A stretch of 64,000 nt of DNA from Rathayibacter oskolensis (GTDB lineage Bacteria; Actinomycetota; Actinomycetes; Actinomycetales; Microbacteriaceae): the NCBI RefSeq assembly GCF_900177245.1, contig NZ_FXBM01000001.1, positions 1,612,001 through 1,676,000 of the forward strand, written 5' to 3'. Both the position numbers and the translations under genes were made by a program. Shown one piece after another: positions 1-64,000 of this stretch; position 1 is the stretch's first letter; every line of letters begins with the position of its first letter. A model generated the notes under the pieces. The model did not search any database. It had not been told where the DNA came from and saw only the letters and a program-made list of their open reading frames with translations.

Positions 1-59
1 TCACCGTCACCGAGTCGGGGATCACCGTCGTCGGCAAGGGCGTCGTCGTCCGCCCGTAG
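1..59 (+). CDS. C-terminal fragment, probably glucose-1-phosphate adenylyltransferase (partial)
   Basis: Only the last 18 codons are inside the window, read from base 3 to a TAG stop at 57-59. The residues read TVTESGITVVGKGVVVRP. The hydrophobic, Gly/Val-rich ending resembles, from memory, the C-terminal beta-helix tail of actinobacterial GlgC (ADP-glucose pyrophosphorylase), and I recall glgC near serB in related genomes. The fragment is too short to prove this; any protein with a beta-rich C-terminus could fit. Confidence 0.35.
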   Translation, partial: TVTESGITVVGKGVVVRP

Positions 60-142
60 CACCCCCGCGGGCCGAGAGCACCGCTCCTCCGGGAGCACCG
101 CGTCCGCGCGCCGGCGACGCGGACCGACCGATTGGCCCGCCC

Positions 143-802
<660 letters not shown>

Positions 803-841
803 CGCTCGGTCTCCGAAGGCCGACGCGAGCGTCCAGGCGAG

Positions 842-1552
842 TCAGTGACCCATCCCGAGGCCGCCGTCGACGGGGATGACGGCGCCGGAGATGTAGTCGG
901 CCTCCTCCCCCGCCAGCCAGCGGGTCACCCGAGCGACCTCGGCGGCCGTGCCGTAGCGGGCGAGCGGGATGCTCGAGCGGTACTCCGCCTGCTGCTCGGC
1001 CGAGAGCTCCGCGGTCATGTCGGTCTCGATGAATCCCGGGGCCACGACGTTGGCGGTGATGTTGCGGGCGCCGAGCTCCCGGGTGAGCGAGCGGGCGAAG
1101 CCGACGAGCGCCGCCTTCGAGGAGGAGTAGTTGATCTGACCGGGCGATCCGTAGAGCCCCACCACGCTCGAGATCAGGACGATCCGGCCGAAGCGCTGCT
1201 TGAGCATGCCCTTCGATGCGCGCTTCACCACGCGGAAGGCCCCGGTGAGGTTCGTGTCGATGACCGAGGTGAAGTCCTCCTCCGACATCCGCAGCAGGAG
1301 CGTGTCGCGGGTGATCCCCGCGTTCGCGACGACGACCTCGACCGAGCCGAGCTCCGCCTCGACCTGGGTGAACGCCGCGTCGATGGAGGCGGTGTCCGTC
1401 ACATCCGCGACGACCGTCAGCGAGCCCGCAGGGCCGGAGCCGGACCGCGCGGTGACCGCCACCCGGTGACCCGCCGCCACGAACTCCTCGGCGATGGCGT
1501 AGCCGATCCCTCGGTTGCCTCCGGTGACGAGAACGGTGCGCGGCGTGGTCAT
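842..1552 (-). CDS. fabG: 3-oxoacyl-ACP reductase (SDR family)
   Basis: A 236-residue classical short-chain dehydrogenase. It shows the Rossmann motif TGGNRGIG at residues 10-17, NAG at 77-79, and the catalytic triad S129 with Y142 and K146 (YSSSK). By family it reduces 3-oxoacyl-ACP with NADPH in fatty acid elongation. The body resembles FabG and mycobacterial MabA, and the end (DYISGAVIPVDGGLGMGH) is typical of that group. An AGGAGG ribosome site sits just before the ATG at 1552. There is no fatty-acid synthase cluster beside it, so assignment to the FAS-II cycle rather than another 3-oxoacyl substrate rests on sequence alone. Confidence 0.85.
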   Translation of the reverse strand: MTTPRTVLVTGGNRGIGYAIAEEFVAAGHRVAVTARSGSGPAGSLTVVADVTDTASIDAAFTQVEAELGSVEVVVANAGITRDTLLLRMSEEDFTSVIDTNLTGAFRVVKRASKGMLKQRFGRIVLISSVVGLYGSPGQINYSSSKAALVGFARSLTRELGARNITANVVAPGFIETDMTAELSAEQQAEYRSSIPLARYGTAAEVARVTRWLAGEEADYISGAVIPVDGGLGMGH

Positions 1553-1682
1553 GGTGTCCCTCCTGCCGGCACACGGGCAGCGCCGGACGACCCGTACATC
1601 CTAGAGGCGCCTCGCGCAACAGATTCCGGGAAGCCGGGGGGCGGGCCTCGTGCCCTGCCCGGCGACGTAGGCTTGCAGGGCT

Positions 1683-2042
1683 GTGAAACCCCGCGAATCG
1701 CTCACCACTCTCCCGCCGTCACCGACCGCCGAGAGGCGCTCCCGCCTGATCAAGTACTCGATCGCGATGAGCATCAGGATGATCTGCGTGTTCTGCCTCA
1801 TCTTCGCGCAGGGATGGTGGCTGCTCTTCTTCGCACTCGGCGCCATCGTGCTCCCCTACTTCGCCGTCGTGCTCGCCAATGTCGGCAGCTCGGGCGAGAG
1901 CGGGAACGTCGAGCGACCGGGCGCCGTCGTCCTGGCTCGACCGGTCCCGCCGATGCCGGGCTACCCGACGGGCGGCGAACCCCGCGCCGACGGATCGGCG
2001 GATTCCGCCCGGGGCGGCGATCCGGCGGAGGGCCGGCGATGA
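1683..2042 (+). CDS. DUF3099 domain membrane protein
   Basis: A 119-residue protein with two adjacent hydrophobic segments (about 28-46 and 48-68) and a Pro/Arg/Gly-rich, charged tail. The core around KYSIAMSIRMICVFCLIF matches my memory of DUF3099, an actinobacterial family of unknown function. The start is GTG at 1683. A TAGGCT box at 1668-1673 lies nine bases upstream, so the mRNA leader would be very short. Its stop overlaps the ATG of the next gene (ATGA), so it is probably the first gene of a three-gene operon with the Cys protein and SURF1. Confidence 0.75.
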   Translation: MKPRESLTTLPPSPTAERRSRLIKYSIAMSIRMICVFCLIFAQGWWLLFFALGAIVLPYFAVVLANVGSSGESGNVERPGAVVLARPVPPMPGYPTGGEPRADGSADSARGGDPAEGRR

Positions 2043-2272
2043 TCTCCCTCGGCTCGCAGCCGGAGGCGCAGACCTGCTCGCGGGCGGGATGCACCCTCAT
2101 CGCGAGCTGGGCCCTCGAGTGGCGGAACCCCAGGATCCACACGGAGGACCGCCGCAAGACCTGGCTCGCCTGCGGCGAGCACCTCGACTACCTCCGCGAG
2201 TTCCTCGCCGCGCGGGAGTTCCCGCTCGAGGTGAAGCCGCTCCACACGCTCGACAAGGGCACGGCCCGGTGA
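2039..2272 (+). CDS. Conserved small cysteine-containing actinobacterial protein (unknown function)
   Basis: A 77-residue protein read from ATG at 2039, overlapping the DUF3099 stop by four bases and itself overlapping the GTG of the SURF1 gene (GTGA). It carries CSRAGC near the N-terminus and LACGEH in the middle, a C-X4-C...C-X2-H arrangement that could bind a metal such as zinc. The WRNPRIH segment between them looks conserved in relatives I remember, but no function is known to me. The tight coupling to SURF1 suggests, by inference only, a role near the respiratory membrane. Confidence 0.7.
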   Translation: MISLGSQPEAQTCSRAGCTLIASWALEWRNPRIHTEDRRKTWLACGEHLDYLREFLAAREFPLEVKPLHTLDKGTAR

Positions 2273-3132
2273 GCGGGGTCGCGCCGAAGGCGTCCTGGCG
2301 GTTCGCCTTCTCGCGCCGCTGGTTCGGCTACCTCGCGCTGACCGTCGTGTTCGCCGTCGCCTGTGTGCTGCTGAGCCGCTGGCAGGTCGCGCGTCTCGAC
2401 GAGGCCTCGTCGACGAACCGGCTCGTCAGTGCGAACTGGACCGCGGATCCGGTGCAGCTGGACAGCCTCCTCGGCGCGGACGCCGACTGGGACGACGCCT
2501 TCGAGTACCGCCTCGTCGAGGTGACCGGCGAGTACGAGACCGACGACCAGACGCTGGTGCGCAACCGGCCCTACAACGGCAACCCCGGCTTCGAGATCCT
2601 CACGCCGCTCCGCCTGGCGGACGGCAGCGTCTTCGTCGTCGACCGCGGCTGGGTGCCCGTGGGCTCGGAGCAGGACTCCCCCGACGTCATCCCGGCTCCG
2701 CCCGAGGGCGAGGTGACGGTCACGGTGCGCCTCAAGCCCGGAGAGGGTCGGATCGAGGGACGCTCCGCTCCCGCCGGTCAGATCGCCACCATCCAGCTCG
2801 ACGACCTCTCGGCGCAGCTGGACGAGCCGATCAGGACATCGGCCTACGGCCTCCTCGTCGCGGAGGAGCCGGCACCCGTCGACGCGCCTCCGCTCGCCGC
2901 GATCAAGCCGGTCGCAGACGAGGGGCTGCACATCAGCTACGCCATCCAGTGGGTCCTCTTCGCCCTGATGGGGTTCGGCGGACTGGGCTGGGCGATCCGG
3001 CACGAGTACCGCATCCGCAACGCCGAGGACCCCGACGTCATCGCTGCCGAGGAGCGCCGCGAGGAGCGACGACTCCGCCGCGGGCGCACCGACGCCGAGA
3101 TCGAGGACGAGCTGCTCGACGCGTCCCGCTGA
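2269..3132 (+). CDS. SURF1 family cytochrome oxidase biogenesis protein
   Basis: A 287-residue inner-membrane protein with one transmembrane helix near residues 16-36 (YLALTVVFAVACVLLSRWQ), a large extracytoplasmic domain, and a second helix near 225-245. The RNRPYNGNPGFEILTPL and VFVVDRGWVP stretches are the SURF1 signatures. By family it helps insert heme A into subunit I of the aa3 oxidase, which fits ctaA and ctaB 8 kb away. The charged tail (EERREERRLRRGRTDAEIEDE) is cytosolic. The start is the GTG at 2269 inside the upstream stop; upstream codons in this frame belong to a shadow of the DUF3099 gene. Confidence 0.88.
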   Translation: MSGVAPKASWRFAFSRRWFGYLALTVVFAVACVLLSRWQVARLDEASSTNRLVSANWTADPVQLDSLLGADADWDDAFEYRLVEVTGEYETDDQTLVRNRPYNGNPGFEILTPLRLADGSVFVVDRGWVPVGSEQDSPDVIPAPPEGEVTVTVRLKPGEGRIEGRSAPAGQIATIQLDDLSAQLDEPIRTSAYGLLVAEEPAPVDAPPLAAIKPVADEGLHISYAIQWVLFALMGFGGLGWAIRHEYRIRNAEDPDVIAAEERREERRLRRGRTDAEIEDELLDASR

Positions 3133-3201
3133 CGCCCGGGGCACCTCCCGCTCGTCGAACCGCGGTCAGCTCGCGAGGATCGGCCGATCCGGCGAGCCGG
3201 A

Positions 3202-3219
3202 CGGGCTTCCGCGAGCCCG
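3202..3219. terminator. Weak hairpin between convergent genes
   Basis: CGGGCT and AGCCCG form a 6-bp stem with a 6-base loop in the gap between the SURF1 stop and the ABC-F stop. There is no T-run, so a terminator role is only suggested by position. Confidence 0.3.
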
Positions 3220-3234
3220 GAACAGGCAGTACAG

Positions 3235-4833
3235 CTAGGCGAGCGTGATCAGGTCGAGGTAGTCGGCGGTCCAGTGGTCCTCGGTGCCCTCGGGCATGAT
3301 CAGCACCCGCTCGGGGTTGAGCGCCTCGACCGCGCCCTCGTCGTGACTGACCAGCACGACCGCGCCCTCGTAGTGCGCGAGCGCATCCAGGATCTCGTCG
3401 CGGCTGGCAGGGTCGAGGTTGTTCGTCGGCTCGTCGAGCAGCAGCACGTTCGCCCCCGAGACGACGATCATCGCCAGCGCGAGGCGGGTCTTCTCGCCAC
3501 CCGACAGCACGCCGGCTGGCTTGTGGGAGTCGTCGCCCGTGAAGAGGAACGAGCCCAGCACCCGGCGCGCCTCGGTCTCGGTGAGGTTAGGGCTCGCCGA
3601 CACCATGTTCTCGAGCACCGAGCGCTTGACGTCGATCGTCTCGTGCTCCTGTGCGTAGTAGCCGATCCGGAGCCCGTGGCCGGCCTCGATCGAGCCGGTG
3701 TCGGGAGCGTCCACGCCGCCGAGGATGCGCAGCAGCGTGGTCTTGCCCGCACCGTTCAGCCCGAGGATCACCACCTTCGACCCGCGGTCGATGGCGAGAT
3801 CGACCGCCGTGAAGATCTCGAGCGAGCCGTAGCTCTTCGAGAGGTTCTCGGCCTGCAGCGGCGTGCGGCCGCACGGCATGGGCGTCGGGAAGCGGAGCTT
3901 GGCGACGCGGTCGACCGCGCGCACCTCCTCGAGCCCGCTGAGCATCCGCTCGGCGCGGGCGACCATCTGGTGGGCCGCGGCGGCCTTGGAGGCCTTGGCG
4001 CCGAAGCGGGCCGCCTGCAGCTGGAGGGCGCCCGCCTTCTTCTCGACGTTGACGCGCTCCTTCTTGCGGCGCTCCTCGTCGGCGGCGCGCTGGCGCTGGT
4101 AGTTCTTCCAATTCATGTTGTAGACGTCGATGACCTGGCGGTTGGCGTCGAGGTAGAAGACGCGGTTCACCGTCTCGCCGACGAGCTCGATGTCGTGGCT
4201 GATGACGATGAAGCCGCCGCGGTAGCCCTTCAGGAACTCGCGGAGCCAGACCACGGAATCGGCGTCGAGGTGGTTGGTCGGCTCGTCGAGGATGAGCGTG
4301 CTGGCGTCGGAGAAGAGGATGCGCGCGAGCTCGATGCGTCGGCGCTGACCTCCGGAGAGCGTCTTCAGCGGCTGGTCGAGGATGCGGTCGGGGAGGTTGA
4401 GGTTGCTCGCGATCGACGCCGCCTCGGCCTCGGCCGCGTAGCCGCCGAGCGAGAGGAAGCGATCGGTGAGGTTGCCGTACTTCTTCATCCCCGCCTCGCT
4501 CTCGGCGGGGTCGGCGCTCGACATCGCGACGGTCGCCTCCTGCATGCCGAGGACCAGCTGACCGAGACCGCGGGCGTCGAGGATGCGCGTGCGCGCGAGC
4601 TCCTCGGGATCGCCGGAGCGCGGGTCCTGCGGGAGGTAGCCGATCTCGCCGCCGCGGTCGACGGTTCCCTTCGCCGCGATCAGGTCACCCGCGAGCACCT
4701 TGGTGAGCGTCGTCTTCCCGGCTCCGTTGCGGCCGACGAGGCCGACCTTGTCGCCGTCGCCGACCCGGAAGGAGACGTTCTCCATCAGGAGTCGGGCGCC
4801 GACTCGGAGTTCGAGGTCGTGCACGCTGAGCAC
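3235..4833 (-). CDS. ABC-F family ATPase (EttA/Uup-like)
   Basis: A soluble tandem ATP-binding cassette protein without membrane domains. Cassette 1 has Walker A GRNGAGKTT, signature LSGGQRRRIEL and Walker B LILDEPTNHLD. Cassette 2 has GLNGAGKTT, LSGGEKTRLAL and LLLDEPTNNLD. A Lys/Arg-rich linker (NWKNYQRQRAADEERRKKE) separates them. ABC-F proteins act on the ribosome; the exact role of this actinobacterial subgroup is not established. I chose GTG at 4833 (532 residues) because homologues begin LSVHDLELRV. A frame-extending TTG at 4887 lacks a ribosome site and adds unconserved sequence. It is transcribed divergently from bioY. Confidence 0.85.
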   Translation of the reverse strand: MLSVHDLELRVGARLLMENVSFRVGDGDKVGLVGRNGAGKTTLTKVLAGDLIAAKGTVDRGGEIGYLPQDPRSGDPEELARTRILDARGLGQLVLGMQEATVAMSSADPAESEAGMKKYGNLTDRFLSLGGYAAEAEAASIASNLNLPDRILDQPLKTLSGGQRRRIELARILFSDASTLILDEPTNHLDADSVVWLREFLKGYRGGFIVISHDIELVGETVNRVFYLDANRQVIDVYNMNWKNYQRQRAADEERRKKERVNVEKKAGALQLQAARFGAKASKAAAAHQMVARAERMLSGLEEVRAVDRVAKLRFPTPMPCGRTPLQAENLSKSYGSLEIFTAVDLAIDRGSKVVILGLNGAGKTTLLRILGGVDAPDTGSIEAGHGLRIGYYAQEHETIDVKRSVLENMVSASPNLTETEARRVLGSFLFTGDDSHKPAGVLSGGEKTRLALAMIVVSGANVLLLDEPTNNLDPASRDEILDALAHYEGAVVLVSHDEGAVEALNPERVLIMPEGTEDHWTADYLDLITLA

Positions 4834-4911
4834 TGTGCTGTCCGTTCTCGCCAAGAAATGGCGGTCCGTTCGGGAGGTGTGGGGCAAGAGGCCGCGATGC
4901 GGCAGCCCCCT

Positions 4912-4917
4912 AGTATA
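4912..4917 (-). promoter_or_regulatory. -10 box for the ABC-F gene
   Basis: On the minus strand the bases read TATACT inside an A/T island that is rare in this genome. A start about seven bases downstream would give a leader of roughly 70 nt before the GTG at 4833. No convincing -35 element is visible. Confidence 0.45.
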
Positions 4918-5006
4918 TTTCCTGAGCCGCGGGGCCGGTTCACGTCCGCTTCCCGCGGACGCATTCGATCCTCGCTCTCGGGCGACCCGGTCTTGGGAGA
5001 ACAGAC

Positions 5007-5612
5007 ATGTCCGACTACTCGCTCGCTCCGTCGCGTCCGGTCCTCGCGGACCGCCTGTTCGCGCGCTCGATCGCCACCGATCTGATCCTCGTCGTCGCCG
5101 GCGCCGGCCTCACCGCCGCCATGGCGCAGCTCTACATCCCGATGTGGCCCGTGCCGTTCACCGGGCAGACCTTCGCGGTGCTGCTGGTCGGCACGACCCT
5201 CGGAGCCCTCCGCGGCGCGCTGTCGATGCTCGTCTACGCGCTGGTCGGTGCGCTCGGCGCTCCGATCTTCACCGAGGCCTCCGGTGGCTGGTCCGTCATC
5301 GCCGGGCCGACCGGCGGCTACATCGTCGGCTTCCTCCTCGCCGCGGTCGTCACCGGCTGGCTCGCCCAGCGCGAGTGGGACCGCCGCGTCGTCGGCACCC
5401 TGGTCACCTTCCTCGCGGGGACGGCCACGATCTACCTCGTCGGCCTTCCCTGGCTCGCCACCGCGCTCGGCTCGCTCGGCTACCCGGCCGACCTCGGCTC
5501 GGTGCTGAACGCCGGTCTGGTGCCGTTCCTCGTCGGCGACCTGCTCAAGGCGCTCCTCGCCGCAGCGCTGCTCCCCGCCGGCTGGGCCCTGCTCTCGCGA
5601 CGCACTCGCTGA
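5007..5612 (+). CDS. bioY: BioY family biotin transporter (S component)
   Basis: A 201-residue integral membrane protein with about six hydrophobic segments. It has the BioY-type stretch MAQLYIPMWPVPFTGQTFAV and the Gly-rich loop IAGPTGGYIVGFLLAAVVTG. BioY binds biotin with high affinity and works alone or with the energising ECF ATPases BioM/BioN; neither lies next to it here, so it either borrows a shared ECF module or works alone. A GGGAGA ribosome site precedes the ATG at 5007. Single-gene unit closed by a strong bidirectional terminator. Confidence 0.88.
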   Translation: MSDYSLAPSRPVLADRLFARSIATDLILVVAGAGLTAAMAQLYIPMWPVPFTGQTFAVLLVGTTLGALRGALSMLVYALVGALGAPIFTEASGGWSVIAGPTGGYIVGFLLAAVVTGWLAQREWDRRVVGTLVTFLAGTATIYLVGLPWLATALGSLGYPADLGSVLNAGLVPFLVGDLLKALLAAALLPAGWALLSRRTR

Positions 5613-5623
5613 TCGCGGCGCAG

Positions 5624-5671
5624 CGAACGACGAAGGGCCCGGAGGTTCGCCTCCGGGCCCTTCGTCGTTCG
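5624..5671. terminator. Bidirectional terminator between bioY and the suf operon
   Basis: A near-perfect inverted repeat of about 20 bp per arm built around AAGGGCCCGGAGG and its complement, with a short TTCG-type loop. It sits between two convergent genes and can stop transcription from both sides. Confidence 0.85.
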
Positions 5672-5676
5672 CGTGG

Positions 5677-6009
5677 CTAGATCGAGAAGCCGAGAGCGCG
5701 CATCATGTCGCGGCCGTCCTCGGTGATGCGCTCGGGGCCCCACGGCGGCATCCAGACCCAGTTGATCCGGAAGGCCTCGACGATCCCGTCGAGCGACTCG
5801 GCGGTCTGCTCCTCGAGCACGTCGGTGAGCGGGCAGCCGGCGGAGGTGAGCGTCATGTGGATGACGAGCGCGTCGTTCTCGTCGTCCCAGCCCAGGTCGT
5901 AGATGAGGCCGAGGTCGACGACGTTGACCCCGAGCTCGGGATCCATGACGTCCTTGAGCGCCTCCTCGACCTGGTCGAAGAGCTTGGGCTCGAGTGTGGT
6001 GACGGCCAT
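5677..6009 (-). CDS. DUF59/MIP18 metal-sulfur cluster assembly factor (SufT-like)
   Basis: A 110-residue protein with the DUF59 signature DPELGVNVVDLGL (about 23-35) and the conserved cysteine C59 in TSAGCP. The family takes part in Fe-S cluster maturation or transfer. It is the last gene of the suf operon, two bases after the sufC stop, which supports that role. The C-terminus (WMPPWGPERITEDGRDMMRALGF) is the usual SufT ending. It could be called sufT; I leave the symbol empty because naming varies. Confidence 0.87.
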   Translation of the reverse strand: MAVTTLEPKLFDQVEEALKDVMDPELGVNVVDLGLIYDLGWDDENDALVIHMTLTSAGCPLTDVLEEQTAESLDGIVEAFRINWVWMPPWGPERITEDGRDMMRALGFSI

Positions 6010-6011
6010 GA

Positions 6012-6773
6012 TCAGGCCGTCGCCGGGATGAGGAAGCGGTCGTAGCCCTCGTCCTCGAGTCGGGTCGCCAGCTCCTTGCCGCCCTGCTCGGCGACGCGGC
6101 CGGCGACGAAGACGTGCACGAAGTCGGGCTCGATGTAGCGCAGGATCCGCGTGTAGTGCGTGATCAGCAGCACGCCGAGTCCGGTCGTCGCGTGGGCGCG
6201 GTTCACGCCCTCCGAGACGATCTTGAGCGCGTCGACGTCGAGGCCGGAGTCGGTCTCGTCGAGGACGGCGAAGCGGGGCGCGAGCAGCTCGAGCTGGAGG
6301 ATCTCGTTGCGCTTCTTCTCACCGCCCGAGAAGCCCTCGTTCACGTTGCGCGAGGCGAAGGAGGGGTCCATCTTGAGATTGGACATCGCCGACTTGACGT
6401 CCTTCGTCCAGGTGCGGATCGCCGGCGCCTCGCCGTCGATCGCGGTCTTCGCGGTACGGAGGAAGTTCGTGTTCGTCACTCCGGGGATCTCGACCGGGTA
6501 CTGCATCGCGAGGAAGAGACCCGCGCGGGCGCGCTCGTCTACCGTCATGTCGAGCACCTCGACGCCGTCGAGGGTGATCGAGCCGCCGTCGACGTGGTAC
6601 TTGGGGTGACCCGCGATCGTGTAGGCGAGCGTCGACTTGCCCGACCCGTTCGGGCCCATGATCGCGTGGATCTCACCCTGGTTGATGGTGAGGTCGACAC
6701 CGCGGAGGATCTGCTTGGTCCCCTGCTCGGTCTCGACACTGACGTGGAGATCGCTGATCTGGAGAACGGACAT
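6012..6773 (-). CDS. sufC: Fe-S cluster assembly ATPase SufC
   Basis: A 253-residue ABC ATPase of the SufBCD scaffold, which builds Fe-S clusters in the cytosol. Walker A is GPNGSGKST (40-48). The SufC-specific signature GFSGGEKKRNE lies near 147-157, with Walker B LDETDSGLD at 171-179, where E173 is the catalytic base. It directly abuts the Rieske ferredoxin gene (stop to start without gap) and the DUF59 gene, so the genes are translated from one message. Confidence 0.95.
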   Translation of the reverse strand: MSVLQISDLHVSVETEQGTKQILRGVDLTINQGEIHAIMGPNGSGKSTLAYTIAGHPKYHVDGGSITLDGVEVLDMTVDERARAGLFLAMQYPVEIPGVTNTNFLRTAKTAIDGEAPAIRTWTKDVKSAMSNLKMDPSFASRNVNEGFSGGEKKRNEILQLELLAPRFAVLDETDSGLDVDALKIVSEGVNRAHATTGLGVLLITHYTRILRYIEPDFVHVFVAGRVAEQGGKELATRLEDEGYDRFLIPATA

Positions 6774-7103
6774 TCAGACTTCCTTCGTGACGGTCGGGTC
6801 GATGTAGACGTCGCCGTCGATGATCTCGACGGCGAAGACGGGGACCGGCTCGTAGGCCGGCAGGTTGAGCGGGGCACCGGTGCGGAGCGAGAACTGCGAC
6901 CCGTGGGCCCAGCACTCGAGGGTCTCGCCCTCGACGAACCCCTCGGACAGCGAGATCTCGCCGTGCGTGCAGGTGTCGCCGATGGCGTGGATCTCGCCGG
7001 CGGAGTCCTGGACGACGGCGATGGCGACGCCGTCGACCTCCACGCGCATGGCCTGGTTCGGCACGAGCTCGGACACCGAGCAGATCATGGCGGCGTTGCT
7101 CAT
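6774..7103 (-). CDS. Rieske-type non-heme iron oxygenase ferredoxin subunit
   Basis: A 109-residue Rieske [2Fe-2S] ferredoxin. The ligands are C45-X-H47 (CTHGEISLSEG) and C64-X2-H67 (CWAHGSQF). It is embedded between sufD and sufC, its ATG overlapping the sufD stop (ATGA). Such ferredoxins are common in actinobacterial suf operons; a role as electron donor or cluster acceptor during assembly is inferred from position, not shown by sequence. No oxygenase alpha subunit lies nearby, so a catabolic oxygenase role is unlikely. Confidence 0.88.
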   Translation of the reverse strand: MSNAAMICSVSELVPNQAMRVEVDGVAIAVVQDSAGEIHAIGDTCTHGEISLSEGFVEGETLECWAHGSQFSLRTGAPLNLPAYEPVPVFAVEIIDGDVYIDPTVTKEV

Positions 7104-8338
7104 GCCGAGACCTCCGACGGGCGGGAGCCGGTCTGGCCGGCGCTGTTCGCGAGCTCGGCCTCGATCGCGAGCTGGAGGCGGTCCTCGAGCTCGGCGACCT
7201 TGATCTGCTGCACGATCTCGCTGAGGAACCCGCGGACGACCAGGCGGCGCGCCTCGTCCTCGGCGATGCCGCGGGACTGCAGGTAGAAGAGCTGCTCGTC
7301 GTCGAAGCGGCCGGTGGCGGAGGCGTGGCCGGCACCGGCGATGTCGCCGGTCTCGATCTCGAGGTTCGGGATCGAGTCGGCGCGCGTGCCGTCCGAGAGG
7401 ACGAGGTTGCGGTTCTGCTCGTAGCTGTCCGTGCCTGTGGCGCGGTTGCGGATGAGGACGTCGCCGATCCAGACCGTGCGCGCTCCCTCGCCCTGCAGGG
7501 CACCCTTGTAGGTCACCCGGCTGCGGGTGTCGGGGGCGTCGTGGTCGACGTAGACCTGCTGCTCGAGGTGCTGACCGCCGTCGGCGAAGTAGAGGCCGAA
7601 GAGCTCGGCGTCGCCTCCGCGCTCGACGAGGTGGGCGGACGGATTCACGCGGACGACCGAGCCGCCGAGCGTGACGACGATGTGCTTGACCTTCGCGTCG
7701 CGGCCGATGCGGAGGAAGTGGTTGGCGAGGTGCCGGGCGTCGTCGTCCCACTCCTGGAGGGTCACCACGGTGAGCTGCGCGCCCTCGCCGACGAGGATCT
7801 CGACGTTCTCGGCGAGCGTCGCCGCACCCTCGTTCTGGAGGACGACGACACCGCGCGCGTAGGGAGCGGCCTCGATGATCGTGTGCGCCGCGCGAGGCCC
7901 GGAGCCGAGGCCCGAGCGGATCAGCGTCGCGACCTTCTCGTCCTCGCCGCTCACGCGGATCGCGAGCGCCTGCTCGAACTGCGACCAGGCGTTCGCCGCC
8001 GCGCGGTCCTCGGGCAGACCGGCGGTGCCGATCCGCTGGTCGTCGCGCCCGACCCACGAGACGTCGACTCCCTCGACGGGGGCCGTCTCGAGCGGGGTGG
8101 CCGAGCCGTCGAGGTCGCCGCCGATCAGATCGCCTAGCCGCGCCACCGGCGTCAGCTTCCAGGCGACCTCACGGCCGGTGACCGTCTCGAACGCGTCGAC
8201 GTCCGTCGAGGCGAAGCGCTCGGAGCGCGTCTGCACGGGCGTGAACGCCCCGTCGGAGTGGGCGGTGATGCCCAGGCGCGCAGCGGCGTCCGCGCCGTCG
8301 ACCGCGGGGGTCGTCTCGGCGCTCGTGGGGACCGTCAT
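7100..8338 (-). CDS. sufD: Fe-S cluster assembly protein SufD
   Basis: A 412-residue scaffold subunit that pairs with SufB. The right-handed beta-helix core is visible as repeated short strands (VVVLQNEGAATLAENVEILVGEGAQLTVVTLQ is part of it), followed by the SufBD signature VRVNPSAHLVERGGDAELFGLYFADG and the C-terminal GRFDDEQLFYLQSRGIAEDEARRL helix. The length fits actinobacterial SufD. It lies 70 bases after sufB and overlaps the ferredoxin gene by four bases. Confidence 0.93.
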   Translation of the reverse strand: MTVPTSAETTPAVDGADAAARLGITAHSDGAFTPVQTRSERFASTDVDAFETVTGREVAWKLTPVARLGDLIGGDLDGSATPLETAPVEGVDVSWVGRDDQRIGTAGLPEDRAAANAWSQFEQALAIRVSGEDEKVATLIRSGLGSGPRAAHTIIEAAPYARGVVVLQNEGAATLAENVEILVGEGAQLTVVTLQEWDDDARHLANHFLRIGRDAKVKHIVVTLGGSVVRVNPSAHLVERGGDAELFGLYFADGGQHLEQQVYVDHDAPDTRSRVTYKGALQGEGARTVWIGDVLIRNRATGTDSYEQNRNLVLSDGTRADSIPNLEIETGDIAGAGHASATGRFDDEQLFYLQSRGIAEDEARRLVVRGFLSEIVQQIKVAELEDRLQLAIEAELANSAGQTGSRPSEVSA

Positions 8339-8408
8339 CAGGCGGTGGTTCCTTTCGCAGTGTGCAGGGCGCCCCTGGTGGGCGCCCCGGTGGAGACGGG
8401 GAGAGCGA

Positions 8409-9827
8409 TCAACCGACGCTCCCCTCCATCCCCATCTCGATGAGCTTGTTGAGCTCGAGGGCGTACTCCATCGGCAGCTCGCGTGCGATCGGCTCGATGA
8501 AGCCGCGGACGATCATGGCCATGGCCTCGTCCTCGGGCATCCCGCGGGACATCAGGTAGAAGAGCTGCTCCTCGCTGACCTTCGAGACGGTGGCCTCGTG
8601 GCCGAGCTGGACGTCGTCGACCCGGATGTCGATCGCGGGGTAGGTGTCCGAGCGCGAGATGGTGTCGACGAGCAGAGCGTCGCACCGCACGGTGTTGGCG
8701 GAGTGGTGCGCGTTCGCATCGACCCGCACCTCACCGCGGTACCCGGCGCGCCCGCCTCCCCTGGCGATCGACTTCGAGACGATCGACGACTGCGTGTAGG
8801 GAGCCATGTGGATCATCTTGGCGCCGGCGTCCTGGTGCTGACCGGGACCGGCGAAGGCGACGGAGAGGGTCTCGCCCTTCGCGTGCTCGCCGACGAGGAA
8901 GATCGACGGGTACTTCATCGTCACCTTGGAGCCGATGTTGCCGTCGATCCACTCCATCGTCGCGCCCTCGTGGGCGATGGCGCGCTTGGTGACCAGGTTG
9001 TAGACGTTGTTCGACCAGTTCTGGATCGTCGTGTAGCGCACCCGGGCGTTCTTCTTCACGATGATCTCGACCACGGCGGAGTGCAGCGAGTCCGACTTGT
9101 AGATCGGCGCGGTGCAGCCCTCGATGTAGTGGACGTAGCTGTCCTCGTCGGCGATGATCAGCGTCCGCTCGAACTGGCCCATGTTCTCGGTGTTGATCCG
9201 GAAGTAGGCCTGCAGCGGGATGTCGACGTGGACGCCCTTGGGGACGTAGACGAAGGAGCCGCCCGACCAGACCGCCGTGTTCAGAGCCGCGAACTTGTTG
9301 TCGCCGGCGGGGATGACGGTCCCGAAGTACTCCTGGAAGATCTCGGGGTGCTCGCGCAGCGCCGTGTCGGTGTCCATGAAGATGACGCCCTGCTCCTCCA
9401 GATCCTCGCGGATCTGGTGGTAGACGACCTCGGACTCGTACTGGGCGGCCACGCCGCCGACGAGTCGCTGACGCTCGGCCTCCGGGATGCCGAGTCGCTC
9501 GTAGGTGTTCTTGATGTCGTCGGGGAGGTCGTCCCAGGTCTGCGCCTGCTTCTCGGTCGAGCGCACGAAGTACTTGATGTTGTCGAAGTCGATGGCCGAC
9601 AGGTCGGCTCCCCACGTCGGCATGGGCTTGCGCTCGAAGAGCTTCAGCGCCTTCATCCGGCGCTCGCGCATCCAGGCGGGCTCGTTCTTCAGCGCGGAGA
9701 TGTCGGAGACGACCTCGGGTGAGATGCCGCGGCGCGCGGACGCACCGGCGGAGTCCGAGTCGGACCAGCCGAACTCGTAGACGCCGAGGCTCTCGAGCTC
9801 GGGGCGGTCGATCAGGATGTCTGACAT
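8409..9827 (-). CDS. sufB: Fe-S cluster assembly protein SufB
   Basis: A 472-residue core scaffold on which the nascent Fe-S cluster is formed. Highly conserved blocks include [59 protein letters not shown] (the cysteine belongs to the known cluster region) and [17 protein letters not shown]. It is the first gene of the operon. Many actinobacteria have the SufR repressor just upstream; here there is only a 355-base gap and a small opposite-strand ORF. The ATG at 9827 is preceded by GAGG. Confidence 0.95.
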
Positions 9828-10182
9828 GTGTACCTCGTTTCCTACCCACTGCTAACCGGTCGGGCTCCGGAGTCATTCCCCCGGGGTGGACCCGTGAGGT
9901 GCGTTCCGGCCGGTCGCGCGATCGGAGAGATGCGCGGAGCGGGTGATGTGCGTCCCTGGGATGTCCTGAGGCGTGCTGCGGCGCTCCATCGGGCCGTCGG
10001 TCCCGGCTCCCGCGATCTGCGCGGAGGGCGCGTCCCGCGCCGAACCTGAACCAGCTACTCATCTTACGGACGGTGCGAGCCGAGCGGAACCTCCGCACCT
10101 GGGTGTCGGCCGGGTAGAGCGCGTCGCGACGTCAGACGCGCATGGCCATACGCGTGTCAGTGGTCCGTGGTGGAGTGCAGCC
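9828..10182. other. Intergenic region upstream of sufB
   Basis: About 355 bases without a convincing gene. It should hold the suf operon promoter. The only promoter-like element I can point to is a TAAGAT box on the minus strand at 10061-10066. No SufR-type or IscR-type palindrome could be recognised by eye. Confidence 0.4.
10061..10066 (-). promoter_or_regulatory. Possible -10 box for the suf operon
   Basis: TAAGAT on the minus strand. It would give a leader of about 225 nt before sufB, which is long; the -35 region (TTCCGC, 17 bases upstream) is poor. Confidence 0.3.
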
Positions 10183-10374
10183 ATGCAGAACGACGACCGC
10201 CTCCCCCGACTCCCTCGCCTCCTCATCGCGCTGACGCGCCTGCGCCTCGCGCGCGACGAGGCGCCCGTCTTCACGCACCTCGCCGAGGCGCTCGCCCGGG
10301 AGCTGCCCGGCCGCGCGCTGCCGATGGCGCTCCTCCGGCTCCGGCACCACCTGCACACGTCGAGCCGCGGGTGA
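10183..10374 (+). CDS. Small hypothetical protein
   Basis: A 63-residue Leu/Arg-rich protein starting MQNDDRLPRLPRLLIALTRL, with no recognisable domain. Nearly every third codon position is G or C (only two exceptions), as in the real genes here, and it ends four bases from the convergent ctaA stop. There is no clear ribosome site (GTGGAGTGCAGCC precedes the ATG). It could be a real small protein or a chance frame in very GC-rich DNA. Confidence 0.4.
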   Translation: MQNDDRLPRLPRLLIALTRLRLARDEAPVFTHLAEALARELPGRALPMALLRLRHHLHTSSRG

Positions 10375-10377
10375 CGC

Positions 10378-11337
10378 TCAGCGCGTGGGCTGGAGCTCCT
10401 CCGCGGCCTGACGCCGCTGCGACCGCACGGTGAAGAGCCGCGGGTTGACGTCGAGGAGCACCCGGACGGCACCGACCCAGACGAGCGCCGATCCGAGCAG
10501 GTGGACGGCGACGAGCGCCTCCGGGAGGGCGAGCAGCGACTGCGCGACACCGACGACGGCCTGCAGGACGACGACGATCACGAAGGTCAGCACCCGGCGT
10601 CGTGCGAGCTCCGATCCCGGGGCGCGCGCGAGCAGCGCGAAGAGGGCGATCCCCAGCACGAGCGAGGCGGTCCCGAGGATCCCGTGGACGACGGTGACGC
10701 TCTCCCAGTGGAACTGCATGCGCGGCACCTCCGCCGAGTCGCCCGCATGGGGACCGGTGCCCGTCACGAGCGTGCCGACCAGGATCACGAGCAGGGTCGC
10801 GACGACCACGGCGATGCTGATGCCGCGCGTCAGGGCGTCGGGCTCGAACGACGTCGACTGCGAGCGGTGCGCCCGGTGCCAGGTCAGGGAGGTCGTCGTG
10901 AGCAGCGCGATCGCCAGGACGAAGTGCCCCGCGACGATGTACGGGTTCAGACCCGAGTGCACGGTCGCGCCGCCCGCGAGCGCGTTGGCCACGACGAGCC
11001 AGAACTGCGACCAGGCCAGCCGGGTCATCGTCCGGTCGCGCGGCCTCTGGAGCCGCGCGGCGGTGATCGCCCAGCCGACGGCGACGATGAGGACGCCGGT
11101 GAAGGCGCGATTGGTGAACTCGATGAACCCGTGGATCCCGAGCTCGGGCGTCGAGGTCAACGACCCCGCCTCGCAGGCCGGCCAGGTCGGGCAGCCGAGA
11201 CCCGAGCCGGTGAGCCGCACCACTCCCCCGAAGAAGATGATCAGGATGCTCGCCACCAGAGCGGCGGTCGTGCCCCAGCGCAGCGCCCGGGGCGTCAGCG
11301 TGACGCGCTCGGCGAGGAGGGAGAACGGCGTCACCAT
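10378..11337 (-). CDS. ctaA: Heme A synthase (COX15/CtaA family)
   Basis: A 319-residue membrane protein with about eight transmembrane helices. It oxidises heme O to heme A for the aa3-type cytochrome oxidase. Visible signatures are GGVVRLTGSGLGCPTWPACE early on, with the Cys pair of the first extracellular loop, and heme-ligand histidines in IHGFIEFTNRAF, VHSGLNPYIVAGHF, VTVVHGILG and AVHLLGS. Its ATG at 11337 overlaps the ctaB stop by one base (TGATG), so the two genes are translationally coupled. Codons further upstream in the frame lie inside ctaB and are not part of this gene. Confidence 0.92.
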   Translation of the reverse strand: MVTPFSLLAERVTLTPRALRWGTTAALVASILIIFFGGVVRLTGSGLGCPTWPACEAGSLTSTPELGIHGFIEFTNRAFTGVLIVAVGWAITAARLQRPRDRTMTRLAWSQFWLVVANALAGGATVHSGLNPYIVAGHFVLAIALLTTTSLTWHRAHRSQSTSFEPDALTRGISIAVVVATLLVILVGTLVTGTGPHAGDSAEVPRMQFHWESVTVVHGILGTASLVLGIALFALLARAPGSELARRRVLTFVIVVVLQAVVGVAQSLLALPEALVAVHLLGSALVWVGAVRVLLDVNPRLFTVRSQRRQAAEELQPTR

Positions 11338-12269
11338 CAGAAGGGCAGCAGCGGGTCGATGCCGACGGCGAGGAACAGCAGCGTCAGGTAGCCGATCGAG
11401 CCGTGGAACACGCGCATCGGCGACACGTGCTCGTGGCGGATGGCGAGGTTGTAGAGCCGGTGCGTCTCGGCGACGAACCACACTCCGCTCGCAAGGGCCA
11501 CCACGGTGTAGACGACGCCCATCCCGGCGATCGGGATCAGCAGGAGCGAGCAGGCGACGGTCGCCCAGGCGTACAGGATCACCTGGAGGCCGACGATCGT
11601 CCGCCCGCGCACCACGGCCAGCATCGGGACACCGGCGGCCTGGTAGTCGTCGCGGTACTTCATCGAGAGCGGCCAGTAGTGCGGCGGCGTCCAGAGGAAG
11701 ATGACCGAGAACAGGATGACCGGCGCCCAGTCGAGCGAGCCCGTCACCGCCGCCCAGCCGATCAGGACGGGCATGCAGCCCGCGATCCCGCCCCAGACGA
11801 TGTTCTGCGGCGTCCGGCGCTTGAGGAACAGCGTGTAGAAGACGACGTAGATGAGGATCGCCGCGAGCGAGAGGGCGGCCGCGAGCCAGTTGGCCGTGAG
11901 GCCGAGCCAGAGGATCGACAGCACGCCGATCGTGGTCGCGAACACCAGCGCGGCGCGATCCGAGATCTCGCCCGTGACGAGGGGCCGGTTCTTCGTCCGG
12001 TTCATGATGCGGTCGATGTCGCGGTCGAAGTAGCAGTTGAACGCGCCGGCCGACCCGGCGCTCAGCGCTCCGCCGATGAGGACGTTCAGCACGAGGAGCA
12101 GGTCCGGGATGCCGCCCTGCGCGAGGATCATCGTCGGCGCCGTGACGACGAGGAGCAGCTCGATCACCCGGGGCTTGGTCAACGAGACGAACGCCCTGAC
12201 CTTGCGAGAGAGCGCCGACCGCGAGGGTCCGCCTCGCTCGACGGCGGTGGTCTCTACGGCTACGTCCAT
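11337..12269 (-). CDS. ctaB: Protoheme IX farnesyltransferase (heme O synthase)
   Basis: A 310-residue UbiA-superfamily prenyltransferase with about nine transmembrane helices, converting heme B to heme O with farnesyl diphosphate. The first Asp-rich site is [20 protein letters not shown]; the second conserved loop is [17 protein letters not shown]. The ATG at 12269 has GAGGAG four bases upstream and gives the family's usual N-terminus before [13 protein letters not shown]. It is first in the ctaB-ctaA operon and divergent from tkt, the standard actinobacterial arrangement. Confidence 0.94.
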
Positions 12270-12299
12270 TGCTCCTCTAACGATCGATGATCCCGAACG

Positions 12300-12305
12300 A
12301 GTGTA
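12300..12305 (-). promoter_or_regulatory. -10 box for ctaB
   Basis: TACACT on the minus strand. The predicted start lies about 24 nt before the ATG and leaves room for the GAGGAG ribosome site. No clear -35 element. Confidence 0.45.
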
Positions 12306-12405
12306 ATGCGCCGTCGCCGCACGGGAGCCGCGAGTGCACGCTTGCCCAAACGAGCGCCGACATATGCGAAGCCGCAACCCCCGCGGGGCGGGACCCTCCC
12401 GTCGG

Positions 12406-12411
12406 TAGGAT
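12406..12411 (+). promoter_or_regulatory. Possible -10 box for tkt
   Basis: TAGGAT on the plus strand would give a leader of about 170 nt before the GTG of tkt. The -35 region is GC-rich and uninformative. Confidence 0.3.
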
Positions 12412-12588
12412 CGGTACTGCTCGCCAGAGCGCCCGGCACGCACCCGAGCCCGTCCGACCGATCGGTCCTACGCGGCCGAGAGGGCCGTCGCCGGAGCATC
12501 GTGCCGAAGTCGTCATGCGGCGTGCTCCACCATGCGAGAGGGCGGACGGTCCCCGTCTGCCCCACGTCTCGAGAAGGGTCAGTACCAA

Positions 12589-14682
12589 GTGTCAGAACTG
12601 CAATGGGAATCCATTGACGAGAAGGCAGTCGACACGGCGAGGGTCCTCGCCGCGGATGCGGTCGAGAAGGTCGGCAACGGCCATCCCGGAACCGCCATGA
12701 GCCTCGCGCCCGCCGCCTACCTCCTGTTCCAGAAGGTCATGCGCCGCGACCCCTCCGATGCGACCTGGATCGGACGCGACCGCTTCATCCTCTCGGTCGG
12801 CCACTCCTCGCTGACCCAGTACGTCCAGTTCTACCTGGGTGGCTACGGACTCGAGCTCGACGACCTCAAGGCTCTGCGGACCTGGGGCTCCAAGACCCCC
12901 GGGCACCCCGAGTACGGACACACCGACGGCGTCGAGATCACGACGGGCCCGCTCGGCCAGGGCCTCGCCTCCGCCGTCGGCTTCGCCTACGCGTCCCGCT
13001 TCGAGCGCGACCTCTTCGACCCCGAGGCCGACGCCGGCACCTCGCCCTTCGACCACTTCGTCTACGTGATCGCCGGCGACGGCGACCTCCAGGAGGGCGT
13101 CACCAGCGAGGCCTCCTCGCTGGCGGGCCACCAGAAGCTCGGCAACCTCGTCGTCATCTACGACTCCAACCAGATCTCGATCGAGGACGACACCAACATC
13201 GCCTTCACCGAGGACGTCAGGGCCCGCTACGAGGCCTACGACTGGCAGGTGCAGGTCGTCGACTGGAAGAAGACCGGCGAGTACCACGAGGACGTCGCCG
13301 AGCTCCACGCCGCGATCGAGGCCGCGAAGGGCGAGACCGACAAGCCGTCGCTCATCATCCTGCGGACGATCATCGGCTGGCCCTCGCCGAAGAAGCAGAA
13401 CACCGGCAAGATCCACGGCTCGGCGCTCGGCGCCGACGAGCTGCGCGGCCTCAAGGAGGTCCTCGGCTTCGACCCGGAGAAGACCTTCGACGTCGCCGAC
13501 GAGGTCATCGAGCACACCCGCAAGGCCGTCGAGCGCGGCCAGGCGGCGCACGCCGAGTGGAACGAGCAGTTCGACGCCTGGGCGTCGGCCAACCCCGACA
13601 AGAAGGTCCTCCTCGACCGCGTCCTGAGCGGCGCGCTGCCCGAGGGCGTCCAGGAGGCGCTGCCCGTCTTCGAGCCCGGCAAGGAGGTGTCGACCCGCGC
13701 CGCGTCCGGCAAGGTCATCAACGCCCTCGCCGGCGTCGTGCCCGAGCTCTGGGGCGGCTCCGCCGACCTCGCGGAGTCGAACAACACGACGATCGAGGGA
13801 GCCGGCTCCTTCGTGCCCACCGAGTTCTCGACCCACGAGTGGACCGGCAAGAAGGGCGGCCGCGTGCTGCACTTCGGCATTCGCGAGCACGCCATGGGCT
13901 CGATCCTCAACGGCATCGTGCTGCACGGCAACACGCGCCCCTTCGGCGGCACCTTCCTGATCTTCTCGGACTACATGCGCCCGGCGGTCCGTCTCGCCGC
14001 GCTCATGAAGGCGCCCGCAATCTACGTCTGGACCCACGACTCCGTCGCTCTCGGCGAGGACGGCCCGACGCACCAGCCGGTCGAGCAGCTCGCCGCCCTC
14101 CGCGCGATCCCGGGACTGGACATCGTCCGCCCCGGGGACGCGAACGAGGTCGCCTACGCCTGGAAGACGATCCTCGAGCGCCGCGAGGGCCCGGCCGGCC
14201 TGGCGCTCACCCGCCAGAACATCCCGGTGTTCGAGCGAGGAGACGGCGAGGCCGAGGGCGAGACCTTCGCGCACGCCTCGAACGTCGCCAAGGGCGCCTA
14301 CGTGCTCGCCGAGGCGCCGAACGGCACGCCCGACGTTATCTTCATCGCCACGGGCTCCGAGCTGCAGATCGCCGTCGAGGCGCGCCAGCTGCTGAAGGAC
14401 GAGGGCATCAACGCCCGCGTCGTGTCGGCGCCGTCGCTCGAGTGGTTCGAGGAGCAGGACGCCGAGTACCGCGAGAAGGTGCTCCCCTCCTCCGTCAAGG
14501 CCCGCGTCTCGATCGAGGCCGGCCTCAGCCTCGGCTGGCAGAAGTACGTCGGCGACGCCGGCCGCTCGGTCTCGATCGAGCACTTCGGTGCCTCCGCCGA
14601 CTACAAGACCCTGTTCCGCGAGTTCGGGATCACGACCGACGCGGCACTCACCGCCGCGAAGGAGTCGATCGAGGCTTCCTGA
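12589..14682 (+). CDS. tkt: Transketolase
   Basis: A 697-residue thiamine diphosphate enzyme that moves two-carbon ketol units in the non-oxidative pentose-phosphate pathway. The N-terminal domain has [20 protein letters not shown] and the diphosphate-binding [20 protein letters not shown] followed by YDSNQIS. The middle domain has [15 protein letters not shown], with the catalytic Glu, and [20 protein letters not shown]. The start is GTG at 12589 ([20 protein letters not shown]), with GAAGGG about ten bases upstream; earlier in-frame codons are not conserved. First gene of tkt-tal-pgi-zwf-opcA-pgl. Confidence 0.96.
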
Positions 14683-14686
14683 CCCC

Positions 14687-14717
14687 GAAGGCCGCGTCCA
14701 CCACGGACGCGGCCTTC
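14687..14717 (+). terminator. Hairpin between tkt and tal
   Basis: Perfect 13-bp stem (GAAGGCCGCGTCC and its complement) with a 5-base loop, directly after the tkt stop. It lacks a T-run. It may act as a partial terminator or 3' stabiliser that sets tkt expression apart from the rest of the operon. Confidence 0.65.
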
Positions 14718-14777
14718 GCCGTCAGCCCGACGACTCCCCCCACGACCCGCACCACCTACGCACGAAGAAGAAGAGAC

Positions 14778-15899
14778 ATGACTGAGAACACCCCCACCGC
14801 AGAGCTCTCCGCCGCCGGCGTCAGCATCTGGCTCGACGACCTCTCTCGCACCCGCATCTCGTCCGGCGGACTGCAGAAGCTGATCGAGGAGAGGAACGTC
14901 GTCGGAGTCACCACCAACCCGACGATCTTCGCCGCCGCCCTCGCCAACGGCGAGTCCTACGACGCCCAGGTGCGCGAGCTCGCCGCCGCCGACACCTCGG
15001 TGACCGACGCCGTCTTCGAGATCACCACCGACGACGTCGCCGCCGCCTCCGACATCTTCCGCCCCGTCTACGACGCGACGAACGGCTACGACGGCCGCGT
15101 CTCGATCGAGGTCGAGCCCGGCCTCGCGCACGACGCGCAGGGCACGATCGAGCAGGCCAAGGCCCTCTGGGCCAAGGTCGACCGCCCCAACGCCATGATC
15201 AAGATCCCGGCGACCGTCGAGGGCCTCGAGGCCATCACCGAGGTCATCGGCTCCGGCATCTCGGTCAACGTCACCCTGATCTTCTCGCTCGCCCGCTACC
15301 GCGCGGTCATCAACGCCTACCTGGCAGGGCTCGAGAAGGCCAAGGAGGCGGGCATCGACCTGTCGACGATCCACTCCGTCGCCTCGTTCTTCGTCTCGCG
15401 CGTCGACACCGAGATCGACAAGCGCCTCGAGGCCGTCGGCACCGACGAGGCCCGCGCTCTGAAGAGCAAGTCGGGCGTCGCCAACGCGCAGCTCGCCTAC
15501 GAGGTGTTCGTCGAGGCGTTCGCCACCGAGCGCGCCCTGCTGCTCCAGGAGTCGGGAGCGAACCGCCAGCGCCCGCTCTGGGCCTCGACCGGCGTCAAGT
15601 CGACCGACCTGCCCGACACCCTCTACGTGACCGAGCTCGTCGCGGCCGGCGTCGTCAACACGATGCCCGAGAAGACCCTCGAGGCGACCTTCGACCACGG
15701 CGAGATCACCGGCGACACCGTCACCGGCTCCTACGCCGAGGCGAACGCGGTGCTCGACGCCGTCGCCGCCCAGGGCGTCTCGTACGCCGACGTCACCGAG
15801 CTCCTCGAGAAGGAGGGCGTCGAGAAGTTCGTCGTCTCGTGGAACGAGCTGCTCGACACCGTCACCGGCGCGCTCGAGGGCGCGAAGGCGAAGGCCTGA
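14778..15899 (+). CDS. tal: Transaldolase
   Basis: A 373-residue TIM-barrel aldolase that transfers dihydroxyacetone units in the pentose-phosphate pathway. The Schiff-base lysine is in [11 protein letters not shown], and the N-terminal signatures are SIWLDDLSR and [20 protein letters not shown] and [11 protein letters not shown] are C-terminal family blocks. The length fits the actinobacterial two-block transaldolase. GAAGAAGAAGAGAC precedes the ATG at 14778. The gene ends two bases before pgi. Confidence 0.95.
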
Positions 15900-15901
15900 G
15901 C

Positions 15902-17515
15902 ATGGCGATCCAGATCCACGTCAGCGGCGACGCCGAGAAGGCCGTCGACCGCGTCGTCCCCGATCTCGTCGCCGACGAGGTCGCCTCCGGCATCACCGCG
16001 CAGGTCCCGACGCTCTGGGGCGCCGAGGCCGAGGAGGAGTCGGCCAAGCGACTCGGCTGGACCGAGTCGACCACCGTCTCCCGCCCGCTGATCCCCGAGA
16101 TCGTCGCGCTCCGCGAGGAGTTCCACGCGAAGGGCGTCGATCACATCGTGCTCGGCGGCATGGGCGGCTCCTCCCTCGCTCCCGAGGTCATCACGCGCAC
16201 CGCGGGCGTCGAGCTCACCGTGCTCGACTCGACCGCTCCCGGTCAGGTGCTCGCCGCCCTGAACGACCGGCTGGCCTCGACCGCGGTCGTGATCTCGTCG
16301 AAGTCGGGATCCACCGTCGAGACCGCCAGCCAGAAGAAGGCGTACGAGAAGGCCTTCACCGAGGCCGGCATCGACCCGCTGGACCGCATCGTGATCGTGA
16401 CCGACCCGGGCTCGCCGCTCGACACGTCCGCGCGCGAGGCCGGCTACCGCGTCTTCAACGCCGACCCGAACATCGGCGGCCGCTTCTCGGCGCTGTCGGC
16501 CTTCGGTCTCGTGCCGTCCGGGCTCGCGGGTGCCGACATCGAGGCCCTCCTCGACGAGGCTTCGGAGGCGTCGCTCGGCCTGGCCGTCGACTCCCCCGAG
16601 AACCCGGGACTGATCCTGGGAGCAGCCATCGCCGCTACCAGCCCGCGCCGCGACAAGCTCGCGATCGTCGCCGACGGCACCCACATCGTGGGCTTCGCCG
16701 ACTGGGCGGAGCAGCTGATCGCCGAGTCGACCGGCAAGGACGGCACGGGCATCCTCCCCGTCGTCCTCGGGACGCTCGCTCCGGAGCTGTCGGAGGACCT
16801 GCCGGACGTGCAGGTCGTCCGCCTCGTGGACGACGCCAGCGCCCTGCACCTGTTCCCGCGCGACCGGCACGAGGGCGAGATCCTCCTCTCCGGTTCGCTC
16901 GGTGCGCAGATGCTCACGTGGGAGTACGCCGTGGCCGTCGCGGGTCGACTGCTCGGGATCAACCCGTTCGACCAGCCCGACGTCGAGTCGGCGAAGATCG
17001 CGACCCGTGCTCTGCTCGAGAAGCGTCCGGAGCCGGCAACTCCGGCGTTCACGGACGCCGGCATCGATGTCACCGGCACGCCCGCCGTGACCGAGGGCGC
17101 CACGACGGTCGCGCAGGCCGTCGACCTGCTCCTCGCCCAGCTGGGCGACGGCGGCTACGTGTCGATCCAGGCCTACGTCGACCGCCTCGCGCTCCCGCAG
17201 CTCGAGGGCGTCCGCGACCTCCTGGCGGCTCAGGCGCAGCGCCCGGTCACCTTCGGGTGGGGCCCGCGCTTCCTGCACTCGACCGGGCAGTACCACAAGG
17301 GCGGAGCGCCGACCGGCGTCTTCCTCCAGATCACCGAGCGCGCGAGCGTGGACCTCGAGATCCCCGAGAGCCCGTTCACCTTCGGCCAGCTGATCCTCGC
17401 TCAGGCCGCCGGCGACGCGAGCGTGCTCGCCGAGCACGGCCGTCCCGTGCTCACGCTGACGCTGACCGACCCCGAGGCCGACCTCGAGGCGCTCTTCGAG
17501 GCGCTCAACACCTGA
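15902..17515 (+). CDS. pgi: Glucose-6-phosphate isomerase
   Basis: A 537-residue protein with paired SIS-type sugar isomerase domains, interconverting glucose-6-phosphate and fructose-6-phosphate. Phosphosugar-binding loops are visible as LGGMGGSSLAPEV and ISSKSGSTVET, and DPGSPLDTSAREAGYRVFN and NIGGRFSALSAFGLVPSGL follow. Its C-terminal half (FGWGPRFLHSTGQYHKGGAPTG split over two stretches) is typical of the actinobacterial pgi/tal-linked form. The ATG at 15902 is two bases after tal, with its ribosome site inside tal. Placing it between tal and zwf is common in this family. Confidence 0.93.
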   Translation: MAIQIHVSGDAEKAVDRVVPDLVADEVASGITAQVPTLWGAEAEEESAKRLGWTESTTVSRPLIPEIVALREEFHAKGVDHIVLGGMGGSSLAPEVITRTAGVELTVLDSTAPGQVLAALNDRLASTAVVISSKSGSTVETASQKKAYEKAFTEAGIDPLDRIVIVTDPGSPLDTSAREAGYRVFNADPNIGGRFSALSAFGLVPSGLAGADIEALLDEASEASLGLAVDSPENPGLILGAAIAATSPRRDKLAIVADGTHIVGFADWAEQLIAESTGKDGTGILPVVLGTLAPELSEDLPDVQVVRLVDDASALHLFPRDRHEGEILLSGSLGAQMLTWEYAVAVAGRLLGINPFDQPDVESAKIATRALLEKRPEPATPAFTDAGIDVTGTPAVTEGATTVAQAVDLLLAQLGDGGYVSIQAYVDRLALPQLEGVRDLLAAQAQRPVTFGWGPRFLHSTGQYHKGGAPTGVFLQITERASVDLEIPESPFTFGQLILAQAAGDASVLAEHGRPVLTLTLTDPEADLEALFEALNT

Positions 17516-17521
17516 TCCGCC

Positions 17522-17563
17522 GGGCACGTCCCTCCCGCCGTCACGGCGGCGAGGGGCGTGCCC
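17522..17563 (+). terminator. Hairpin after pgi
   Basis: Long inverted repeat: GGGCACG pairs with CGTGCCC, with an inner CCGCCGT/ACGGCGG stem. It sits in the 171-base gap between pgi and zwf and could divide the operon. Confidence 0.65.
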
Positions 17564-17686
17564 GTCGTCCGTCACCCCTCTGCGGAGGAGCGCCGCGTCC
17601 TCCGATCCCGGCCGGCGCGGCGCCTCCTCCCCCTCGTCACCGATCGCAGTGCGCCGGCCCGCCCGGCACACAGAAGGACACTGCAC

Positions 17687-19225
17687 ATGTCTGTGGACAT
17701 CACCCCCGAGTTCAACCCCCTGCGGTTGAGCTTCGACCGTCGGTTGAACCGGATCGCGGGACCCAGCGGCCTCGTCATCTTCGGAGTCACCGGCGACCTC
17801 TCCCGCAAGAAGCTGATGCCGGCGGTCTACGACCTCGCCAATCGCGGTCTGCTCCCTCCGGGCTTCGCCCTCGTCGGCTTCGCCCGGCGCGACTGGGACG
17901 ACCAGGACTTCGAGAAGGTCGTGCACGACTCCGTCAAGAAGTACGCGCGCACCGAGTTCCACGAGGAGGTGTGGACCCAGCTGGCGCAGGGCATCCGCTT
18001 CGTGCAGGGCGAGTTCGACGACCCCGACGCCTTCGCCCGCCTCAAGACGACCGTCGACGAGCTCGACCGCGAGCGCGGGACGAACGGCAACTTCGCCTTC
18101 TACCTCTCGATCCCGCCGAAGTCGTTCCCGCAGGTGACCGAGCAGCTGCGCAGCTCCGGGCTCGCCGAGCAGAAGGAGGGGCAGTGGCGACGGGTCGTCA
18201 TCGAGAAGCCCTTCGGCAGCGACCTCAAGACGGCCCGTGAGCTGAACGGCGTCGTCGAGTCGGTCTTCCCGCCCGACTCCGTCTTCCGGATCGACCACTA
18301 CCTCGGCAAGGAGACCGTCCAGAACATCCTGGCGCTGCGCTTCGCCAACATGATGTACGAGCCGCTCTGGAACTCGAACTACGTCGACCACGTGCAGATC
18401 ACGATGGCCGAGGACATCGGAGTGGGCGGCCGGGCCGGCTACTACGACGGGATCGGCGCCGCTCGCGATGTCATCCAGAACCACCTCCTCCAGCTCCTCG
18501 CCCTGACCGCGATGGAGGAGCCGATCTCGTTCGACGCCGCCGACCTGCGCGCCGAGAAGGAGAAGGTCCTCGCCGCCGTCCGACTGCCGAAAGATCTGTC
18601 GACCATCACCGCCCGCGGTCAGTACTCGGGCGGCTGGCAGGGCGGGGAGAAGGTCCTCGGGTTCCTCGAGGAGGACGGGATGAGCCCGACCTCGACGACC
18701 GAGACCTTCGCCGCGATGCGCCTCGACATCGGCACCCGCCGGTGGGCGGGCGTCCCCTTCTACCTGCGCGCCGGCAAGCGCCTCGGCCGCCGCGTGACCG
18801 AGATCGCCGTCGTCTTCAAGCGCGCTCCCCAGCAGCTCTTCGCCGAGAGCCAGACGACCTCGCTGGGTCAGAACGCGCTCGTCATCCGCGTGCAGCCCGA
18901 CGAGGGAGTGACCATGCGCTTCGGCTCGAAGGTCCCCGGCGCCGGCATGCAGGTGCGCGACGTGACGATGGACTTCGGTTACGGCCACGCGTTCACCGAG
19001 GCCAGCCCGGAGGCGTACGAGCGCCTCATCCTCGACGTCCTGCTGGGCGAGCCGCCGCTGTTCCCGCGGCACGAGGAGGTCGAGCTGTCCTGGAAGATCC
19101 TCGACCCGATCGAGGAGTACTGGAGCACGCAGGGCCAGCCCGAGCAGTACCGCCCCGGAACCTGGGGCCCCGAATCCGCCGACGAGCTCCTCGCCCGCGA
19201 CGGCCGCACCTGGAGGCGCCCATGA
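17687..19225 (+). CDS. zwf: Glucose-6-phosphate dehydrogenase
   Basis: A 512-residue NADP-dependent enzyme that opens the oxidative pentose-phosphate pathway. Coenzyme-binding GVTGDLSRKKLMPAVYDLA is near residues 30-48, and the substrate-binding, active-site block RIDHYLGKETVQNI is near 203-216. YYDGIGAARDVIQNHLLQLLA and PFYLRAGKRL are further family blocks. AAGGAC lies before the ATG at 17687. Its stop overlaps the opcA start (ATGA), consistent with the known dependence of actinobacterial Zwf on OpcA. Confidence 0.96.
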   Translation: MSVDITPEFNPLRLSFDRRLNRIAGPSGLVIFGVTGDLSRKKLMPAVYDLANRGLLPPGFALVGFARRDWDDQDFEKVVHDSVKKYARTEFHEEVWTQLAQGIRFVQGEFDDPDAFARLKTTVDELDRERGTNGNFAFYLSIPPKSFPQVTEQLRSSGLAEQKEGQWRRVVIEKPFGSDLKTARELNGVVESVFPPDSVFRIDHYLGKETVQNILALRFANMMYEPLWNSNYVDHVQITMAEDIGVGGRAGYYDGIGAARDVIQNHLLQLLALTAMEEPISFDAADLRAEKEKVLAAVRLPKDLSTITARGQYSGGWQGGEKVLGFLEEDGMSPTSTTETFAAMRLDIGTRRWAGVPFYLRAGKRLGRRVTEIAVVFKRAPQQLFAESQTTSLGQNALVIRVQPDEGVTMRFGSKVPGAGMQVRDVTMDFGYGHAFTEASPEAYERLILDVLLGEPPLFPRHEEVELSWKILDPIEEYWSTQGQPEQYRPGTWGPESADELLARDGRTWRRP

Positions 19226-20190
19226 TCGTCGATCTGCCCGACACCACGACGAGCGAGGTCTCGAAGACCCTCGTCAAGATCCGCGAGGAGGGCGGCGCCG
19301 TCGCCCTCGGCCGCGTCCTCACCCTCATCATCGCGACCTCGCGCGGTCACGAGGAGGAGGCGATCGACGCCGCGAACGACGCCTCCCGCGAGCACCCCAT
19401 GCGCGTGATCGTCGTCTCGAAGGACGACGGACTGACGACCGTCTCCGTCGACGCGACCGCCCGCCTCGACGCGCAGATCCGGGTCGGCGGCGACGCCGGC
19501 GCGAGCGAGGTCGTCGTCCTCCGCCCCTACGGAGACGCCGCGAGCGACGAGGAGAGCCTCGTCACCGGTCTCCTCCTGCCCGACGCTCCCGTCGTCGCCT
19601 GGTGGCCCAACAGCGCCCCCGACAGCGCCTCGCAGTCGCCCATCGGGCGGATCGCGACGCGTCGCATCACCGACGCCTCCGCGCAGTCCAACCCGGCGGA
19701 GGCGCTGCACCACCTCGCCTCCACCTACGCCCCCGGCGACACCGACTTCGCCTGGACCCGCCTCACGCTCTGGCGGGCTCAGCTCGCAGCGGTCCTCGAC
19801 CAGCCGCCGTACGAGTCGATCGACGCGGTCGAGGTGTCGGGCGCCCCCGACTCCCCCTCGACGATCCTGCTCGCCGCGTGGCTGCAGCTCGAGCTCGACA
19901 TCCCCGTCGACCACGAGCTCACCATCAGCGCGACGGGGTCCTCCGGGATCCACGGGGTGCGCCTGTTCCGGGAGTCCGGAGTGATCGAGCTCGAGCGCTC
20001 GATTCCCAACGTGGCGACGCTGACCCAGCCGGATCAGCCCGTTCACGACATCTCCCTCCCGCGCAGGAGCCTGCGGGACTGCCTGGCCGAGGAGCTGCGC
20101 AGACTCGACCCGGATGACCTGTACGGTGAGGTGATCTCGCGCGGCGTGGACATGCTCTCGGAGAAGTCCGAGGCGCGCAGCGCGTCCTGA
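19222..20190 (+). CDS. opcA: Glucose-6-phosphate dehydrogenase assembly protein OpcA
   Basis: A 322-residue protein of the OpcA family, which associates with Zwf and is needed for full enzyme activity or oligomer assembly. The starting MIVDLPDTTTSEVSKTLVKI and the later VAWWPNSAPD block are characteristic. The ATG overlaps the zwf stop by four bases, so synthesis of the two partners is coupled. No catalytic residues are expected. Followed by pgl after 85 bases. Confidence 0.92.
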   Translation: MIVDLPDTTTSEVSKTLVKIREEGGAVALGRVLTLIIATSRGHEEEAIDAANDASREHPMRVIVVSKDDGLTTVSVDATARLDAQIRVGGDAGASEVVVLRPYGDAASDEESLVTGLLLPDAPVVAWWPNSAPDSASQSPIGRIATRRITDASAQSNPAEALHHLASTYAPGDTDFAWTRLTLWRAQLAAVLDQPPYESIDAVEVSGAPDSPSTILLAAWLQLELDIPVDHELTISATGSSGIHGVRLFRESGVIELERSIPNVATLTQPDQPVHDISLPRRSLRDCLAEELRRLDPDDLYGEVISRGVDMLSEKSEARSAS

Positions 20191-20275
20191 TCCACACCGG
20201 CCTGCAGCGCAGACCGGCGCTTCCTCACCGGAGTCGAGCACCCGCCGATCGGCGACCACCTGAAGGAGACCCTGC

Positions 20276-21043
20276 ATGACCACTGAACGTCGTGTGCTCG
20301 TCCACCGTGACAAGCAGACCCTCGCCGGCTCGGTGGCCGCGCGCTTCCTGACGAAGACGATCGACATCCTCGACGATCTGGGCTCGGCGAACGTCGTGCT
20401 GACCGGAGGCACGATGGGGGCGGCGACTCTGCAGGAGATCGGCGCCTCCTCGGCCGCGGGCAACGTGGACTGGTCGCGCGTGCACTTCTGGTGGGGGGAC
20501 GAGCGCTGGGTCCCCCGCGGACACGAGGACCGCAACGACGTGCAGGCGGGCGACCTCTTCACCCGGCTCGACGTGCCGGCGGCGAACGTCCACTCCTACC
20601 CCGCCTCCGACGAGGGGATCGACCTCGATGCGGCCGCGGCCGTCTACGACGCCGAGCTCCGTGCCCACGCGACGGAGGGGCGCGACTACCCGCGCTTCGA
20701 CATCACGTTCCTCGGGGTCGGACCCGACGGCCACATCGCCTCCCTCTTCCCCGAGCGATCCGCGATCAGGAACCCCGAGCCCGGTGTCCTGCCGGTGCGC
20801 AACTCCCCCAAGCCGCCGCCGGAGCGCCTCACCCTCACGCTTCCGCTGATCAACCAGTCCGACCGGATCTGGATGGTCCTCGCGGGCGCGGACAAGGCCT
20901 CGGCGCTCGGCCTCGCCCTCGCCGGAGCGAGCACCAACGAGGTGCCGGCGTCCGGAGCGTTCGGACGCAAGCGGACCGTGTTCTTCGTCGACCAGGAGGC
21001 CGCGGCCGAGGTCCCCGAGGCGCTCATCGCCCCGAGCTACTGA
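20276..21043 (+). CDS. pgl: 6-phosphogluconolactonase
   Basis: A 255-residue hydrolase of the NagB/Pgl fold that converts 6-phosphogluconolactone to 6-phosphogluconate. Motifs visible are LTGGTMGAATL, the WWGDERWVPRGHEDRND loop and FLGVGPDGHIASLFPE with the catalytic His. AAGGAG lies seven bases before the ATG at 20276. Last gene of the pentose-phosphate operon, closed by a strong terminator shared with rbpA on the other strand. Confidence 0.93.
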   Translation: MTTERRVLVHRDKQTLAGSVAARFLTKTIDILDDLGSANVVLTGGTMGAATLQEIGASSAAGNVDWSRVHFWWGDERWVPRGHEDRNDVQAGDLFTRLDVPAANVHSYPASDEGIDLDAAAAVYDAELRAHATEGRDYPRFDITFLGVGPDGHIASLFPERSAIRNPEPGVLPVRNSPKPPPERLTLTLPLINQSDRIWMVLAGADKASALGLALAGASTNEVPASGAFGRKRTVFFVDQEAAAEVPEALIAPSY

Positions 21044-21057
21044 GGCGCCCACACGAA

Positions 21058-21095
21058 CGAAGGGCCCGACTCCTGCAGAGGAGTCGGGCCCTTCG
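21058..21095. terminator. Bidirectional terminator between pgl and rbpA
   Basis: A 16-bp perfect stem (CGAAGGGCCCGACTCC and its complement) with a 6-base loop, between convergent genes. It carries the same CGAAGGGCCC lead as the bioY terminator. Confidence 0.85.
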
Positions 21096-21113
21096 CTCGT
21101 CAGCGATGCCTGA

Positions 21114-21479
21114 TCAGGACGGGGTCGCGGTTCCGCGCCGGGCACGGAGCTGCTGGAGCGCCTCCTCGAGGAGCTGCGCGGCCTCGGCCTCGGTGCGGCG
21201 CTCCTTCACGTAGGCGAGGTGCGTCTTGTAGGGCTCGGTCTTCGCGACCTGCGGCGGGTTCGCCCGGTCGCGACCGGCCGGGAGGCCGGACTGCGGAGAG
21301 TCGATGACCTCGGGGATCTCGTCCTCGGGGAGGGCCGCCGAGAAGTGGCGCACCGTCTCGTTGCCGAGGGCGTCCCAGTAGGAGACCGCGACGCGCTCCG
21401 CGTGGAAGCCCCGGTCCTGCTCGCCCATGGGTCCCGCGCCGACGCGCGAACCGCGGATTGCACTGCCGCCTGATGCCAT
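21114..21479 (-). CDS. rbpA: RNA polymerase-binding protein RbpA
   Basis: A 121-residue actinobacterial transcription factor that binds RNA polymerase and the housekeeping sigma factor and stabilises the open complex. The beta-barrel core is FHAERVAVSYWDALGNETVRHF. The C-terminal sigma-interaction helix is YKTHLAYVKERRTEAEAAQL, where mycobacterial RbpA has a related THW..L.ERR block. The ATG at 21479 gives the usual MASGGSAIRGSRVG N-terminus. Expressed away from pgl and just downstream of secG on the same strand. Confidence 0.92.
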   Translation of the reverse strand: MASGGSAIRGSRVGAGPMGEQDRGFHAERVAVSYWDALGNETVRHFSAALPEDEIPEVIDSPQSGLPAGRDRANPPQVAKTEPYKTHLAYVKERRTEAEAAQLLEEALQQLRARRGTATPS

Positions 21480-21490
21480 TCCGTGTACCC

Positions 21491-21742
21491 CTATGCTCCG
21501 GTGTCGAACTTGGTGATGAGACCGAGAACCACGATGCTGGCGACCCAGACAAGTCCGAGGATCACGGTGATGCGGTTCAGGTTGCGTTCCGCGACGCCTG
21601 AGGCGCCGAGGTTGGAGGTGACCCCACCGCCGAACATGTCGGACAGACCGCCGCCGCGCCCCTTGTGGAGCAGGATCAGCATGGTGAGCAGGAGGCTCGT
21701 GATGCCCAGGACGACCTGGAGCACGACCTGGAGGATGTCCAC
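21491..21742 (-). CDS. secG: Preprotein translocase subunit SecG
   Basis: An 83-residue protein with two transmembrane helices (about 4-24 and 60-78) joined by the SecG loop LHKGRGGGLSDMFGGG. It is part of the SecYEG membrane channel. The start is GTG at 21742 with AAAGG eight bases upstream. The secG-tpiA-pgk-gap order on one strand is widespread in actinobacteria, but here 691 bases of repeats separate secG from tpiA, so secG likely has its own promoter. Confidence 0.92.
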   Translation of the reverse strand: MDILQVVLQVVLGITSLLLTMLILLHKGRGGGLSDMFGGGVTSNLGASGVAERNLNRITVILGLVWVASIVVLGLITKFDTGA

Positions 21743-21783
21743 GCGGTACCTTTCGAAGTTCTGACGCGTTGCGCGCCCCGTCG

Positions 21784-21789
21784 AGTATA
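21784..21789 (-). promoter_or_regulatory. -10 box for secG
   Basis: TATACT on the minus strand, one of very few A/T-rich hexamers here, about 42 bases before the GTG of secG. It supports a separate promoter for secG-rbpA. No good -35 box. Confidence 0.5.
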
Positions 21790-21876
21790 ACGGGCGCCTG
21801 CGAATCCCCCGACGAAACCACGCCTCCTCTTGGTGCGGCGGTATACGCGGCGAATGGTGACGTGGCGCTCTGGAGA

Positions 21877-21977
21877 GGGACGGGAGGGGTGGCCTCGTCA
21901 CAGCGCCATCCCGCACCGCTGCGCGGTGCCCGCCAGACCCGAGCCAGGCGCTGCGACGAGGCCACCCCTCCCGTCCC
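21877..21977. repeat. 101-bp element with 31-bp inverted arms
   Basis: The arms at 21877-21907 and 21947-21977 are complementary at 30 of 31 positions (core GGGAGGGGTGGCCTCGTC). The 39-base centre contains a further small hairpin, GCACCG/CGGTGC at 21913-21929. The element is much longer than the local terminators, and no T-run follows. Confidence 0.85.
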
Positions 21978-22053
21978 GCGTCCGGAGGACGGCGGAGACG
22001 GGGAAGGCGGCGCCGGATGGCGTCCGAGCAGCCGGAGCGCGGCCGTGTGGCCT

Positions 22054-22173
22054 CCTGCTGATCGAGTAGCCCTCGCAGAGGGAGGATGGAGATCCCCCCC
22101 ACCGCCAGCACGGCCGCCTCCACACCGCCCCCCTGATGCGGGTGGGGCTCGCCGGGGCTACTCGACCAGCAGG
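22054..22173. repeat. Pair of inverted 18-mers (GATCGAGTAGCC type)
   Basis: The word at 22054-22071 contains GATCGAGTAGCC. Its complement at 22156-22173 contains GGCTACTCGACC, and the two match at 17 of 18 positions. From memory, GCTACTCGACCAGC-like words are dispersed intergenic repeats in Microbacteriaceae. An additional crossing inverted pair, GCGGCCGTG at 22039-22047 and 22109-22117, is present. Confidence 0.65.
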
Positions 22174-22225
22174 CAGGCTGCGGAACGTCTCCTGAAGGTC
22201 AGTCTGCAGATCGCCACTCGGGATG

Positions 22226-22318
22226 AGGCGAACCGGCGATTCGCGTGACAGCGAATCGACGTAGCCGGACGGAGGACGCTCTGCGGAATCCGACCACCCC
22301 CAGAAGCCGACCGCGCCA
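22226..22318. repeat. Structured dispersed repeat, copy A (tpiA side)
   Basis: 93 nt that align without gaps to 61568-61660 at roughly three quarters identity. It begins AGGCGAAC, contains the perfect hairpin CGATTCGC/GCGAATCG (22237-22258, 6-base loop) and ends GCCGACCGCGC. The hairpin differs from the pyk copies by a paired T-A to A-T swap. Similarity may extend some 30 bases further upstream. Confidence 0.8.
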
Positions 22319-22387
22319 TGCCGCGCGGGGAGCGGCATGGATACAGCACAGCCCGACTGCGCCACGCCGCGCGGGGAGCGGCGTGGA
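22313..22387. repeat. Two tandem 29-nt hairpin units
   Basis: Units at 22313-22341 and 22359-22387 match at 27 of 29 positions. Each folds into an 8-bp stem: CCATGCCG/CGGCATGG in the first, CCACGCCG/CGGCGTGG in the second. The two differences are on opposite sides of the stem and keep the pairing. Confidence 0.85.
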
Positions 22388-22426
22388 CGACGAAAGGGCG
22401 GGCCCGACGGGCCCGCCCTTTCGTCG
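22388..22426. terminator. Terminator downstream of tpiA
   Basis: Perfect 17-bp stem starting CGACGAAAGGGCGGGCC with a 5-base loop, seven bases past the tpiA stop. On the plus strand the hairpin ends in CCCTTT, so it could equally end a transcript coming from the repeat region. Confidence 0.85.
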
Positions 22427-22433
22427 CAGGAAC

Positions 22434-23252
22434 TCAGACGCCCACGTGATTGCGGAACCGGCAGATCGCCGCGAACTCCTCGACCTGGAGGCTGGCGCCT
22501 CCGACGAGGGCGCCGTCGACGTCGGGTTCGCGCATGAAGCCGGCGATGTTGCCCGACTTCACCGAGCCGCCGTAGAGGATGCGGGTCTTCGCCGCGGTGT
22601 CGGCTCCGAGGACCTCGGAGACGACGTCGCGAAGCGCCTTGCAGACCTGCTGCGCCTGGTCGGGCGTCGCGGCCTGTCCGGAGCCGATCGCCCAGACGGG
22701 CTCGTAGGCGACCACGAGGTCGGCGTCCGAGGGAAGGCCGGTGAGAGCCTCTTTCAGCTGGCCGACGGGAACGGCCGAGGGGCCGTGCTTCTCGAGGTCC
22801 TCGGCGGTCTCACCGACGCAGATGATCGGTGCGACTCCGTGCTTGACCGCCGCGGCCGACTTCGCCGCGATGTCCGCATCCGTCTCGCCGTGGAGCGTGC
22901 GACGCTCCGAGTGGCCGACGATCACGTAGTCGCAGTCGAGCTGCTTCAGGAACTGACCCGAGATCTCGCCCGTGTAGGCCCCGCTGTCGAACTTCGACAG
23001 GTCCTGCGCGCCGTACTTGAGCGGCAGCTTGTCGGAGTCGACGAGGATCTGCACCGGCCGGAGGTCGGTGAAGGGCGGGAACACCGCGACCTCGACGCCG
23101 TCGAAGTCGTGGTTCGCGTCCTTGAGGCTCCATGCGAGCTTCTGGACGAAGGCGATGGCCTGGAGGTGGTCCAGGTTCATCTTCCAGTTGCCGGCGATCA
23201 GCGGCGTCCGCTCGAGCGAGGAGGGGACGCCTCCCGTGCTGTCTACTGCCAT
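22434..23252 (-). CDS. tpiA: Triose-phosphate isomerase
   Basis: A 272-residue TIM-barrel enzyme interconverting dihydroxyacetone phosphate and glyceraldehyde-3-phosphate. Catalytic residues are visible: K24 in GNWKMN, H114 in IVGHSERR and E184 in [12 protein letters not shown]. The phosphate loop [11 protein letters not shown] follows. The ATG at 23252 lies ten bases inside pgk, giving an N-terminal extension of about 13 residues ([13 protein letters not shown]) before the conserved start of the fold; a shorter start is not available in frame. Third gene of gap-pgk-tpiA. Confidence 0.94.
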
Positions 23253-24457
23253 CCGAGGACCTCCAGTCCGGGGAGTCGCTTGCCCTCGAGGAATTCGAGG
23301 CTCGCGCCGCCTCCCGTCGAGATGTGGCCGAACTGGCCGTCCTCGAAGCCGAGGGCGCGGACGGCCGCGGCCGAGTCGCCTCCCCCGACGACGCTGAGCC
23401 CGTCGACCTCGGTGAGGGCCTGGGCGACGGCCTTCGTTCCGGCCGCGAACGGCTCGAGCTCGAAGACGCCCATCGGCCCGTTCCAGAACACGGTCTTCGA
23501 CGCGGCGACGATCTCCGCGAACCGCTTCGCGGTGTCCGGTCCGATGTCGAGGCCGAGACCGGAGGATCCGAAGGGAGTGCCCTCGATCGCGTCGGCCGGC
23601 GCGGTCTCGTACTCCGCGTCGGCTCCGAACTTCGAGGCGACGACGACGTCCGTCGGCAGAACGATCTCGACGCCCAGCTCCTTCGCCTTCGCGAGGTAGC
23701 CGAGCACCGTGTCGACCTGGTCGGCCTCGAGCAGGCTCGCCCCGACCTCGTGGCCCTGGGCCTTGAGGAAGGTGAACAGCATGCCGCCGCCGATGAGGAT
23801 CGAATCGACCCTCGGGAGGAGGTGCTCGATCACGCCGAGCTTGTCCGAGACCTTCGAGCCGCCGAGGACGACCGTGTAGGGGCGCTCCGGCTTCTCGGTG
23901 AGGCGGTCGAGGACTTCGAGCTCGGCCGCGATCAGGGTGCCGGCGGCACTGGGCAGCAGCTGGGCGAGCTCGTAGACGCTCGCCTGCTTGCGGTGCACGA
24001 CGCCGAAGCCGTCCGAGACGAAGGCGTCGCCGAAGGCGGCCAGCTTCTCGGCGAAGGCGCGGCGCTCGTCCGCGTCCTTGCTGGTCTCGGCGGCGTTGAA
24101 GCGCAGGTTCTCGAGCACCACGATCTCGCCGTCGGCGAGGGCGTCGACCGCTGCGGACGCCTCGTCGCCGACGGTGTCCCCGGCGAACGACACGGGCGCG
24201 TCGATCAGTTCACCGAGTCGCTTCGCGACCGGCTCGAGGCTGTACTTCGGGTCGGGCTCCCCGTCGGGGCGCCCGAGGTGGCTCACGACCACGACTCGGG
24301 CGCCCTCGGCGGTCAGCCGCTGGAGCGTGGGCACCGACGCGCGCACGCGGCCGTCGTCCGTGATCGAACCGTCCTTCAGGGGGACGTTCAGATCGCAGCG
24401 GACGACGACGCGCTTGCCCGACAGGGGACCCAGTGAGTCCAGAGTGCGGAACGTCAC
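23243..24457 (-). CDS. pgk: Phosphoglycerate kinase
   Basis: A 404-residue two-domain kinase that makes ATP from 1,3-bisphosphoglycerate. N-terminal signature [16 protein letters not shown], basic substrate site [20 protein letters not shown], and C-terminal nucleotide site [15 protein letters not shown] with [14 protein letters not shown]. The length is normal for bacterial Pgk. It begins ten bases after the gap stop and overlaps tpiA by ten bases. Confidence 0.95.
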
Positions 24458-24467
24458 GGAGTCAGGC

Positions 24468-26215
<1,748 letters not shown>

Positions 26216-26322
26216 GTGCGATCTCCTGTTCGTGGTCGTCGGTCTCAGGCGTCCCACCGGACTCGATCCGCGTCCGCGCACGGCGGTGGAGCGGCTGCCG
26301 GGGTGTCCTGAACGACCTTTCC

Positions 26323-26328
26323 AGTCTA
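26323..26328 (-). promoter_or_regulatory. -10 box for sodA
   Basis: TAGACT on the minus strand, about 108 bases before the sodA ATG. No clear -35. The rest of the 257-base sodA-whiA gap shows nothing else I can support. Confidence 0.4.
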
Positions 26329-26472
26329 GTGAGGGGCCCCCTTCGCGCTCGGAGGGTTTCCCCCGTTCAACCAGCAGACACTCAGCGTTCGCAGAAGACT
26401 CTCCGTCGCCGGACACGCAGCCGTCACCGGAGACGCCGCGTCCCCACCGCGCCCGGCGGTGGCCGCGCCGGC

Positions 26473-27453
26473 TCAGAGGTCCTGGAGCTCCGCCGGCAGG
26501 TTCGCGTCGGTGCCGGGGATGTCGAGGTCCGAGGCGCGCTTGTCGGCCATCGCGAGGAGGCGTCGGATGCGGCCCGCGACCGCGTCCTTGGTCATCGGCG
26601 GGTCGGCGTGGTGGCCGAGCTCGTCGAGGCTGGCGTCGCGGTGCGCGAGGCGGAGCGTCCCGGCGTAGCGGAGGTGCTCGGGGATGTCGTCGCCGAGGAT
26701 CTCCATCGCCCGCTCCACCCGGGAGCACGCGGCGACCGCGGCCTGAGCCGAACGACGGAGGTTGGCGTCGTCGAAGTTGACGAGCCGGTTCGCCGTCGCG
26801 CGCACCTCGCGGCGCTGGCGCAGCTCCTCCCAGCTCGCGACGGTCGACGTGGCGCCCATCAGCGTCAGCATCGCGCTGATGCTCTCGCCGTCGCGGATGA
26901 CGACGCGGTGGACGCCGCGCACCTCCCGCGACTTGGCCTGGACACCGAGGCGACCGGCCGCGCCGACGATGGCCATCGCGGCCTCGTTTCCGGGGCAGAC
27001 GATCTCGAGAGCAGCCGAGCGGCCGGGATCGGTGAGCGACCCCTGAGCGAGGAAGGCGCCCCGCCAGACGGCGGCGAGCTCGTCCCGGGAGCCGGTGGTC
27101 AGGCGGTTGGGCAGGCCGCGCACCGGACGGCCGCGCTGATCGAGGAGCCCCGTCTGGCGGGCGAGGGTGTCGCCGCCCTCGACGACGCGGACGAGCCAGC
27201 TCGTGGTCCGACGAGAGCCTCCGGCGGAGACGATCGTCCCCTCGCTCCGGACGCCGTAGAGCTCGGCGAGGTCTCGACGCACCCGGGTCGCCAGCGGCGC
27301 CGAGTCGAGTTCGACCTCGACCGCGAGGCGGTTCGAGATGATGTGCAGTCCGCCGGAGAAGCGGAGGACGGTCGCCAGTTCAGCGGCACGGACGGTGTTC
27401 TTGCGCGAGACGATCGCGACCAGTTCGCCCTTGACGTCTGCGGTGAGGGCCAC
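26473..27453 (-). CDS. whiA: Sporulation/cell-division regulator WhiA
   Basis: A 326-residue DNA-binding protein with an N-terminal LAGLIDADG-like domain and a C-terminal helix-turn-helix. The start [19 protein letters not shown], the [15 protein letters not shown] block and the C-terminal [18 protein letters not shown] are WhiA signatures. In streptomycetes it controls sporulation septation; in non-sporulating actinobacteria it is kept, probably for cell division control. GTG start at 27453 with AAGGAAG upstream. The whiA-rapZ-uvrC order is conserved across the phylum. Confidence 0.93.
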
Positions 27454-27495
27454 GGAGTCTTCCTTACGTCGGGTGCGCGGCGGAGCGCGCGGGAT

Positions 27496-28371
27496 TCATT
27501 CTCGGCCCAGGTCGCGGTGCGCCACGTTGACGGCGACTCCGGGCAGCTCGGCCAGTCGGGCCGCGATGCGGCCGGCGACCGCTACCGAGCGGTGCTTGCC
27601 TCCCGTGCATCCGATGGCGATGGTCGCGTGGCGCTTGTTCTCGCGCTGGTAGCCGTCGAGCACCGGCCGGAGCGCACGCGAGTAGGAGTCGATGAACTCC
27701 TCCGCACCCTGCTGGGCCAGCACGTATTCTCTCACCTCTTCGTCGAGCCCCGTGTGTGGTCGCAGTTCGGGGATCCAGTAGGGGTTCGGGAGGAAGCGCG
27801 CGTCGGCGACCATGTCGGCGTCGGTCGGCAGCCCGTACTTGAAGCCGAAGCTCATCACCGTGATCTGCAGCCCGGCTCGACCCGCCTCGGCGAACCGCTC
27901 CGTGATCGTGGTCGCGAGCTGGTGGATGTTCAGGTCGGAGGTGTCGATGACGATGTCCGCCGACTCGCGCAGCTGGGCGAGACGCCCGCGCTCCGCCGAG
28001 ATCCCGTCGAGCAGCGTGCCCCGGCCCTGGAGGGGGTGGGGACGACGGACCTGCTCGAAGCGGCGGACCAGCGCCGCATCCGTGGCCTCGAGGAAGACGA
28101 CGCGCAGGTCGACCCCCGCGCGCAGCTCGCGGACGATCTCGCCGAGATCGGCGAAGAAGTCGCGGCCGCGGACGTCGACGACGGCCGCGATCTTGGGGAG
28201 GGTGTCCCCCGCGCGCTGCGCGAGGTCGACCAGGGGTCGGAGCATCTGCGGCGGGAGGTTGTCGACCACGTACCAGCCGAGGTCCTCCAGTGCATTGGCG
28301 GCCGTGGACCGCCCGGCGCCGGACATTCCCGTGACGATCAGCACGTCCTGCTGCTCGCTCTCCGTGCTCAT
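27496..28371 (-). CDS. rapZ: RNase adapter protein RapZ (YvcJ family nucleotide-binding protein)
   Basis: A 291-residue P-loop protein. Walker A is [19 protein letters not shown], and the central [10 protein letters not shown] and C-terminal [18 protein letters not shown] are family blocks. In E. coli RapZ binds the small RNA GlmZ and controls amino-sugar synthesis; in actinobacteria its target is unclear. The ATG at 28371 has GGAG six bases upstream. It lies between uvrC and whiA on one strand. Confidence 0.92.
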
Positions 28372-28430
28372 GGGTTCTCCGTGCTCGTGTCTCGGTCTCG
28401 GATCCCTCCTTCGAGGGCCGGGTCTCCAGC

Positions 28431-30326
28431 CTAGGGCGTGGTCTCGCGCGGCCGATCGTCGGCGTGCAGATGGCCGTGGACGGCGGCGGCGAGCGTCGGC
28501 CCGATCCCCTTGACCTCGGCGATCTCGGAGGCGGCGGCCTCGCGCAGCCGCGCGACCGACCCGAAGTGCTTCAGGAGATCGCGGACGCGGGTGCCCCCCA
28601 GGCCGGGGATCTCGCTGAGCTGCGACGAGATGTCGCGCTTGCGGCGCTGGCGCTGATGGGTGATGGCGAAGCGGTGGGCCTCGTCGCGGATGCGCTGGAA
28701 CAGGAACAGGGCGTCGCTGTTGCGGGGCAGGATCACCGGGAAGTCGGAGTCGGGCAGCCAGATCTCCTCGAGCCGCTTCGCGATGCCGCAGAGGGTGATC
28801 CCGGTGACGCCGGACTCGTCGAGCGCACGCTGGGCGGCGGCGACCTGGGGCTGCCCGCCGTCGACGATGAGGAGGTTCGGCGGGTAGGCGAACTTGCGGC
28901 GCTTGGCCTCGCCCGTCTCGGGGTCGACCTCCGCCGGTTCGACGGGTTCGCGGAGGTAGGCGAGGCGGCGCGTGAGCACCTGGTGGAGCGACTCCGTGTC
29001 GTCGGTCGACTCGGCGATCGTGAAGCGCCGGTACTGGTCCTTGCGGGCGAGACCGTCCTCGAAGACGACCATCGACGCGACGATGTTCGTGCCGCTCAGG
29101 TGCGACACGTCGTAGCACTCCATCCGCAGCGGCGCCTCGGCCATGCCGAGTGCGTCGCGGATGTCCTCGAGCGCCTGGGTCCGCGCGGTGAAGTCCGCGG
29201 AGCGCCGGGTCTTGTAGAGCATCAGCGAGTGCCCGGCGTTCTGCGTCGCGGTCTCGAGCAGGGCAGCCTTGTCGCCCCGCTGCGCCGCGCGCAGACGGAC
29301 GTTCGCCCCGCGGATGCTCGAGAGCCACTCCTCGAGCGCCTCGCTGTCCTCCGGGAGCTCGGGGACGACGACCTCGCGGGGCGGGATGTCGCCGTTCTCG
29401 TAGGCCGCCTGGAGCGCGGTGTCGACGAGCTCCGCGGTGGTCATGTCGAGCTCCTTGTCGACCACCCAGCCTCGCTCGCCGCGGATGCGACCGCCCCGGA
29501 CGCGGAACTGCTGCACGGACGCGGCGAGCTCGTCGTGCACGATCGCATAGAGATCGACGTCGACGTTGTCCTTCAGCACGACCGCGCTCTTCGCGAGCAC
29601 GGCGTCGAGCGCCGCGGCCTGATCGCGCAGCTTGCCCGCGCGCTCGTACTCCATCGCCGCTGCGGCCTCGCGCATCTCCTTCTCGAGCTCGCCGATCATC
29701 CTCCGGTCGTGGCTCCCCATGAAGGCCACGAAGCGATCGACCATCTCGCGGTGCTCGGCGAAGGTGACCCGGTGCGAGCACGGGCCGCCGCAGCGACCGA
29801 TCTGCGAGGCGAAGCAGGGCTTGCCGCTCTGCATCGCGCGCTTGTAGTTGGAGTCGTTGCAGGTGCGGATCGGGAAGGCCTTGATCATCAGGTCGATGGT
29901 CTCGTGGATGGCCCAGATCTTCGGGTACGGGCCGAAGTAGCGCGCCCCGCGGATCTTCGAGTTGCGCGTCACCATCACCCGCGGTGCCTCGTCTCCGAGG
30001 GTCACCGCCATGTAGGGGTAGGACTTGTCGTCGCGGAACTTGACGTTGAACGGCGGGTCGAACTCGTTGATCCAGGTGAACTCGAGCTGCAGGGCCTCGA
30101 CGTCGGTCCCGACGACGGTCCACTCGACTCCCGCCGCCGAGGTGACCATGCGCCTCGTCCGCTCGTGCAGGCTCGGGAGGGGCGCGAAGTAGTTGCTGAG
30201 GCGCGCCCGCAGGTTCTTCGCCTTGCCGACGTAGAGGACCCGGCCTCGCGCGTCCCTGAACCGGTAGACCCCGGGGAGGGTCGGGATCTCGCCGGCCTTG
30301 GGCCGGTAGTCGAGTGTCTGCGTCAT
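28431..30326 (-). CDS. uvrC: Excinuclease ABC subunit C
   Basis: A 631-residue nuclease that makes both incisions in nucleotide excision repair. N-terminal GIY-YIG domain ([19 protein letters not shown]), UVR motif that contacts UvrB ([21 protein letters not shown]), C-terminal RNase H-like endonuclease domain ([15 protein letters not shown]) and helix-hairpin-helix tail. The [12 protein letters not shown] cysteines fit the UvrC cluster region. It is 25 bases after the uvrA stop, completing uvrB-uvrA-uvrC on one strand. Confidence 0.95.
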
Positions 30327-30351
30327 GCCGTTCGCTCGTCAGCTCGCGCGA

Positions 30352-33273
30352 TCACCCGAGGATCTCCGCGAGGAACCCGCCCGTGTGGCTCCCCGCGACC
30401 TTCGCCACGTGCTCCGGGGTGCCGACGGCCACGACCTGACCGCCGCCTGCTCCGCCTTCGGGGCCCATGTCGATCAGCCAGTCGGCGGACTTGATCACAT
30501 CGAGGTTGTGCTCGATCGTGATGACTGTGTTGCCCTTGTCGACGAGCCCGTTGAGCACGAGGAGCAGCTTGCGGACGTCCTCGAAGTGGAGGCCGGTCGT
30601 CGGCTCGTCGAGCACGTAGACGCTCCGGCCGTTCGAACGGCGCTGCAGCTCGGTCGCCAGCTTGACGCGCTGCGCCTCTCCGCCGGACAGGGTCGTCGCG
30701 CTCTGCCCGAGTCGGACGTAGCCGAGACCGACGTCGACCAGCGTCTTGAGGAAGCGGTGGATCGAGGTGATCGGCTCGAAGAAGTCGGCCGCCTCGGCGA
30801 TCGGCATGTCGAGGACCTCGGCGATGCTCTTGCCCTTGTAGTGGACGGTGAGGGTGTCGCGGTTGTAGCGCGCTCCCCCGCAGACCTCGCAGGCGACGTA
30901 GACGTCGGGCAGGAAGTTCATCTCGATCTTGATGGTTCCGTCGCCCGAGCACGCCTCGCAGCGGCCGCCCTTGACGTTGAAGCTGAAGCGCCCGGGCAGG
31001 TAGCCGCGCGCCTTCGCCTCCGTCGTCTCGGCGAAGAGAGTGCGGATGCGGTCGAACACGCCGGTGTAGGTCGCCGGGTTCGACCGCGGGGTGCGGCCGA
31101 TCGGGTTCTGGTCGACGTGGACGACCTTGTCGAGGTTCTCGAGGCCCGTGACGCGGGTGTGCTTGCCCGGCACCTTGCGGGCGCCGTTGAGCTGGTTGGC
31201 GAGCACCCTGTAGAGGATGTCGTTGACCAGAGTGCTCTTGCCGGAGCCCGAGACGCCGGTCACGGCGACGAAGGTGCCGAGCGGGAACTCGGCGTCGACC
31301 TTGCGCAGGTTGTTGGCGTTCGCTCCGATGACCTTGATCATCCGCTTGCGGTCGATCTTGCGCCGCTTCTTCGGAATGTCGATCGAGCGGCGCCCCGAGA
31401 TGTAGTCGCCGGTGAGCGAGTGCGTGTTCTCGAGGAGCGCGTCGTAGGAGCCCGAGTGCACGACCTTGCCGCCGTTGACGCCGGCTCCGGGCCCGATGTC
31501 GACGATCCAGTCGGCGGTGCGGATGGTGTCCTCGTCGTGCTCGACGACGATCAGCGTGTTGCCGAGGTCGCGCAGCTTCAGCAGCGTGTCGATGAGACGC
31601 CGGTTGTCTCGCTGGTGCAGCCCGATGCTCGGCTCGTCGAGCACGTAGAGCACGCCGGTGAGTCCCGAGCCGATCTGCGTGGCGAGCCGGATGCGCTGCG
31701 CCTCACCGCCGGACAGCGAGGCGGCGGCGCGGGAGAGGTTGAGGTAGTTCAGCCCCACCTCGATGAGGAAGTCGAGGCGCGCCCGGATCTCGCGCAGCAC
31801 CTGTGCGGCGATGTGCGCCTCGCGGTCGGTCAGCTCGAGACGGCTCATGAAGTCCTGGGCGTCGCCGAGGCTCAGGTCGGCGACGTCGGCGATGCTGGCC
31901 CCGTGCACGAGGACCGCGAGGACCTCGGGCTTGAGACGCGAGCCCTTGCAGACCGGGCACGGGATCTCGCGGAGGAACTCGGACCAGCGGGTGCGCTGCA
32001 CGTCGGTCTCGGCCTGCACGTACTGGCGCTCGATGTAGGGGACGACGCCCTCGAAGCCCGAGGTGTAGCTCATCTCGCGGCCGTAGCGGTTCTTCCACTT
32101 GACCTTGACCTCGAAGTTGTCGCCGTGGAGCACGGCCTGCTGCACCTCGGAGCTCAAGCGCTTCCACGGGGTCGTCAGCTTGAAGCCGAGGTCGCGGGAG
32201 AGCCCGTCGAGCAGCTTCTCGTAGTACTGGAAGAGGCCCTTGCCCTGGGTGGTCCAGGGGATGATGACGCCCTCGGCGATGCTGAGGTCGGGGTCGCCGA
32301 GGAGCAGCTCGTCGTCGACCGACATGCGCGTGCCGAGGCCGGAGCACTCGGGGCAGGCGCCGAACGGCGCGTTGAACGAGAAGGTGCGCGGCTCGATCTC
32401 GGTCAGCGAGATCGGGTGGTTGTTGGGGCAGGAGAGCTTCTCGGAGAAGGTCGTCCACGCTCCCTCGCCCTCGCCGTCGACGAAGTTGATCTGGACGATG
32501 CCGTCGGTCAGGCGCAGAGCCGTCTCGAGGGAGTCGGTCAGCCGGCCGAGGATGTCGGGGCCCGCCACGAGGCGGTCGACCACGACGGAGATGTCGTGCT
32601 TGTACTGCTTCTTGAGGGTCGGCGGGTCGCTGAGCTGGATGAGGGAGCCGTCGACCATCGCCCGCGAGTAGCCTCCGGCCGTCAGCTCCTTGAAGAGGTC
32701 GACGAACTCGCCCTTCTTCTGCGAGACGACCGGGCTGAGGATCTGGTAGCGGGTGCCGCTCTCGAGCTCCATCAGCTGATCGGCGATCTGCTGCACGGTC
32801 TGCGCCGAGATCCTCTCGCTGCAGATCGGGCAGTGCGGGACGCCGATCCGGGCCCAGAGCAGGCGCATGTAGTCGAAGATCTCGGTGATCGTGCCGACGG
32901 TCGAGCGCGGGTTGCGGTTGGTCGACTTCTGATCGATCGACACCGCCGGGCTCAGGCCCTCGATGAAGTCGACGTCGGGGCGGTCGACCTGCCCGAGGAA
33001 CTGCCGGGCGTAGGCGGACAGCGACTCGACGTAGCGGCGCTGCCCCTCCGCGAAGATCGTGTCGAAGGCCAGGGACGACTTGCCCGACCCCGAGAGACCG
33101 GTGAAGACGACCATCGAATCGCGGGGGATCTCGAGGTCGACGTTGCGCAGGTTGTGCACCCGGGCGCCGCTGACCACCAGCTTCGAGACCGACTCGTCCA
33201 GCGAGGAGACGAAGCGGTGGAAGGAGGGAGCGGGGGCGGGAGACGGGTCCGTCACGGCATTCACGATCGACAC
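30352..33273 (-). CDS. uvrA: Excinuclease ABC subunit A
   Basis: A 973-residue damage-recognition ATPase. It has two ABC modules with Walker [17 protein letters not shown] and [15 protein letters not shown], two ABC signatures LSGGEAQRI and LSGGEAQRV, and zinc modules with CPICSERI and [10 protein letters not shown]...[10 protein letters not shown] chose GTG at 33273 because a TACACT box lies exactly six bases upstream, the leaderless pattern seen for uvrB and others here. An alternative GTG at 33264 has GAGGTG in front and would lose only three residues. The upstream in-frame extension is unconserved. Confidence 0.95.
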
Positions 33274-33279
33274 CTCGAA

Positions 33280-33285
33280 AGTGTA
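33280..33285 (-). promoter_or_regulatory. -10 box for uvrA (leaderless pattern)
   Basis: TACACT on the minus strand, 6 bases before the GTG at 33273. I could not find a LexA-type GAAC...GTTC palindrome nearby. Confidence 0.5.
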
Positions 33286-33409
33286 TGCGGAGCCACCGAC
33301 ATCGCCCGGGCCGTTCGCTGGGCGCTGATCCCGGCGGCTCGCCCTTGCGGATCGGACGCTCCTCCGGCCCCGGCGCCGCCCCCGTCGCGGGCGGCCGCTC
33401 CCGCGGCGA

Positions 33410-35476
33410 TCAGGAGAGGTGGCCCGCCTTCTCCATCTGGCGCAGCTCCCGCTTGAGCTCCTGGACCTCGTCGCGCAGGCGCGCCGCGAGCTCGAACTTG
33501 AGCTCGCCCGCCGCCTGCAGCATCTGGCCGTTGAGGTCGGAGATGATCGCCTCGAGGTCGTTGCCGCCGTTGGCCGCGAGCCCCTGCCGGCGGAGGTTGG
33601 GGGTCGGGCTCTTCTTCTTGGAGTCGCGCCCGGCGAGGAGCTTCGCCGTGTCGGCCCCCTCGCGGGCGAGGGCATCGGTGATGTCGGCGATCTTCTTACG
33701 CAGCGGAGTCGGGTCGATCCCGTGCTCGAGGTTGTAGGCGACCTGCTTCTCTCGCCGACGGTCGGTCTCGTCGATGGCGAGACGCATCGAGTCGGTCACC
33801 TTGTCGGCGTACATGTGCACCTCGCCGGAGACGTTGCGGGCCGCGCGTCCGATCGTCTGGATCAGCGACGTCGAGGAGCGCAGGAAGCCCTCCTTGTCGG
33901 CGTCGAGGATCGCCACGAGCGACACCTCGGGGAGGTCGAGGCCCTCGCGGAGGAGATTGATGCCCACGAGCACGTCGTAGACGCCCGCGCGCAGCTCGGA
34001 CAGCAGCTCGACGCGCCGCAGTGTGTCGACGTCGGAGTGCAGGTAGCGGACGCGGACGCCGGCCTCGGTGAGGAAGTCGGTGAGCTCCTCGGCCATCCTC
34101 TTCGTCAGAGTGGTCACCAGGACGCGCTCGTCGCGCTCAGTGCGGCGCTTGATCTCTTCGAGGAGGTCGTCGATCTGGCCCTTCGTCGGCTTGACGACGA
34201 TCTCGGGGTCGATCAGACCGGTGGGGCGGATGATCTGCTCGACGATGCCGTCGGCGATGCCCATCTCGTAGCGGCCGGGCGTCGCCGACAGGTAGACGGT
34301 CTGCCCGACCCGCTGCTTGAACTCCTCCCACTTGAGCGGTCGGTTGTCCATGGCCGAGGGCAGGCGGAAGCCGTGCTCGACCAGGGTGCGCTTGCGGGAC
34401 GCGTCCCCCTCGTACATCGCTCCGATCTGCGGGACCGTGACGTGGGACTCGTCGATGACGACCAGGAAGTCGTCGGGGAAGTAGTCGAGGAGGCAGTGCG
34501 GCGCCTCGCCCGACTCCCGGCCGTCGATGTGGCGCGAGTAGTTCTCGATGCCCGAGCAGAAGCCGATCTGCTGCATCATCTCGAGGTCGAACGTGGTCCG
34601 CATCCGGAGCCGCTGTGCCTCGAGGAGCTTGTTCTGCTTCTCGAGGTCGGCGAGCCGCACCTCGAGCTCCTGCTGGATCGTGTCGATCGCCCGGTGCATG
34701 ACGTCCTGGCTCGCGACGTAGTGGGAGCCGGGGAAGACCGAGACCGACTCGAGCTTGCGCACGATGTCGCCCGTGAGCGGGTGCAGCGTGTAGAGCGCCT
34801 CGATCTCATCGCCGAACATCTCGATCCGGATCGCGAGCTCCTCGTACATGGGGATGATCTCGATCGTGTCGCCCCTGACCCGGAAGGTGCCGCGGGCGAA
34901 GTCGACGTCGTTGCGCGCGTACTGCATCGACACGAACTTGCGGATCAGCCGGTCGCGGTCGACGCGCTGGCCGACCTGCAGGGCGACCATCGCCTCGAGG
35001 TACTGCTCGGGCTGCCCGAGGCCGTAGATGCACGAGACGGTGGAGACGACGATCACGTCTCGCCGGCTGAGCAGCGAATTCGTGGTGGAGTGCCGGAGCC
35101 GCTCGACCTCGGCGTTGACCGAGCTGTCCTTCTCGATGAAGGTGTCGGTCTGGGGGACGTAGGCCTCGGGCTGGTAGTAGTCGTAGTAGGAGACGAAGTA
35201 CTCGACGGCGTTGTTCGGGAACAGCTCGCGGAACTCGTTCGCGAGCTGCGCGGCGAGGGTCTTGTTGTGCGCGAGCACGAGCGTGGGGCGCTGCACCGCC
35301 TCGACCAGCCAGGCGGTGGTCGCCGACTTGCCGGTGCCGGTCGCGCCGAGCAGCACCACGTCGGCCTCGCCGGCCCGGATGCGCGCGCTCAGATCGGCGA
35401 TCGCCGCCGGCTGATCGCCGCTCGGCTTGTACTCGCTGACGACCTCGAAGGGGTGGACGGCACGGGTGGGCTCCAT
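33410..35476 (-). CDS. uvrB: Excinuclease ABC subunit B
   Basis: A 688-residue helicase-like protein that verifies DNA damage and recruits UvrC. Walker [17 protein letters not shown], the beta-hairpin [21 protein letters not shown] read in two halves, DESHVT, the helicase block QTIGRAARN and the C-terminal UVR domain ([17 protein letters not shown]). The ATG at 35476 follows TACGCT by six bases with no ribosome site, so the mRNA is probably leaderless. It ends 136 bases before uvrA. Confidence 0.95.
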
Positions 35477-35482
35477 GCTCGA

Positions 35483-35488
35483 AGCGTA
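35483..35488 (-). promoter_or_regulatory. -10 box for uvrB (leaderless pattern)
   Basis: TACGCT on the minus strand, six bases (TCGAGC) before the ATG of uvrB. Confidence 0.5.
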
Positions 35489-35538
35489 GCTGTGACCACC
35501 GACACGGAACCCGGCGTGCGCTGGCCGCGAACGAGCGA

Positions 35539-37167
35539 TCAGAGTCGCGAGAACCGCAGATCGCGGAGGAAGAGCCGGTCGGCGGCGGCCATCCCCGCGG
35601 TCCGCACTCTGAGGACGACGAAGACCGCCCAGTCCGGTGCGGGCAGCGAGTACGCGCCGTCGAGCCGGAAGGACTCGAACCTCTCCGACGCCGCGATCTC
35701 CGTCCGCGAGTACCACTGACTGCCGAGTCCGCCCGAGCGGCGAGCTGTCGAGAAGCCCAGATCAACCGCGGCGGTGCCCTCCCCGGCGAAGAGCGCCTCC
35801 AACCCGACCAGTACTCGTGCGCCCCGCTCGATGGGCACGAACAGGTACACCGCGCCCACTCCTGTGTCGTCTCCGACGGAGAACGCGCGCACGCCCGACA
35901 CCGGCGATTCCCCACCGCTGACCGTCGCCTTCCCGGTCGTGACCCAGTCGTCCGCGAGCGACGAACGGTCGCCGTCCGGATCGAGGATTCCACGCTCGCG
36001 CTCCCCCGAATGAGGGCGGAGCGCGGTCGATGGGAGCGAAGAGGTCTCGGAGACTGTGAGGGTCCCGTCGCCGCGAGCGAGGAAAGGCAGGAGCGACGTG
36101 CCGCCCTGGAACTGGCCGCCCCTGATCACCGCACGCTGTCCTCGTGCGCCCGAGAACTCGATGAGCCCGCACTGCGCCTCGGTCGAGACCTCCACTCGTC
36201 CCCGAACGAGGTATCGGCAGTCGGTCAGTGTCACGAGAGCCCCCCACCCCGTGAGCTCGAACCAGCCGTTGCGGTCGGGGATCTGCATCTCGAAATGGCA
36301 GTTCGTGAAGTAGATCTGACCCAGGGCGACACTCACGACTCGGCTCTGATTGGTCGAGAAGGTGTCGAACGAGCACTGGTTCACGAAGAACTCCTGGTCC
36401 CCGTGGATCTCGATCGCACTCTGGGTGTTGCTGGTGAGATCGCAGCTCTGTATCGAGATCCGCTCGCCGGAGTCGACGGCATCCCTTGTCGCCACGATGC
36501 CGATCCGGTTCCCCTGTATCGAGCATGAGCGGAACTCGAGCAAGTAGGCGTGCGATCCGAGTTCCACCGCCGTGTCGAAGGAGCGGAGGACCACGTTCAC
36601 CAGCGTCAGGTAGGCGGGCTTCGGTCCGGGCTGACGGAGGTGGGGCTCCGCGCCGATGGCGACGCCGCTGTTCGTGCCATCGCCGACGAGATGCAGATTG
36701 CTGAGGACCGTCTGATGCTGCCGTGTGAATCCTGCGCCGGTCTTCTGCACGACAGGGCTGGTCGTCTCCAGGAGGAAGCCGGGACCCGAGTTCACGATCT
36801 CGCAGTGCCCGTCGATGCTGATCCGCGTGTCCCACGAGAGCGTCTCCTCGACGGTGAAGCTTCCTCCGTACGCGGTGACGACAGCGTGGTGCTCCTCCGG
36901 GGTCACGCCCTCATCCGGAATCGCTGCCGCGGTGAGCGCCGCTTTCCACGCAGCGGTGTCCCGCGCGGCGCCGGGCGGTGCCGAGGGGTCGATGTAGTCG
37001 TGGACGTCCACGACGCGGGACGTCCCGGCTGGTCGCACGATCGGATCCGGTATCGGCGAAGAGCCTCTGGCTGCCAGGGCGCCCGCTCCGAGGACGGCGC
37101 CGGCGCCTGCTGCGAGGAGGATCCGGCGCGAATCCGAGGCGGGCCTACCAGGTCCGTGGGGGCTCAT
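35539..37167 (-). CDS. Exported right-handed beta-helix (pectate-lyase-like fold) protein
   Basis: A 542-residue protein with a signal sequence near residues 12-36: [20 protein letters not shown] has a twin arginine and could be Tat or Sec. Next comes [26 protein letters not shown], which resembles the opening of pectate-lyase-3/tailspike-like beta-helices. Many short strands with repeated Asn, Ser and Cys follow ([48 protein letters not shown]), then a C-terminal jelly-roll-like segment. The fold suggests binding or cleavage of a polysaccharide, but I see no identifiable catalytic residues. It sits alone between uvrB and coaE and its codons look less extreme in GC than its neighbours'. Confidence 0.72.
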
Positions 37168-37241
37168 GCGGTCATCCTCCTGGGTGTCCCTGACGCGACT
37201 CCCTACCCTACGGACGACTGCTGATCGTCGGCCCCAGTCCC

Positions 37242-37841
37242 TCAGGACCCGCGCAGGTGCTCCCAGAGCGCGTCGGTCCGGGCCAGCGTCTCGTCGAGGG
37301 TTCCGGAGGAGTCGACGACGACGTCGGCGAGGGAGAGCCGCTGCTCGTCGGTCGCCTGCGCGCCGACGCGGGCGCGCGCCTCCGGCTCGGACATGCCTCG
37401 CAGCGCCACGAGGCGCTGGACGCGCGTCGACTCCGGCGCGTGCACGACGACCACCTCGTCGAACTCCTCCGCTCCGCGTCCCTCGGCCAGCAGAGGGACG
37501 TCGTAGACGACGACGGCGTCCGGGTCGGCCTCCTCGGCTTCGGCGAACAGCCGCTTCGAGCGCTCCCCCACGGCCGGATGCGTGATCGCGTTCAGATCGG
37601 CCCGCGCAGAGGCGTCGGCGAAGACGACCGTGCCGAGGGCCGCCCGGTCGAGGGACCCGTCGGTTCGCAGCATCGCCGGGCCGAACCGCTCCACGATCGC
37701 CTGCAGGGCCGGCTCCCCGGGCTCGACGACCTCGCGGGCCAGCACGTCGGCGTCGACGACCACCGCTCCGTGCTCGGCGAGACGGCGGGCGACGGTCGAC
37801 TTGCCGGAGGCGATGCCTCCGGTCAGGGCTACGAGATGCAC
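37242..37841 (-). CDS. coaE: Dephospho-CoA kinase
   Basis: A 199-residue P-loop kinase that phosphorylates dephospho-CoA in the last step of coenzyme A synthesis. Walker A is LTGGIASGKSTVARRL; YDVPLLAEG and the LRGMSEPEARARVGAQ lid segment follow. I chose GTG at 37841 because TAGGGT lies exactly six bases upstream; a GTG at 37847 would add two residues but overlaps the spacer of that box. Downstream of rpsA on the same strand, behind a terminator. Confidence 0.92.
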   Translation of the reverse strand: MHLVALTGGIASGKSTVARRLAEHGAVVVDADVLAREVVEPGEPALQAIVERFGPAMLRTDGSLDRAALGTVVFADASARADLNAITHPAVGERSKRLFAEAEEADPDAVVVYDVPLLAEGRGAEEFDEVVVVHAPESTRVQRLVALRGMSEPEARARVGAQATDEQRLSLADVVVDSSGTLDETLARTDALWEHLRGS

Positions 37842-37847
37842 GCGCAC

Positions 37848-37853
37848 ACCCTA
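37848..37853 (-). promoter_or_regulatory. -10 box for coaE (leaderless pattern)
   Basis: TAGGGT on the minus strand, six bases before the GTG at 37841; it decides the start chosen for coaE. Confidence 0.4.
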
Positions 37854-37882
37854 CTCAGCCGGGGTGCCGGAGGGGGGAACGC

Positions 37883-37916
37883 CGAACGGCCGGCCCCCGA
37901 GGGGACCGGCCGTTCG
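37883..37916. terminator. Terminator downstream of rpsA
   Basis: Perfect 11-bp stem, CGAACGGCCGG with its complement, 12-base loop, 15 bases past the rpsA stop on the minus strand. Confidence 0.8.
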
Positions 37917-37931
37917 TGTGCGTGCACTCGA

Positions 37932-39386
37932 TCAGTTGCTCGAGGAGAGCTTCTCGCGGAGCGCGGCGAGCGACTCGTCGTCGGCGAGGGTGCCGGCTCC
38001 GGTCGACTCGTTGGTGAAGCCGCCGCCGACCGAGACGCCCTCGGAGACGGTGGCCGCCTCCTCCTGCGACTTGGCGACCTGAGCCTTGTGGGCCTCCCAG
38101 CGGGCCTGCGCCGCGGCGTAGTCCTGCTCCCAGGCCTCGCGCTGCGACTCGAAGCCCTCGCGCCACTCGTTGGTCTCCGGGTCGAAGCCGTCGGGGTACT
38201 TGTAGTTCCCCTGGTCGTCGTACTCGGTGGCCATGCCGTAGAGCGCCGGGTCGAACTCGGTGCCCTCGGGGTCGATGTTCTCGTTCGCCTGCTTGAGCGA
38301 GAGCGAGATGCGGCGGCGGTCGAGGTCGATGTCGATGACCTTGACGAACACCTCTTCACCGACCGACACGACCTGCTCGGCGAGCTCGACGTGCTTCCCC
38401 GAGAGCTCCGAGATGTGGACGAGGCCCTCGATGCCGTCCGCGACGCGGACGAAGGCACCGAACGGGACCAGCTTCGTGACCTTGCCCGGTGCGACCTGAC
38501 CGATCGCGTGGGTGCGGGCGAAGACCTGCCACGGGTCCTCCTGGGTCGCCTTGAGCGAGAGCGACACGCGCTCGCGGTCGAGGTCGACCTCGAGGATCTC
38601 GACGGTGACCTCCTGGCCCACCTCGACGACCTCGGAGGCGTGCTCGATGTGCTTCCAGGAGAGCTCGGAGACGTGGACGAGACCGTCGACGCCGCCGAGG
38701 TCGACGAACGCACCGAAGTTGACGATCGACGACACGACACCCTTGCGGACCTGACCCTTGTGCAGGTTGTTCAGGAACGTGGTGCGGCTCTCGGACTGCG
38801 TCTGCTCGAGGAGCGCGCGACGCGACAGGACCACGTTGTTGCGGTTCTTGTCGAGCTCGAGGATCTTGGCCTCGATCTCCTGGCCGAGGTACGGCGTGAG
38901 GTCGCGGACCCGGCGCAGCTCGATGAGCGAGGCAGGGAGGAAGCCGCGGAGGCCGATGTCGACGATGAGCCCGCCCTTGACGACCTCGATGACCGAACCG
39001 GTGACGACACCGTCGGACTCCTTGATCTTCTCGACGTCGCCCCATGCGCGCTCGTACTGCGCACGCTTCTTCGAGAGGATCAGGCGACCCTCCTTGTCCT
39101 CCTTCTGCAGGACGAGGGCTTCGACGCTGTCGCCCACGTTGACGACCTCGGAGGGGTCGACGTCGTGCTTGATGGAGAGCTCACGCGAGGGGATGACGCC
39201 CTCGGTCTTGTATCCGACGTCGAGGAGGACCTCGTCGCGGTCGATCTTCACGACGGTGCCTTCGATGAGGTCTCCGTCGTTGAAGAACTTCAGAGTCTTT
39301 TCGACCGCGGCAAGAAAGTCTTCAGCAGACCCGATGTCGTTGATCGCGACCTGCTTGGTTGCCTTTTCGGTCGTTGCGGTTGTCAT
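37932..39386 (-). CDS. rpsA: 30S ribosomal protein S1
   Basis: A 484-residue RNA-binding protein that helps mRNA bind the ribosome. Four S1 domains in tandem can be seen by their repeated openings: GDLIEGTVVKIDRDEVLLDV, DGVVTGSVIEVVKGGLIVDI, GQVRKGVVSSIVNFGAFVDL and GQVAPGKVTKLVPFGAFVRV. E. coli S1 has six, and four is usual in actinobacteria. The acidic, poorly conserved tail follows. The ATG at 39386 (MTTATTEKATKQVAINDIG) has GGAG nine bases upstream. It has its own recognisable promoter and a leader of about 185 nt. Confidence 0.96.
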   Translation of the reverse strand: MTTATTEKATKQVAINDIGSAEDFLAAVEKTLKFFNDGDLIEGTVVKIDRDEVLLDVGYKTEGVIPSRELSIKHDVDPSEVVNVGDSVEALVLQKEDKEGRLILSKKRAQYERAWGDVEKIKESDGVVTGSVIEVVKGGLIVDIGLRGFLPASLIELRRVRDLTPYLGQEIEAKILELDKNRNNVVLSRRALLEQTQSESRTTFLNNLHKGQVRKGVVSSIVNFGAFVDLGGVDGLVHVSELSWKHIEHASEVVEVGQEVTVEILEVDLDRERVSLSLKATQEDPWQVFARTHAIGQVAPGKVTKLVPFGAFVRVADGIEGLVHISELSGKHVELAEQVVSVGEEVFVKVIDIDLDRRRISLSLKQANENIDPEGTEFDPALYGMATEYDDQGNYKYPDGFDPETNEWREGFESQREAWEQDYAAAQARWEAHKAQVAKSQEEAATVSEGVSVGGGFTNESTGAGTLADDESLAALREKLSSSN

Positions 39387-39575
39387 TAAGGGATGCTCCA
39401 GGATGGATGGATGTCGGGCGGCGACCACCGGCGGGCCGTGAGGCATGCCTGATGGGGATCACCGCGGAGGTGAGGGGATGTGCCGGGGCAGAGGGTGACA
39501 CTCGGACGCCCCGGGCTGTGATCCGGGGCCTCGTCGCTCACCGTGGGCACGGCGGCGCCACGAACGTGACGTTCA

Positions 39576-39605
39576 AGACTACCTAACCCGGGAGGGTGGT
39601 GGCAA
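39576..39605 (-). promoter_or_regulatory. rpsA promoter
   Basis: Minus strand: -35 TTGCCA (39605-39600), 18-base spacer, -10 TAGTCT (39581-39576). This is the best housekeeping-type promoter in the window, with five of six -35 matches. Confidence 0.65.
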
Positions 39606-39660
39606 TCTCCGCGGGCCCCGATCGGAGGCGTCGCTCGTGCGGTTCCCGCCGCGCCCGGTC

Positions 39661-41337
39661 TCAGCTCGCGAGGCTCGCCCGCAGTGTGTCGAGACCGACC
39701 CCGCCGAGGTCGAGCGCCCGGCGGTGGAAGCCCGCGAGCGAGAACGCCGCGCCCTCGCGGGCCGCAGCCTCGTCGCGCAGCTCCTCCCAGATCCGCTGCC
39801 CGATCTTGTACGAGGGCGCCTGACCGGGCCAGCCCAGGTAGCGGTTCACCTCGAAGCGGATGAAGGCGTCGTCCATGTTCACGTTCGCGCGCATGAACGC
39901 CAGCGCGGACTCCGCGCTCCACACCTCGGTCGAGCCGGGCAGGCGCTTGCGCAGGTGCACGCCGATGTCGACCACGACGCGCGCGGCGCGCATCCGCTGG
40001 CCGTCGAGCATCCCGAGCCGGTCGGCCGGGTCGTCCAGGTAGCCGAAGCCCTCCATCAGCCGCTCCGCGTAGAGCGCCCAGCCCTCGGCGTGCCCCGAGC
40101 TGCCGGCGAGCTGCCGACGCCACGTGTTCAGCCGCGCGCGATTGACGACCGCCTGCCCCACCTGCAGGTGATGGCCGGGCACGCCCTCGTGGTAGACCGT
40201 CGTCAGCTCGCGCCAGGTCGCGAACTCGGTCACGCCCTCGGGGACCGACCACCACATCCGCCCCGGTCGCGCGAAGTCGTCGCTCGGCCCGGTGTAGTAG
40301 ATCCCGCCCTCGTGCGTCGGAGCGATGAGGCACTCGAGCCGGCGGAGCTCGGCGGGGATGTCGAAGGCGGTGCCGGCGAGCTCGGCGACGGCCCGGTCGC
40401 TGGTCTCCTGCATCCACCGCTGCAGCGCGTCGACTCCGTGCAGCGTGCGGGACGGATCACGGTCGAGGTGCGCGATCGCCTCGGCGACGGACGCCCCAGG
40501 CAGGATCTCGCGCGCGATCGCCTCCTGCTCGGCGGTCATCCGCGCGAGCTCCTCGATCCCCCACTCGTAGGTCTCGTCGAGGTCGACGACGGCGCCGAGG
40601 AAGCGGCGGGACTGCAGGGCGTACAGCTCGCGGCCGACAGCGTCCTCCGTGCCCGCGACCGGGGCGAGCTCGCCGCGGAGGAAGGCCGCGAGGCCCCCGT
40701 AGGCCGCACCGGCACGACGAGCGCCCTCCTCGAGTCGGGTGGCGAGCGAGGCGGGCAGGGAGCCGGAGGAGGGCGCCGCCTCTGCCGCGAGGCCGGCGAA
40801 GAAACCGCGCGGCGCCGCGATGGCGTCGGACTGCTCGGCGACGAGCCGCACCTGGCGGACGGCGGGCACCACTCCCGACCGGATGCCCTCCCGCAGCGTC
40901 TCGGTGTAGCCCGCCACGGCGGCGGGGACGGCGTGCAGCCGGTCGGCGACGGCCTCCCAGTCGGCGACCTCGTCGGTGGGCATGAGATCGAAGACGTCGC
41001 GCAGCTCCTGGGGCGGGGAGGCGATGACGTTGAGATCGCGCAGCGGCAGCTGGGCGTCGTGGGCCTCGAGCGTGAGGCGGAGCTCCGAGCCGAGGTCGGC
41101 GACCGTGACGCGATCGACCGCGTCGACCGGGACCGCGCTCTCGAGCTCGGTCAGCGCGGCCGCCACCGCATCCCGTGACCGGGCGCGACCCTCCGGTGAC
41201 AGATCGCCGAGGCGACCGCTCGACTCCACCCGCCCGATGTAGGTGCCGATGGTGGGGTCGAGCTCGACCAGCGTGTCGACCCAGCGCTCGGCGACGAGAT
41301 CGACGGCGGTCGGCTGACGGGGGGTGTCGGAGGTCAT
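39661..41337 (-). CDS. DUF885 family protein (putative metallopeptidase-like)
   Basis: A 558-residue protein of the DUF885 family. The family hallmark HEGVPGHHLQ is present in TVYHEGVPGHHLQVGQAVVN, with the later GHAEGWALYAERLM; together these resemble a zinc-metallopeptidase site (His-Glu and a distal Glu). No signal peptide is visible, so it is probably cytosolic. Substrate unknown. The ATG at 41337 follows TAGGCT by seven bases. It lies 35 bases after the polA stop on the same strand but likely has its own transcript. Confidence 0.85.
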   Translation of the reverse strand: MTSDTPRQPTAVDLVAERWVDTLVELDPTIGTYIGRVESSGRLGDLSPEGRARSRDAVAAALTELESAVPVDAVDRVTVADLGSELRLTLEAHDAQLPLRDLNVIASPPQELRDVFDLMPTDEVADWEAVADRLHAVPAAVAGYTETLREGIRSGVVPAVRQVRLVAEQSDAIAAPRGFFAGLAAEAAPSSGSLPASLATRLEEGARRAGAAYGGLAAFLRGELAPVAGTEDAVGRELYALQSRRFLGAVVDLDETYEWGIEELARMTAEQEAIAREILPGASVAEAIAHLDRDPSRTLHGVDALQRWMQETSDRAVAELAGTAFDIPAELRRLECLIAPTHEGGIYYTGPSDDFARPGRMWWSVPEGVTEFATWRELTTVYHEGVPGHHLQVGQAVVNRARLNTWRRQLAGSSGHAEGWALYAERLMEGFGYLDDPADRLGMLDGQRMRAARVVVDIGVHLRKRLPGSTEVWSAESALAFMRANVNMDDAFIRFEVNRYLGWPGQAPSYKIGQRIWEELRDEAAAREGAAFSLAGFHRRALDLGGVGLDTLRASLAS

Positions 41338-41344
41338 GCGCCCG

Positions 41345-41350
41345 AGCCTA
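41345..41350 (-). promoter_or_regulatory. -10 box for the DUF885 gene (leaderless pattern)
   Basis: TAGGCT on the minus strand, seven bases before the ATG at 41337, in the short gap after polA. Confidence 0.4.
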
Positions 41351-41372
41351 GCCAGGCCCACTCGGCGCGGGG

Positions 41373-44042
41373 TCAGTGCGCGGCGTCGTCCCAGTCGGCG
41401 CCGTGGCCGACCTGGACCTCGAGGGGGACGCGGAGCTCGACCGCACCGGCCATGCGACCGCGCACGACGCTCTCGAGCGCCTCCTCCTCTCCGGGTGCGA
41501 CGTCGAAGATGAGCTCGTCGTGCACCTGCAGGAGCATGCGGGAGCCGAGCCCCTGCTCGTCGATGTCGGCCTGGACACCGATCATGGCGAGCTTCATGAT
41601 GTCGGCGGCCGACCCCTGGATGGGAGAGTTGAGCGCCGCCCGCTCCGCGTTGTCGCGGAGGACGCGGTTGGCGCTCTGCAGATCGGGGAAGGGCCGGCGG
41701 CGCCCGAAGATCGTCTCGGTGTAGCCGGTCTCGCGCGCCTCCTCGACGACGGTGCGCAGGTAGTCGCGCACCGCTCCGAAGCGCACGAAGTAGTCGGTCA
41801 TCAGCTGCTTGGCCTCGGCGCTCGAGATCCGCAGCTGCTTCGACAGCCCGAAGGCGCTGAGGCCGTATGCGAGACCGTAGGACATCGCCTTCACCTTGTT
41901 GCGCATCGCCGAGGTGACATCGGCCGGTTCGACGCCGAAGATCCGGGCACCGACGAAGCGGTGCAGGTCCTCTCCGCTGTGGAAGGCCTCGATGAGACCG
42001 GCGTCGCCCGAGAGGTGCGCCATAATCCGCATCTCGATCTGCGAGTAGTCGGCCGTGAGCAGCGTGCTCGCCTCGCGGCTGTGCACGAAGGCGGTGCGGA
42101 TGCGGCGGCCGACCTCGCTGCGCACTGGGATGTTCTGGAGGTTCGGGTCGTTCGACGAGATGCGTCCCGTCGCCGTCCCGGTCTGGTCGTAGCTGGTGTG
42201 GATCCGCCCGTCGGCGGTGACCGACTTCTCGAGCGTCTCGATGATCTGCTTGAGCTTCGTCGCATCGCGGTGCTCGAGCAGGAGGCCGAGGAACGGGTGC
42301 GGATGCGAGTCCTGCAGATCGGCGAGCGCGGAGGCGTCGGTCGTGTACCCGGTCTTGGTCGCCCGGGTCTTCGGCATGGCGAGCTCCTCGAAGAGCACCT
42401 GCTGCAGCTGCTTCGGCGAGCCGAGGTTCATCTCGTGCCCGATCTCGGCGAACGCCCGGCTCGCCAGCTCGGCGGCGGTGGTCGTCAGCTCGCCCCGGAG
42501 GCGCGCGAGCACCGCGGAGTCGATCGCGACGCCCGTGAGCTCCATCGTCGCGAGCACCTGGACGATGGGCAGCTCGATGTCGACGAGCACCGAGAGCATG
42601 CCCTCGCCGAGCAGCTCGGTGAGCGGGGCGACCAGACGGAAGGCGTACCAGGCCTCGGTCGCCGGACCGATCGGCTCCACGCTCGGCACGAGCTGATCGG
42701 GGTCGCCCTGGGCCATCGTCTCGTCGAGGTACTGCGCGGTCTGCGCCGGCAGGGTCGCCGCGTGACCGGTGGGCTGCAGGAGGTAGGCCGCGACCCTCGT
42801 GTCGAAGGCGAGACCGGAGACGCTCAGCCCGGCACGGCGCAGCGCCTTGACCTGCGGCTTGGCGTCGGCGAAGACCTTGGGCGCCTCGCTCGCGAGCCAC
42901 TCCTCGAGCGCGGTGTAGTCGGGGCGGCCGGCGGCCCACGGGACGAATGCCGACTCGGTCTCGGTCGCGAGGCCGAGCCCGTCGAGCCCGTCGACTCCGA
43001 CCTGCACCTGCACGGCCACCGGCGTCGTCCCCCTGGTCGAGACGCGGTCGAGCCAGTGCGCGAGCTCCTCGTCGACGAGGGTGCGCACGGCGGGAGCGGC
43101 GGTCACGACGGTGTCGCCGGCCAGCGCGGAGGCCGCACCCTCGACGCCCTCCTCGGCTGCGATCGTGAGCACCCGCTCCTGCAGAGTCTTGAACTCGAGT
43201 CGGCTGAAGATCTCGCGGACGGCGTCGACGTCGATCGGGCGGCGATCGAGATCGGCGGGACCCAGCGGCAGCTCGACGTCGGTGACGAGGCGGTTGAGTC
43301 GGCGGTTGCGGAGCGCGTTCTCCTTCTGCTCGCGCAGCTTCTCGCCGACGACGCCCTTGATCTCGTCGGCGTGGGCGATGATGTCGGCCACGGTGCCGTA
43401 CTGGTTGACCCACTTGGCGGCCGTCTTCGGGCCGACCTTGTCGACTCCGGGCAGGTTGTCGCTGGTCTCGCCGACGAGGGCGGCGATCTCGGGGTACTGG
43501 TGCGGCTCGACACCGTACTTCTCGAACACCTTGTCGCGGTCGTAGCGGGTGAGCTGCGAGACGCCCTGGGTGGACGGGTAGAGCAGGGTGACCTCGGGGG
43601 TGACGAGCTGGATGGTGTCGCGGTCTCCCGAGACGACGAGCACCCGGAACCCGGCCTCGGCGCCCTGCTTCGCCAGTGTCGCGAGGATGTCGTCGGCCTC
43701 GAAGTCCTCCTTCGAGACGGTCCGGATGTTCATCGCGTGCAGCGCCTCCTCGAGAAGAGGGACCTGGCCCTTGAACTCGGGAGGGGTCTCTCCGCGGGTG
43801 CCCTTGTACTCGGGGTACTCGCGGGTGCGGAAGGAGTAGCGGGAGATGTCGAAGGCGACGCCGAGGTGCGTGGGCTTCTCGTTCTTGAGCAGCAGGATCA
43901 GCATCGACAGGAAGCCGTGGATCGCGTTGGTGTGCTGCCCGTCACGGGTCTGGAAACTGTCGACCGGAAGCGCGTAGAACGCCCGGAAGGCCAGCGAATG
44001 ACCGTCGACGAGCAGGAGGGTAGGCTGATCCGGATCTGACAC
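41373..44042 (-). CDS. polA: DNA polymerase I
   Basis: An 889-residue repair and Okazaki-fragment polymerase. The N-terminal 5' nuclease has LLLVDGHSLAFRAFYALP and EADDILATLA. The middle 3'-5' exonuclease-like region lacks the usual DxE acidic motif (LAFDTRVAAYLLQP remains), so proofreading is probably absent, as in other actinobacteria. Polymerase motifs are A (DYSQIEMRIMAHLSGD), B/O-helix (RNKVKAMSYGLAYGLSAFGL) and C (QVHDELIFDV). The GTG at 44042 has TAGTCT six bases upstream and no ribosome site, so the mRNA is likely leaderless. Divergent from the thioesterase gene. Confidence 0.96.
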   Translation of the reverse strand: MSDPDQPTLLLVDGHSLAFRAFYALPVDSFQTRDGQHTNAIHGFLSMLILLLKNEKPTHLGVAFDISRYSFRTREYPEYKGTRGETPPEFKGQVPLLEEALHAMNIRTVSKEDFEADDILATLAKQGAEAGFRVLVVSGDRDTIQLVTPEVTLLYPSTQGVSQLTRYDRDKVFEKYGVEPHQYPEIAALVGETSDNLPGVDKVGPKTAAKWVNQYGTVADIIAHADEIKGVVGEKLREQKENALRNRRLNRLVTDVELPLGPADLDRRPIDVDAVREIFSRLEFKTLQERVLTIAAEEGVEGAASALAGDTVVTAAPAVRTLVDEELAHWLDRVSTRGTTPVAVQVQVGVDGLDGLGLATETESAFVPWAAGRPDYTALEEWLASEAPKVFADAKPQVKALRRAGLSVSGLAFDTRVAAYLLQPTGHAATLPAQTAQYLDETMAQGDPDQLVPSVEPIGPATEAWYAFRLVAPLTELLGEGMLSVLVDIELPIVQVLATMELTGVAIDSAVLARLRGELTTTAAELASRAFAEIGHEMNLGSPKQLQQVLFEELAMPKTRATKTGYTTDASALADLQDSHPHPFLGLLLEHRDATKLKQIIETLEKSVTADGRIHTSYDQTGTATGRISSNDPNLQNIPVRSEVGRRIRTAFVHSREASTLLTADYSQIEMRIMAHLSGDAGLIEAFHSGEDLHRFVGARIFGVEPADVTSAMRNKVKAMSYGLAYGLSAFGLSKQLRISSAEAKQLMTDYFVRFGAVRDYLRTVVEEARETGYTETIFGRRRPFPDLQSANRVLRDNAERAALNSPIQGSAADIMKLAMIGVQADIDEQGLGSRMLLQVHDELIFDVAPGEEEALESVVRGRMAGAVELRVPLEVQVGHGADWDDAAH

Positions 44043-44048
44043 AGGGCC

Positions 44049-44054
44049 AGACTA
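44049..44054 (-). promoter_or_regulatory. -10 box for polA (leaderless pattern)
   Basis: TAGTCT on the minus strand, six bases (GGCCCT) before the GTG of polA. Confidence 0.5.
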
Positions 44055-44133
44055 CACAGCGCCTCCGACACGGGATCCGGCCCGCTGCACCCGCTGGCCG
44101 AGGCCCGCGCGAGGCTCCAGAACAAGGAGTACC

Positions 44134-44577
44134 GTGACCGATCCCGAGCCCCGCGACACCGTCTGGAGCCGCCCGCCCGCGCTCGATCTGGTCGCCTCGA
44201 TAGGCCGCGGCGGAGGCGAGCTCGCCGACACCATGGGCATCGTCTGGCACGAGCTCACCCCCGAGCACTCCGTCGCCTCGATGCCCGTCGAAGGCAACCG
44301 TCAGCCGTTCGGCATCCTGCACGGAGGCGCGCACGTGGTGCTCGCGGAGTCGATGGGCTCGATCGCCGCGAACGTCCACGCCGGCGAGGGCCGGATCGCG
44401 ATGGGCATCGAGCTGAACGCGAGTCACAGCCGCTCGACCCGCTCGGGCTTCGTCATCGGCACCTGCGACGCGATCCACCTGGGCTCGACCCTCGTCACCC
44501 ACGAGATCGTGATCCGAGACGAGGAGGGGCGCCGCCTCTCGACGGTCCGCATCACGAACATCATCCGGAGCCGCTGA
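44134..44577 (+). CDS. Hotdog-fold thioesterase (PaaI/YbgC-like)
   Basis: A 147-residue single-domain hotdog protein. The family helix FGILHGGAHVVLAESMGSIAA carries the HGG motif typical of PaaI-type acyl-CoA thioesterases; the catalytic acid is probably the Glu in LAESMGS. Relatives hydrolyse small aromatic or aliphatic acyl-CoA, 1,4-dihydroxy-2-naphthoyl-CoA among them, so the substrate is open. GTG start at 44134 with AAGGAG six bases upstream. Single gene followed by a minisatellite. Confidence 0.85.
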   Translation: MTDPEPRDTVWSRPPALDLVASIGRGGGELADTMGIVWHELTPEHSVASMPVEGNRQPFGILHGGAHVVLAESMGSIAANVHAGEGRIAMGIELNASHSRSTRSGFVIGTCDAIHLGSTLVTHEIVIRDEEGRRLSTVRITNIIRSR

Positions 44578-44700
44578 CCGCGGCGCTCCCCGCCCGCCGC
44601 GGCGCAGTCGCGGCGCCATCGGACGCGGCGGTCCCCGCCCGCCGCGGCGCAGTCGCGGCGCCATCGGACGCGGCGGTGCCCGCCCGCCGCGGCGCAGTCG
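44578..44700. repeat. 45-bp tandem repeat (minisatellite)
   Basis: The 20-base core CGCCCGCCGCGGCGCAGTCG recurs at 44591, 44636 and 44681, an exact period of 45. The two full spacers are nearly identical (one G/C difference near the end). It starts at the thioesterase stop and has at least two and a half units. It is not translated on any strand with support. Confidence 0.9.
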
Positions 44701-44899
44701 GCTGTGCGAGGTGGTTGCGGTGAGTGGAGCGGGTCGCGAACGGCTACGGGAGAACGCTGACACGCGTTCTCCCGGTTCGCCTCGTGGAACTCGGCTGGTG
44801 TGACGGCGCACGCTCGGATTCGGATGGATCGTCGGCGACAGTGATTTCTTGAGTGCGCAAGCCCGGGACGGGGTGTCGGGGGCGACCTAGGCTCGGGAC
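44701..44899. other. Upstream region of the PdxH-like gene
   Basis: About 200 bases after the minisatellite. Apart from the promoter box next to the following GTG and a modest repeat of GAGAACGC/GCGTTCTC (about 44750-44772) that can form a hairpin, I see nothing in it. Confidence 0.4.
44888..44893 (+). promoter_or_regulatory. -10 box for the PdxH-like gene (leaderless pattern)
   Basis: TAGGCT, six bases (CGGGAC) before the GTG at 44900. Confidence 0.5.
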
Positions 44900-45571
44900 G
44901 TGACCTTCCGTGATCTGCTGCGTTCGATGCCGTCCATGCCGTCCGAGCTGCCCGCCTTCGACGCGGAGGCGGCGCCGACCGACCCCGTCGAGCTGTTCTC
45001 GCAGTGGCTCGAGGAGGCGGCGGCGGCCGGGCAGCTGCTCCCCCACGGCGCGACGCTGTCGACCGCCGACGAGGAGGGGGACGTCACGGCGCGCGTGCTC
45101 GTGCTGCGCGACGTCGACGAGCGCGGCTGGGCGTTCTCGACGCACGCCTCCAGCCCGAAGGGCCGGGCGATGGCCGAGAACCCGCACGCGTCGCTCACGT
45201 TCTTCTGGCCTGTGCAGGGACGCCAGGTCCGAGTCGAGGGCCGCGCCGAGAGGGGCACCGCCGACGAATCGGCCGACGACTTCCGCCGTCGGTCCGAGGC
45301 GGCGCGCACCGCCCTGCTCGTCGGCCGCCAGAGCGAGCCGATGCGCAGCTCCGCCGACTTCGGCCTGGTCACCCTGCAGACGAGCGTCGCCGTGGGCTGC
45401 TCGCCCGCGACGCTGGACCGCGACTGGGCCGTCTACCGCGTCGTCCCCGAGCGGATCGAGTTCTGGCAGGGTTCGACAGCCGCCGAGCAGGACCACGTCC
45501 GGCTCGAGTACCGCCCGGGAACGACGGAGGCGGGCGCCTCCGCGTGGGAGCGCACCCGCCTCTGGCCGTGA
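44900..45571 (+). CDS. Pyridoxamine 5'-phosphate oxidase family protein (PdxH-like)
   Basis: A 223-residue FMN-binding split-barrel protein. The order of blocks matches PdxH: DPVELFSQWLEEA, ARVLVLRDVDERGWAFST, SPKGRAMAENPHASLTFFW, GRQVRVEGRAE and the C-terminal RIEFWQG plus WERTRLWP, where PdxH ends R-L-x-P. True PdxH oxidises pyridoxine and pyridoxamine 5'-phosphates to the active coenzyme. It lacks the very conserved QGSRIHxR-type segment of canonical PdxH, so a related flavin oxidase is possible. GTG start at 44900, apparently leaderless. Confidence 0.78.
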   Translation: MTFRDLLRSMPSMPSELPAFDAEAAPTDPVELFSQWLEEAAAAGQLLPHGATLSTADEEGDVTARVLVLRDVDERGWAFSTHASSPKGRAMAENPHASLTFFWPVQGRQVRVEGRAERGTADESADDFRRRSEAARTALLVGRQSEPMRSSADFGLVTLQTSVAVGCSPATLDRDWAVYRVVPERIEFWQGSTAAEQDHVRLEYRPGTTEAGASAWERTRLWP

Positions 45572-45586
45572 TCCGCTGAAACGGAC

Positions 45587-46192
45587 CTACTTCTTGGGGC
45601 TCAGCTGCTCGATGATCGCCTGAGCGACGTCGTGCATGGTCAGGCGACGGTCCATCGACGCCTTCTGGATCCAGCGGAACGCCTCGGGCTCGGTGAGGCC
45701 CATCTTCTCGTTGAGCAGGCCCTTGGCGCGGTCGACGAGCTTGCGGGTCTCGAAGCGCTCGACCATGTCGGCGACCTCGGCCTCGAGGGTGATGATCTGG
45801 GCGTAGCGGGACAGCGCGATCTCGATCGCGGGCAGCAGATCGTTCGGGGTGAACGGCTTCACGACGTAGGCGAGAGCACCGGCCTCGCTGGCGCGCTCGA
45901 CGAGCTCCTTCTGGCTGAACGCCGTGAGGAGGACGACCGGGGCGATGTGCGCCTTCGAGAGACGCTCGGCGGCCGAGATGCCGTCGAGCTGGGGCATCTT
46001 GACGTCCATGATGACCAGGTCGGGGCGGAGCTCGGTGGCGAGGGCCACGGCCGTCTCGCCGTCTCCGGCCTCACCGACGACCTCGAAGCCGTTGTCGCGG
46101 AGGATCTCCACGATGTCCATGCGGATGAGCGATTCGTCTTCGGCGACGACGACCCGGCGGGGTGCGGTCGACGTGGGTTCCTGGTCTGTCAC
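45587..46192 (-). CDS. ANTAR-domain response regulator (PdtaR-like)
   Basis: A 201-residue regulator. The receiver domain (12-130) has the acidic pocket E18/D19, phospho-acceptor D63 in VIMDVKMP and the conserved Lys in YVVKPFTPND. The C-terminal ANTAR domain (about 140-197, VDRAKGLLNEKMGLTEPEAF) binds RNA hairpins and acts by antitermination. It resembles PdtaR of mycobacteria, whose partner kinase PdtaS is encoded elsewhere; no kinase gene is in this window. GTG start at 46192, with TAGGCT seven bases upstream. Divergent from the tRNA-Leu gene. Confidence 0.9.
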   Translation of the reverse strand: MTDQEPTSTAPRRVVVAEDESLIRMDIVEILRDNGFEVVGEAGDGETAVALATELRPDLVIMDVKMPQLDGISAAERLSKAHIAPVVLLTAFSQKELVERASEAGALAYVVKPFTPNDLLPAIEIALSRYAQIITLEAEVADMVERFETRKLVDRAKGLLNEKMGLTEPEAFRWIQKASMDRRLTMHDVAQAIIEQLSPKK

Positions 46193-46199
46193 GCCGGAG

Positions 46200-46205
46200 A
46201 GCCTA
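46200..46205 (-). promoter_or_regulatory. -10 box for the ANTAR regulator (leaderless pattern)
   Basis: TAGGCT on the minus strand, seven bases before the GTG at 46192. The -35 zone falls inside the 5' flank of the divergent tRNA gene. Confidence 0.4.
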
Positions 46206-46231
46206 CGGTATTCTCAACGGGCTTGTTGTGC

Positions 46232-46314
46232 GCCGGTGTGGCGGAATGGCAGACGCGGGGCACTCAAAATGCTCTGTCCGAGAGGGCGTGCGGGTTCGAG
46301 TCCCGCCACCGGCA
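46232..46314 (+). tRNA. tRNA-Leu (anticodon CAA)
   Basis: 83 nt with the acceptor GCCGGTG pairing with CACCGGC and discriminator A at 46314. The anticodon stem GGGCA/TGCTC encloses the loop CTCAAAA, giving anticodon CAA at 46265-46267 (codon UUG). The long variable arm around CTGTCCGAGAGGGCG is the type II form expected for leucine. T-arm GCGGGTTCGAGTCCCGC is intact. CCA is not encoded. Confidence 0.95.
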
Positions 46315-46347
46315 CAGCTGCCGACGCGGCGACGGCATCCGGTTCGC

Positions 46348-46353
46348 TAGCGT
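46348..46353 (+). promoter_or_regulatory. -10 box for the GNAT gene (leaderless pattern)
   Basis: TAGCGT, six bases (CGTCGG) before the ATG at 46360. Confidence 0.45.
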
Positions 46354-46359
46354 CGTCGG

Positions 46360-47019
46360 ATGAGCGATCCCTCGAGTGTCTGGCCCCTCTTCTCGCTCGT
46401 CCTGCGCACCCCGCGGCTCGAACTGCATCCGGTCCGCGACGACGATCTGCCCGCTCTGGCGGCCGCCGCTTCGGCGGGGATCCACGAGCCGGGGCGCTCG
46501 CCGTTCCCCTCTCCCTGGGCGGAGGCGCCGCCCGAGAGGCTCCCCGCGGACCTCGCGCGCTACCACTGGTCGCTGCGCGCTGCCACGACCGCCGACTCCT
46601 GGCGCATCGCCTTCGCGATCCTCGAGGACGGAGCCGTGATCGGCTGCCAGGACCTCGTCGCCGACCGTTTCGCGGCGACCCGCACGGTGTCGTCGGGCTC
46701 CTGGCTGACGCGCGGAGCGCAGGGCAGAGGGCTCGGACGCGAGATGCGTGCCGCCGTGCTCGTGTTCGCCTTCGACCACCTCGGCGCCGAGGTGGCGGAG
46801 AGCAGCGCACTGGAGTGGAACACGGCCTCGATCGGTGTCTCGACGGCGCTGGGCTACCGGCCGAACGGCACGCAGCGCACGGTCGGAGCCGACGGCGCGG
46901 CTGTGGAGGAGACGCGGTTCCGACTGAGCGCCGCGGACTTCCGCCGACCCGACTGGTCGCTCGAGGTCGAGGGGGTCGAGGCGGCGCGCGCGGCACTCGA
47001 GCCGCCTGCTCCGGTCTGA
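46360..47019 (+). CDS. GNAT family N-acetyltransferase (RimJ/RimL-like)
   Basis: A 219-residue acetyltransferase. The start TPRLELHPVRDDDLPAL and the acetyl-CoA loop WLTRGAQGRGLGREMRAAVL (Q/R-x-x-G-x-G/A type) place it in the RimJ/RimL-like group that acetylates N-termini or small amines. VAESSALEWNTASIGVSTALGY is the typical motif B with Asn. The substrate is unknown. It follows the tRNA by 45 bases, appears leaderless, and converges on the monooxygenase gene five bases further on. Confidence 0.85.
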   Translation: MSDPSSVWPLFSLVLRTPRLELHPVRDDDLPALAAAASAGIHEPGRSPFPSPWAEAPPERLPADLARYHWSLRAATTADSWRIAFAILEDGAVIGCQDLVADRFAATRTVSSGSWLTRGAQGRGLGREMRAAVLVFAFDHLGAEVAESSALEWNTASIGVSTALGYRPNGTQRTVGADGAAVEETRFRLSAADFRRPDWSLEVEGVEAARAALEPPAPV

Positions 47020-47023
47020 CGGG

Positions 47024-48337
47024 TCAGAACCGCGCCAGGCTCCCTCGCAGCCCGCCGCCCGGGTGGTCGCGACGGAGGATCCCCCGGCGCCGGAGGATCG
47101 GCACGAGGTCGTCGAGCATCCGGTGCAGCGTGACCGGATGGAAGTCGCCCGAGAAGGCGATGCCGTCGTTGTCGGCGTCGTCGCCGAGCTCCTGGACGAA
47201 GTCGGCGACCTCCTCCGCCGTGCCGACGACTCCGCGTCGGTCGGCGATCAACCCCAGCCGCGCCTTCGCCGTGAGTAGTTCGCGCAGCGGGGCGTCCGCG
47301 TCCGCTCCGCCGTAGAGACCGGCGATGCTGCCGCGCGACACGTGCTCGCCGAAGACGGAGGGGTCGATCGGGCGGTCGAGATCGAGCGCGGTCAGGTCGG
47401 TCTCGAGATCGCTGGACTGCGCGGCGGCGATGGCGAGCAGCGCCTCCTCGTCGGGATGGGCCGAGGCGGCGACGAGGCGCTCGGCCTCCTCCCTGCTCGA
47501 GACCACGACGGGCTTGACGACGAACAGGATCGTGAGGTCGTCGGGGTCGCGGCCGTGAGCGGCCGCGGCCGCCCTGGCGCGCTCGCGGTACGAGCGCACG
47601 GTGGCGGTGTCGAGCGAGGCCAGTGCCAGCTGGATCTCGGACTGCGCGCCGGCGAAGTCGATCCCGCGAGGCGATCCTCCGGGCGAGACGATGACGGGAT
47701 CGCCTCCCTCGAACGGCAGGGCGTTCAACGGCCCGTCGAAGACGAAGTGCGCACCGCGGTGCCGCACCGGTCGCAGTCGGGTGCCGTCGGCGAAGCGCCC
47801 CGACGCCGCGTCGCGGATCAGCGCACCGTCGTCCCAGCTGTGCCAGAGCTCTCGGATCGAGTCGAGCCACTCGTGCGCGCGATCGTAGGCGGCGTCGTGG
47901 GCGAGCGGTTCGAACCCGAAGTGACGACTGCTGCCCACGTCGGTCACGACGTTGAGCCCGAGGCGCCCTCCGCTGAGATGCTGGAGCGTCGCGAACTGGC
48001 GCGCCGCCTGGTAGGGGCTGTAGGCCATCGGATTCACGGTGGGAGCGACTCCCAGCGTCTGCGTGGCCTCGAAGAGGTAGGGAGCGAGCATCATCGGGTC
48101 GTGCTTGGGGCCGCCGTAGGCTCTGCGCACCCGGAGGTCGAGTGTGCTCGCGTTCCCGAGCGAGAGGGCGTCCTCGATGATCACGAGGTCGAAGCCGGCC
48201 TGCTCGAGTTCGCGTGCGCTCTGGCGGTAGAGCTCCGGCTCGGTCCACGAGCGGTCCCAGTCCCAGTTCGGCTGCCCCCACGCCTGCGGGCCGAAGCCGC
48301 GCGAGAGGAACCAGGCGAAGTGCTGCGGCCGGCTCAC
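47024..48337 (-). CDS. LLM-class flavin-dependent monooxygenase (NtaA/SnaA/DszA-like)
   Basis: A 437-residue TIM-barrel oxidoreductase of the bacterial luciferase superfamily using reduced FMN. The blocks EQAGFDLVIIEDALSLG, HDPMMLAPYLFEAT, VNPMAYSPYQAARQFATLQHLSGGRLGLNVVT and PVIVSPGGSPRGIDFA fit the NtaA/SnaA/DszA subgroup, which acts on nitrilotriacetate, sulfones and related compounds. Its GTG overlaps the stop of the preceding metY-like gene (GTGA), so both enzymes come from one message. This linkage suggests oxidation of an organosulfur compound to release sulfur; that is inference. Confidence 0.85.
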   Translation of the reverse strand: MSRPQHFAWFLSRGFGPQAWGQPNWDWDRSWTEPELYRQSARELEQAGFDLVIIEDALSLGNASTLDLRVRRAYGGPKHDPMMLAPYLFEATQTLGVAPTVNPMAYSPYQAARQFATLQHLSGGRLGLNVVTDVGSSRHFGFEPLAHDAAYDRAHEWLDSIRELWHSWDDGALIRDAASGRFADGTRLRPVRHRGAHFVFDGPLNALPFEGGDPVIVSPGGSPRGIDFAGAQSEIQLALASLDTATVRSYRERARAAAAAHGRDPDDLTILFVVKPVVVSSREEAERLVAASAHPDEEALLAIAAAQSSDLETDLTALDLDRPIDPSVFGEHVSRGSIAGLYGGADADAPLRELLTAKARLGLIADRRGVVGTAEEVADFVQELGDDADNDGIAFSGDFHPVTLHRMLDDLVPILRRRGILRRDHPGGGLRGSLARF

Positions 48338-49635
48338 GACGCCTCCGCGAGCTCGAGCGGGCCGACGGCGGACACGGCGGCGAGGCCCCGCTCGAGGTCG
48401 GCCAGCAGATCCTCGAGATCCTCGATGCCGATCGACAACCGCAGGAGTCCCGGGCCGATGCCCGCCGCCGCCAGCTGCTCGGAGGTGCGCCCGGTGTGCG
48501 TCGTCGAGGCCGGATGCAGGACGAGCGAGCGGACGTCGCCGAGGTGCGTCATCCGCGTGAAGATCCGGAGCGCGTCCGAGAAGCGCCGCGCAGCCTCCAC
48601 ACCGCCGCGGAGCGTGAACGAGAAGACCGACCCCTGGCCGAGCGGCAGGTAGCGCTGCGCCAGCGCGTGCGACGGGCTCGAGGCGAGTCCGCTGTAGTCG
48701 ACGCTCTCGACCTCAGGGCGGCCCTCGAGCCAGCGCGCGATCAGGAGCGCGCTGCGCGACTGGTGGCGGACCCGCAGCGAGAGCGTCTCGAGTCCCTGCT
48801 CGAGCAGGAAGGACGTCAGTGGCGAGACCGTCGGACCCATCCGCCCCGCGACGACGTCGCGCGCGTAGGCGAGGAAGGCACCGTCGCCGGCCACCCCGGC
48901 CAGATGCGGGAACCGCTCGCCCGGCTGGCGCCAGTCGAAGCGGCCGGCGTCGACGACCACACCGGCGATGACGGCTCCGTGACCGGCGAGGAACTTGCTC
49001 GCCGAGTGCACGACCACGTCGGCACCGTGCTCGATCGGCCGGAGGAGGTAGGGCGTGGCGAAGGTGTTGTCGACGACCAGCGGGACGCCCGCGTTGTGGG
49101 CGACCTCGGCGACCAGGCGGACGTCGATGACGTCGTTGCGCGGGTTCGGGATCGACTCGACCAGCACGGCGCGGGTGCGCGGCGTCATCGCTCGGGCCCA
49201 GGCCTGCGCGTCGTCGGCCTCCTCGACGAAGGTCGTCGTGATGCCGAGCCGCGCGAGGTTCTCGAGCAGGAGGTTCCGCGTTCCCTCGTACAGGCTCGCG
49301 GCGGCGACCACGTGGTCGCCGGCCGAGGCCAGCGTGAGGAGCGCGACCGAGACGGCGGCCTGCCCGCTGCCGACCAGGAGGGCGTCGCGCCCGCCCTCGA
49401 GCGCGGCGATGCGGCGCTCGACCGCCTCCGTCGTCGGGTTGCCGACCCGGGTGTAGGTGTAGCCGTCGGCGCCGGCGAAGCGGTCGCGGGCCTGGTCGAA
49501 CGAGTCGAAGCTGAAGCCCGCGGTGAGGTAGATCGGGGTGCGCCGCGCCTGGAGAGGGTCTTCCGCGCCTCCCGCGTGCAGCTGCCGGGTCGAGAAGCCC
49601 CACCGGCTCTCGTCGCGCGCGTCGTCCGCGTCCAT
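48334..49635 (-). CDS. O-acetylhomoserine/O-acetylserine sulfhydrylase (Cys/Met PLP enzyme)
   Basis: About 433 residues of the Cys/Met-metabolism PLP family. The Schiff-base lysine is in VVHSASKFLAGHG, with YTYTRVGNPTTEAVERRIAALEGG at the N-side and VLHPASTTHTGRT near the end, the last typical of MetY rather than cystathionine synthases. MetY uses sulfide and O-acetylhomoserine to make homocysteine. I chose ATG 49635, nine bases after AGGAGG; ATG 49641 two codons earlier is only three bases from it. Translationally coupled to the downstream monooxygenase gene. Confidence 0.87.
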   Translation of the reverse strand: MDADDARDESRWGFSTRQLHAGGAEDPLQARRTPIYLTAGFSFDSFDQARDRFAGADGYTYTRVGNPTTEAVERRIAALEGGRDALLVGSGQAAVSVALLTLASAGDHVVAAASLYEGTRNLLLENLARLGITTTFVEEADDAQAWARAMTPRTRAVLVESIPNPRNDVIDVRLVAEVAHNAGVPLVVDNTFATPYLLRPIEHGADVVVHSASKFLAGHGAVIAGVVVDAGRFDWRQPGERFPHLAGVAGDGAFLAYARDVVAGRMGPTVSPLTSFLLEQGLETLSLRVRHQSRSALLIARWLEGRPEVESVDYSGLASSPSHALAQRYLPLGQGSVFSFTLRGGVEAARRFSDALRIFTRMTHLGDVRSLVLHPASTTHTGRTSEQLAAAGIGPGLLRLSIGIEDLEDLLADLERGLAAVSAVGPLELAEAS

Positions 49636-49855
49636 GGTCATCCGCCTCCTCGCCGCCGGTCTCCGGCGCGCACCACAGTGGCACGGGAGGAGGACGCGCC
49701 GGTGGGGCGTTACCCGGCGTTACGACGGCGGCGGAGGTGCGATCCGCAGGCGATGCCGACGGAAGAGCGCTCTCCTCCGCCGGATCGTCGGCGGTGACCC
49801 TCGATCGCCTGCAGACCGCACGAGAGCCTTCAGATCGCGCGCGGGCCCGCGGGCG
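49636..49855. other. Region upstream of the MetY-like gene
   Basis: 220 bases between the DUF427 stop and the MetY start. On the minus strand GTAACGCC occurs twice in close tandem (49706-49722 region). I looked for a SAM-type riboswitch fold and did not recognise one. Confidence 0.35.
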
Positions 49856-50344
49856 TCACCAGAACATCGTGCCCGGCGCGCCCTTGAACGGGCCGACGAC
49901 ACGGGAGGTGATCCAGCCGCCGTAGAAGTCGCCGGGCTGCGGCTCCACGGGCTCGCCGTCGACGGTGCACGAGTCCATCCGCCCGGGGTACAGCGCGATC
50001 GTGCCGCGCAGGATCTCGAAGCCGGGCAGAGGCTCCGGATACATCCATCCGGCCGCCTCGGCGACGACCCCGCCGCCCTGGACCGACAGGTACGACGCCG
50101 CACCCTTGAACTCGCAGATGCTGCGGCCGGGCGCCGGCGAGAGGACGCCGTCGCCGAAGTCGCCGCGGGGCAGGTAGTAGACGGGCGGATGGCTGGTCTC
50201 GAGGACGCGGAACGAGGCCCGCGACTCCGCGACCACCACGCCGCCCAGACGCACGACCACGTGCTCGGAGGTCGGCTCGACCCTCGGCGGCCTCGGGTAG
50301 TCCCAGACCGATTCCTGGCCCTCGGCGGGCACTGCGCGCTTCAT
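49856..50344 (-). CDS. DUF427 domain protein
   Basis: About 162 residues of the DUF427 family. The hallmarks are GGVVVAESRASFRVLETSHPPVYYLPRGDF and the later GRSICEFKGAASYLSV, which includes the typical C-E-x-K-G. The family is common in actinobacteria and fungi, with no assigned function. I chose ATG 50344, giving MKRAVPAEGQ, because TAGCGT lies seven bases upstream; a GTG at 50353 would overlap that box. Confidence 0.82.
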   Translation of the reverse strand: MKRAVPAEGQESVWDYPRPPRVEPTSEHVVVRLGGVVVAESRASFRVLETSHPPVYYLPRGDFGDGVLSPAPGRSICEFKGAASYLSVQGGGVVAEAAGWMYPEPLPGFEILRGTIALYPGRMDSCTVDGEPVEPQPGDFYGGWITSRVVGPFKGAPGTMFW

Positions 50345-50351
50345 GCCGTCC

Positions 50352-50357
50352 ACGCTA
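50352..50357 (-). promoter_or_regulatory. -10 box for the DUF427 gene (leaderless pattern)
   Basis: TAGCGT on the minus strand, seven bases before the ATG at 50344; it argues against the longer GTG start. Confidence 0.4.
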
Positions 50358-50514
50358 CGCGGCGCCCCCGCACCCCGGCCCCGCTCCCAGCCGATGCCCG
50401 GCGGCTCCCGGTCCCCGGTCCGCGGATCGCCGCCTGAACCGCGCGAGCACCCCGTGGTCGCGTAACGTCGTTCTTGCGCCGGAACCCCGAGACCGAGCGC
50501 AGAAGGAATCCAGA

Positions 50515-51300
50515 GTGCCCACCGAATGCATCCACGGCCTCGACATCGCGCTCTGCGACGTCTGCTCCCCCGCCAAGCTCCCCGAGCCCGTGGGGCGCAG
50601 CACGCGCACCCCCGCGCGCGTCCCCGGGACCTCCCGCGCGGCGACGGCCAGGGCCGCGGCGAGGGGCACGGCGCGCGAGAAGCCCCTGCCCAAGGTCGAC
50701 ATCGCTGCGCAGCGCATCTACCACGTGACCCACATGGACAACCTCGCGGCGATCGTCGCCTCCGGCGCCCTGATCGCCGACCAGCACCTGACCGAGCGCC
50801 CCGCGATCGACGTGAGCGCCGAGACCACCCGCGAGCACCGGCGTGCGGTGCAGGTCAAGGACGGCGCGAGCGTCGCCGCCTTCGTGCCCTTCTTCCTCTC
50901 CCCCGACGCCGCTCTGTGGGCCGACCTGCGCGGCGAGCGGGTCGCGCCGCACTGGTCCCCCCGCGCGCAGGGCACCACCGCGTCGCAGTACGTCGTGCTC
51001 GTCGGCTCGCTGGCCTCGGCTCCCGTCCTGAGCGACGGCGACGCCTCCCACGTCCTCACCCGCTTCACCGAGGGCGACGCCCTCGTGCGCACCTTCGCGC
51101 GACTCCTCGTCGACGAGCCGGCGCTGCGCAGCGCGGAGGCGCTCGTGCCCGACCGGTTCCCGCTCGAGGAGATCGCCGTCGTCGGCGTGCCGTCGGTCAC
51201 GGCCCGAAACAAGGTCAAGGCGCTGTTCGAGGACAGCCCCGCGTCGCCGCGCGTCGCGGTCTACCCGCCGTGGTTCCACCCGGTGGCCGAGGAGGAGTGA
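50515..51300 (+). CDS. DarT-like ADP-ribosyltransferase (DUF4433) with N-terminal CxH/CxxC motif
   Basis: A 261-residue protein. Residues 66-90 (QRIYHVTHMDNLAAIVASGA) match the NAD-binding opening of the DarT/DUF4433 family, which ADP-ribosylates thymidine in single-stranded DNA. The catalytic glutamate is probably E208 in RSAEALVPDRFPLEEI, matching the family A-E-x-L-V pattern. The first 20 residues hold ECIHGLDIALCDVC, a possible zinc knuckle, followed by a 40-residue Ala/Arg/Pro linker. No DarG macrodomain antitoxin is adjacent. GTG start at 50515 with AAGGAA eight bases upstream. DNA specificity is not provable from sequence. Confidence 0.75.
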   Translation: MPTECIHGLDIALCDVCSPAKLPEPVGRSTRTPARVPGTSRAATARAAARGTAREKPLPKVDIAAQRIYHVTHMDNLAAIVASGALIADQHLTERPAIDVSAETTREHRRAVQVKDGASVAAFVPFFLSPDAALWADLRGERVAPHWSPRAQGTTASQYVVLVGSLASAPVLSDGDASHVLTRFTEGDALVRTFARLLVDEPALRSAEALVPDRFPLEEIAVVGVPSVTARNKVKALFEDSPASPRVAVYPPWFHPVAEEE

Positions 51301-51313
51301 CCGCGAGCGGTCG

Positions 51314-51844
51314 CTAGCCCTCGCGGGCGCCCATCAGCTCCATCCGATCGGCGAGGTAGCGGTCGAGAGGCATCAGCCCCTGGTCTCCGAGGCCCGGCGC
51401 CCAGCGGACGAGGACCTCGCTCCCCCGGAGCGCGAGCGGCTCCTGACCGGCCAGCAGGCCCTCGGCGTCGATCGACAGTCGGCGCCAGCCGTAGTTCACG
51501 ATCTCGCCCTCGCGGAACGGTCCGTCGAAGGCCGCGCGCCGGATCTCCCTCCGCGCCTCCTGCGACTCGGACTGGTTGTTCGCATGGAGGGGAGCGACGG
51601 CGCGGGTGACCGACCCCGTCGCGAAGAGTCCCCCGTCGCGCTCGAGCAGCAGGACGCCGAGCCGCCAGGCCCTCGTCACGGGCGCCATCACGGGTGCGCG
51701 GCGGAAGCCGAGGAAGGCGCGCGGTCGGCGGAGCTCCGCGAGTGCCTGATCGTCGACACCCCGGCGGACGAGCTCCGCGGACACATCGGCGAGCAGGAGG
51801 GCCACTCGGGTCGACGCGTGCTGCGCGTCACGCGACTCGGTCAT
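51314..51844 (-). CDS. Hypothetical protein
   Basis: A 176-residue protein I do not recognise. It starts MTESRDAQHASTRVALLLADVSAEL and has an Arg-rich central part (PRAFLGFRRAPVMAPVTRAW), then GWRRLSIDAEGLL and RWAPGLGDQGLMPLDRYLADR. No signal peptide or membrane helix is seen, and codon use matches true genes. GAGGAG is placed before the ATG at 51844, and a TAGGCT box at 51870-51875 gives a leader of about 20-25 nt. It is divergent from the adenylate kinase gene and converges on the DarT-like gene with a 13-base gap. Confidence 0.7.
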   Translation of the reverse strand: MTESRDAQHASTRVALLLADVSAELVRRGVDDQALAELRRPRAFLGFRRAPVMAPVTRAWRLGVLLLERDGGLFATGSVTRAVAPLHANNQSESQEARREIRRAAFDGPFREGEIVNYGWRRLSIDAEGLLAGQEPLALRGSEVLVRWAPGLGDQGLMPLDRYLADRMELMGAREG

Positions 51845-51960
51845 CTTCTCTCCTCGGTCCGTCGACGTCAGCCTAGAACGGGTGACGCGCAGGTCCGGAA
51901 TCGCCGCGGCTGCCCGCCGGGCACCGTTACGATCACCTGACGACACTGAGGGAGGACGCG

Positions 51961-52527
51961 ATGCGCGTCATCATGATGGGGCCGCCCGGCGTGGGCAAGG
52001 GGACGCAGGCGGCCGTCCTGGCCGAGGCCCTGGGAGTGCCCGCGATCTCGACCGGGGAGCTCTTCCGGGCGCACGTCGCCGACGGCACCGAGCTGGGCAC
52101 CCGGCTCCGCGCGATCGTGGAGGCCGGAGCCTACGTGCCGGACGAGATGACCAATGCGCTCGTGGCCGAACGGCTCGACGAGCCGGATGCTCGGGACGGC
52201 TTCATCCTCGACGGCTATCCGCGCACGCTGGCGCAGGTCGACGAGCTCGACCGCATGCTCGAGGCGAGGGGCTCGCGGATCGAGCGGGTCGTGATGCTCG
52301 CGGCCGACACCGACGTGGTCGTCGAGCGGCTGCTCGCGCGAGCGGCCGAGCAGAACCGCGCCGACGACGACCCGGAGGTGATCCGTCACCGCATCGCGGT
52401 CTACGAGCGCGAGACCGCGCCGCTCGAGAAGGTCTACGCCGACTCCGGACTCGTGGTCAGGATCGACGGCAGCGCCGCGCAGGACGAGGTCGCGCGACGG
52501 GTCGTCGCGGCGTGCAGGGCCGAGTGA
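51961..52527 (+). CDS. adk: Adenylate kinase
   Basis: A 188-residue nucleoside monophosphate kinase. P-loop MGPPGVGKGTQ at 6-16, AMP site STGELFRAHV, and FILDGYPRTLAQVDELD. The lid is short (RAAEQNRADDDPEVIRHR), with no zinc-binding cysteines, as in other actinobacterial Adk. It interconverts AMP, ADP and ATP. In this group the usual adk lies in the ribosomal protein cluster after secY; this copy stands alone, so it could be a second kinase. TACGAT at 51928-51933 and GGGAGG before the ATG give a normal leader. Confidence 0.88.
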   Translation: MRVIMMGPPGVGKGTQAAVLAEALGVPAISTGELFRAHVADGTELGTRLRAIVEAGAYVPDEMTNALVAERLDEPDARDGFILDGYPRTLAQVDELDRMLEARGSRIERVVMLAADTDVVVERLLARAAEQNRADDDPEVIRHRIAVYERETAPLEKVYADSGLVVRIDGSAAQDEVARRVVAACRAE

Positions 52528-52549
52528 CCGTGCACGCCGCGACGGTCGA

Positions 52550-53038
52550 TCAGATCGCCGAGGCGAGGACCTCGTCGAGCTTGGCCGAGGCCTCCTCGTC
52601 GGTGCCCTTGAGGGCGAGCGAGAGCTCGGACACCAGGATCTGGCGGGCCTTGAGCAGCATCCGCTTCTCACCGGCCGAGACTCCGCCCGCCTGCTCGCGG
52701 CGCCACAGGTCGCGGACGACCTCGCTGACGCGGTAGACGCTGCCGCTGGCCATCTTCTCCTGGTTGGCCTTGAAGCGGCGCGACCAGTTGCTCGCCTCCT
52801 CGGCGACGTCGCTGCGCAGGACGTCGTAGACCGCCTGGACACCGGCGTCGTCGATGATCTCGCGGACGCCGACGAGCTCGGCGTTCTCGACGGGCAGGGT
52901 GATCGTGAGCTCACTGGTGTGGACGTTCATCGTCATGAACGTCTTCTCGACGCCCTTGACCGAGCGCTTCTCGAGCCCGGTGATCGTCACCGCTCCGTGG
53001 TGCGGGTAGACCAGGGTCTCGCCGACCTCGAATGTCAT
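52550..53038 (-). CDS. carD: CarD family transcriptional regulator
   Basis: A 162-residue RNA polymerase-binding factor. The N-terminal RNAP-interaction domain (MTFEVGETLVYPHHGAVTI) is followed by a helical DNA-binding part (SNWSRRFKANQEKMASGSVYRVSEVVRDLW). In mycobacteria CarD stabilises open complexes and is essential. ATG 53038 gives the same 162-residue length as mycobacterial CarD; the ATG one codon earlier (53041) has AAAGG six bases upstream and adds one Met. The start overlaps the stop of the TetR gene (TGATG), so the two are coupled. Confidence 0.93.
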   Translation of the reverse strand: MTFEVGETLVYPHHGAVTITGLEKRSVKGVEKTFMTMNVHTSELTITLPVENAELVGVREIIDDAGVQAVYDVLRSDVAEEASNWSRRFKANQEKMASGSVYRVSEVVRDLWRREQAGGVSAGEKRMLLKARQILVSELSLALKGTDEEASAKLDEVLASAI

Positions 53039-53715
53039 CATGTCGTGCCTTTCCTCGTGGGGCCTGTGGTGGGATCCGGTGTCCTCAGCGGCGCTTCGGC
53101 GAGCCACGGAGGGAGCAGGGCGACGAGGTGCTCCACGAGCTCCTCGTCGGTGCCGTCGATCGAACCGGCGAGCCAGGCGCCGGCGACGGCGAGGACGCCG
53201 CCTGCGGCGAAGGTCGCGGTCAGCTCGGGGTCGACGGAGGCTGGAGCGTCGACGCGGGCGAGCACCTCGCGGTGCAGGGCGAGGACGGTGTCGAGGACCG
53301 CGTCGTCCGAGGCCACGCGCGCGGAGGCGCGGGCTCGGAGTCGGGCGTGGAACGCGTGCCGGTCGACGAGGCGCTCGACGAGGCGGGCGTATCCGCGGCG
53401 GAGCGCGACGGCGCCGGTGGCGTCCTCGGCGTCTCCCTCGGCCACGTCCGCGACGACGAGATCCTCGCGGAGCAGCGCGGAGGCGACGGCGGCCGCGTCG
53501 TCGAAGTGCGCGTAGAAGGAGCTGCGGCTGATGCCCGCCTCGCGCACGATGTCACTCACGGCGATGCCCTCAGCGCGCTCGCCCTCGGCCTGCATCACGA
53601 GCCGCTCGACGGCGTCAAAGACGCGGCGGCGGGTGCGACGGGCGCGGGGATCCCCCGGATTCGGGGCGAGGTGCGGATCCGCTCCGTGCAGGGAGACGAG
53701 GCGAGCGGAAGTCAT
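53038..53715 (-). CDS. TetR family transcriptional regulator (coupled to carD)
   Basis: A 225-residue regulator with an N-terminal helix-turn-helix (IAVSDIVREAGISRSSFYAHF, split here across residues 51-71) and a variable ligand-binding C-terminus. The ligand is unknown. Its stop overlaps the carD start, so the same mRNA makes both. TATACT lies seven bases before the ATG at 53715, the leaderless pattern. I saw no clear palindrome over this box, although TetR proteins often bind their own promoter. Confidence 0.88.
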   Translation of the reverse strand: MTSARLVSLHGADPHLAPNPGDPRARRTRRRVFDAVERLVMQAEGERAEGIAVSDIVREAGISRSSFYAHFDDAAAVASALLREDLVVADVAEGDAEDATGAVALRRGYARLVERLVDRHAFHARLRARASARVASDDAVLDTVLALHREVLARVDAPASVDPELTATFAAGGVLAVAGAWLAGSIDGTDEELVEHLVALLPPWLAEAPLRTPDPTTGPTRKGTT

Positions 53716-53722
53716 CCAGGAG

Positions 53723-53728
53723 AGTATA
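53723..53728 (-). promoter_or_regulatory. -10 box for the TetR-carD operon (leaderless pattern)
   Basis: TATACT on the minus strand, five of six bases to consensus, seven bases before the TetR ATG. Confidence 0.55.
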
Positions 53729-53760
53729 GCACTTCCCGGACAGGTGTACGAGAAGGAGGA

Positions 53761-54621
53761 TCAGACGGCCTCGGCGGGAGCTCCCCGGAGACGGGCGAGG
53801 CGGTTCAGAGCGGCCTGCTCGCTCGGTGAGACGCGGCCGAGGTAGACCTCGAGCGAGCGCAGCAGGACGCGGGTCGCGGTGATGGCGGGCCACCAGGCGC
53901 GACGCAGCCCGAGCAGTCGGCGCACCTCCGGGGAGAGCGAGGCGACGGCTCCGGCGAACAGCAGCGGATAGACCAGGCCGGCCTGGCCCGGCAGCTTCAC
54001 CCGGCGGAGGAACTGCACGGCCGCGTGGACGCGCTCGTCGGGCTTCAGCTCGTCGGCGAATCCCGCGAGCTGCTCGCGCAGCTCGGCCAGGCTCTCCGGA
54101 GGGTCGTCGACGCCGAGCAGGCGGCCGGAGGCGGCCCACTCGCGGACGTAGGCGTCGGCGCCGCCAGGGATCGCCCGGCCCCAGATCTCGTGCGCACCGA
54201 GGAAGGCGTCGGTGAACGCGTCGTGGACCCAGAGCAGCAGCCGCGGATCCTGCGCCGAGTAGTCGCGCTCGGCGCCCGCCGCGTCCTCGTAGGAGCCGAC
54301 GATGCGCTCGTGGACGCCGGTCACCCAGCGCGCCGCCCCGCTCGCGGCCGCCGTGTCTCCGAAGCTCGTGGTGAGCACCCAGCGCACGGTGTTGTCGAGG
54401 CGCCCCATCGGGTCCTCGCGGTAGCGGGAGTGGTCGTGCACCCCTGCCATCGCACCCGCGTGCAGCGTCTGCATCAGCAGCGCGCGGACGCCGGCGACCA
54501 TCGTCGGCATTCCGCCGTTGACCGCCCAGACGGCGCTTCCCGGACCGAACAGCCCTGCGTCCTCGCCCGTCTCGAGGGCGGCGACCCAGTCGGGTCGGGG
54601 GCGGGGGCGGCGCTGGCTCAT
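53761..54621 (-). CDS. DUF2236/MpaB-type oxygenase family protein
   Basis: A 286-residue protein of the DUF2236 family (related to latex-clearing and MpaB-type proteins). Expected blocks are LFGPGSAVWAVNGGMPTMVAG, a conserved His in HAGAMAGVHDHSRYREDPMGRL, FGDTAAA and the VHDAFTDAFLGAHEIWG segment. Relatives bind heme b. No enzyme activity can be stated. Transcribed with the SNF2 helicase gene 80 bases upstream on the same strand. ATG 54621 is taken as start since MSQRRPRPRPDW matches relatives in length. Confidence 0.83.
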   Translation of the reverse strand: MSQRRPRPRPDWVAALETGEDAGLFGPGSAVWAVNGGMPTMVAGVRALLMQTLHAGAMAGVHDHSRYREDPMGRLDNTVRWVLTTSFGDTAAASGAARWVTGVHERIVGSYEDAAGAERDYSAQDPRLLLWVHDAFTDAFLGAHEIWGRAIPGGADAYVREWAASGRLLGVDDPPESLAELREQLAGFADELKPDERVHAAVQFLRRVKLPGQAGLVYPLLFAGAVASLSPEVRRLLGLRRAWWPAITATRVLLRSLEVYLGRVSPSEQAALNRLARLRGAPAEAV

Positions 54622-54701
54622 CCGCTCAGTGTGCGCCCGGATCCTGGGTCGGGGCTGGTCGTTGGCGTCCCCCTTCGTAGGGGGCTCGCCAGGCCGCGAG
54701 C

Positions 54702-57700
54702 TCACTCCCGCAGCAGCTCCCGCACGTCGTCGGCGGTCAGCGCCTGGGCGAAGAGCTCGCCCTCGTCGAGAGCGGCGGTGCTGAGGCGGGACTTGCGCTC
54801 CTTGAGCCGCACGATCTTCTCCTCGATCGTGTCCTTCGCGACGAGCCGGTAGACGTTGACCCTCCGCTCCTGCCCGATGCGGTGCGCGCGGTCGACCGCC
54901 TGCGCCTCGGCGGCCGGGTTCCACCACGGGTCGAGGATGAAGACGTGGTCGGCCTCGGTGAGCGTCAGGCCGGTGCCTCCCGCCTTGAGGCTGATCAGGA
55001 ACACAGGAGCGCGGCCGGCGCGGAACGACGCGATCACCGCCTCCCGGTCGCGCGTCGACCCGTCGAGTTGGACGAACGGGATGCCGCGCGCCCGCAACCG
55101 CTCGGCGGCGCGCTCGAGATAGGAGGTGAAGGTGCTGAACACGAGCGCACGCCGCCCCTCGGCCAGCACGTCGTCGAGGTGCTCGAGCAGCGCGTCGAGC
55201 TTGGCCGAGGGGACGTGCCGGTAGGCCTGATCGACGAGGGAGGCGTCGAGGGCGAGCAGGCGCAGCAGCGTCAGCGAGCGGAACACGGTGAAGCGCTGCC
55301 GGTCGAGATCCTCGACCAGCCCCATCAGCTTGCGGCGCTCGCGCTGCAGGTAGGTGTCGTAGAGCACGCGGTGAGCCGGTGCGAGGGTGACCTCGAGCGT
55401 CTGCTCCTGCTTCTCGGGCAGCTCCGGCGCGACCGCCTCCTTCGTGCGCCGCAGCAGGAACGGGCGGATCCGGCTCCGCAGCCGCTCCAGCCGCCGACGC
55501 GCGCCCACGCTCTGCGGCACCGTCCGGCCCTCGAAGTGATCCGGCGACGCGATCCCGACCGGCGCGTCGGCGTGCTGCAACGGTCGGGTGTACTCCTCCC
55601 TGAAGCGCCGGAGCGGCGGGAGCAGCCCCGGCGCCACCAGCGCGAGGATCGCCCACAGCTCGTCGAGCGAGTTCTCGAGCGGGGTCCCGGTGAGGGCGAG
55701 CGTGATGGGCGCGCCCACGCTCCGCGCCGCGCGATGCGTCTGCGAGCCTGGGTTCTTCGCGAACTGCGCCTCGTCGAGCATGAGCGCCGACCACTCGCGG
55801 CCGCCCCACGCCTCCGCCGCCAGTCGGAGCACGGCGTAGCTGGTCACGACCACGTCGGTCCCGGGCGGCATCGCGTCGAGAGTCGATCCGCGACCCTCCC
55901 GCGAGCTGGTGACGGCGTGGACGCGGAGGGACGGAGCGAACCTCGCCGCCTCCGACACCCAGCCCGGGACGACGGAGGTCGGGGCGACGACCAGGAACGG
56001 CGGGCGCCGCTCGCCGCTCGCGCGCGACTCCTCGACCGCCTCGAGCATCATCGCCAGGGCCTGCAGGGTCTTGCCGAGCCCCATGTCGTCGGCGAGGATC
56101 CCGCCCAGCCCGTGCCGCCTCCGGTGCACGAGCCAGGCGTAGCCCTCGGCCTGGTAGGGGCGCAGCTCGGCGACGAGCCCGGCGGGTGGCGGCACCGGCT
56201 CCGGCGCGCCGGCGGTGAGCGCGGTCTCGAGCACCGTCCGCCAGGCATCGGAGGCGACGGTCTCGTCGGCGAGCTCCTCCAGCTCGTCCCAGAGGGCGGT
56301 CTGATGACGGCCGATGCGCGCTCCGGTCTCCCACTCGTCGATCTCGTCGGCGCGGTTCAGCAGCTCGCGCAGACGGTCGAGTCCCGGATGGTCGAGGGAG
56401 AGGTAGGAGTGGTCGACGAGGCGGATCCTGGTGCCGCCGGACGCCAGGGCCCGGAACAGAGGGCCGAACGGGACGGAGGCGTCGCCGATGCTCACCACGA
56501 CGCCGAGATCGAACCAGTCGGCGCTCTCGGTGTCGACCGCAGTGAGGGTGAGCGTGAGCGGACCGGTGAGCAGGCGGTAGTCGGGCGGCACTCCCTCCCG
56601 CTCGATGCGGACCCCGCCCACCGCCCCCAGGAGGGGCAGCTGCTCGACGACGAAGACGGCGGCGTCCGCGCCGCGGAGGACGGCGGGGCTCCCGGGATCG
56701 GGGACGACGGAGGAGCCGGCCTCGGCCAGGACGGTGCGCGCCCGGCGCAGGATCGACGCTTCGAGCCCCTCGTCGCCGACACCGTCGAGCTCGCTCGCGC
56801 GATCGGGGGTGCGCCGCCAGTGCCACGCGACGCGGACGACCCGCCGGGGCTCGAACGAGACCGTGCAGATCAGCTGGGGCGGCTCCGGCTCGTCCAGTTC
56901 GATACCGGAGCCGTCGGCGCGCACCGCGACGCGACCGCGGAGGCTCGGCAGGTGGTCGCGGAGGAACTCCTCGACGTCGTCTCCGGGCACGAGCGTGCGC
57001 TCGGGGTGGCGCAGCAGCCGCAGCTCCTCGTCGTCGAGGGCGCGGCGCATCGGGGCAAGAAGCAGCGACGACGGGTCGCCCGCCTCGACGACGTAGACGC
57101 CGTGGCGCGCGATGGGGCGGGCGGACTCGATCGGGCGCTCCGCGCCGTCGGCCCAGAGTGCGGGACGCAGCTCGAGCGATCCGGCGTCACTCGAGGCCAC
57201 GAGCGCGAGATGGGCGGCGGAGCCGACGGCGATGCTCCCCTTGTCGGGGGCGAGCAGCGGGATGCGCAGGGCCTCGGCCTGCTCGAGCAGCTGCCAGAGC
57301 AGGGGGCTCTCGTAGTCGTCGAGGTGGATCCAGTCGGGATCCTGCCCGAGATGCACTGTCCGCGTCGCCCGGTGGAGGGCCGCGTACTCCGCGAACCAGC
57401 GCTGGTGCACGGGATCGAGCGAGAGCCGGTGAGTCTGGTGGTTGAGCGACTTCCAGGTGAGGGTGGTGCGGTTCCACGCCCCGCCGCGCCCGGCTACCAC
57501 CGGACGGGTGGCCAGACGGTGGTCGTCGCGGTCGGCCGGGTCGTAGCCCTTCGCCGTCACGCGCTCGCTCGCGGGGGCGCGCCACGGATCGTCGGCCCGG
57601 CGCACGAGCCTGCGGAGCTCGAACTGCAGACCGATCGGGGTGAGCGGAGGGGTGTCCGCGGACTCCGCTCCCCCGCTCAGCTCGCCGACGCGGGCGCGCC

Positions 57701-57728
57701 AGGCGGACGGGGTCGGATCGGGGGGCAT
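54702..57728 (-). CDS. SNF2-family DEAD/DEAH helicase, without N-terminal SWIM zinc finger
   Basis: A 1008-residue Swi2/Snf2 ATPase. The second half carries the helicase motifs: GILADDMGLGKTLQ (I), LVVAPTSVV (Ia), LDEAQF (II), LALTGTPLENS (III), LVFSTFTSYL (IV), FLISLKAGGTGLTLTEADHVF (V) and DRAHRIGQERRVNVYRL (VI). The first half is a poorly conserved domain. Many actinobacterial relatives start with a SWIM zinc finger (CxC...CxH); none is visible here. It could move DNA-bound proteins; the target is unknown. ATG 57728 has no clear ribosome site. Confidence 0.9.
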   Translation of the reverse strand: MPPDPTPSAWRARVGELSGGAESADTPPLTPIGLQFELRRLVRRADDPWRAPASERVTAKGYDPADRDDHRLATRPVVAGRGGAWNRTTLTWKSLNHQTHRLSLDPVHQRWFAEYAALHRATRTVHLGQDPDWIHLDDYESPLLWQLLEQAEALRIPLLAPDKGSIAVGSAAHLALVASSDAGSLELRPALWADGAERPIESARPIARHGVYVVEAGDPSSLLLAPMRRALDDEELRLLRHPERTLVPGDDVEEFLRDHLPSLRGRVAVRADGSGIELDEPEPPQLICTVSFEPRRVVRVAWHWRRTPDRASELDGVGDEGLEASILRRARTVLAEAGSSVVPDPGSPAVLRGADAAVFVVEQLPLLGAVGGVRIEREGVPPDYRLLTGPLTLTLTAVDTESADWFDLGVVVSIGDASVPFGPLFRALASGGTRIRLVDHSYLSLDHPGLDRLRELLNRADEIDEWETGARIGRHQTALWDELEELADETVASDAWRTVLETALTAGAPEPVPPPAGLVAELRPYQAEGYAWLVHRRRHGLGGILADDMGLGKTLQALAMMLEAVEESRASGERRPPFLVVAPTSVVPGWVSEAARFAPSLRVHAVTSSREGRGSTLDAMPPGTDVVVTSYAVLRLAAEAWGGREWSALMLDEAQFAKNPGSQTHRAARSVGAPITLALTGTPLENSLDELWAILALVAPGLLPPLRRFREEYTRPLQHADAPVGIASPDHFEGRTVPQSVGARRRLERLRSRIRPFLLRRTKEAVAPELPEKQEQTLEVTLAPAHRVLYDTYLQRERRKLMGLVEDLDRQRFTVFRSLTLLRLLALDASLVDQAYRHVPSAKLDALLEHLDDVLAEGRRALVFSTFTSYLERAAERLRARGIPFVQLDGSTRDREAVIASFRAGRAPVFLISLKAGGTGLTLTEADHVFILDPWWNPAAEAQAVDRAHRIGQERRVNVYRLVAKDTIEEKIVRLKERKSRLSTAALDEGELFAQALTADDVRELLRE

Positions 57729-57803
57729 CGGTCCATGCTGTCACGACCCTCCGACACGGCGGACGCCTCGGTCGGCGCGGGCCGGGAGGGGCACAATCGG
57801 AGC

Positions 57804-58685
57804 ATGACGAGCAGCGACTCCCCCGAACCCACTGTCCTCGCGATCGGCGGAGGCGGCCTCCGCGTCGCCCTGACGACCGCGGGCGCCGAGATGACCTCGC
57901 TCCGCGACGACGCCGGTCGCGAGTACCTCTGGCAGGCCGGCCCGGAGTGGCGTCGGCACGCACCCGTTCTCTTCCCCATCATCGGGCGCCTCCCCGGCGA
58001 CACCCTCCATCACGACGGGGTCGACCATCGGATGGGGCAGCACGGCTTCGCGCGCGACCGCGTCTTCGAGCTGGCCGGTGTCTCGGGCGACGAGGCGGTG
58101 TTCCGGCTGCGCAGCGACGACGCCACCCGGGCGGTGTTCCCCTTCGACTGGACGCTGCTGATCGCCTACGCGGTCACCGGATCGACCCTGCGGATCACCC
58201 AGACGGTCGAGAACCGCGGCCGGGCGCCGCTCGGGGCGTCGGTCGGCAACCACCCGGCCTTCGCGCTGCCGCTCCCCGGGGCGACCGGCGAGCACCGCAT
58301 CCGCTTCGCCCAGCCCGAGCCCGAGGGGTTCCGCCGCGCCCCCGAGAACCTGCTGATCGAGGAGCGCCACCCCGCCCCGCTGACGGACGGAGTGCTCGCC
58401 GTCGACGACAGCTACTTCGAGGACGGCGTGATGATCTTCGACGAGCGGCGTCGAAGGACCCTGCGGCTCGAGGCCGACGGGGCGCGCTCGATCGAGGTAG
58501 ACTCCGGGGACTTCGACGTCGTCGGGGTGTGGAAGCCCGTCGGGGCGCCCTTCGTCTGCATCGAACCGTGGCGGAGCATCCCGACGCCCGCTGGCTGGGA
58601 CGGCGACATCGTCGACAAGCCGGGGCAGTTCGTGCTCGACCCCGGCGAGCAGCGGGCCTTCGCCTACAGCATCACGCTCGCCTGA
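57804..58685 (+). CDS. Aldose 1-epimerase family protein
   Basis: A 293-residue beta-sandwich sugar epimerase. Blocks VLFPIIGRLPGDTLHHDG, the His in MGQHGFARDRVFEL, and SVGNHPAFALPLPG (conserved NHPAF) fit the YihR/LACX-type group of galactose mutarotase-like proteins. The C-terminal FVCIEPWRSIPTPAGWDGD provides the catalytic-type Glu. It probably works on free or phosphorylated aldoses. CACAAT lies six bases before the ATG at 57804. Its last 22 bases overlap the end of the opposite-strand phosphatase gene. Confidence 0.85.
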   Translation: MTSSDSPEPTVLAIGGGGLRVALTTAGAEMTSLRDDAGREYLWQAGPEWRRHAPVLFPIIGRLPGDTLHHDGVDHRMGQHGFARDRVFELAGVSGDEAVFRLRSDDATRAVFPFDWTLLIAYAVTGSTLRITQTVENRGRAPLGASVGNHPAFALPLPGATGEHRIRFAQPEPEGFRRAPENLLIEERHPAPLTDGVLAVDDSYFEDGVMIFDERRRRTLRLEADGARSIEVDSGDFDVVGVWKPVGAPFVCIEPWRSIPTPAGWDGDIVDKPGQFVLDPGEQRAFAYSITLA

Positions 58686-59632
58686 AGGTCCTCGCGCTGC
58701 AGCCGGGCGTCGAGGAGCTCGAAGCGCCGGATGATGAGCCCCTCCCGGGTCGCCCAGGGGCAGATGACGAGAGTCTCGACGCCGAGGGCGTCCATCGCCG
58801 CCTCGGCGACGAGGGCGCCGGCCAGCAGCTGCGGGGCGCGGAGCGCCGACACTCCAGGCAGCGCAGAACGGTCGGCGGCGCTGATCGCGGCGAGTCGGGA
58901 GGACCACAGCCGGAGGTCGACCAGGTGCAGCTCGCGCCGGGCCAGCGGCCCCGCGGCGCTGGGGGCGGCGCCCGCGATCCTGGCGAGCGAGCGGAAGGTC
59001 TTGGAGGTTCCGGCGACCAGATTGGGGCGGCCGAGAGCGAGGAAGGCGCGCACCGGCTCGGCGAGCACGTCGCGCGCGTGACGGCGGGCGGCCTTGACGC
59101 TGGTCGCCGAGGCAGGATCGCCGACGAGGAGGTCGCGGGTCACGCGGCCCGCACCGAGGGGCACGGAGACGGCGAGCTCGGGGACCTCGTCGACTCCCAT
59201 CGAGAGCTCGAAGGAGCCGCCGCCGATGTCGAGGTCGAGGATCGTGCCCGCTCCCCAGCCGAACCAGCGCCGCACCGCGAGGAAGGTCGCCGACGCCTCG
59301 GCCTCACCGCCCAGCTCCTGGAGGTGCACGCCCGTCTCCGCGCGGACCCGCTCGAGGACGGCTGCGCCGTTGCCCGCCTCGCGGATGGCGGAGGTGGCGA
59401 ACGCGAGCAGGTCCTCCGCGCGGTGCTGGCGGGCGACCTCGTGCGCTTCGGCGACGAACGAGATCAGCTCGCGCTGCCCCTCCTCGGTGATGTCGCCGGA
59501 GGAGTCGAGGTAGGCGACCAGCGCGAGGCTGCGCTTGTGCGACCGGTACGGCACGGGCCGGGCACCGGGGTGAGCGTCGACGAGGAGCAGGTGGACCGTG
59601 TTGGAGCCGATGTCGAGCACGCCGAGTCGCAT
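58664..59632 (-). CDS. Ppx/GppA family exopolyphosphatase
   Basis: A 322-residue ASKHA-fold phosphatase of the actinobacterial two-domain Ppx type. It has the phosphate-1 loop VLDIGSNTVHLLLVD, FATSAIREAGNG and phosphate-2 LDLDIGGGSFELSMG, with EGLIIRRFELLDA near the end. It hydrolyses polyphosphate or guanosine pentaphosphate; which one is open. TAGCGT lies six bases before the ATG at 59632, so a leaderless mRNA is likely. Its 3' end overlaps the aldose epimerase gene tail to tail. Confidence 0.87.
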   Translation of the reverse strand: MRLGVLDIGSNTVHLLLVDAHPGARPVPYRSHKRSLALVAYLDSSGDITEEGQRELISFVAEAHEVARQHRAEDLLAFATSAIREAGNGAAVLERVRAETGVHLQELGGEAEASATFLAVRRWFGWGAGTILDLDIGGGSFELSMGVDEVPELAVSVPLGAGRVTRDLLVGDPASATSVKAARRHARDVLAEPVRAFLALGRPNLVAGTSKTFRSLARIAGAAPSAAGPLARRELHLVDLRLWSSRLAAISAADRSALPGVSALRAPQLLAGALVAEAAMDALGVETLVICPWATREGLIIRRFELLDARLQREDLQASVML

Positions 59633-59638
59633 GCGCCC

Positions 59639-59644
59639 ACGCTA
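59639..59644 (-). promoter_or_regulatory. -10 box for the Ppx gene (leaderless pattern)
   Basis: TAGCGT on the minus strand, six bases (GGGCGC) before the ATG. The same hexamer and spacing serve the GNAT gene. Confidence 0.5.
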
Positions 59645-59681
59645 GCGCGGGCGGCGCGGCGCCCCGCGCCGGCGAGGAGCC

Positions 59682-60248
59682 TCAGGCCGTCGAGACGGCT
59701 TCGCGCAGCTCGTCGTACGTGGCGCGGACGACCGCGCGCAGGTCGTCCGGATCCGTCGCCGTCGCCCAGCGGTTCCAGCCGGTGGTGAATGCCAGCACCG
59801 CTAGGTCTGCGGCGAGACGAGCTCCGGAAGCGGAGGCTCCGCGGTCGCGCAGCGCGCCGGCGACGGCCTGGGCGATGCGCGCCATCTTCAGCAGCTCCCG
59901 CTCCTCGAGGCCGCTGTGGCCGGCGATCACGGCGGCGCGGCGCCGCCCGTGCTCATGACTCTCCCCCACCATCGCGGCGGCCTCGTCCATCCCGACCATC
60001 GCCGTCTCGAGGGGGGATGACGAGGGATCCGCTGCCGCGATCGCCTCGATGACAGTGGACTGCAGCAGTGCCGACGTCCCGAACAGGACCTCGCGCTTGT
60101 CGGCGAAGTAGCGGAAGAACGTGCGCTCGGTGACACCGGCCCGCTCGGCGATGTCGCCGACCGTCGTCTCGTCGAAGCCGCGCTCGCTGTAGAGCTTGAG
60201 GGCAGCCGCACTCAGCCGGCCCCGCGCTCCGGGTTGCCATCGTCCCAT
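59682..60248 (-). CDS. TetR family transcriptional regulator (divergent from SDR gene)
   Basis: A 188-residue TetR-type repressor. The helix-turn-helix is [21 protein letters not shown], split as [10 protein letters not shown] and [11 protein letters not shown] near residues 28-48, and the C-terminal domain is helical and variable. It is divergent from the SDR gene with a 94-base gap that holds a palindrome, the classical arrangement for local control of the neighbour. TAGACT lies six bases before the ATG at 60248. Confidence 0.9.
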
Positions 60249-60254
60249 TCTCCG

Positions 60255-60260
60255 AGTCTA
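60255..60260 (-). promoter_or_regulatory. -10 box for the TetR gene (leaderless pattern)
   Basis: TAGACT on the minus strand, six bases (CGGAGA) before the ATG at 60248. Confidence 0.5.
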
Positions 60261-60294
60261 GTGATGTCAGAGGCAGTCATCAGGGTGTACGGTC

Positions 60295-60311
60295 ATGTCA
60301 TTCACTGACAT
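60295..60311. promoter_or_regulatory. Candidate TetR operator
   Basis: Perfect palindrome ATGTCA-N5-TGACAT. It overlaps a CATAGT -10-like box (60309-60314) of the SDR gene. A related, imperfect copy (GATGTCAGAGGCAGTCATC) lies at 60273-60291, nearer the TetR start, so the regulator may bind both. Confidence 0.6.
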
Positions 60312-60342
60312 AGTCCGGGTCTTCGGACGGAAGGAAGTCCTC

Positions 60343-61239
60343 ATGCGCGTCTTCGTCACCGGTGCCTCCGGATGGATCGGCTCCGCCGTCGTCCCCGAAC
60401 TGCTCGGAGCGGGCCCCCAGGTCATCGGCCTCGCCCGCTCCCAGGCCTCAGCCGACGCTCTCCTCGCGGCCGGTGCCACGCCCCACCCCGGCAGCCTCGA
60501 CGATCTCGAGAGCCTGCGCTCCGGGGCGCAGGGCGCCGACGGCGTGATCCACCTCGCCTTCAAGCACGACTTCTCGGACTACGCCGGTGCCGGCCGCACC
60601 GAGCGCGCCGCGATGACGACCCTCGGGGACGCTCTCGTCGGCTCCGATCGGCCGCTCCTCTTCGCCTCCGGGCTCGCCGGTATCACGAGCGGGCGGCCGG
60701 CGACCGAGCAGGACGCGTCACCGTTCAGCGGGCCGGATGCGCCGCGCGGCGGAGGCGAGAGCCTCGCCCAGGAGTACGCGGAGCGCGGAGTCCGCACCGT
60801 CCGCCTCCGCTTCGCACCGACCGTGCACGGGGAGGGCGACCACGGATTCACCGCGACGCTCGCCGCCGTGGCGAGGGCGACGGGTGTCGCCGGCTACGTC
60901 GGGGACGGCGGGAACCGGTGGGCCGCGGTGCACCGCAGTGACGCCGGCCGCCTCGTGGCACTGGCTCTGGAGTCCTCGCCCGCCGGGTCCGCCGTGCACG
61001 CGGCAGCCGAGGAGGGCGTCGAGACGCGGCGCATCGCCGAAGCACTCGGCGCGGCCCTCGGCGTCCCCGTGCGGTCGATCGACCCCGCGGAGGCGACCGC
61101 GCACTTCGGCTGGATCGGCACGTTCTTCGGGATGGACGCCGCCGCCTCGAGCACCCTCACCCGCGAGACGCTCGCCTGGACCCCGACGGGTCCGACCCTG
61201 CTCGAGGACATCGAGTCCGGCTTCTACCCGGGGCGCTGA
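60343..61239 (+). CDS. NAD-dependent epimerase/dehydratase (extended SDR)
   Basis: A 298-residue Rossmann oxidoreductase. It opens MRVFVTGASGWIGSAVV with the TGASGWIG nucleotide site. FASGLAGITSG replaces the usual Ser site region, and the catalytic YxxxK is not obvious: AQEYAERGVRTVRLR has Tyr but no Lys four residues on. It belongs to the atypical SDR group often annotated as NAD(P)-binding oxidoreductase. The start is ATG 60343 with GGAAGGAAG upstream; an earlier ATG at 60295 would lie in the operator. Probably controlled by the divergent TetR protein. Confidence 0.83.
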   Translation: MRVFVTGASGWIGSAVVPELLGAGPQVIGLARSQASADALLAAGATPHPGSLDDLESLRSGAQGADGVIHLAFKHDFSDYAGAGRTERAAMTTLGDALVGSDRPLLFASGLAGITSGRPATEQDASPFSGPDAPRGGGESLAQEYAERGVRTVRLRFAPTVHGEGDHGFTATLAAVARATGVAGYVGDGGNRWAAVHRSDAGRLVALALESSPAGSAVHAAAEEGVETRRIAEALGAALGVPVRSIDPAEATAHFGWIGTFFGMDAAASSTLTRETLAWTPTGPTLLEDIESGFYPGR

Positions 61240-61364
61240 GCCGGCGGAGCCTTCCGATCGCGCACCATCGGCGTCAGCGCCGGTCGGTGAAGGGATCGAC
61301 GCTCGCAGGCAGGCGGAATCTCCGCGGAAGGTCACCGCGTGCGCTCGTCCGGCCCAGTCGACCC

Positions 61365-61409
61365 GTCACAGTTGGCTCCCTCATCTCGCTCGAGGGAGCC
61401 GTTCGTGAC
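61365..61409 (+). terminator. Hairpin downstream of the SDR gene
   Basis: GGCTCCCTC pairs with GAGGGAGCC (9-bp, 9-base loop). After a small internal loop, GTCAC pairs with GTGAC outside it. It could end the SDR transcript, though it is 126 bases past the stop. Confidence 0.5.
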
Positions 61410-61567
61410 GAATCGATCCTCACCCGGGAGATCCTCCCTCACTCCACCCGGAAGCACTCCGTACCCGCCGCTCGGCCCCGGGTGCAGCTGTTGAGCCGCC
61501 CCCCACGGCCTCGCAGCGCAGCTGCCGACCCGAAGAGGTCGATCGGCAGACCAGCCGACCACCTCTC

Positions 61568-61660
61568 AGGCGAACGGGTGAATCGCGTCCCAGCGATTCG
61601 ACCTAGCCGAACGCAGGACGCCCTCTGCAGCGCAACCACCCGGGGATGCCGACCGCGCGA
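61568..61660. repeat. Structured dispersed repeat, copy B1 (pyk side)
   Basis: Same 93-nt element as at 22226-22318. Its hairpin at 61579-61600 is TGAATCGC/GCGATTCG: seven Watson-Crick pairs plus a T-G wobble. Relative to the tpiA copy, one T-A pair is swapped for A-T. Confidence 0.8.
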
Positions 61661-61755
61661 CGGGCGACGAGCGCAGCGAGGAGCCGCCCCCCACGGCCTC
61701 GCAGCGCAGCTGCCGACCCGAAGAGGTCGATCGGCAGACCAGCCGACCACCTCTC

Positions 61756-61847
61756 AGGCGAACGGGTGAATCGCGTCCCAGCGATTCGACCTAGCCGAAC
61801 GCAGGACGCCCTCTGCAGCGCAACCACCCGGGGAGCCGACCGCGCGA
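61756..61847. repeat. Structured dispersed repeat, copy B2 (pyk side)
   Basis: Second pyk-side copy, one base shorter. It is followed by an 8-bp stem CGACGGGC/GCCCGTCG (61845-61877) and then the terminator, paralleling the hairpins that follow the tpiA copy. Confidence 0.8.
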
Positions 61848-61880
61848 CGGGCGACGAGCGCAGCGAGGAGCCCGTCGACA

Positions 61881-61912
61881 GAGGGCCCGGCCGCTGTGCG
61901 GCCGGGCCCTTT
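61881..61912. terminator. Terminator between the repeats and pyk
   Basis: Perfect 13-bp stem AGGGCCCGGCCGC with its complement and a 3-base loop, then TTT on the plus strand. It lies eight bases past the pyk stop and can also end a plus-strand transcript of the repeats. Confidence 0.85.
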
Positions 61913-61920
61913 GCAGGAAC

Positions 61921-63366
61921 TCAGTGGTCCCAGTTCTCCACGGGCTCGACCGAGGTGGAGGAGCCGACGACGTGCACGCGCATGTCGTTCGTGGTGCCGG
62001 CGCGTCCGGGAGGGGATCCGGAGACGACGACGACGGTCTCGCCGGGCTCGGCGAGGCCCTCGCGGAGGAGCACCTCGTCGACCTGCGCGAACATCGCGTC
62101 GGTGTGGTTCACGCGCGGCGTCACGAAGGACTGCACGCCCCAGTTGAGCGCCATGCGGCGGCGGACCGCCGGCTCGGGCGTGAATCCGATGATCGGGATG
62201 CCGTGGCGCAGGCGCGTCATGCGGCGGACGGAGTCGCCCGACTCGGTGAACACGCAGAGGAACTTGGCCTCGACGAACTCGGCGACCTCGGCGGCGGCGA
62301 GCGTGACCGAGCCGCCCTGGGTGCGCGGCTTGCTGCCGAGCGGGGGGATCCGCTCGAGGCCGTGCTCCTCGGTCGACTCGACGATGCGGGCCATGGTCTG
62401 GACGGTGACGACCGGCCAGGCTCCGACGCTGGTCTCGCCCGAGAGCATGACCGCGTCGGCTCCGTCGAGGATCGCGTTCGCGACGTCGGAGGCCTCGGCG
62501 CGGGTGGGGCGCGGGCTCTCGATCATCGACTCGAGCATCTGGGTCGCGACGATGACGGGCTTGGCCCAGCGGCGGGCGAGCTCGACGGCGCGCTTCTGCA
62601 CGATCGGGACGGCCTCGAGGGGCAGCTCGACGCCGAGGTCACCGCGGGCGACCATGATGCCGTCGAAGACGTCGATGATCTCCTGCAGGTTGTCGACGGC
62701 CTGCGGCTTCTCGATCTTGGCGATGACGGGTGCCTTGCGGCCCTCCTCCGCCATGATCTCGTGCACGCGCACGATGTCGCTCGCGTTGCGCACGAAGGAG
62801 AGCGCGATGATGTCGGCGCCGAGGCGGATGCCCCAGCGGAGGTCGTCCTCGTCCTTCTGCGAGAGCGCGGGGACGTTGACGGCGACTCCGGGCAGGTTGA
62901 TGCCCTTGTTGTTCGAGATGTTGCCGGGGACGACGCACTCGGTGATCACGCGGGGACCCTCGACGGCGGTGACGCGGACCGCGACCTTGCCGTCGTCGAT
63001 GAGGAGCATGTCGCCCGGGTTGACGTCGTCGGGCAGGCCCTTGAACGTGGTGCCCGAGAGCTCCTTGGTGCCCAGGACGTCCTCGGTGGTGATGGTGAAG
63101 ACGTCGCCCTCGTGGAGGGGGTAGGGGCCGCCCTCGAACTTGCCGAGGCGGATCTTGGGACCCTGGAGGTCGACCAGGATCGCGACGGCGCGTCCGGCGT
63201 CGTCGGCCGCCTGGCGCACGGTGCGGTAGACGGCCTCGTGGACGTCGTAGCTGCCGTGGCTGAGATTCATGCGGGCCACGTCCACGCCGGCGTCGATGAT
63301 CGCACGAATGGTCTCGTACGACGACGTTGCCGGGCCGAGGGTGGCGACGATTTTCGCTCGTCTCAT
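61921..63366 (-). CDS. pyk: Pyruvate kinase
   Basis: A 481-residue glycolytic enzyme making pyruvate and ATP from phosphoenolpyruvate. It opens MRRAKIVATLGPATSS; RMNLSHGSYDVH, the catalytic-lysine block APVIAKIEKPQAVDNLQEI, and DGIMVARGDLGVELPLE are intact. VATQMLESMIESPRPTRAEASDVANAI and the C-terminal allosteric domain follow. ATG 63366 has GGAG about ten bases upstream. Single-gene unit, closed by the repeat-flanked terminator; gltD follows the pyk start on the same strand. Confidence 0.96.
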   Translation of the reverse strand: MRRAKIVATLGPATSSYETIRAIIDAGVDVARMNLSHGSYDVHEAVYRTVRQAADDAGRAVAILVDLQGPKIRLGKFEGGPYPLHEGDVFTITTEDVLGTKELSGTTFKGLPDDVNPGDMLLIDDGKVAVRVTAVEGPRVITECVVPGNISNNKGINLPGVAVNVPALSQKDEDDLRWGIRLGADIIALSFVRNASDIVRVHEIMAEEGRKAPVIAKIEKPQAVDNLQEIIDVFDGIMVARGDLGVELPLEAVPIVQKRAVELARRWAKPVIVATQMLESMIESPRPTRAEASDVANAILDGADAVMLSGETSVGAWPVVTVQTMARIVESTEEHGLERIPPLGSKPRTQGGSVTLAAAEVAEFVEAKFLCVFTESGDSVRRMTRLRHGIPIIGFTPEPAVRRRMALNWGVQSFVTPRVNHTDAMFAQVDEVLLREGLAEPGETVVVVSGSPPGRAGTTNDMRVHVVGSSTSVEPVENWDH

Positions 63367-63461
63367 TGAGGGGGTGCTCCGTTGTTCTGCGCCCGGAGGC
63401 GCGTCGTTAGCGGGGAGGGTGAGCTGGATGCTGGCGGGCAGAGACTATCGCGTCCCCGCGA

Positions 63462-64000
63462 CTACAGCGTGAAGCCCCGGTCGTTCGGGCCGACGGGTGC
63501 GGGGAGCTGGGTCGTGCCCTCGAGGTAGCGGTCGACCTCGGCCGCCACGGAGCGGCCCTCGGCGATCGCCCAGACGATCAGGGACTGCCCGCGACCGGCG
63601 TCGCCGGCCACGAACACGCCGGGGACGCTGGTCTCGAAGTTGGCTCCGCGGTCGACGTTGCCGCGGTCGGTGAAGGGCACGTCGAGCTGACCGGAGAGCT
63701 GGTGCGACTCCGGTCCCGTGAAGCCGAGGGCGAGCAGGACCAGGTCGGCCGGGATCTCGCGCTCGGTGCCGGCCTTCGGGACGCGTCGGCCGTCGAGGTA
63801 CTCGGTCTCGGCCACGCGGACCGCGCGGACCTCGCCCACCTCGTTGGAGAGGAACTCGACGGTGGAGGCGAGGAACATCCGCTCGCCGCCCTCCTCGTGG
63901 GCGCTCGAGACCTCGAACACTGTGGGGTCCATCGGCCAGGGCTGGCCCTCGGGGCGCTCCGACGGCGGCTGCTTGCCGATCGCGAGGTTGGTCACGGAGG
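63462..64000 (-). CDS. gltD: Glutamate synthase small subunit, C-terminal part (partial)
   Basis: The gene runs off the right edge; about 179 C-terminal residues are visible. LVLLALGFTGPESHQLSGQ and the FAD-binding end VPGVFVAGDAGRGQSLIVWAIAEGRSVAAEVDRYL are typical of GltD, which feeds electrons from NADPH to the large subunit GltB for glutamate synthesis. The N-terminal cysteine clusters lie outside. It ends 96 bases before the pyk start on the same strand. Confidence 0.88.
   Translation of the reverse strand, partial: SVTNLAIGKQPPSERPEGQPWPMDPTVFEVSSAHEEGGERMFLASTVEFLSNEVGEVRAVRVAETEYLDGRRVPKAGTEREIPADLVLLALGFTGPESHQLSGQLDVPFTDRGNVDRGANFETSVPGVFVAGDAGRGQSLIVWAIAEGRSVAAEVDRYLEGTTQLPAPVGPNDRGFTL

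Follow-up and report, generated by a model that had tools for sequence, protein, structure and literature searches.

What is the 93-nt stretch that lies beside tpiA in this 64,000-nt piece of DNA (the window, the whole stretch analysed) and recurs beside pyk with changes in its hairpin that keep pairing? The window's TpiA and Pyk are 97-98% identical to those of members of Rathayibacter, which we take to be a genus of Actinobacteria. Aligned without gaps, 22226-22318 and 61568-61660 agree at 71 of 93 positions, as the initial annotation had counted. A further copy claimed at 61756-61847 is recovered by BLAST (76.9%, 91 columns) but does not align ungapped over its full length (61/92), and relative to the other pyk stretch it carries an indel just past an exact 154-nt duplicate. 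The stem changes described there, T-A at 22240/22255 to A-T and C-G at 22237/22258 to T-G in the pyk copies, are present, and each of these copies has a 6-nt loop. Local alignment of the tpiA and pyk regions scores 81, compared with at most 42 for the best of 200 dinucleotide shuffles, and a hairpin pattern allowing up to 3 mismatches has 3 matches in the window and 0 in 100 shuffles.

A structural model (R2) run with filters off finds four copies in the window at 93-103 bits, the next-best place scoring 21.7 bits; we note that the training set of R2 includes copies 1, 2 and 4, that is, three of these four. The copies and their surroundings are:

22224-22325, + strand: element copy 1 at the tpiA locus, antisense to tpiA (R2 103.2 bits, E 1.1e-19)
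22227-22229 with 22264-22266, + strand: P1 stem of copy 1, spanning 22227-22266 (coordinates and covariation)
22234-22244 with 22251-22261, + strand: P2 stem of copy 1, enclosed by P1 (coordinates and covariation)
22245-22250, + strand: P2 loop of copy 1, GTGACA
22305-22315, + strand: 3' box of copy 1, AGCCGACCGCG, bordering the gene-proximal hairpin
22316-22340, + strand: P3 hairpin of copy 1, CCATGCCGC-GCGGGGA-GCGGCATGG
22351-22386, + strand: second box and P3 hairpin at the tpiA locus, a partial unit (direct repeat D1)
22388-22426, no strand assigned: perfect 19-bp inverted repeat, possible tpiA terminator
22434-23252, - strand: tpiA, triosephosphate isomerase (ORF and Pfam TIM), its 3' end faced by copy 1
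44134-44577, + strand: thioesterase-superfamily (4HBT) gene (gene call, Pfam 4HBT), its 3' end faced by copy 4
44683-44784, - strand: element copy 4, absent from the initial annotation (R2 100.8 bits)
61566-61667, + strand: element copy 2 at the pyk locus (R2 94.1 bits)
61754-61854, + strand: element copy 3 at the pyk locus, tandem duplicate of copy 2 (R2 93.2 bits)
61834-61844, + strand: 3' box of copy 3
61845-61877, + strand: P3 hairpin of copy 3 (CGACGGGC...GCCCGTCG; in relatives CGACGGT...ACCGTCG)
61879-61913, no strand assigned: 16-bp inverted repeat, 94%, possible pyk terminator
61921-63366, - strand: pyk, pyruvate kinase (ORF and Pfam PK), its 3' end faced by copies 2 and 3

Copies 2 and 3 are spaced 188 nt apart and lie within an exact 154-nt tandem repeat (61493-61834) that includes the element and its flank. 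This duplication is probably a recent event; the pyk locus carries one copy in G008, one in G006 and three in G001. The P2 stem of copy 4 (GGGAGAACGC/GCGTTCTCCC) is largely unlike that of the other copies and still pairs, with the form of the loop and the conserved ends unchanged. The strong terminators annotated behind the element hold up as near-perfect inverted repeats (22388-22426 and 61879-61913), but neither has five T in eight positions, our mark of a terminator. The earlier observation is thus confirmed, and the element is more extensive than first described. Elsewhere in the window, two more GCGGCGGGCGGGG-type hairpin repeats (44578-44700) separate the P3 of copy 4 from the 4HBT gene, and a convergent gap holds a weak model match at 3151-3238 on the - strand (17.7 bits, E 0.06), where GAGCTGACCGCG resembles the 3' box; this match is perhaps a decayed copy.

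The unit is about 100 nt long and consists of P1, the P2 hairpin, a conserved linker ending in the box AGCCGACCGCG, and an abutting P3. P1 has 3 bp (GGC/GCC and variants) and is separated by an internal loop from P2, whose 11 positions often pair imperfectly toward the outside and are capped by the loop GTNNCA; the linker consensus is about ACGCANNACGCTCTNCGGAACGCGACCACC. P1 and P2 span 40 nt, and conservation continues to about 90-100 nt: information content, profiled over 101 of the 194 matches whose placement is given below, rises about 2 bases before P1 and fades about 90 nt past its start. A conserved 5' GTAG is absent from 101 aligned copies, and TAG usually stands 3' of the P2 stem, after G or C (pair 7-34 is CG in 86 and GC in 37 of the 147 cores, out of 192 distinct ones, used for pair-type counts). 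P3 is a locus-specific hairpin between the box and the stop codon of the gene; of 145 distinct P3 sequences, 132 form at least 6 Watson-Crick pairs. Among 115 matches at most 130 nt from the gene, P3 identity is 0.73 between orthologues and 0.47 between paralogues, the core giving 0.73 and 0.62. By eye, we saw no U-tract after P3. As to the terminal inverted repeats and target-site duplication of a MITE, inspection by eye showed no terminal inverted repeat common to the copies in alignment A6, and no clean empty site was recognised at the tpiA locus. In one gene group (L139, L203 and L237, the last acetate kinase by Pfam) the box-adjacent hairpin seems to include the stop codon.

The initial annotation had proposed selection on the fold, and alignment A6 (76 diverse copies of 83 listed sequences, 7 having been left out) bears this out. 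Here 91.7% of stem cells are paired compared with 71.8% in shuffles, a level inflated by the choice of rows through the structural model and consensus likeness, both of which favour paired stems; slid controls are 29-40% paired. Stem cells changed on both sides number 179, compared with 57.2 in shuffles. The covariation score of 0.484 (0.148 shuffled) was matched by none of 500 shuffles and the count of further pair types (32 compared with 27.1) by 4 of 500, while the number of pairs with two-sided change (11 compared with 9.5, matched by 66 of 500) is not significant. Mutual information over 183 of 273 matches places P2 pairs in all of the top six positions. When orthologous copies are compared two by two, two-sided changes that preserve pairing number 156, one-sided changes 63, broken pairs 80 and unchanged pairs 1365, these comparisons being non-independent and some changes possibly conversions. 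Between copy 4 and its counterpart in G008 both sides of the stem have changed, G-C to A-T. An extra helix within the linker showed no clear covariation, with weak pairs such as 58-95/96, and the folding of single sequences does not stand out (z -1.1 to -1.7). The stems covary strongly, and it is on covariation that the case for the fold rests; selection on the fold is supported. Since paired mutations preserve the fold, the element probably has some function at gene ends.

All 15 Rathayibacter genomes searched with model R1 carry the element, at 9-71 matches each (up to 150 candidates scored per genome). At the thresholds used, the same model found no match in 195 other genomes of the family, the four positives in the family sample of 199 all being among the 15. 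Likewise, 296 other genomes of the order gave no match, the single positive of 297 being the genus member G001; both of these searches scored 13-16 candidates per genome under strict filters. An R2 search of 40 genomes, a sample that overlaps the 199, was again positive in G001 only. The copies in related genomes that the annotation had made a condition do exist, but inside the genus only, none turning up in the 195 others of the family. A pattern with 19 fixed bases gave 11 matches in genome contigs, four of them with matching flanks and from two Rathayibacter genomes; the other seven (L001, L002, L007-L011) were rejected as looking like chance, their flanks lacking, by eye, the rest of the element. 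BLASTN found no match in plasmid records with both copies as queries, nor in phage records with the pyk copy as the only query. The annotation knew of no named family, and in fact Rfam 15 at the gathering score returns only a tRNA in the window and no family for the element, and titles and abstracts on Rathayibacter and Microbacteriaceae repeats, mostly open-access, hold nothing on it. Permissive Rfam scans, run on the tpiA region and at six loci, yielded sub-threshold matches only. At 19 PhoU 3' ends from outside the genus we saw by eye many ordinary hairpins, several with T-rich tails, and the element is absent from the genomes concerned.

Might this be chance similarity, or merely GC-rich terminator hairpins? 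GC-rich intergenic DNA folds easily, and the sub-threshold Rfam matches in the tpiA region fall on the terminator-like repeat; the pattern's absence from 100 shuffles, model E-values down to 2.0e-30 and the lack of matches in related genera nevertheless refute this explanation, to which we give practically no weight. The element is real: it is genus-wide, conserved in its fold and REP-like in layout.

The element also recurs at the same loci across species. Reciprocal best matching of flanking genes yields 115 groups (one locus can yield two), of which 85 span at least two of the five sequences, and the distances to orthologous gene ends are often equal or near-equal, for example 16 nt in four sequences. 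Adjoining tpiA and pyk, as annotated, is true of the element but is no special feature, since dozens of other genes are flanked as well. By Pfam these are ordinary genes, among them those for acetate kinase, a purH-type bienzyme, ribosomal S14 and S20, nucleoside diphosphate kinase, peptide deformylase, biotin carboxylase, 6-phosphogluconate dehydrogenase and PhoU. Core identity, compared over 115 matches, averages 0.82 between orthologues (133 comparisons) and 0.68 between paralogues of one genome (1580 comparisons). With tandem mates excluded, the nearest relative of a copy is a paralogue in 77 of 103 cases and an orthologue in 26, so that copying between loci also shapes the sequences, against simple vertical descent. 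The window's pyk cores share 0.66-0.68 identity with the pyk copies in three close relatives, and among the copies of these relatives the identity is 0.88-0.98. The upstream flank is 0.79 identical to G008 and 0.45-0.68 to the other two, and P3 0.63-0.89. From these values the pyk core of the window looks replaced. In other pairs of close relatives most cores are 0.88-0.98 identical, L163/L041 (0.78) and L143/L018 (0.56) being lower.

Placement was analysed for 194 matches from the window and four of the 15 genomes (G008, G003, G009 and G005), with gene calls made by codon usage; a further 36 matches located in G007 lie outside this set. Of the 194, 171 are antisense toward a gene 3' end, two of these overlapping a called ORF. 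The matches lie between convergent genes (104), between codirectional genes in antisense (65) or between codirectional genes in sense (23), and never between divergent genes. A match lies a median 39 nt from the end of its antisense gene, and distances of 16-22 nt are frequent. Among gaps of at least 150 nt at the same loci, none of 133 with an element is divergent, compared with 38 of 70 without one, and only two element-free convergent gaps exist because the loci were chosen for having elements. Opposite-strand neighbours less than 2 kb apart (five genomes, all matches on contig C1) are arranged '-+' 21 times and '+-' never; the '-+' pairs follow from the way each element is turned toward the end of its own gene. 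Same-strand neighbours are spaced 115-137 nt apart in 42 of 57 cases. The element thus sits as REP/BIMEs do: intergenic, near gene 3' ends, in convergent or unidirectional gaps.

Which strand carries the fold may be read in part from the pairs themselves. On the element strand, P2 has 45 G-T and 11 A-C pairs over 48 clusters (p 5e-6; counted in 182 of the 183 copies used for mutual information), 30 and 8 without pair 9-32 (p 5e-4), and 16 and 8 without pairs 9-32 and 10-31 (distinct hairpins, hand sum), so that the bias comes mostly from two pairs and is only suggestive. P3, with 13 G-T and 10 A-C, is strand-symmetric. With the replication origin placed from the gnd locus, on a gene order that we take to be dnaN-gnd-recF, 30 of 71 copies in G008, 18 of 48 in G009 and 21 of 52 in G003 run with the fork (pooled 69 of 171, p 0.014). 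A replication-polarised role was rejected: the mild excess against the fork could follow from the usual leading-strand gene bias. Enrichment in the ter half is significant only in G003 (26/34, p 0.003) and not in G008 (27/44) or G009 (20/35).

Our best reading, held tentatively and at somewhat under even probability, is that of a genus-specific, REP/BIME-like folded element marking the 3' boundary of transcription units, by a mechanism reasoned from sequence. The fold would act once the strand reading toward the gene 3' end is exposed as a single strand; the likeliest form is RNA from read-through or antisense transcription that approaches the gene from outside. The P2 hairpin and linker would then stop, process or mark the incoming RNA, with RNA polymerase, Rho, an RNase or a further binding protein as putative partners. 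P3 would serve either strand, terminating or shielding the mRNA of the gene itself, and the net effect would be to insulate transcription units that converge or abut. A folded RNA, produced when transcription nears a gene from its 3' side, agrees with the placement, the orientation and the P2 strand bias, and a hairpin used on both strands agrees with the symmetry of P3. Against a boundary role, 65 of the 194 matches are antisense to both neighbours and no promoter was found to transcribe them; moreover, tpiA and pyk are each equipped with a strong inverted repeat apart from the element. A bolder form of this proposal, rather doubtful in our judgement, would make the element a new class of RNA-level insulator that lies antisense at dozens of core-gene ends, stops head-on transcription, does without a REP transposase, and stays at the same ends across species with a swappable core.

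The same counts can be read as the history of a non-autonomous, REP- or MITE-like mobile repeat that spread in the ancestor of the genus beside terminator-like hairpins, through an unknown or lost recombinase, and whose copies gene conversion now keeps alike; its effects on the host, if any, would be incidental. We consider this explanation rather unlikely. It would account for 9-71 matches per genome, for the regular same-strand spacing and the exact tandem duplicate in the window, for the replaced look of the window's pyk core, for paralogues being so often nearest relatives, and for a P3 more locus-specific than the core, as if the core abutted resident hairpins. It is less at ease with a sign of little recent spread (85 of the 115 flanking-gene groups are shared by at least two of the five sequences) and with stems that remain paired although the upstream flanks share almost no sequence. 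The Y1 (RAYT-type) transposase, PF01797, is missing as well: it was found in none of the 15 Rathayibacter genomes, several of which are in many contigs, and in 5 of 14 control genomes. A mobile origin may in any case be the history of the very element that serves as a boundary, the two being compatible.

A DNA-level site, like the BIMEs that bind gyrase, IHF or nucleoid proteins, would absorb supercoils between convergent units, with its hairpins as cruciforms. Location between convergent genes, at the ends of ordinary housekeeping genes, suits such a site, as do the strand symmetry of P3 and a second palindrome family 5' of the elements. The excess of G-T over A-C in P2 would be unexpected for a cruciform, though it comes mostly from two pairs, and on balance we hold this explanation to be quite improbable. 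The paralogous small RNAs proposed in the initial annotation fare worse, and we regard them as very unlikely. Here some 50 transcripts with promoters of their own would begin shortly before P2, use the linker as a seed and terminate at P3, and the succession of hairpin, conserved unpaired linker and hairpin does resemble an sRNA; the P2 bias toward the element strand agrees, and a GCAGACCAGCC-like motif lies upstream of 26 of 191 copies (6 in one shuffle). However, no upstream motif is common to most copies, a promoter scan found no sigma-70-like promoter at the tpiA and pyk loci, and P3 lacks a visible U-tract. Upstream of the 64 copies antisense to both neighbours, TANNNT occurs twice, compared with 10 times on the other strand and a dinucleotide-shuffle mean of 10.6, the figure used here (the mononucleotide mean is 19.9).

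A companion palindromic repeat with TACTCGACCAGCA lies at 22056-22068 (- strand) and 22159-22171 (+ strand) in the window, and also at L141, L145 and many other loci. With one mismatch allowed, 143 of 147 nearby matches lie 5' of an element and 157 of 159 outside called genes. With '-+' pairs, tandems and, in 71 of 129 loci, a companion palindrome no more than 800 nt away, the element has the mosaic arrangement of BIMEs, and the TACTCGACCAGCA palindrome and the element together are a BIME-like mosaic. Before secG (Pfam SecG), 21877-21977 holds an inverted repeat with 31-nt arms, 97% complementary and 39 nt apart, of which L105, L106, L108, L109 and L111 show a GC-rich look-alike by eye.

Structured intergenic repeats of similar length are known from other taxa as ERIC, BOX and MIRU, and in REPINs two inverted REPs are paired in one unit. 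How does the present element compare with such systems? The designation REP-like, as first annotated, is apt for position and abundance and not for length, the unit being longer than a REP, nor for the Y1 transposase. Like REP/BIMEs, which are GTAG- or CGTC-tagged palindromes (PMC3733652, PMC2817692), the element is dispersed, intergenic and often near a gene 3' end, with alternative paired stem residues, G-T pairs and mosaic arrays. PMC3733652 describes G-T pairs and alternative paired residues in REP stems, and places REP/BIMEs mainly in convergent and unidirectional gaps, the convergent ones mostly at most 20 bp from the 3' end in two species; the string 'actinobacteri' is absent from its main text. 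In contrast to the 20-40-bp REP palindrome, the element is about 100 nt long with a long conserved linker, and it has neither the 5' GTAG tag nor, in the 15 genomes, a detected Y1 transposase. It further differs from REP/BIMEs in its gene-facing orientation rule and in its phylum, Actinobacteria, which the available portions of PMC3733652 and PMC2817692 do not name. With REPINs (PMC8049555) it shares a sequence population long kept in genomes at intermediate copy number, but REPINs are duplicated by a resident RAYT. Intrinsic terminators (PMC5381666) are likewise gene-3'-end hairpins kept by compensatory changes, whereas the element is one common 100-nt sequence family in which loop and linker are fixed and no U-tract was visible.

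RAYT transposition is a frequent explanation for REP-like repeats, and whether such repeats benefit the host is an old open question. No Y1 transposase is detectable alongside the present element, which occupies the same gene ends from species to species, keeps its pairing by compensatory change and follows a clear orientation rule; these features make the role of such repeats at transcript ends directly testable. In fact, presence at tpiA in 10 and at pyk in 11 of the 15 Rathayibacter genomes, in addition to the window, provides natural pairs of species with and without the element at one gene.
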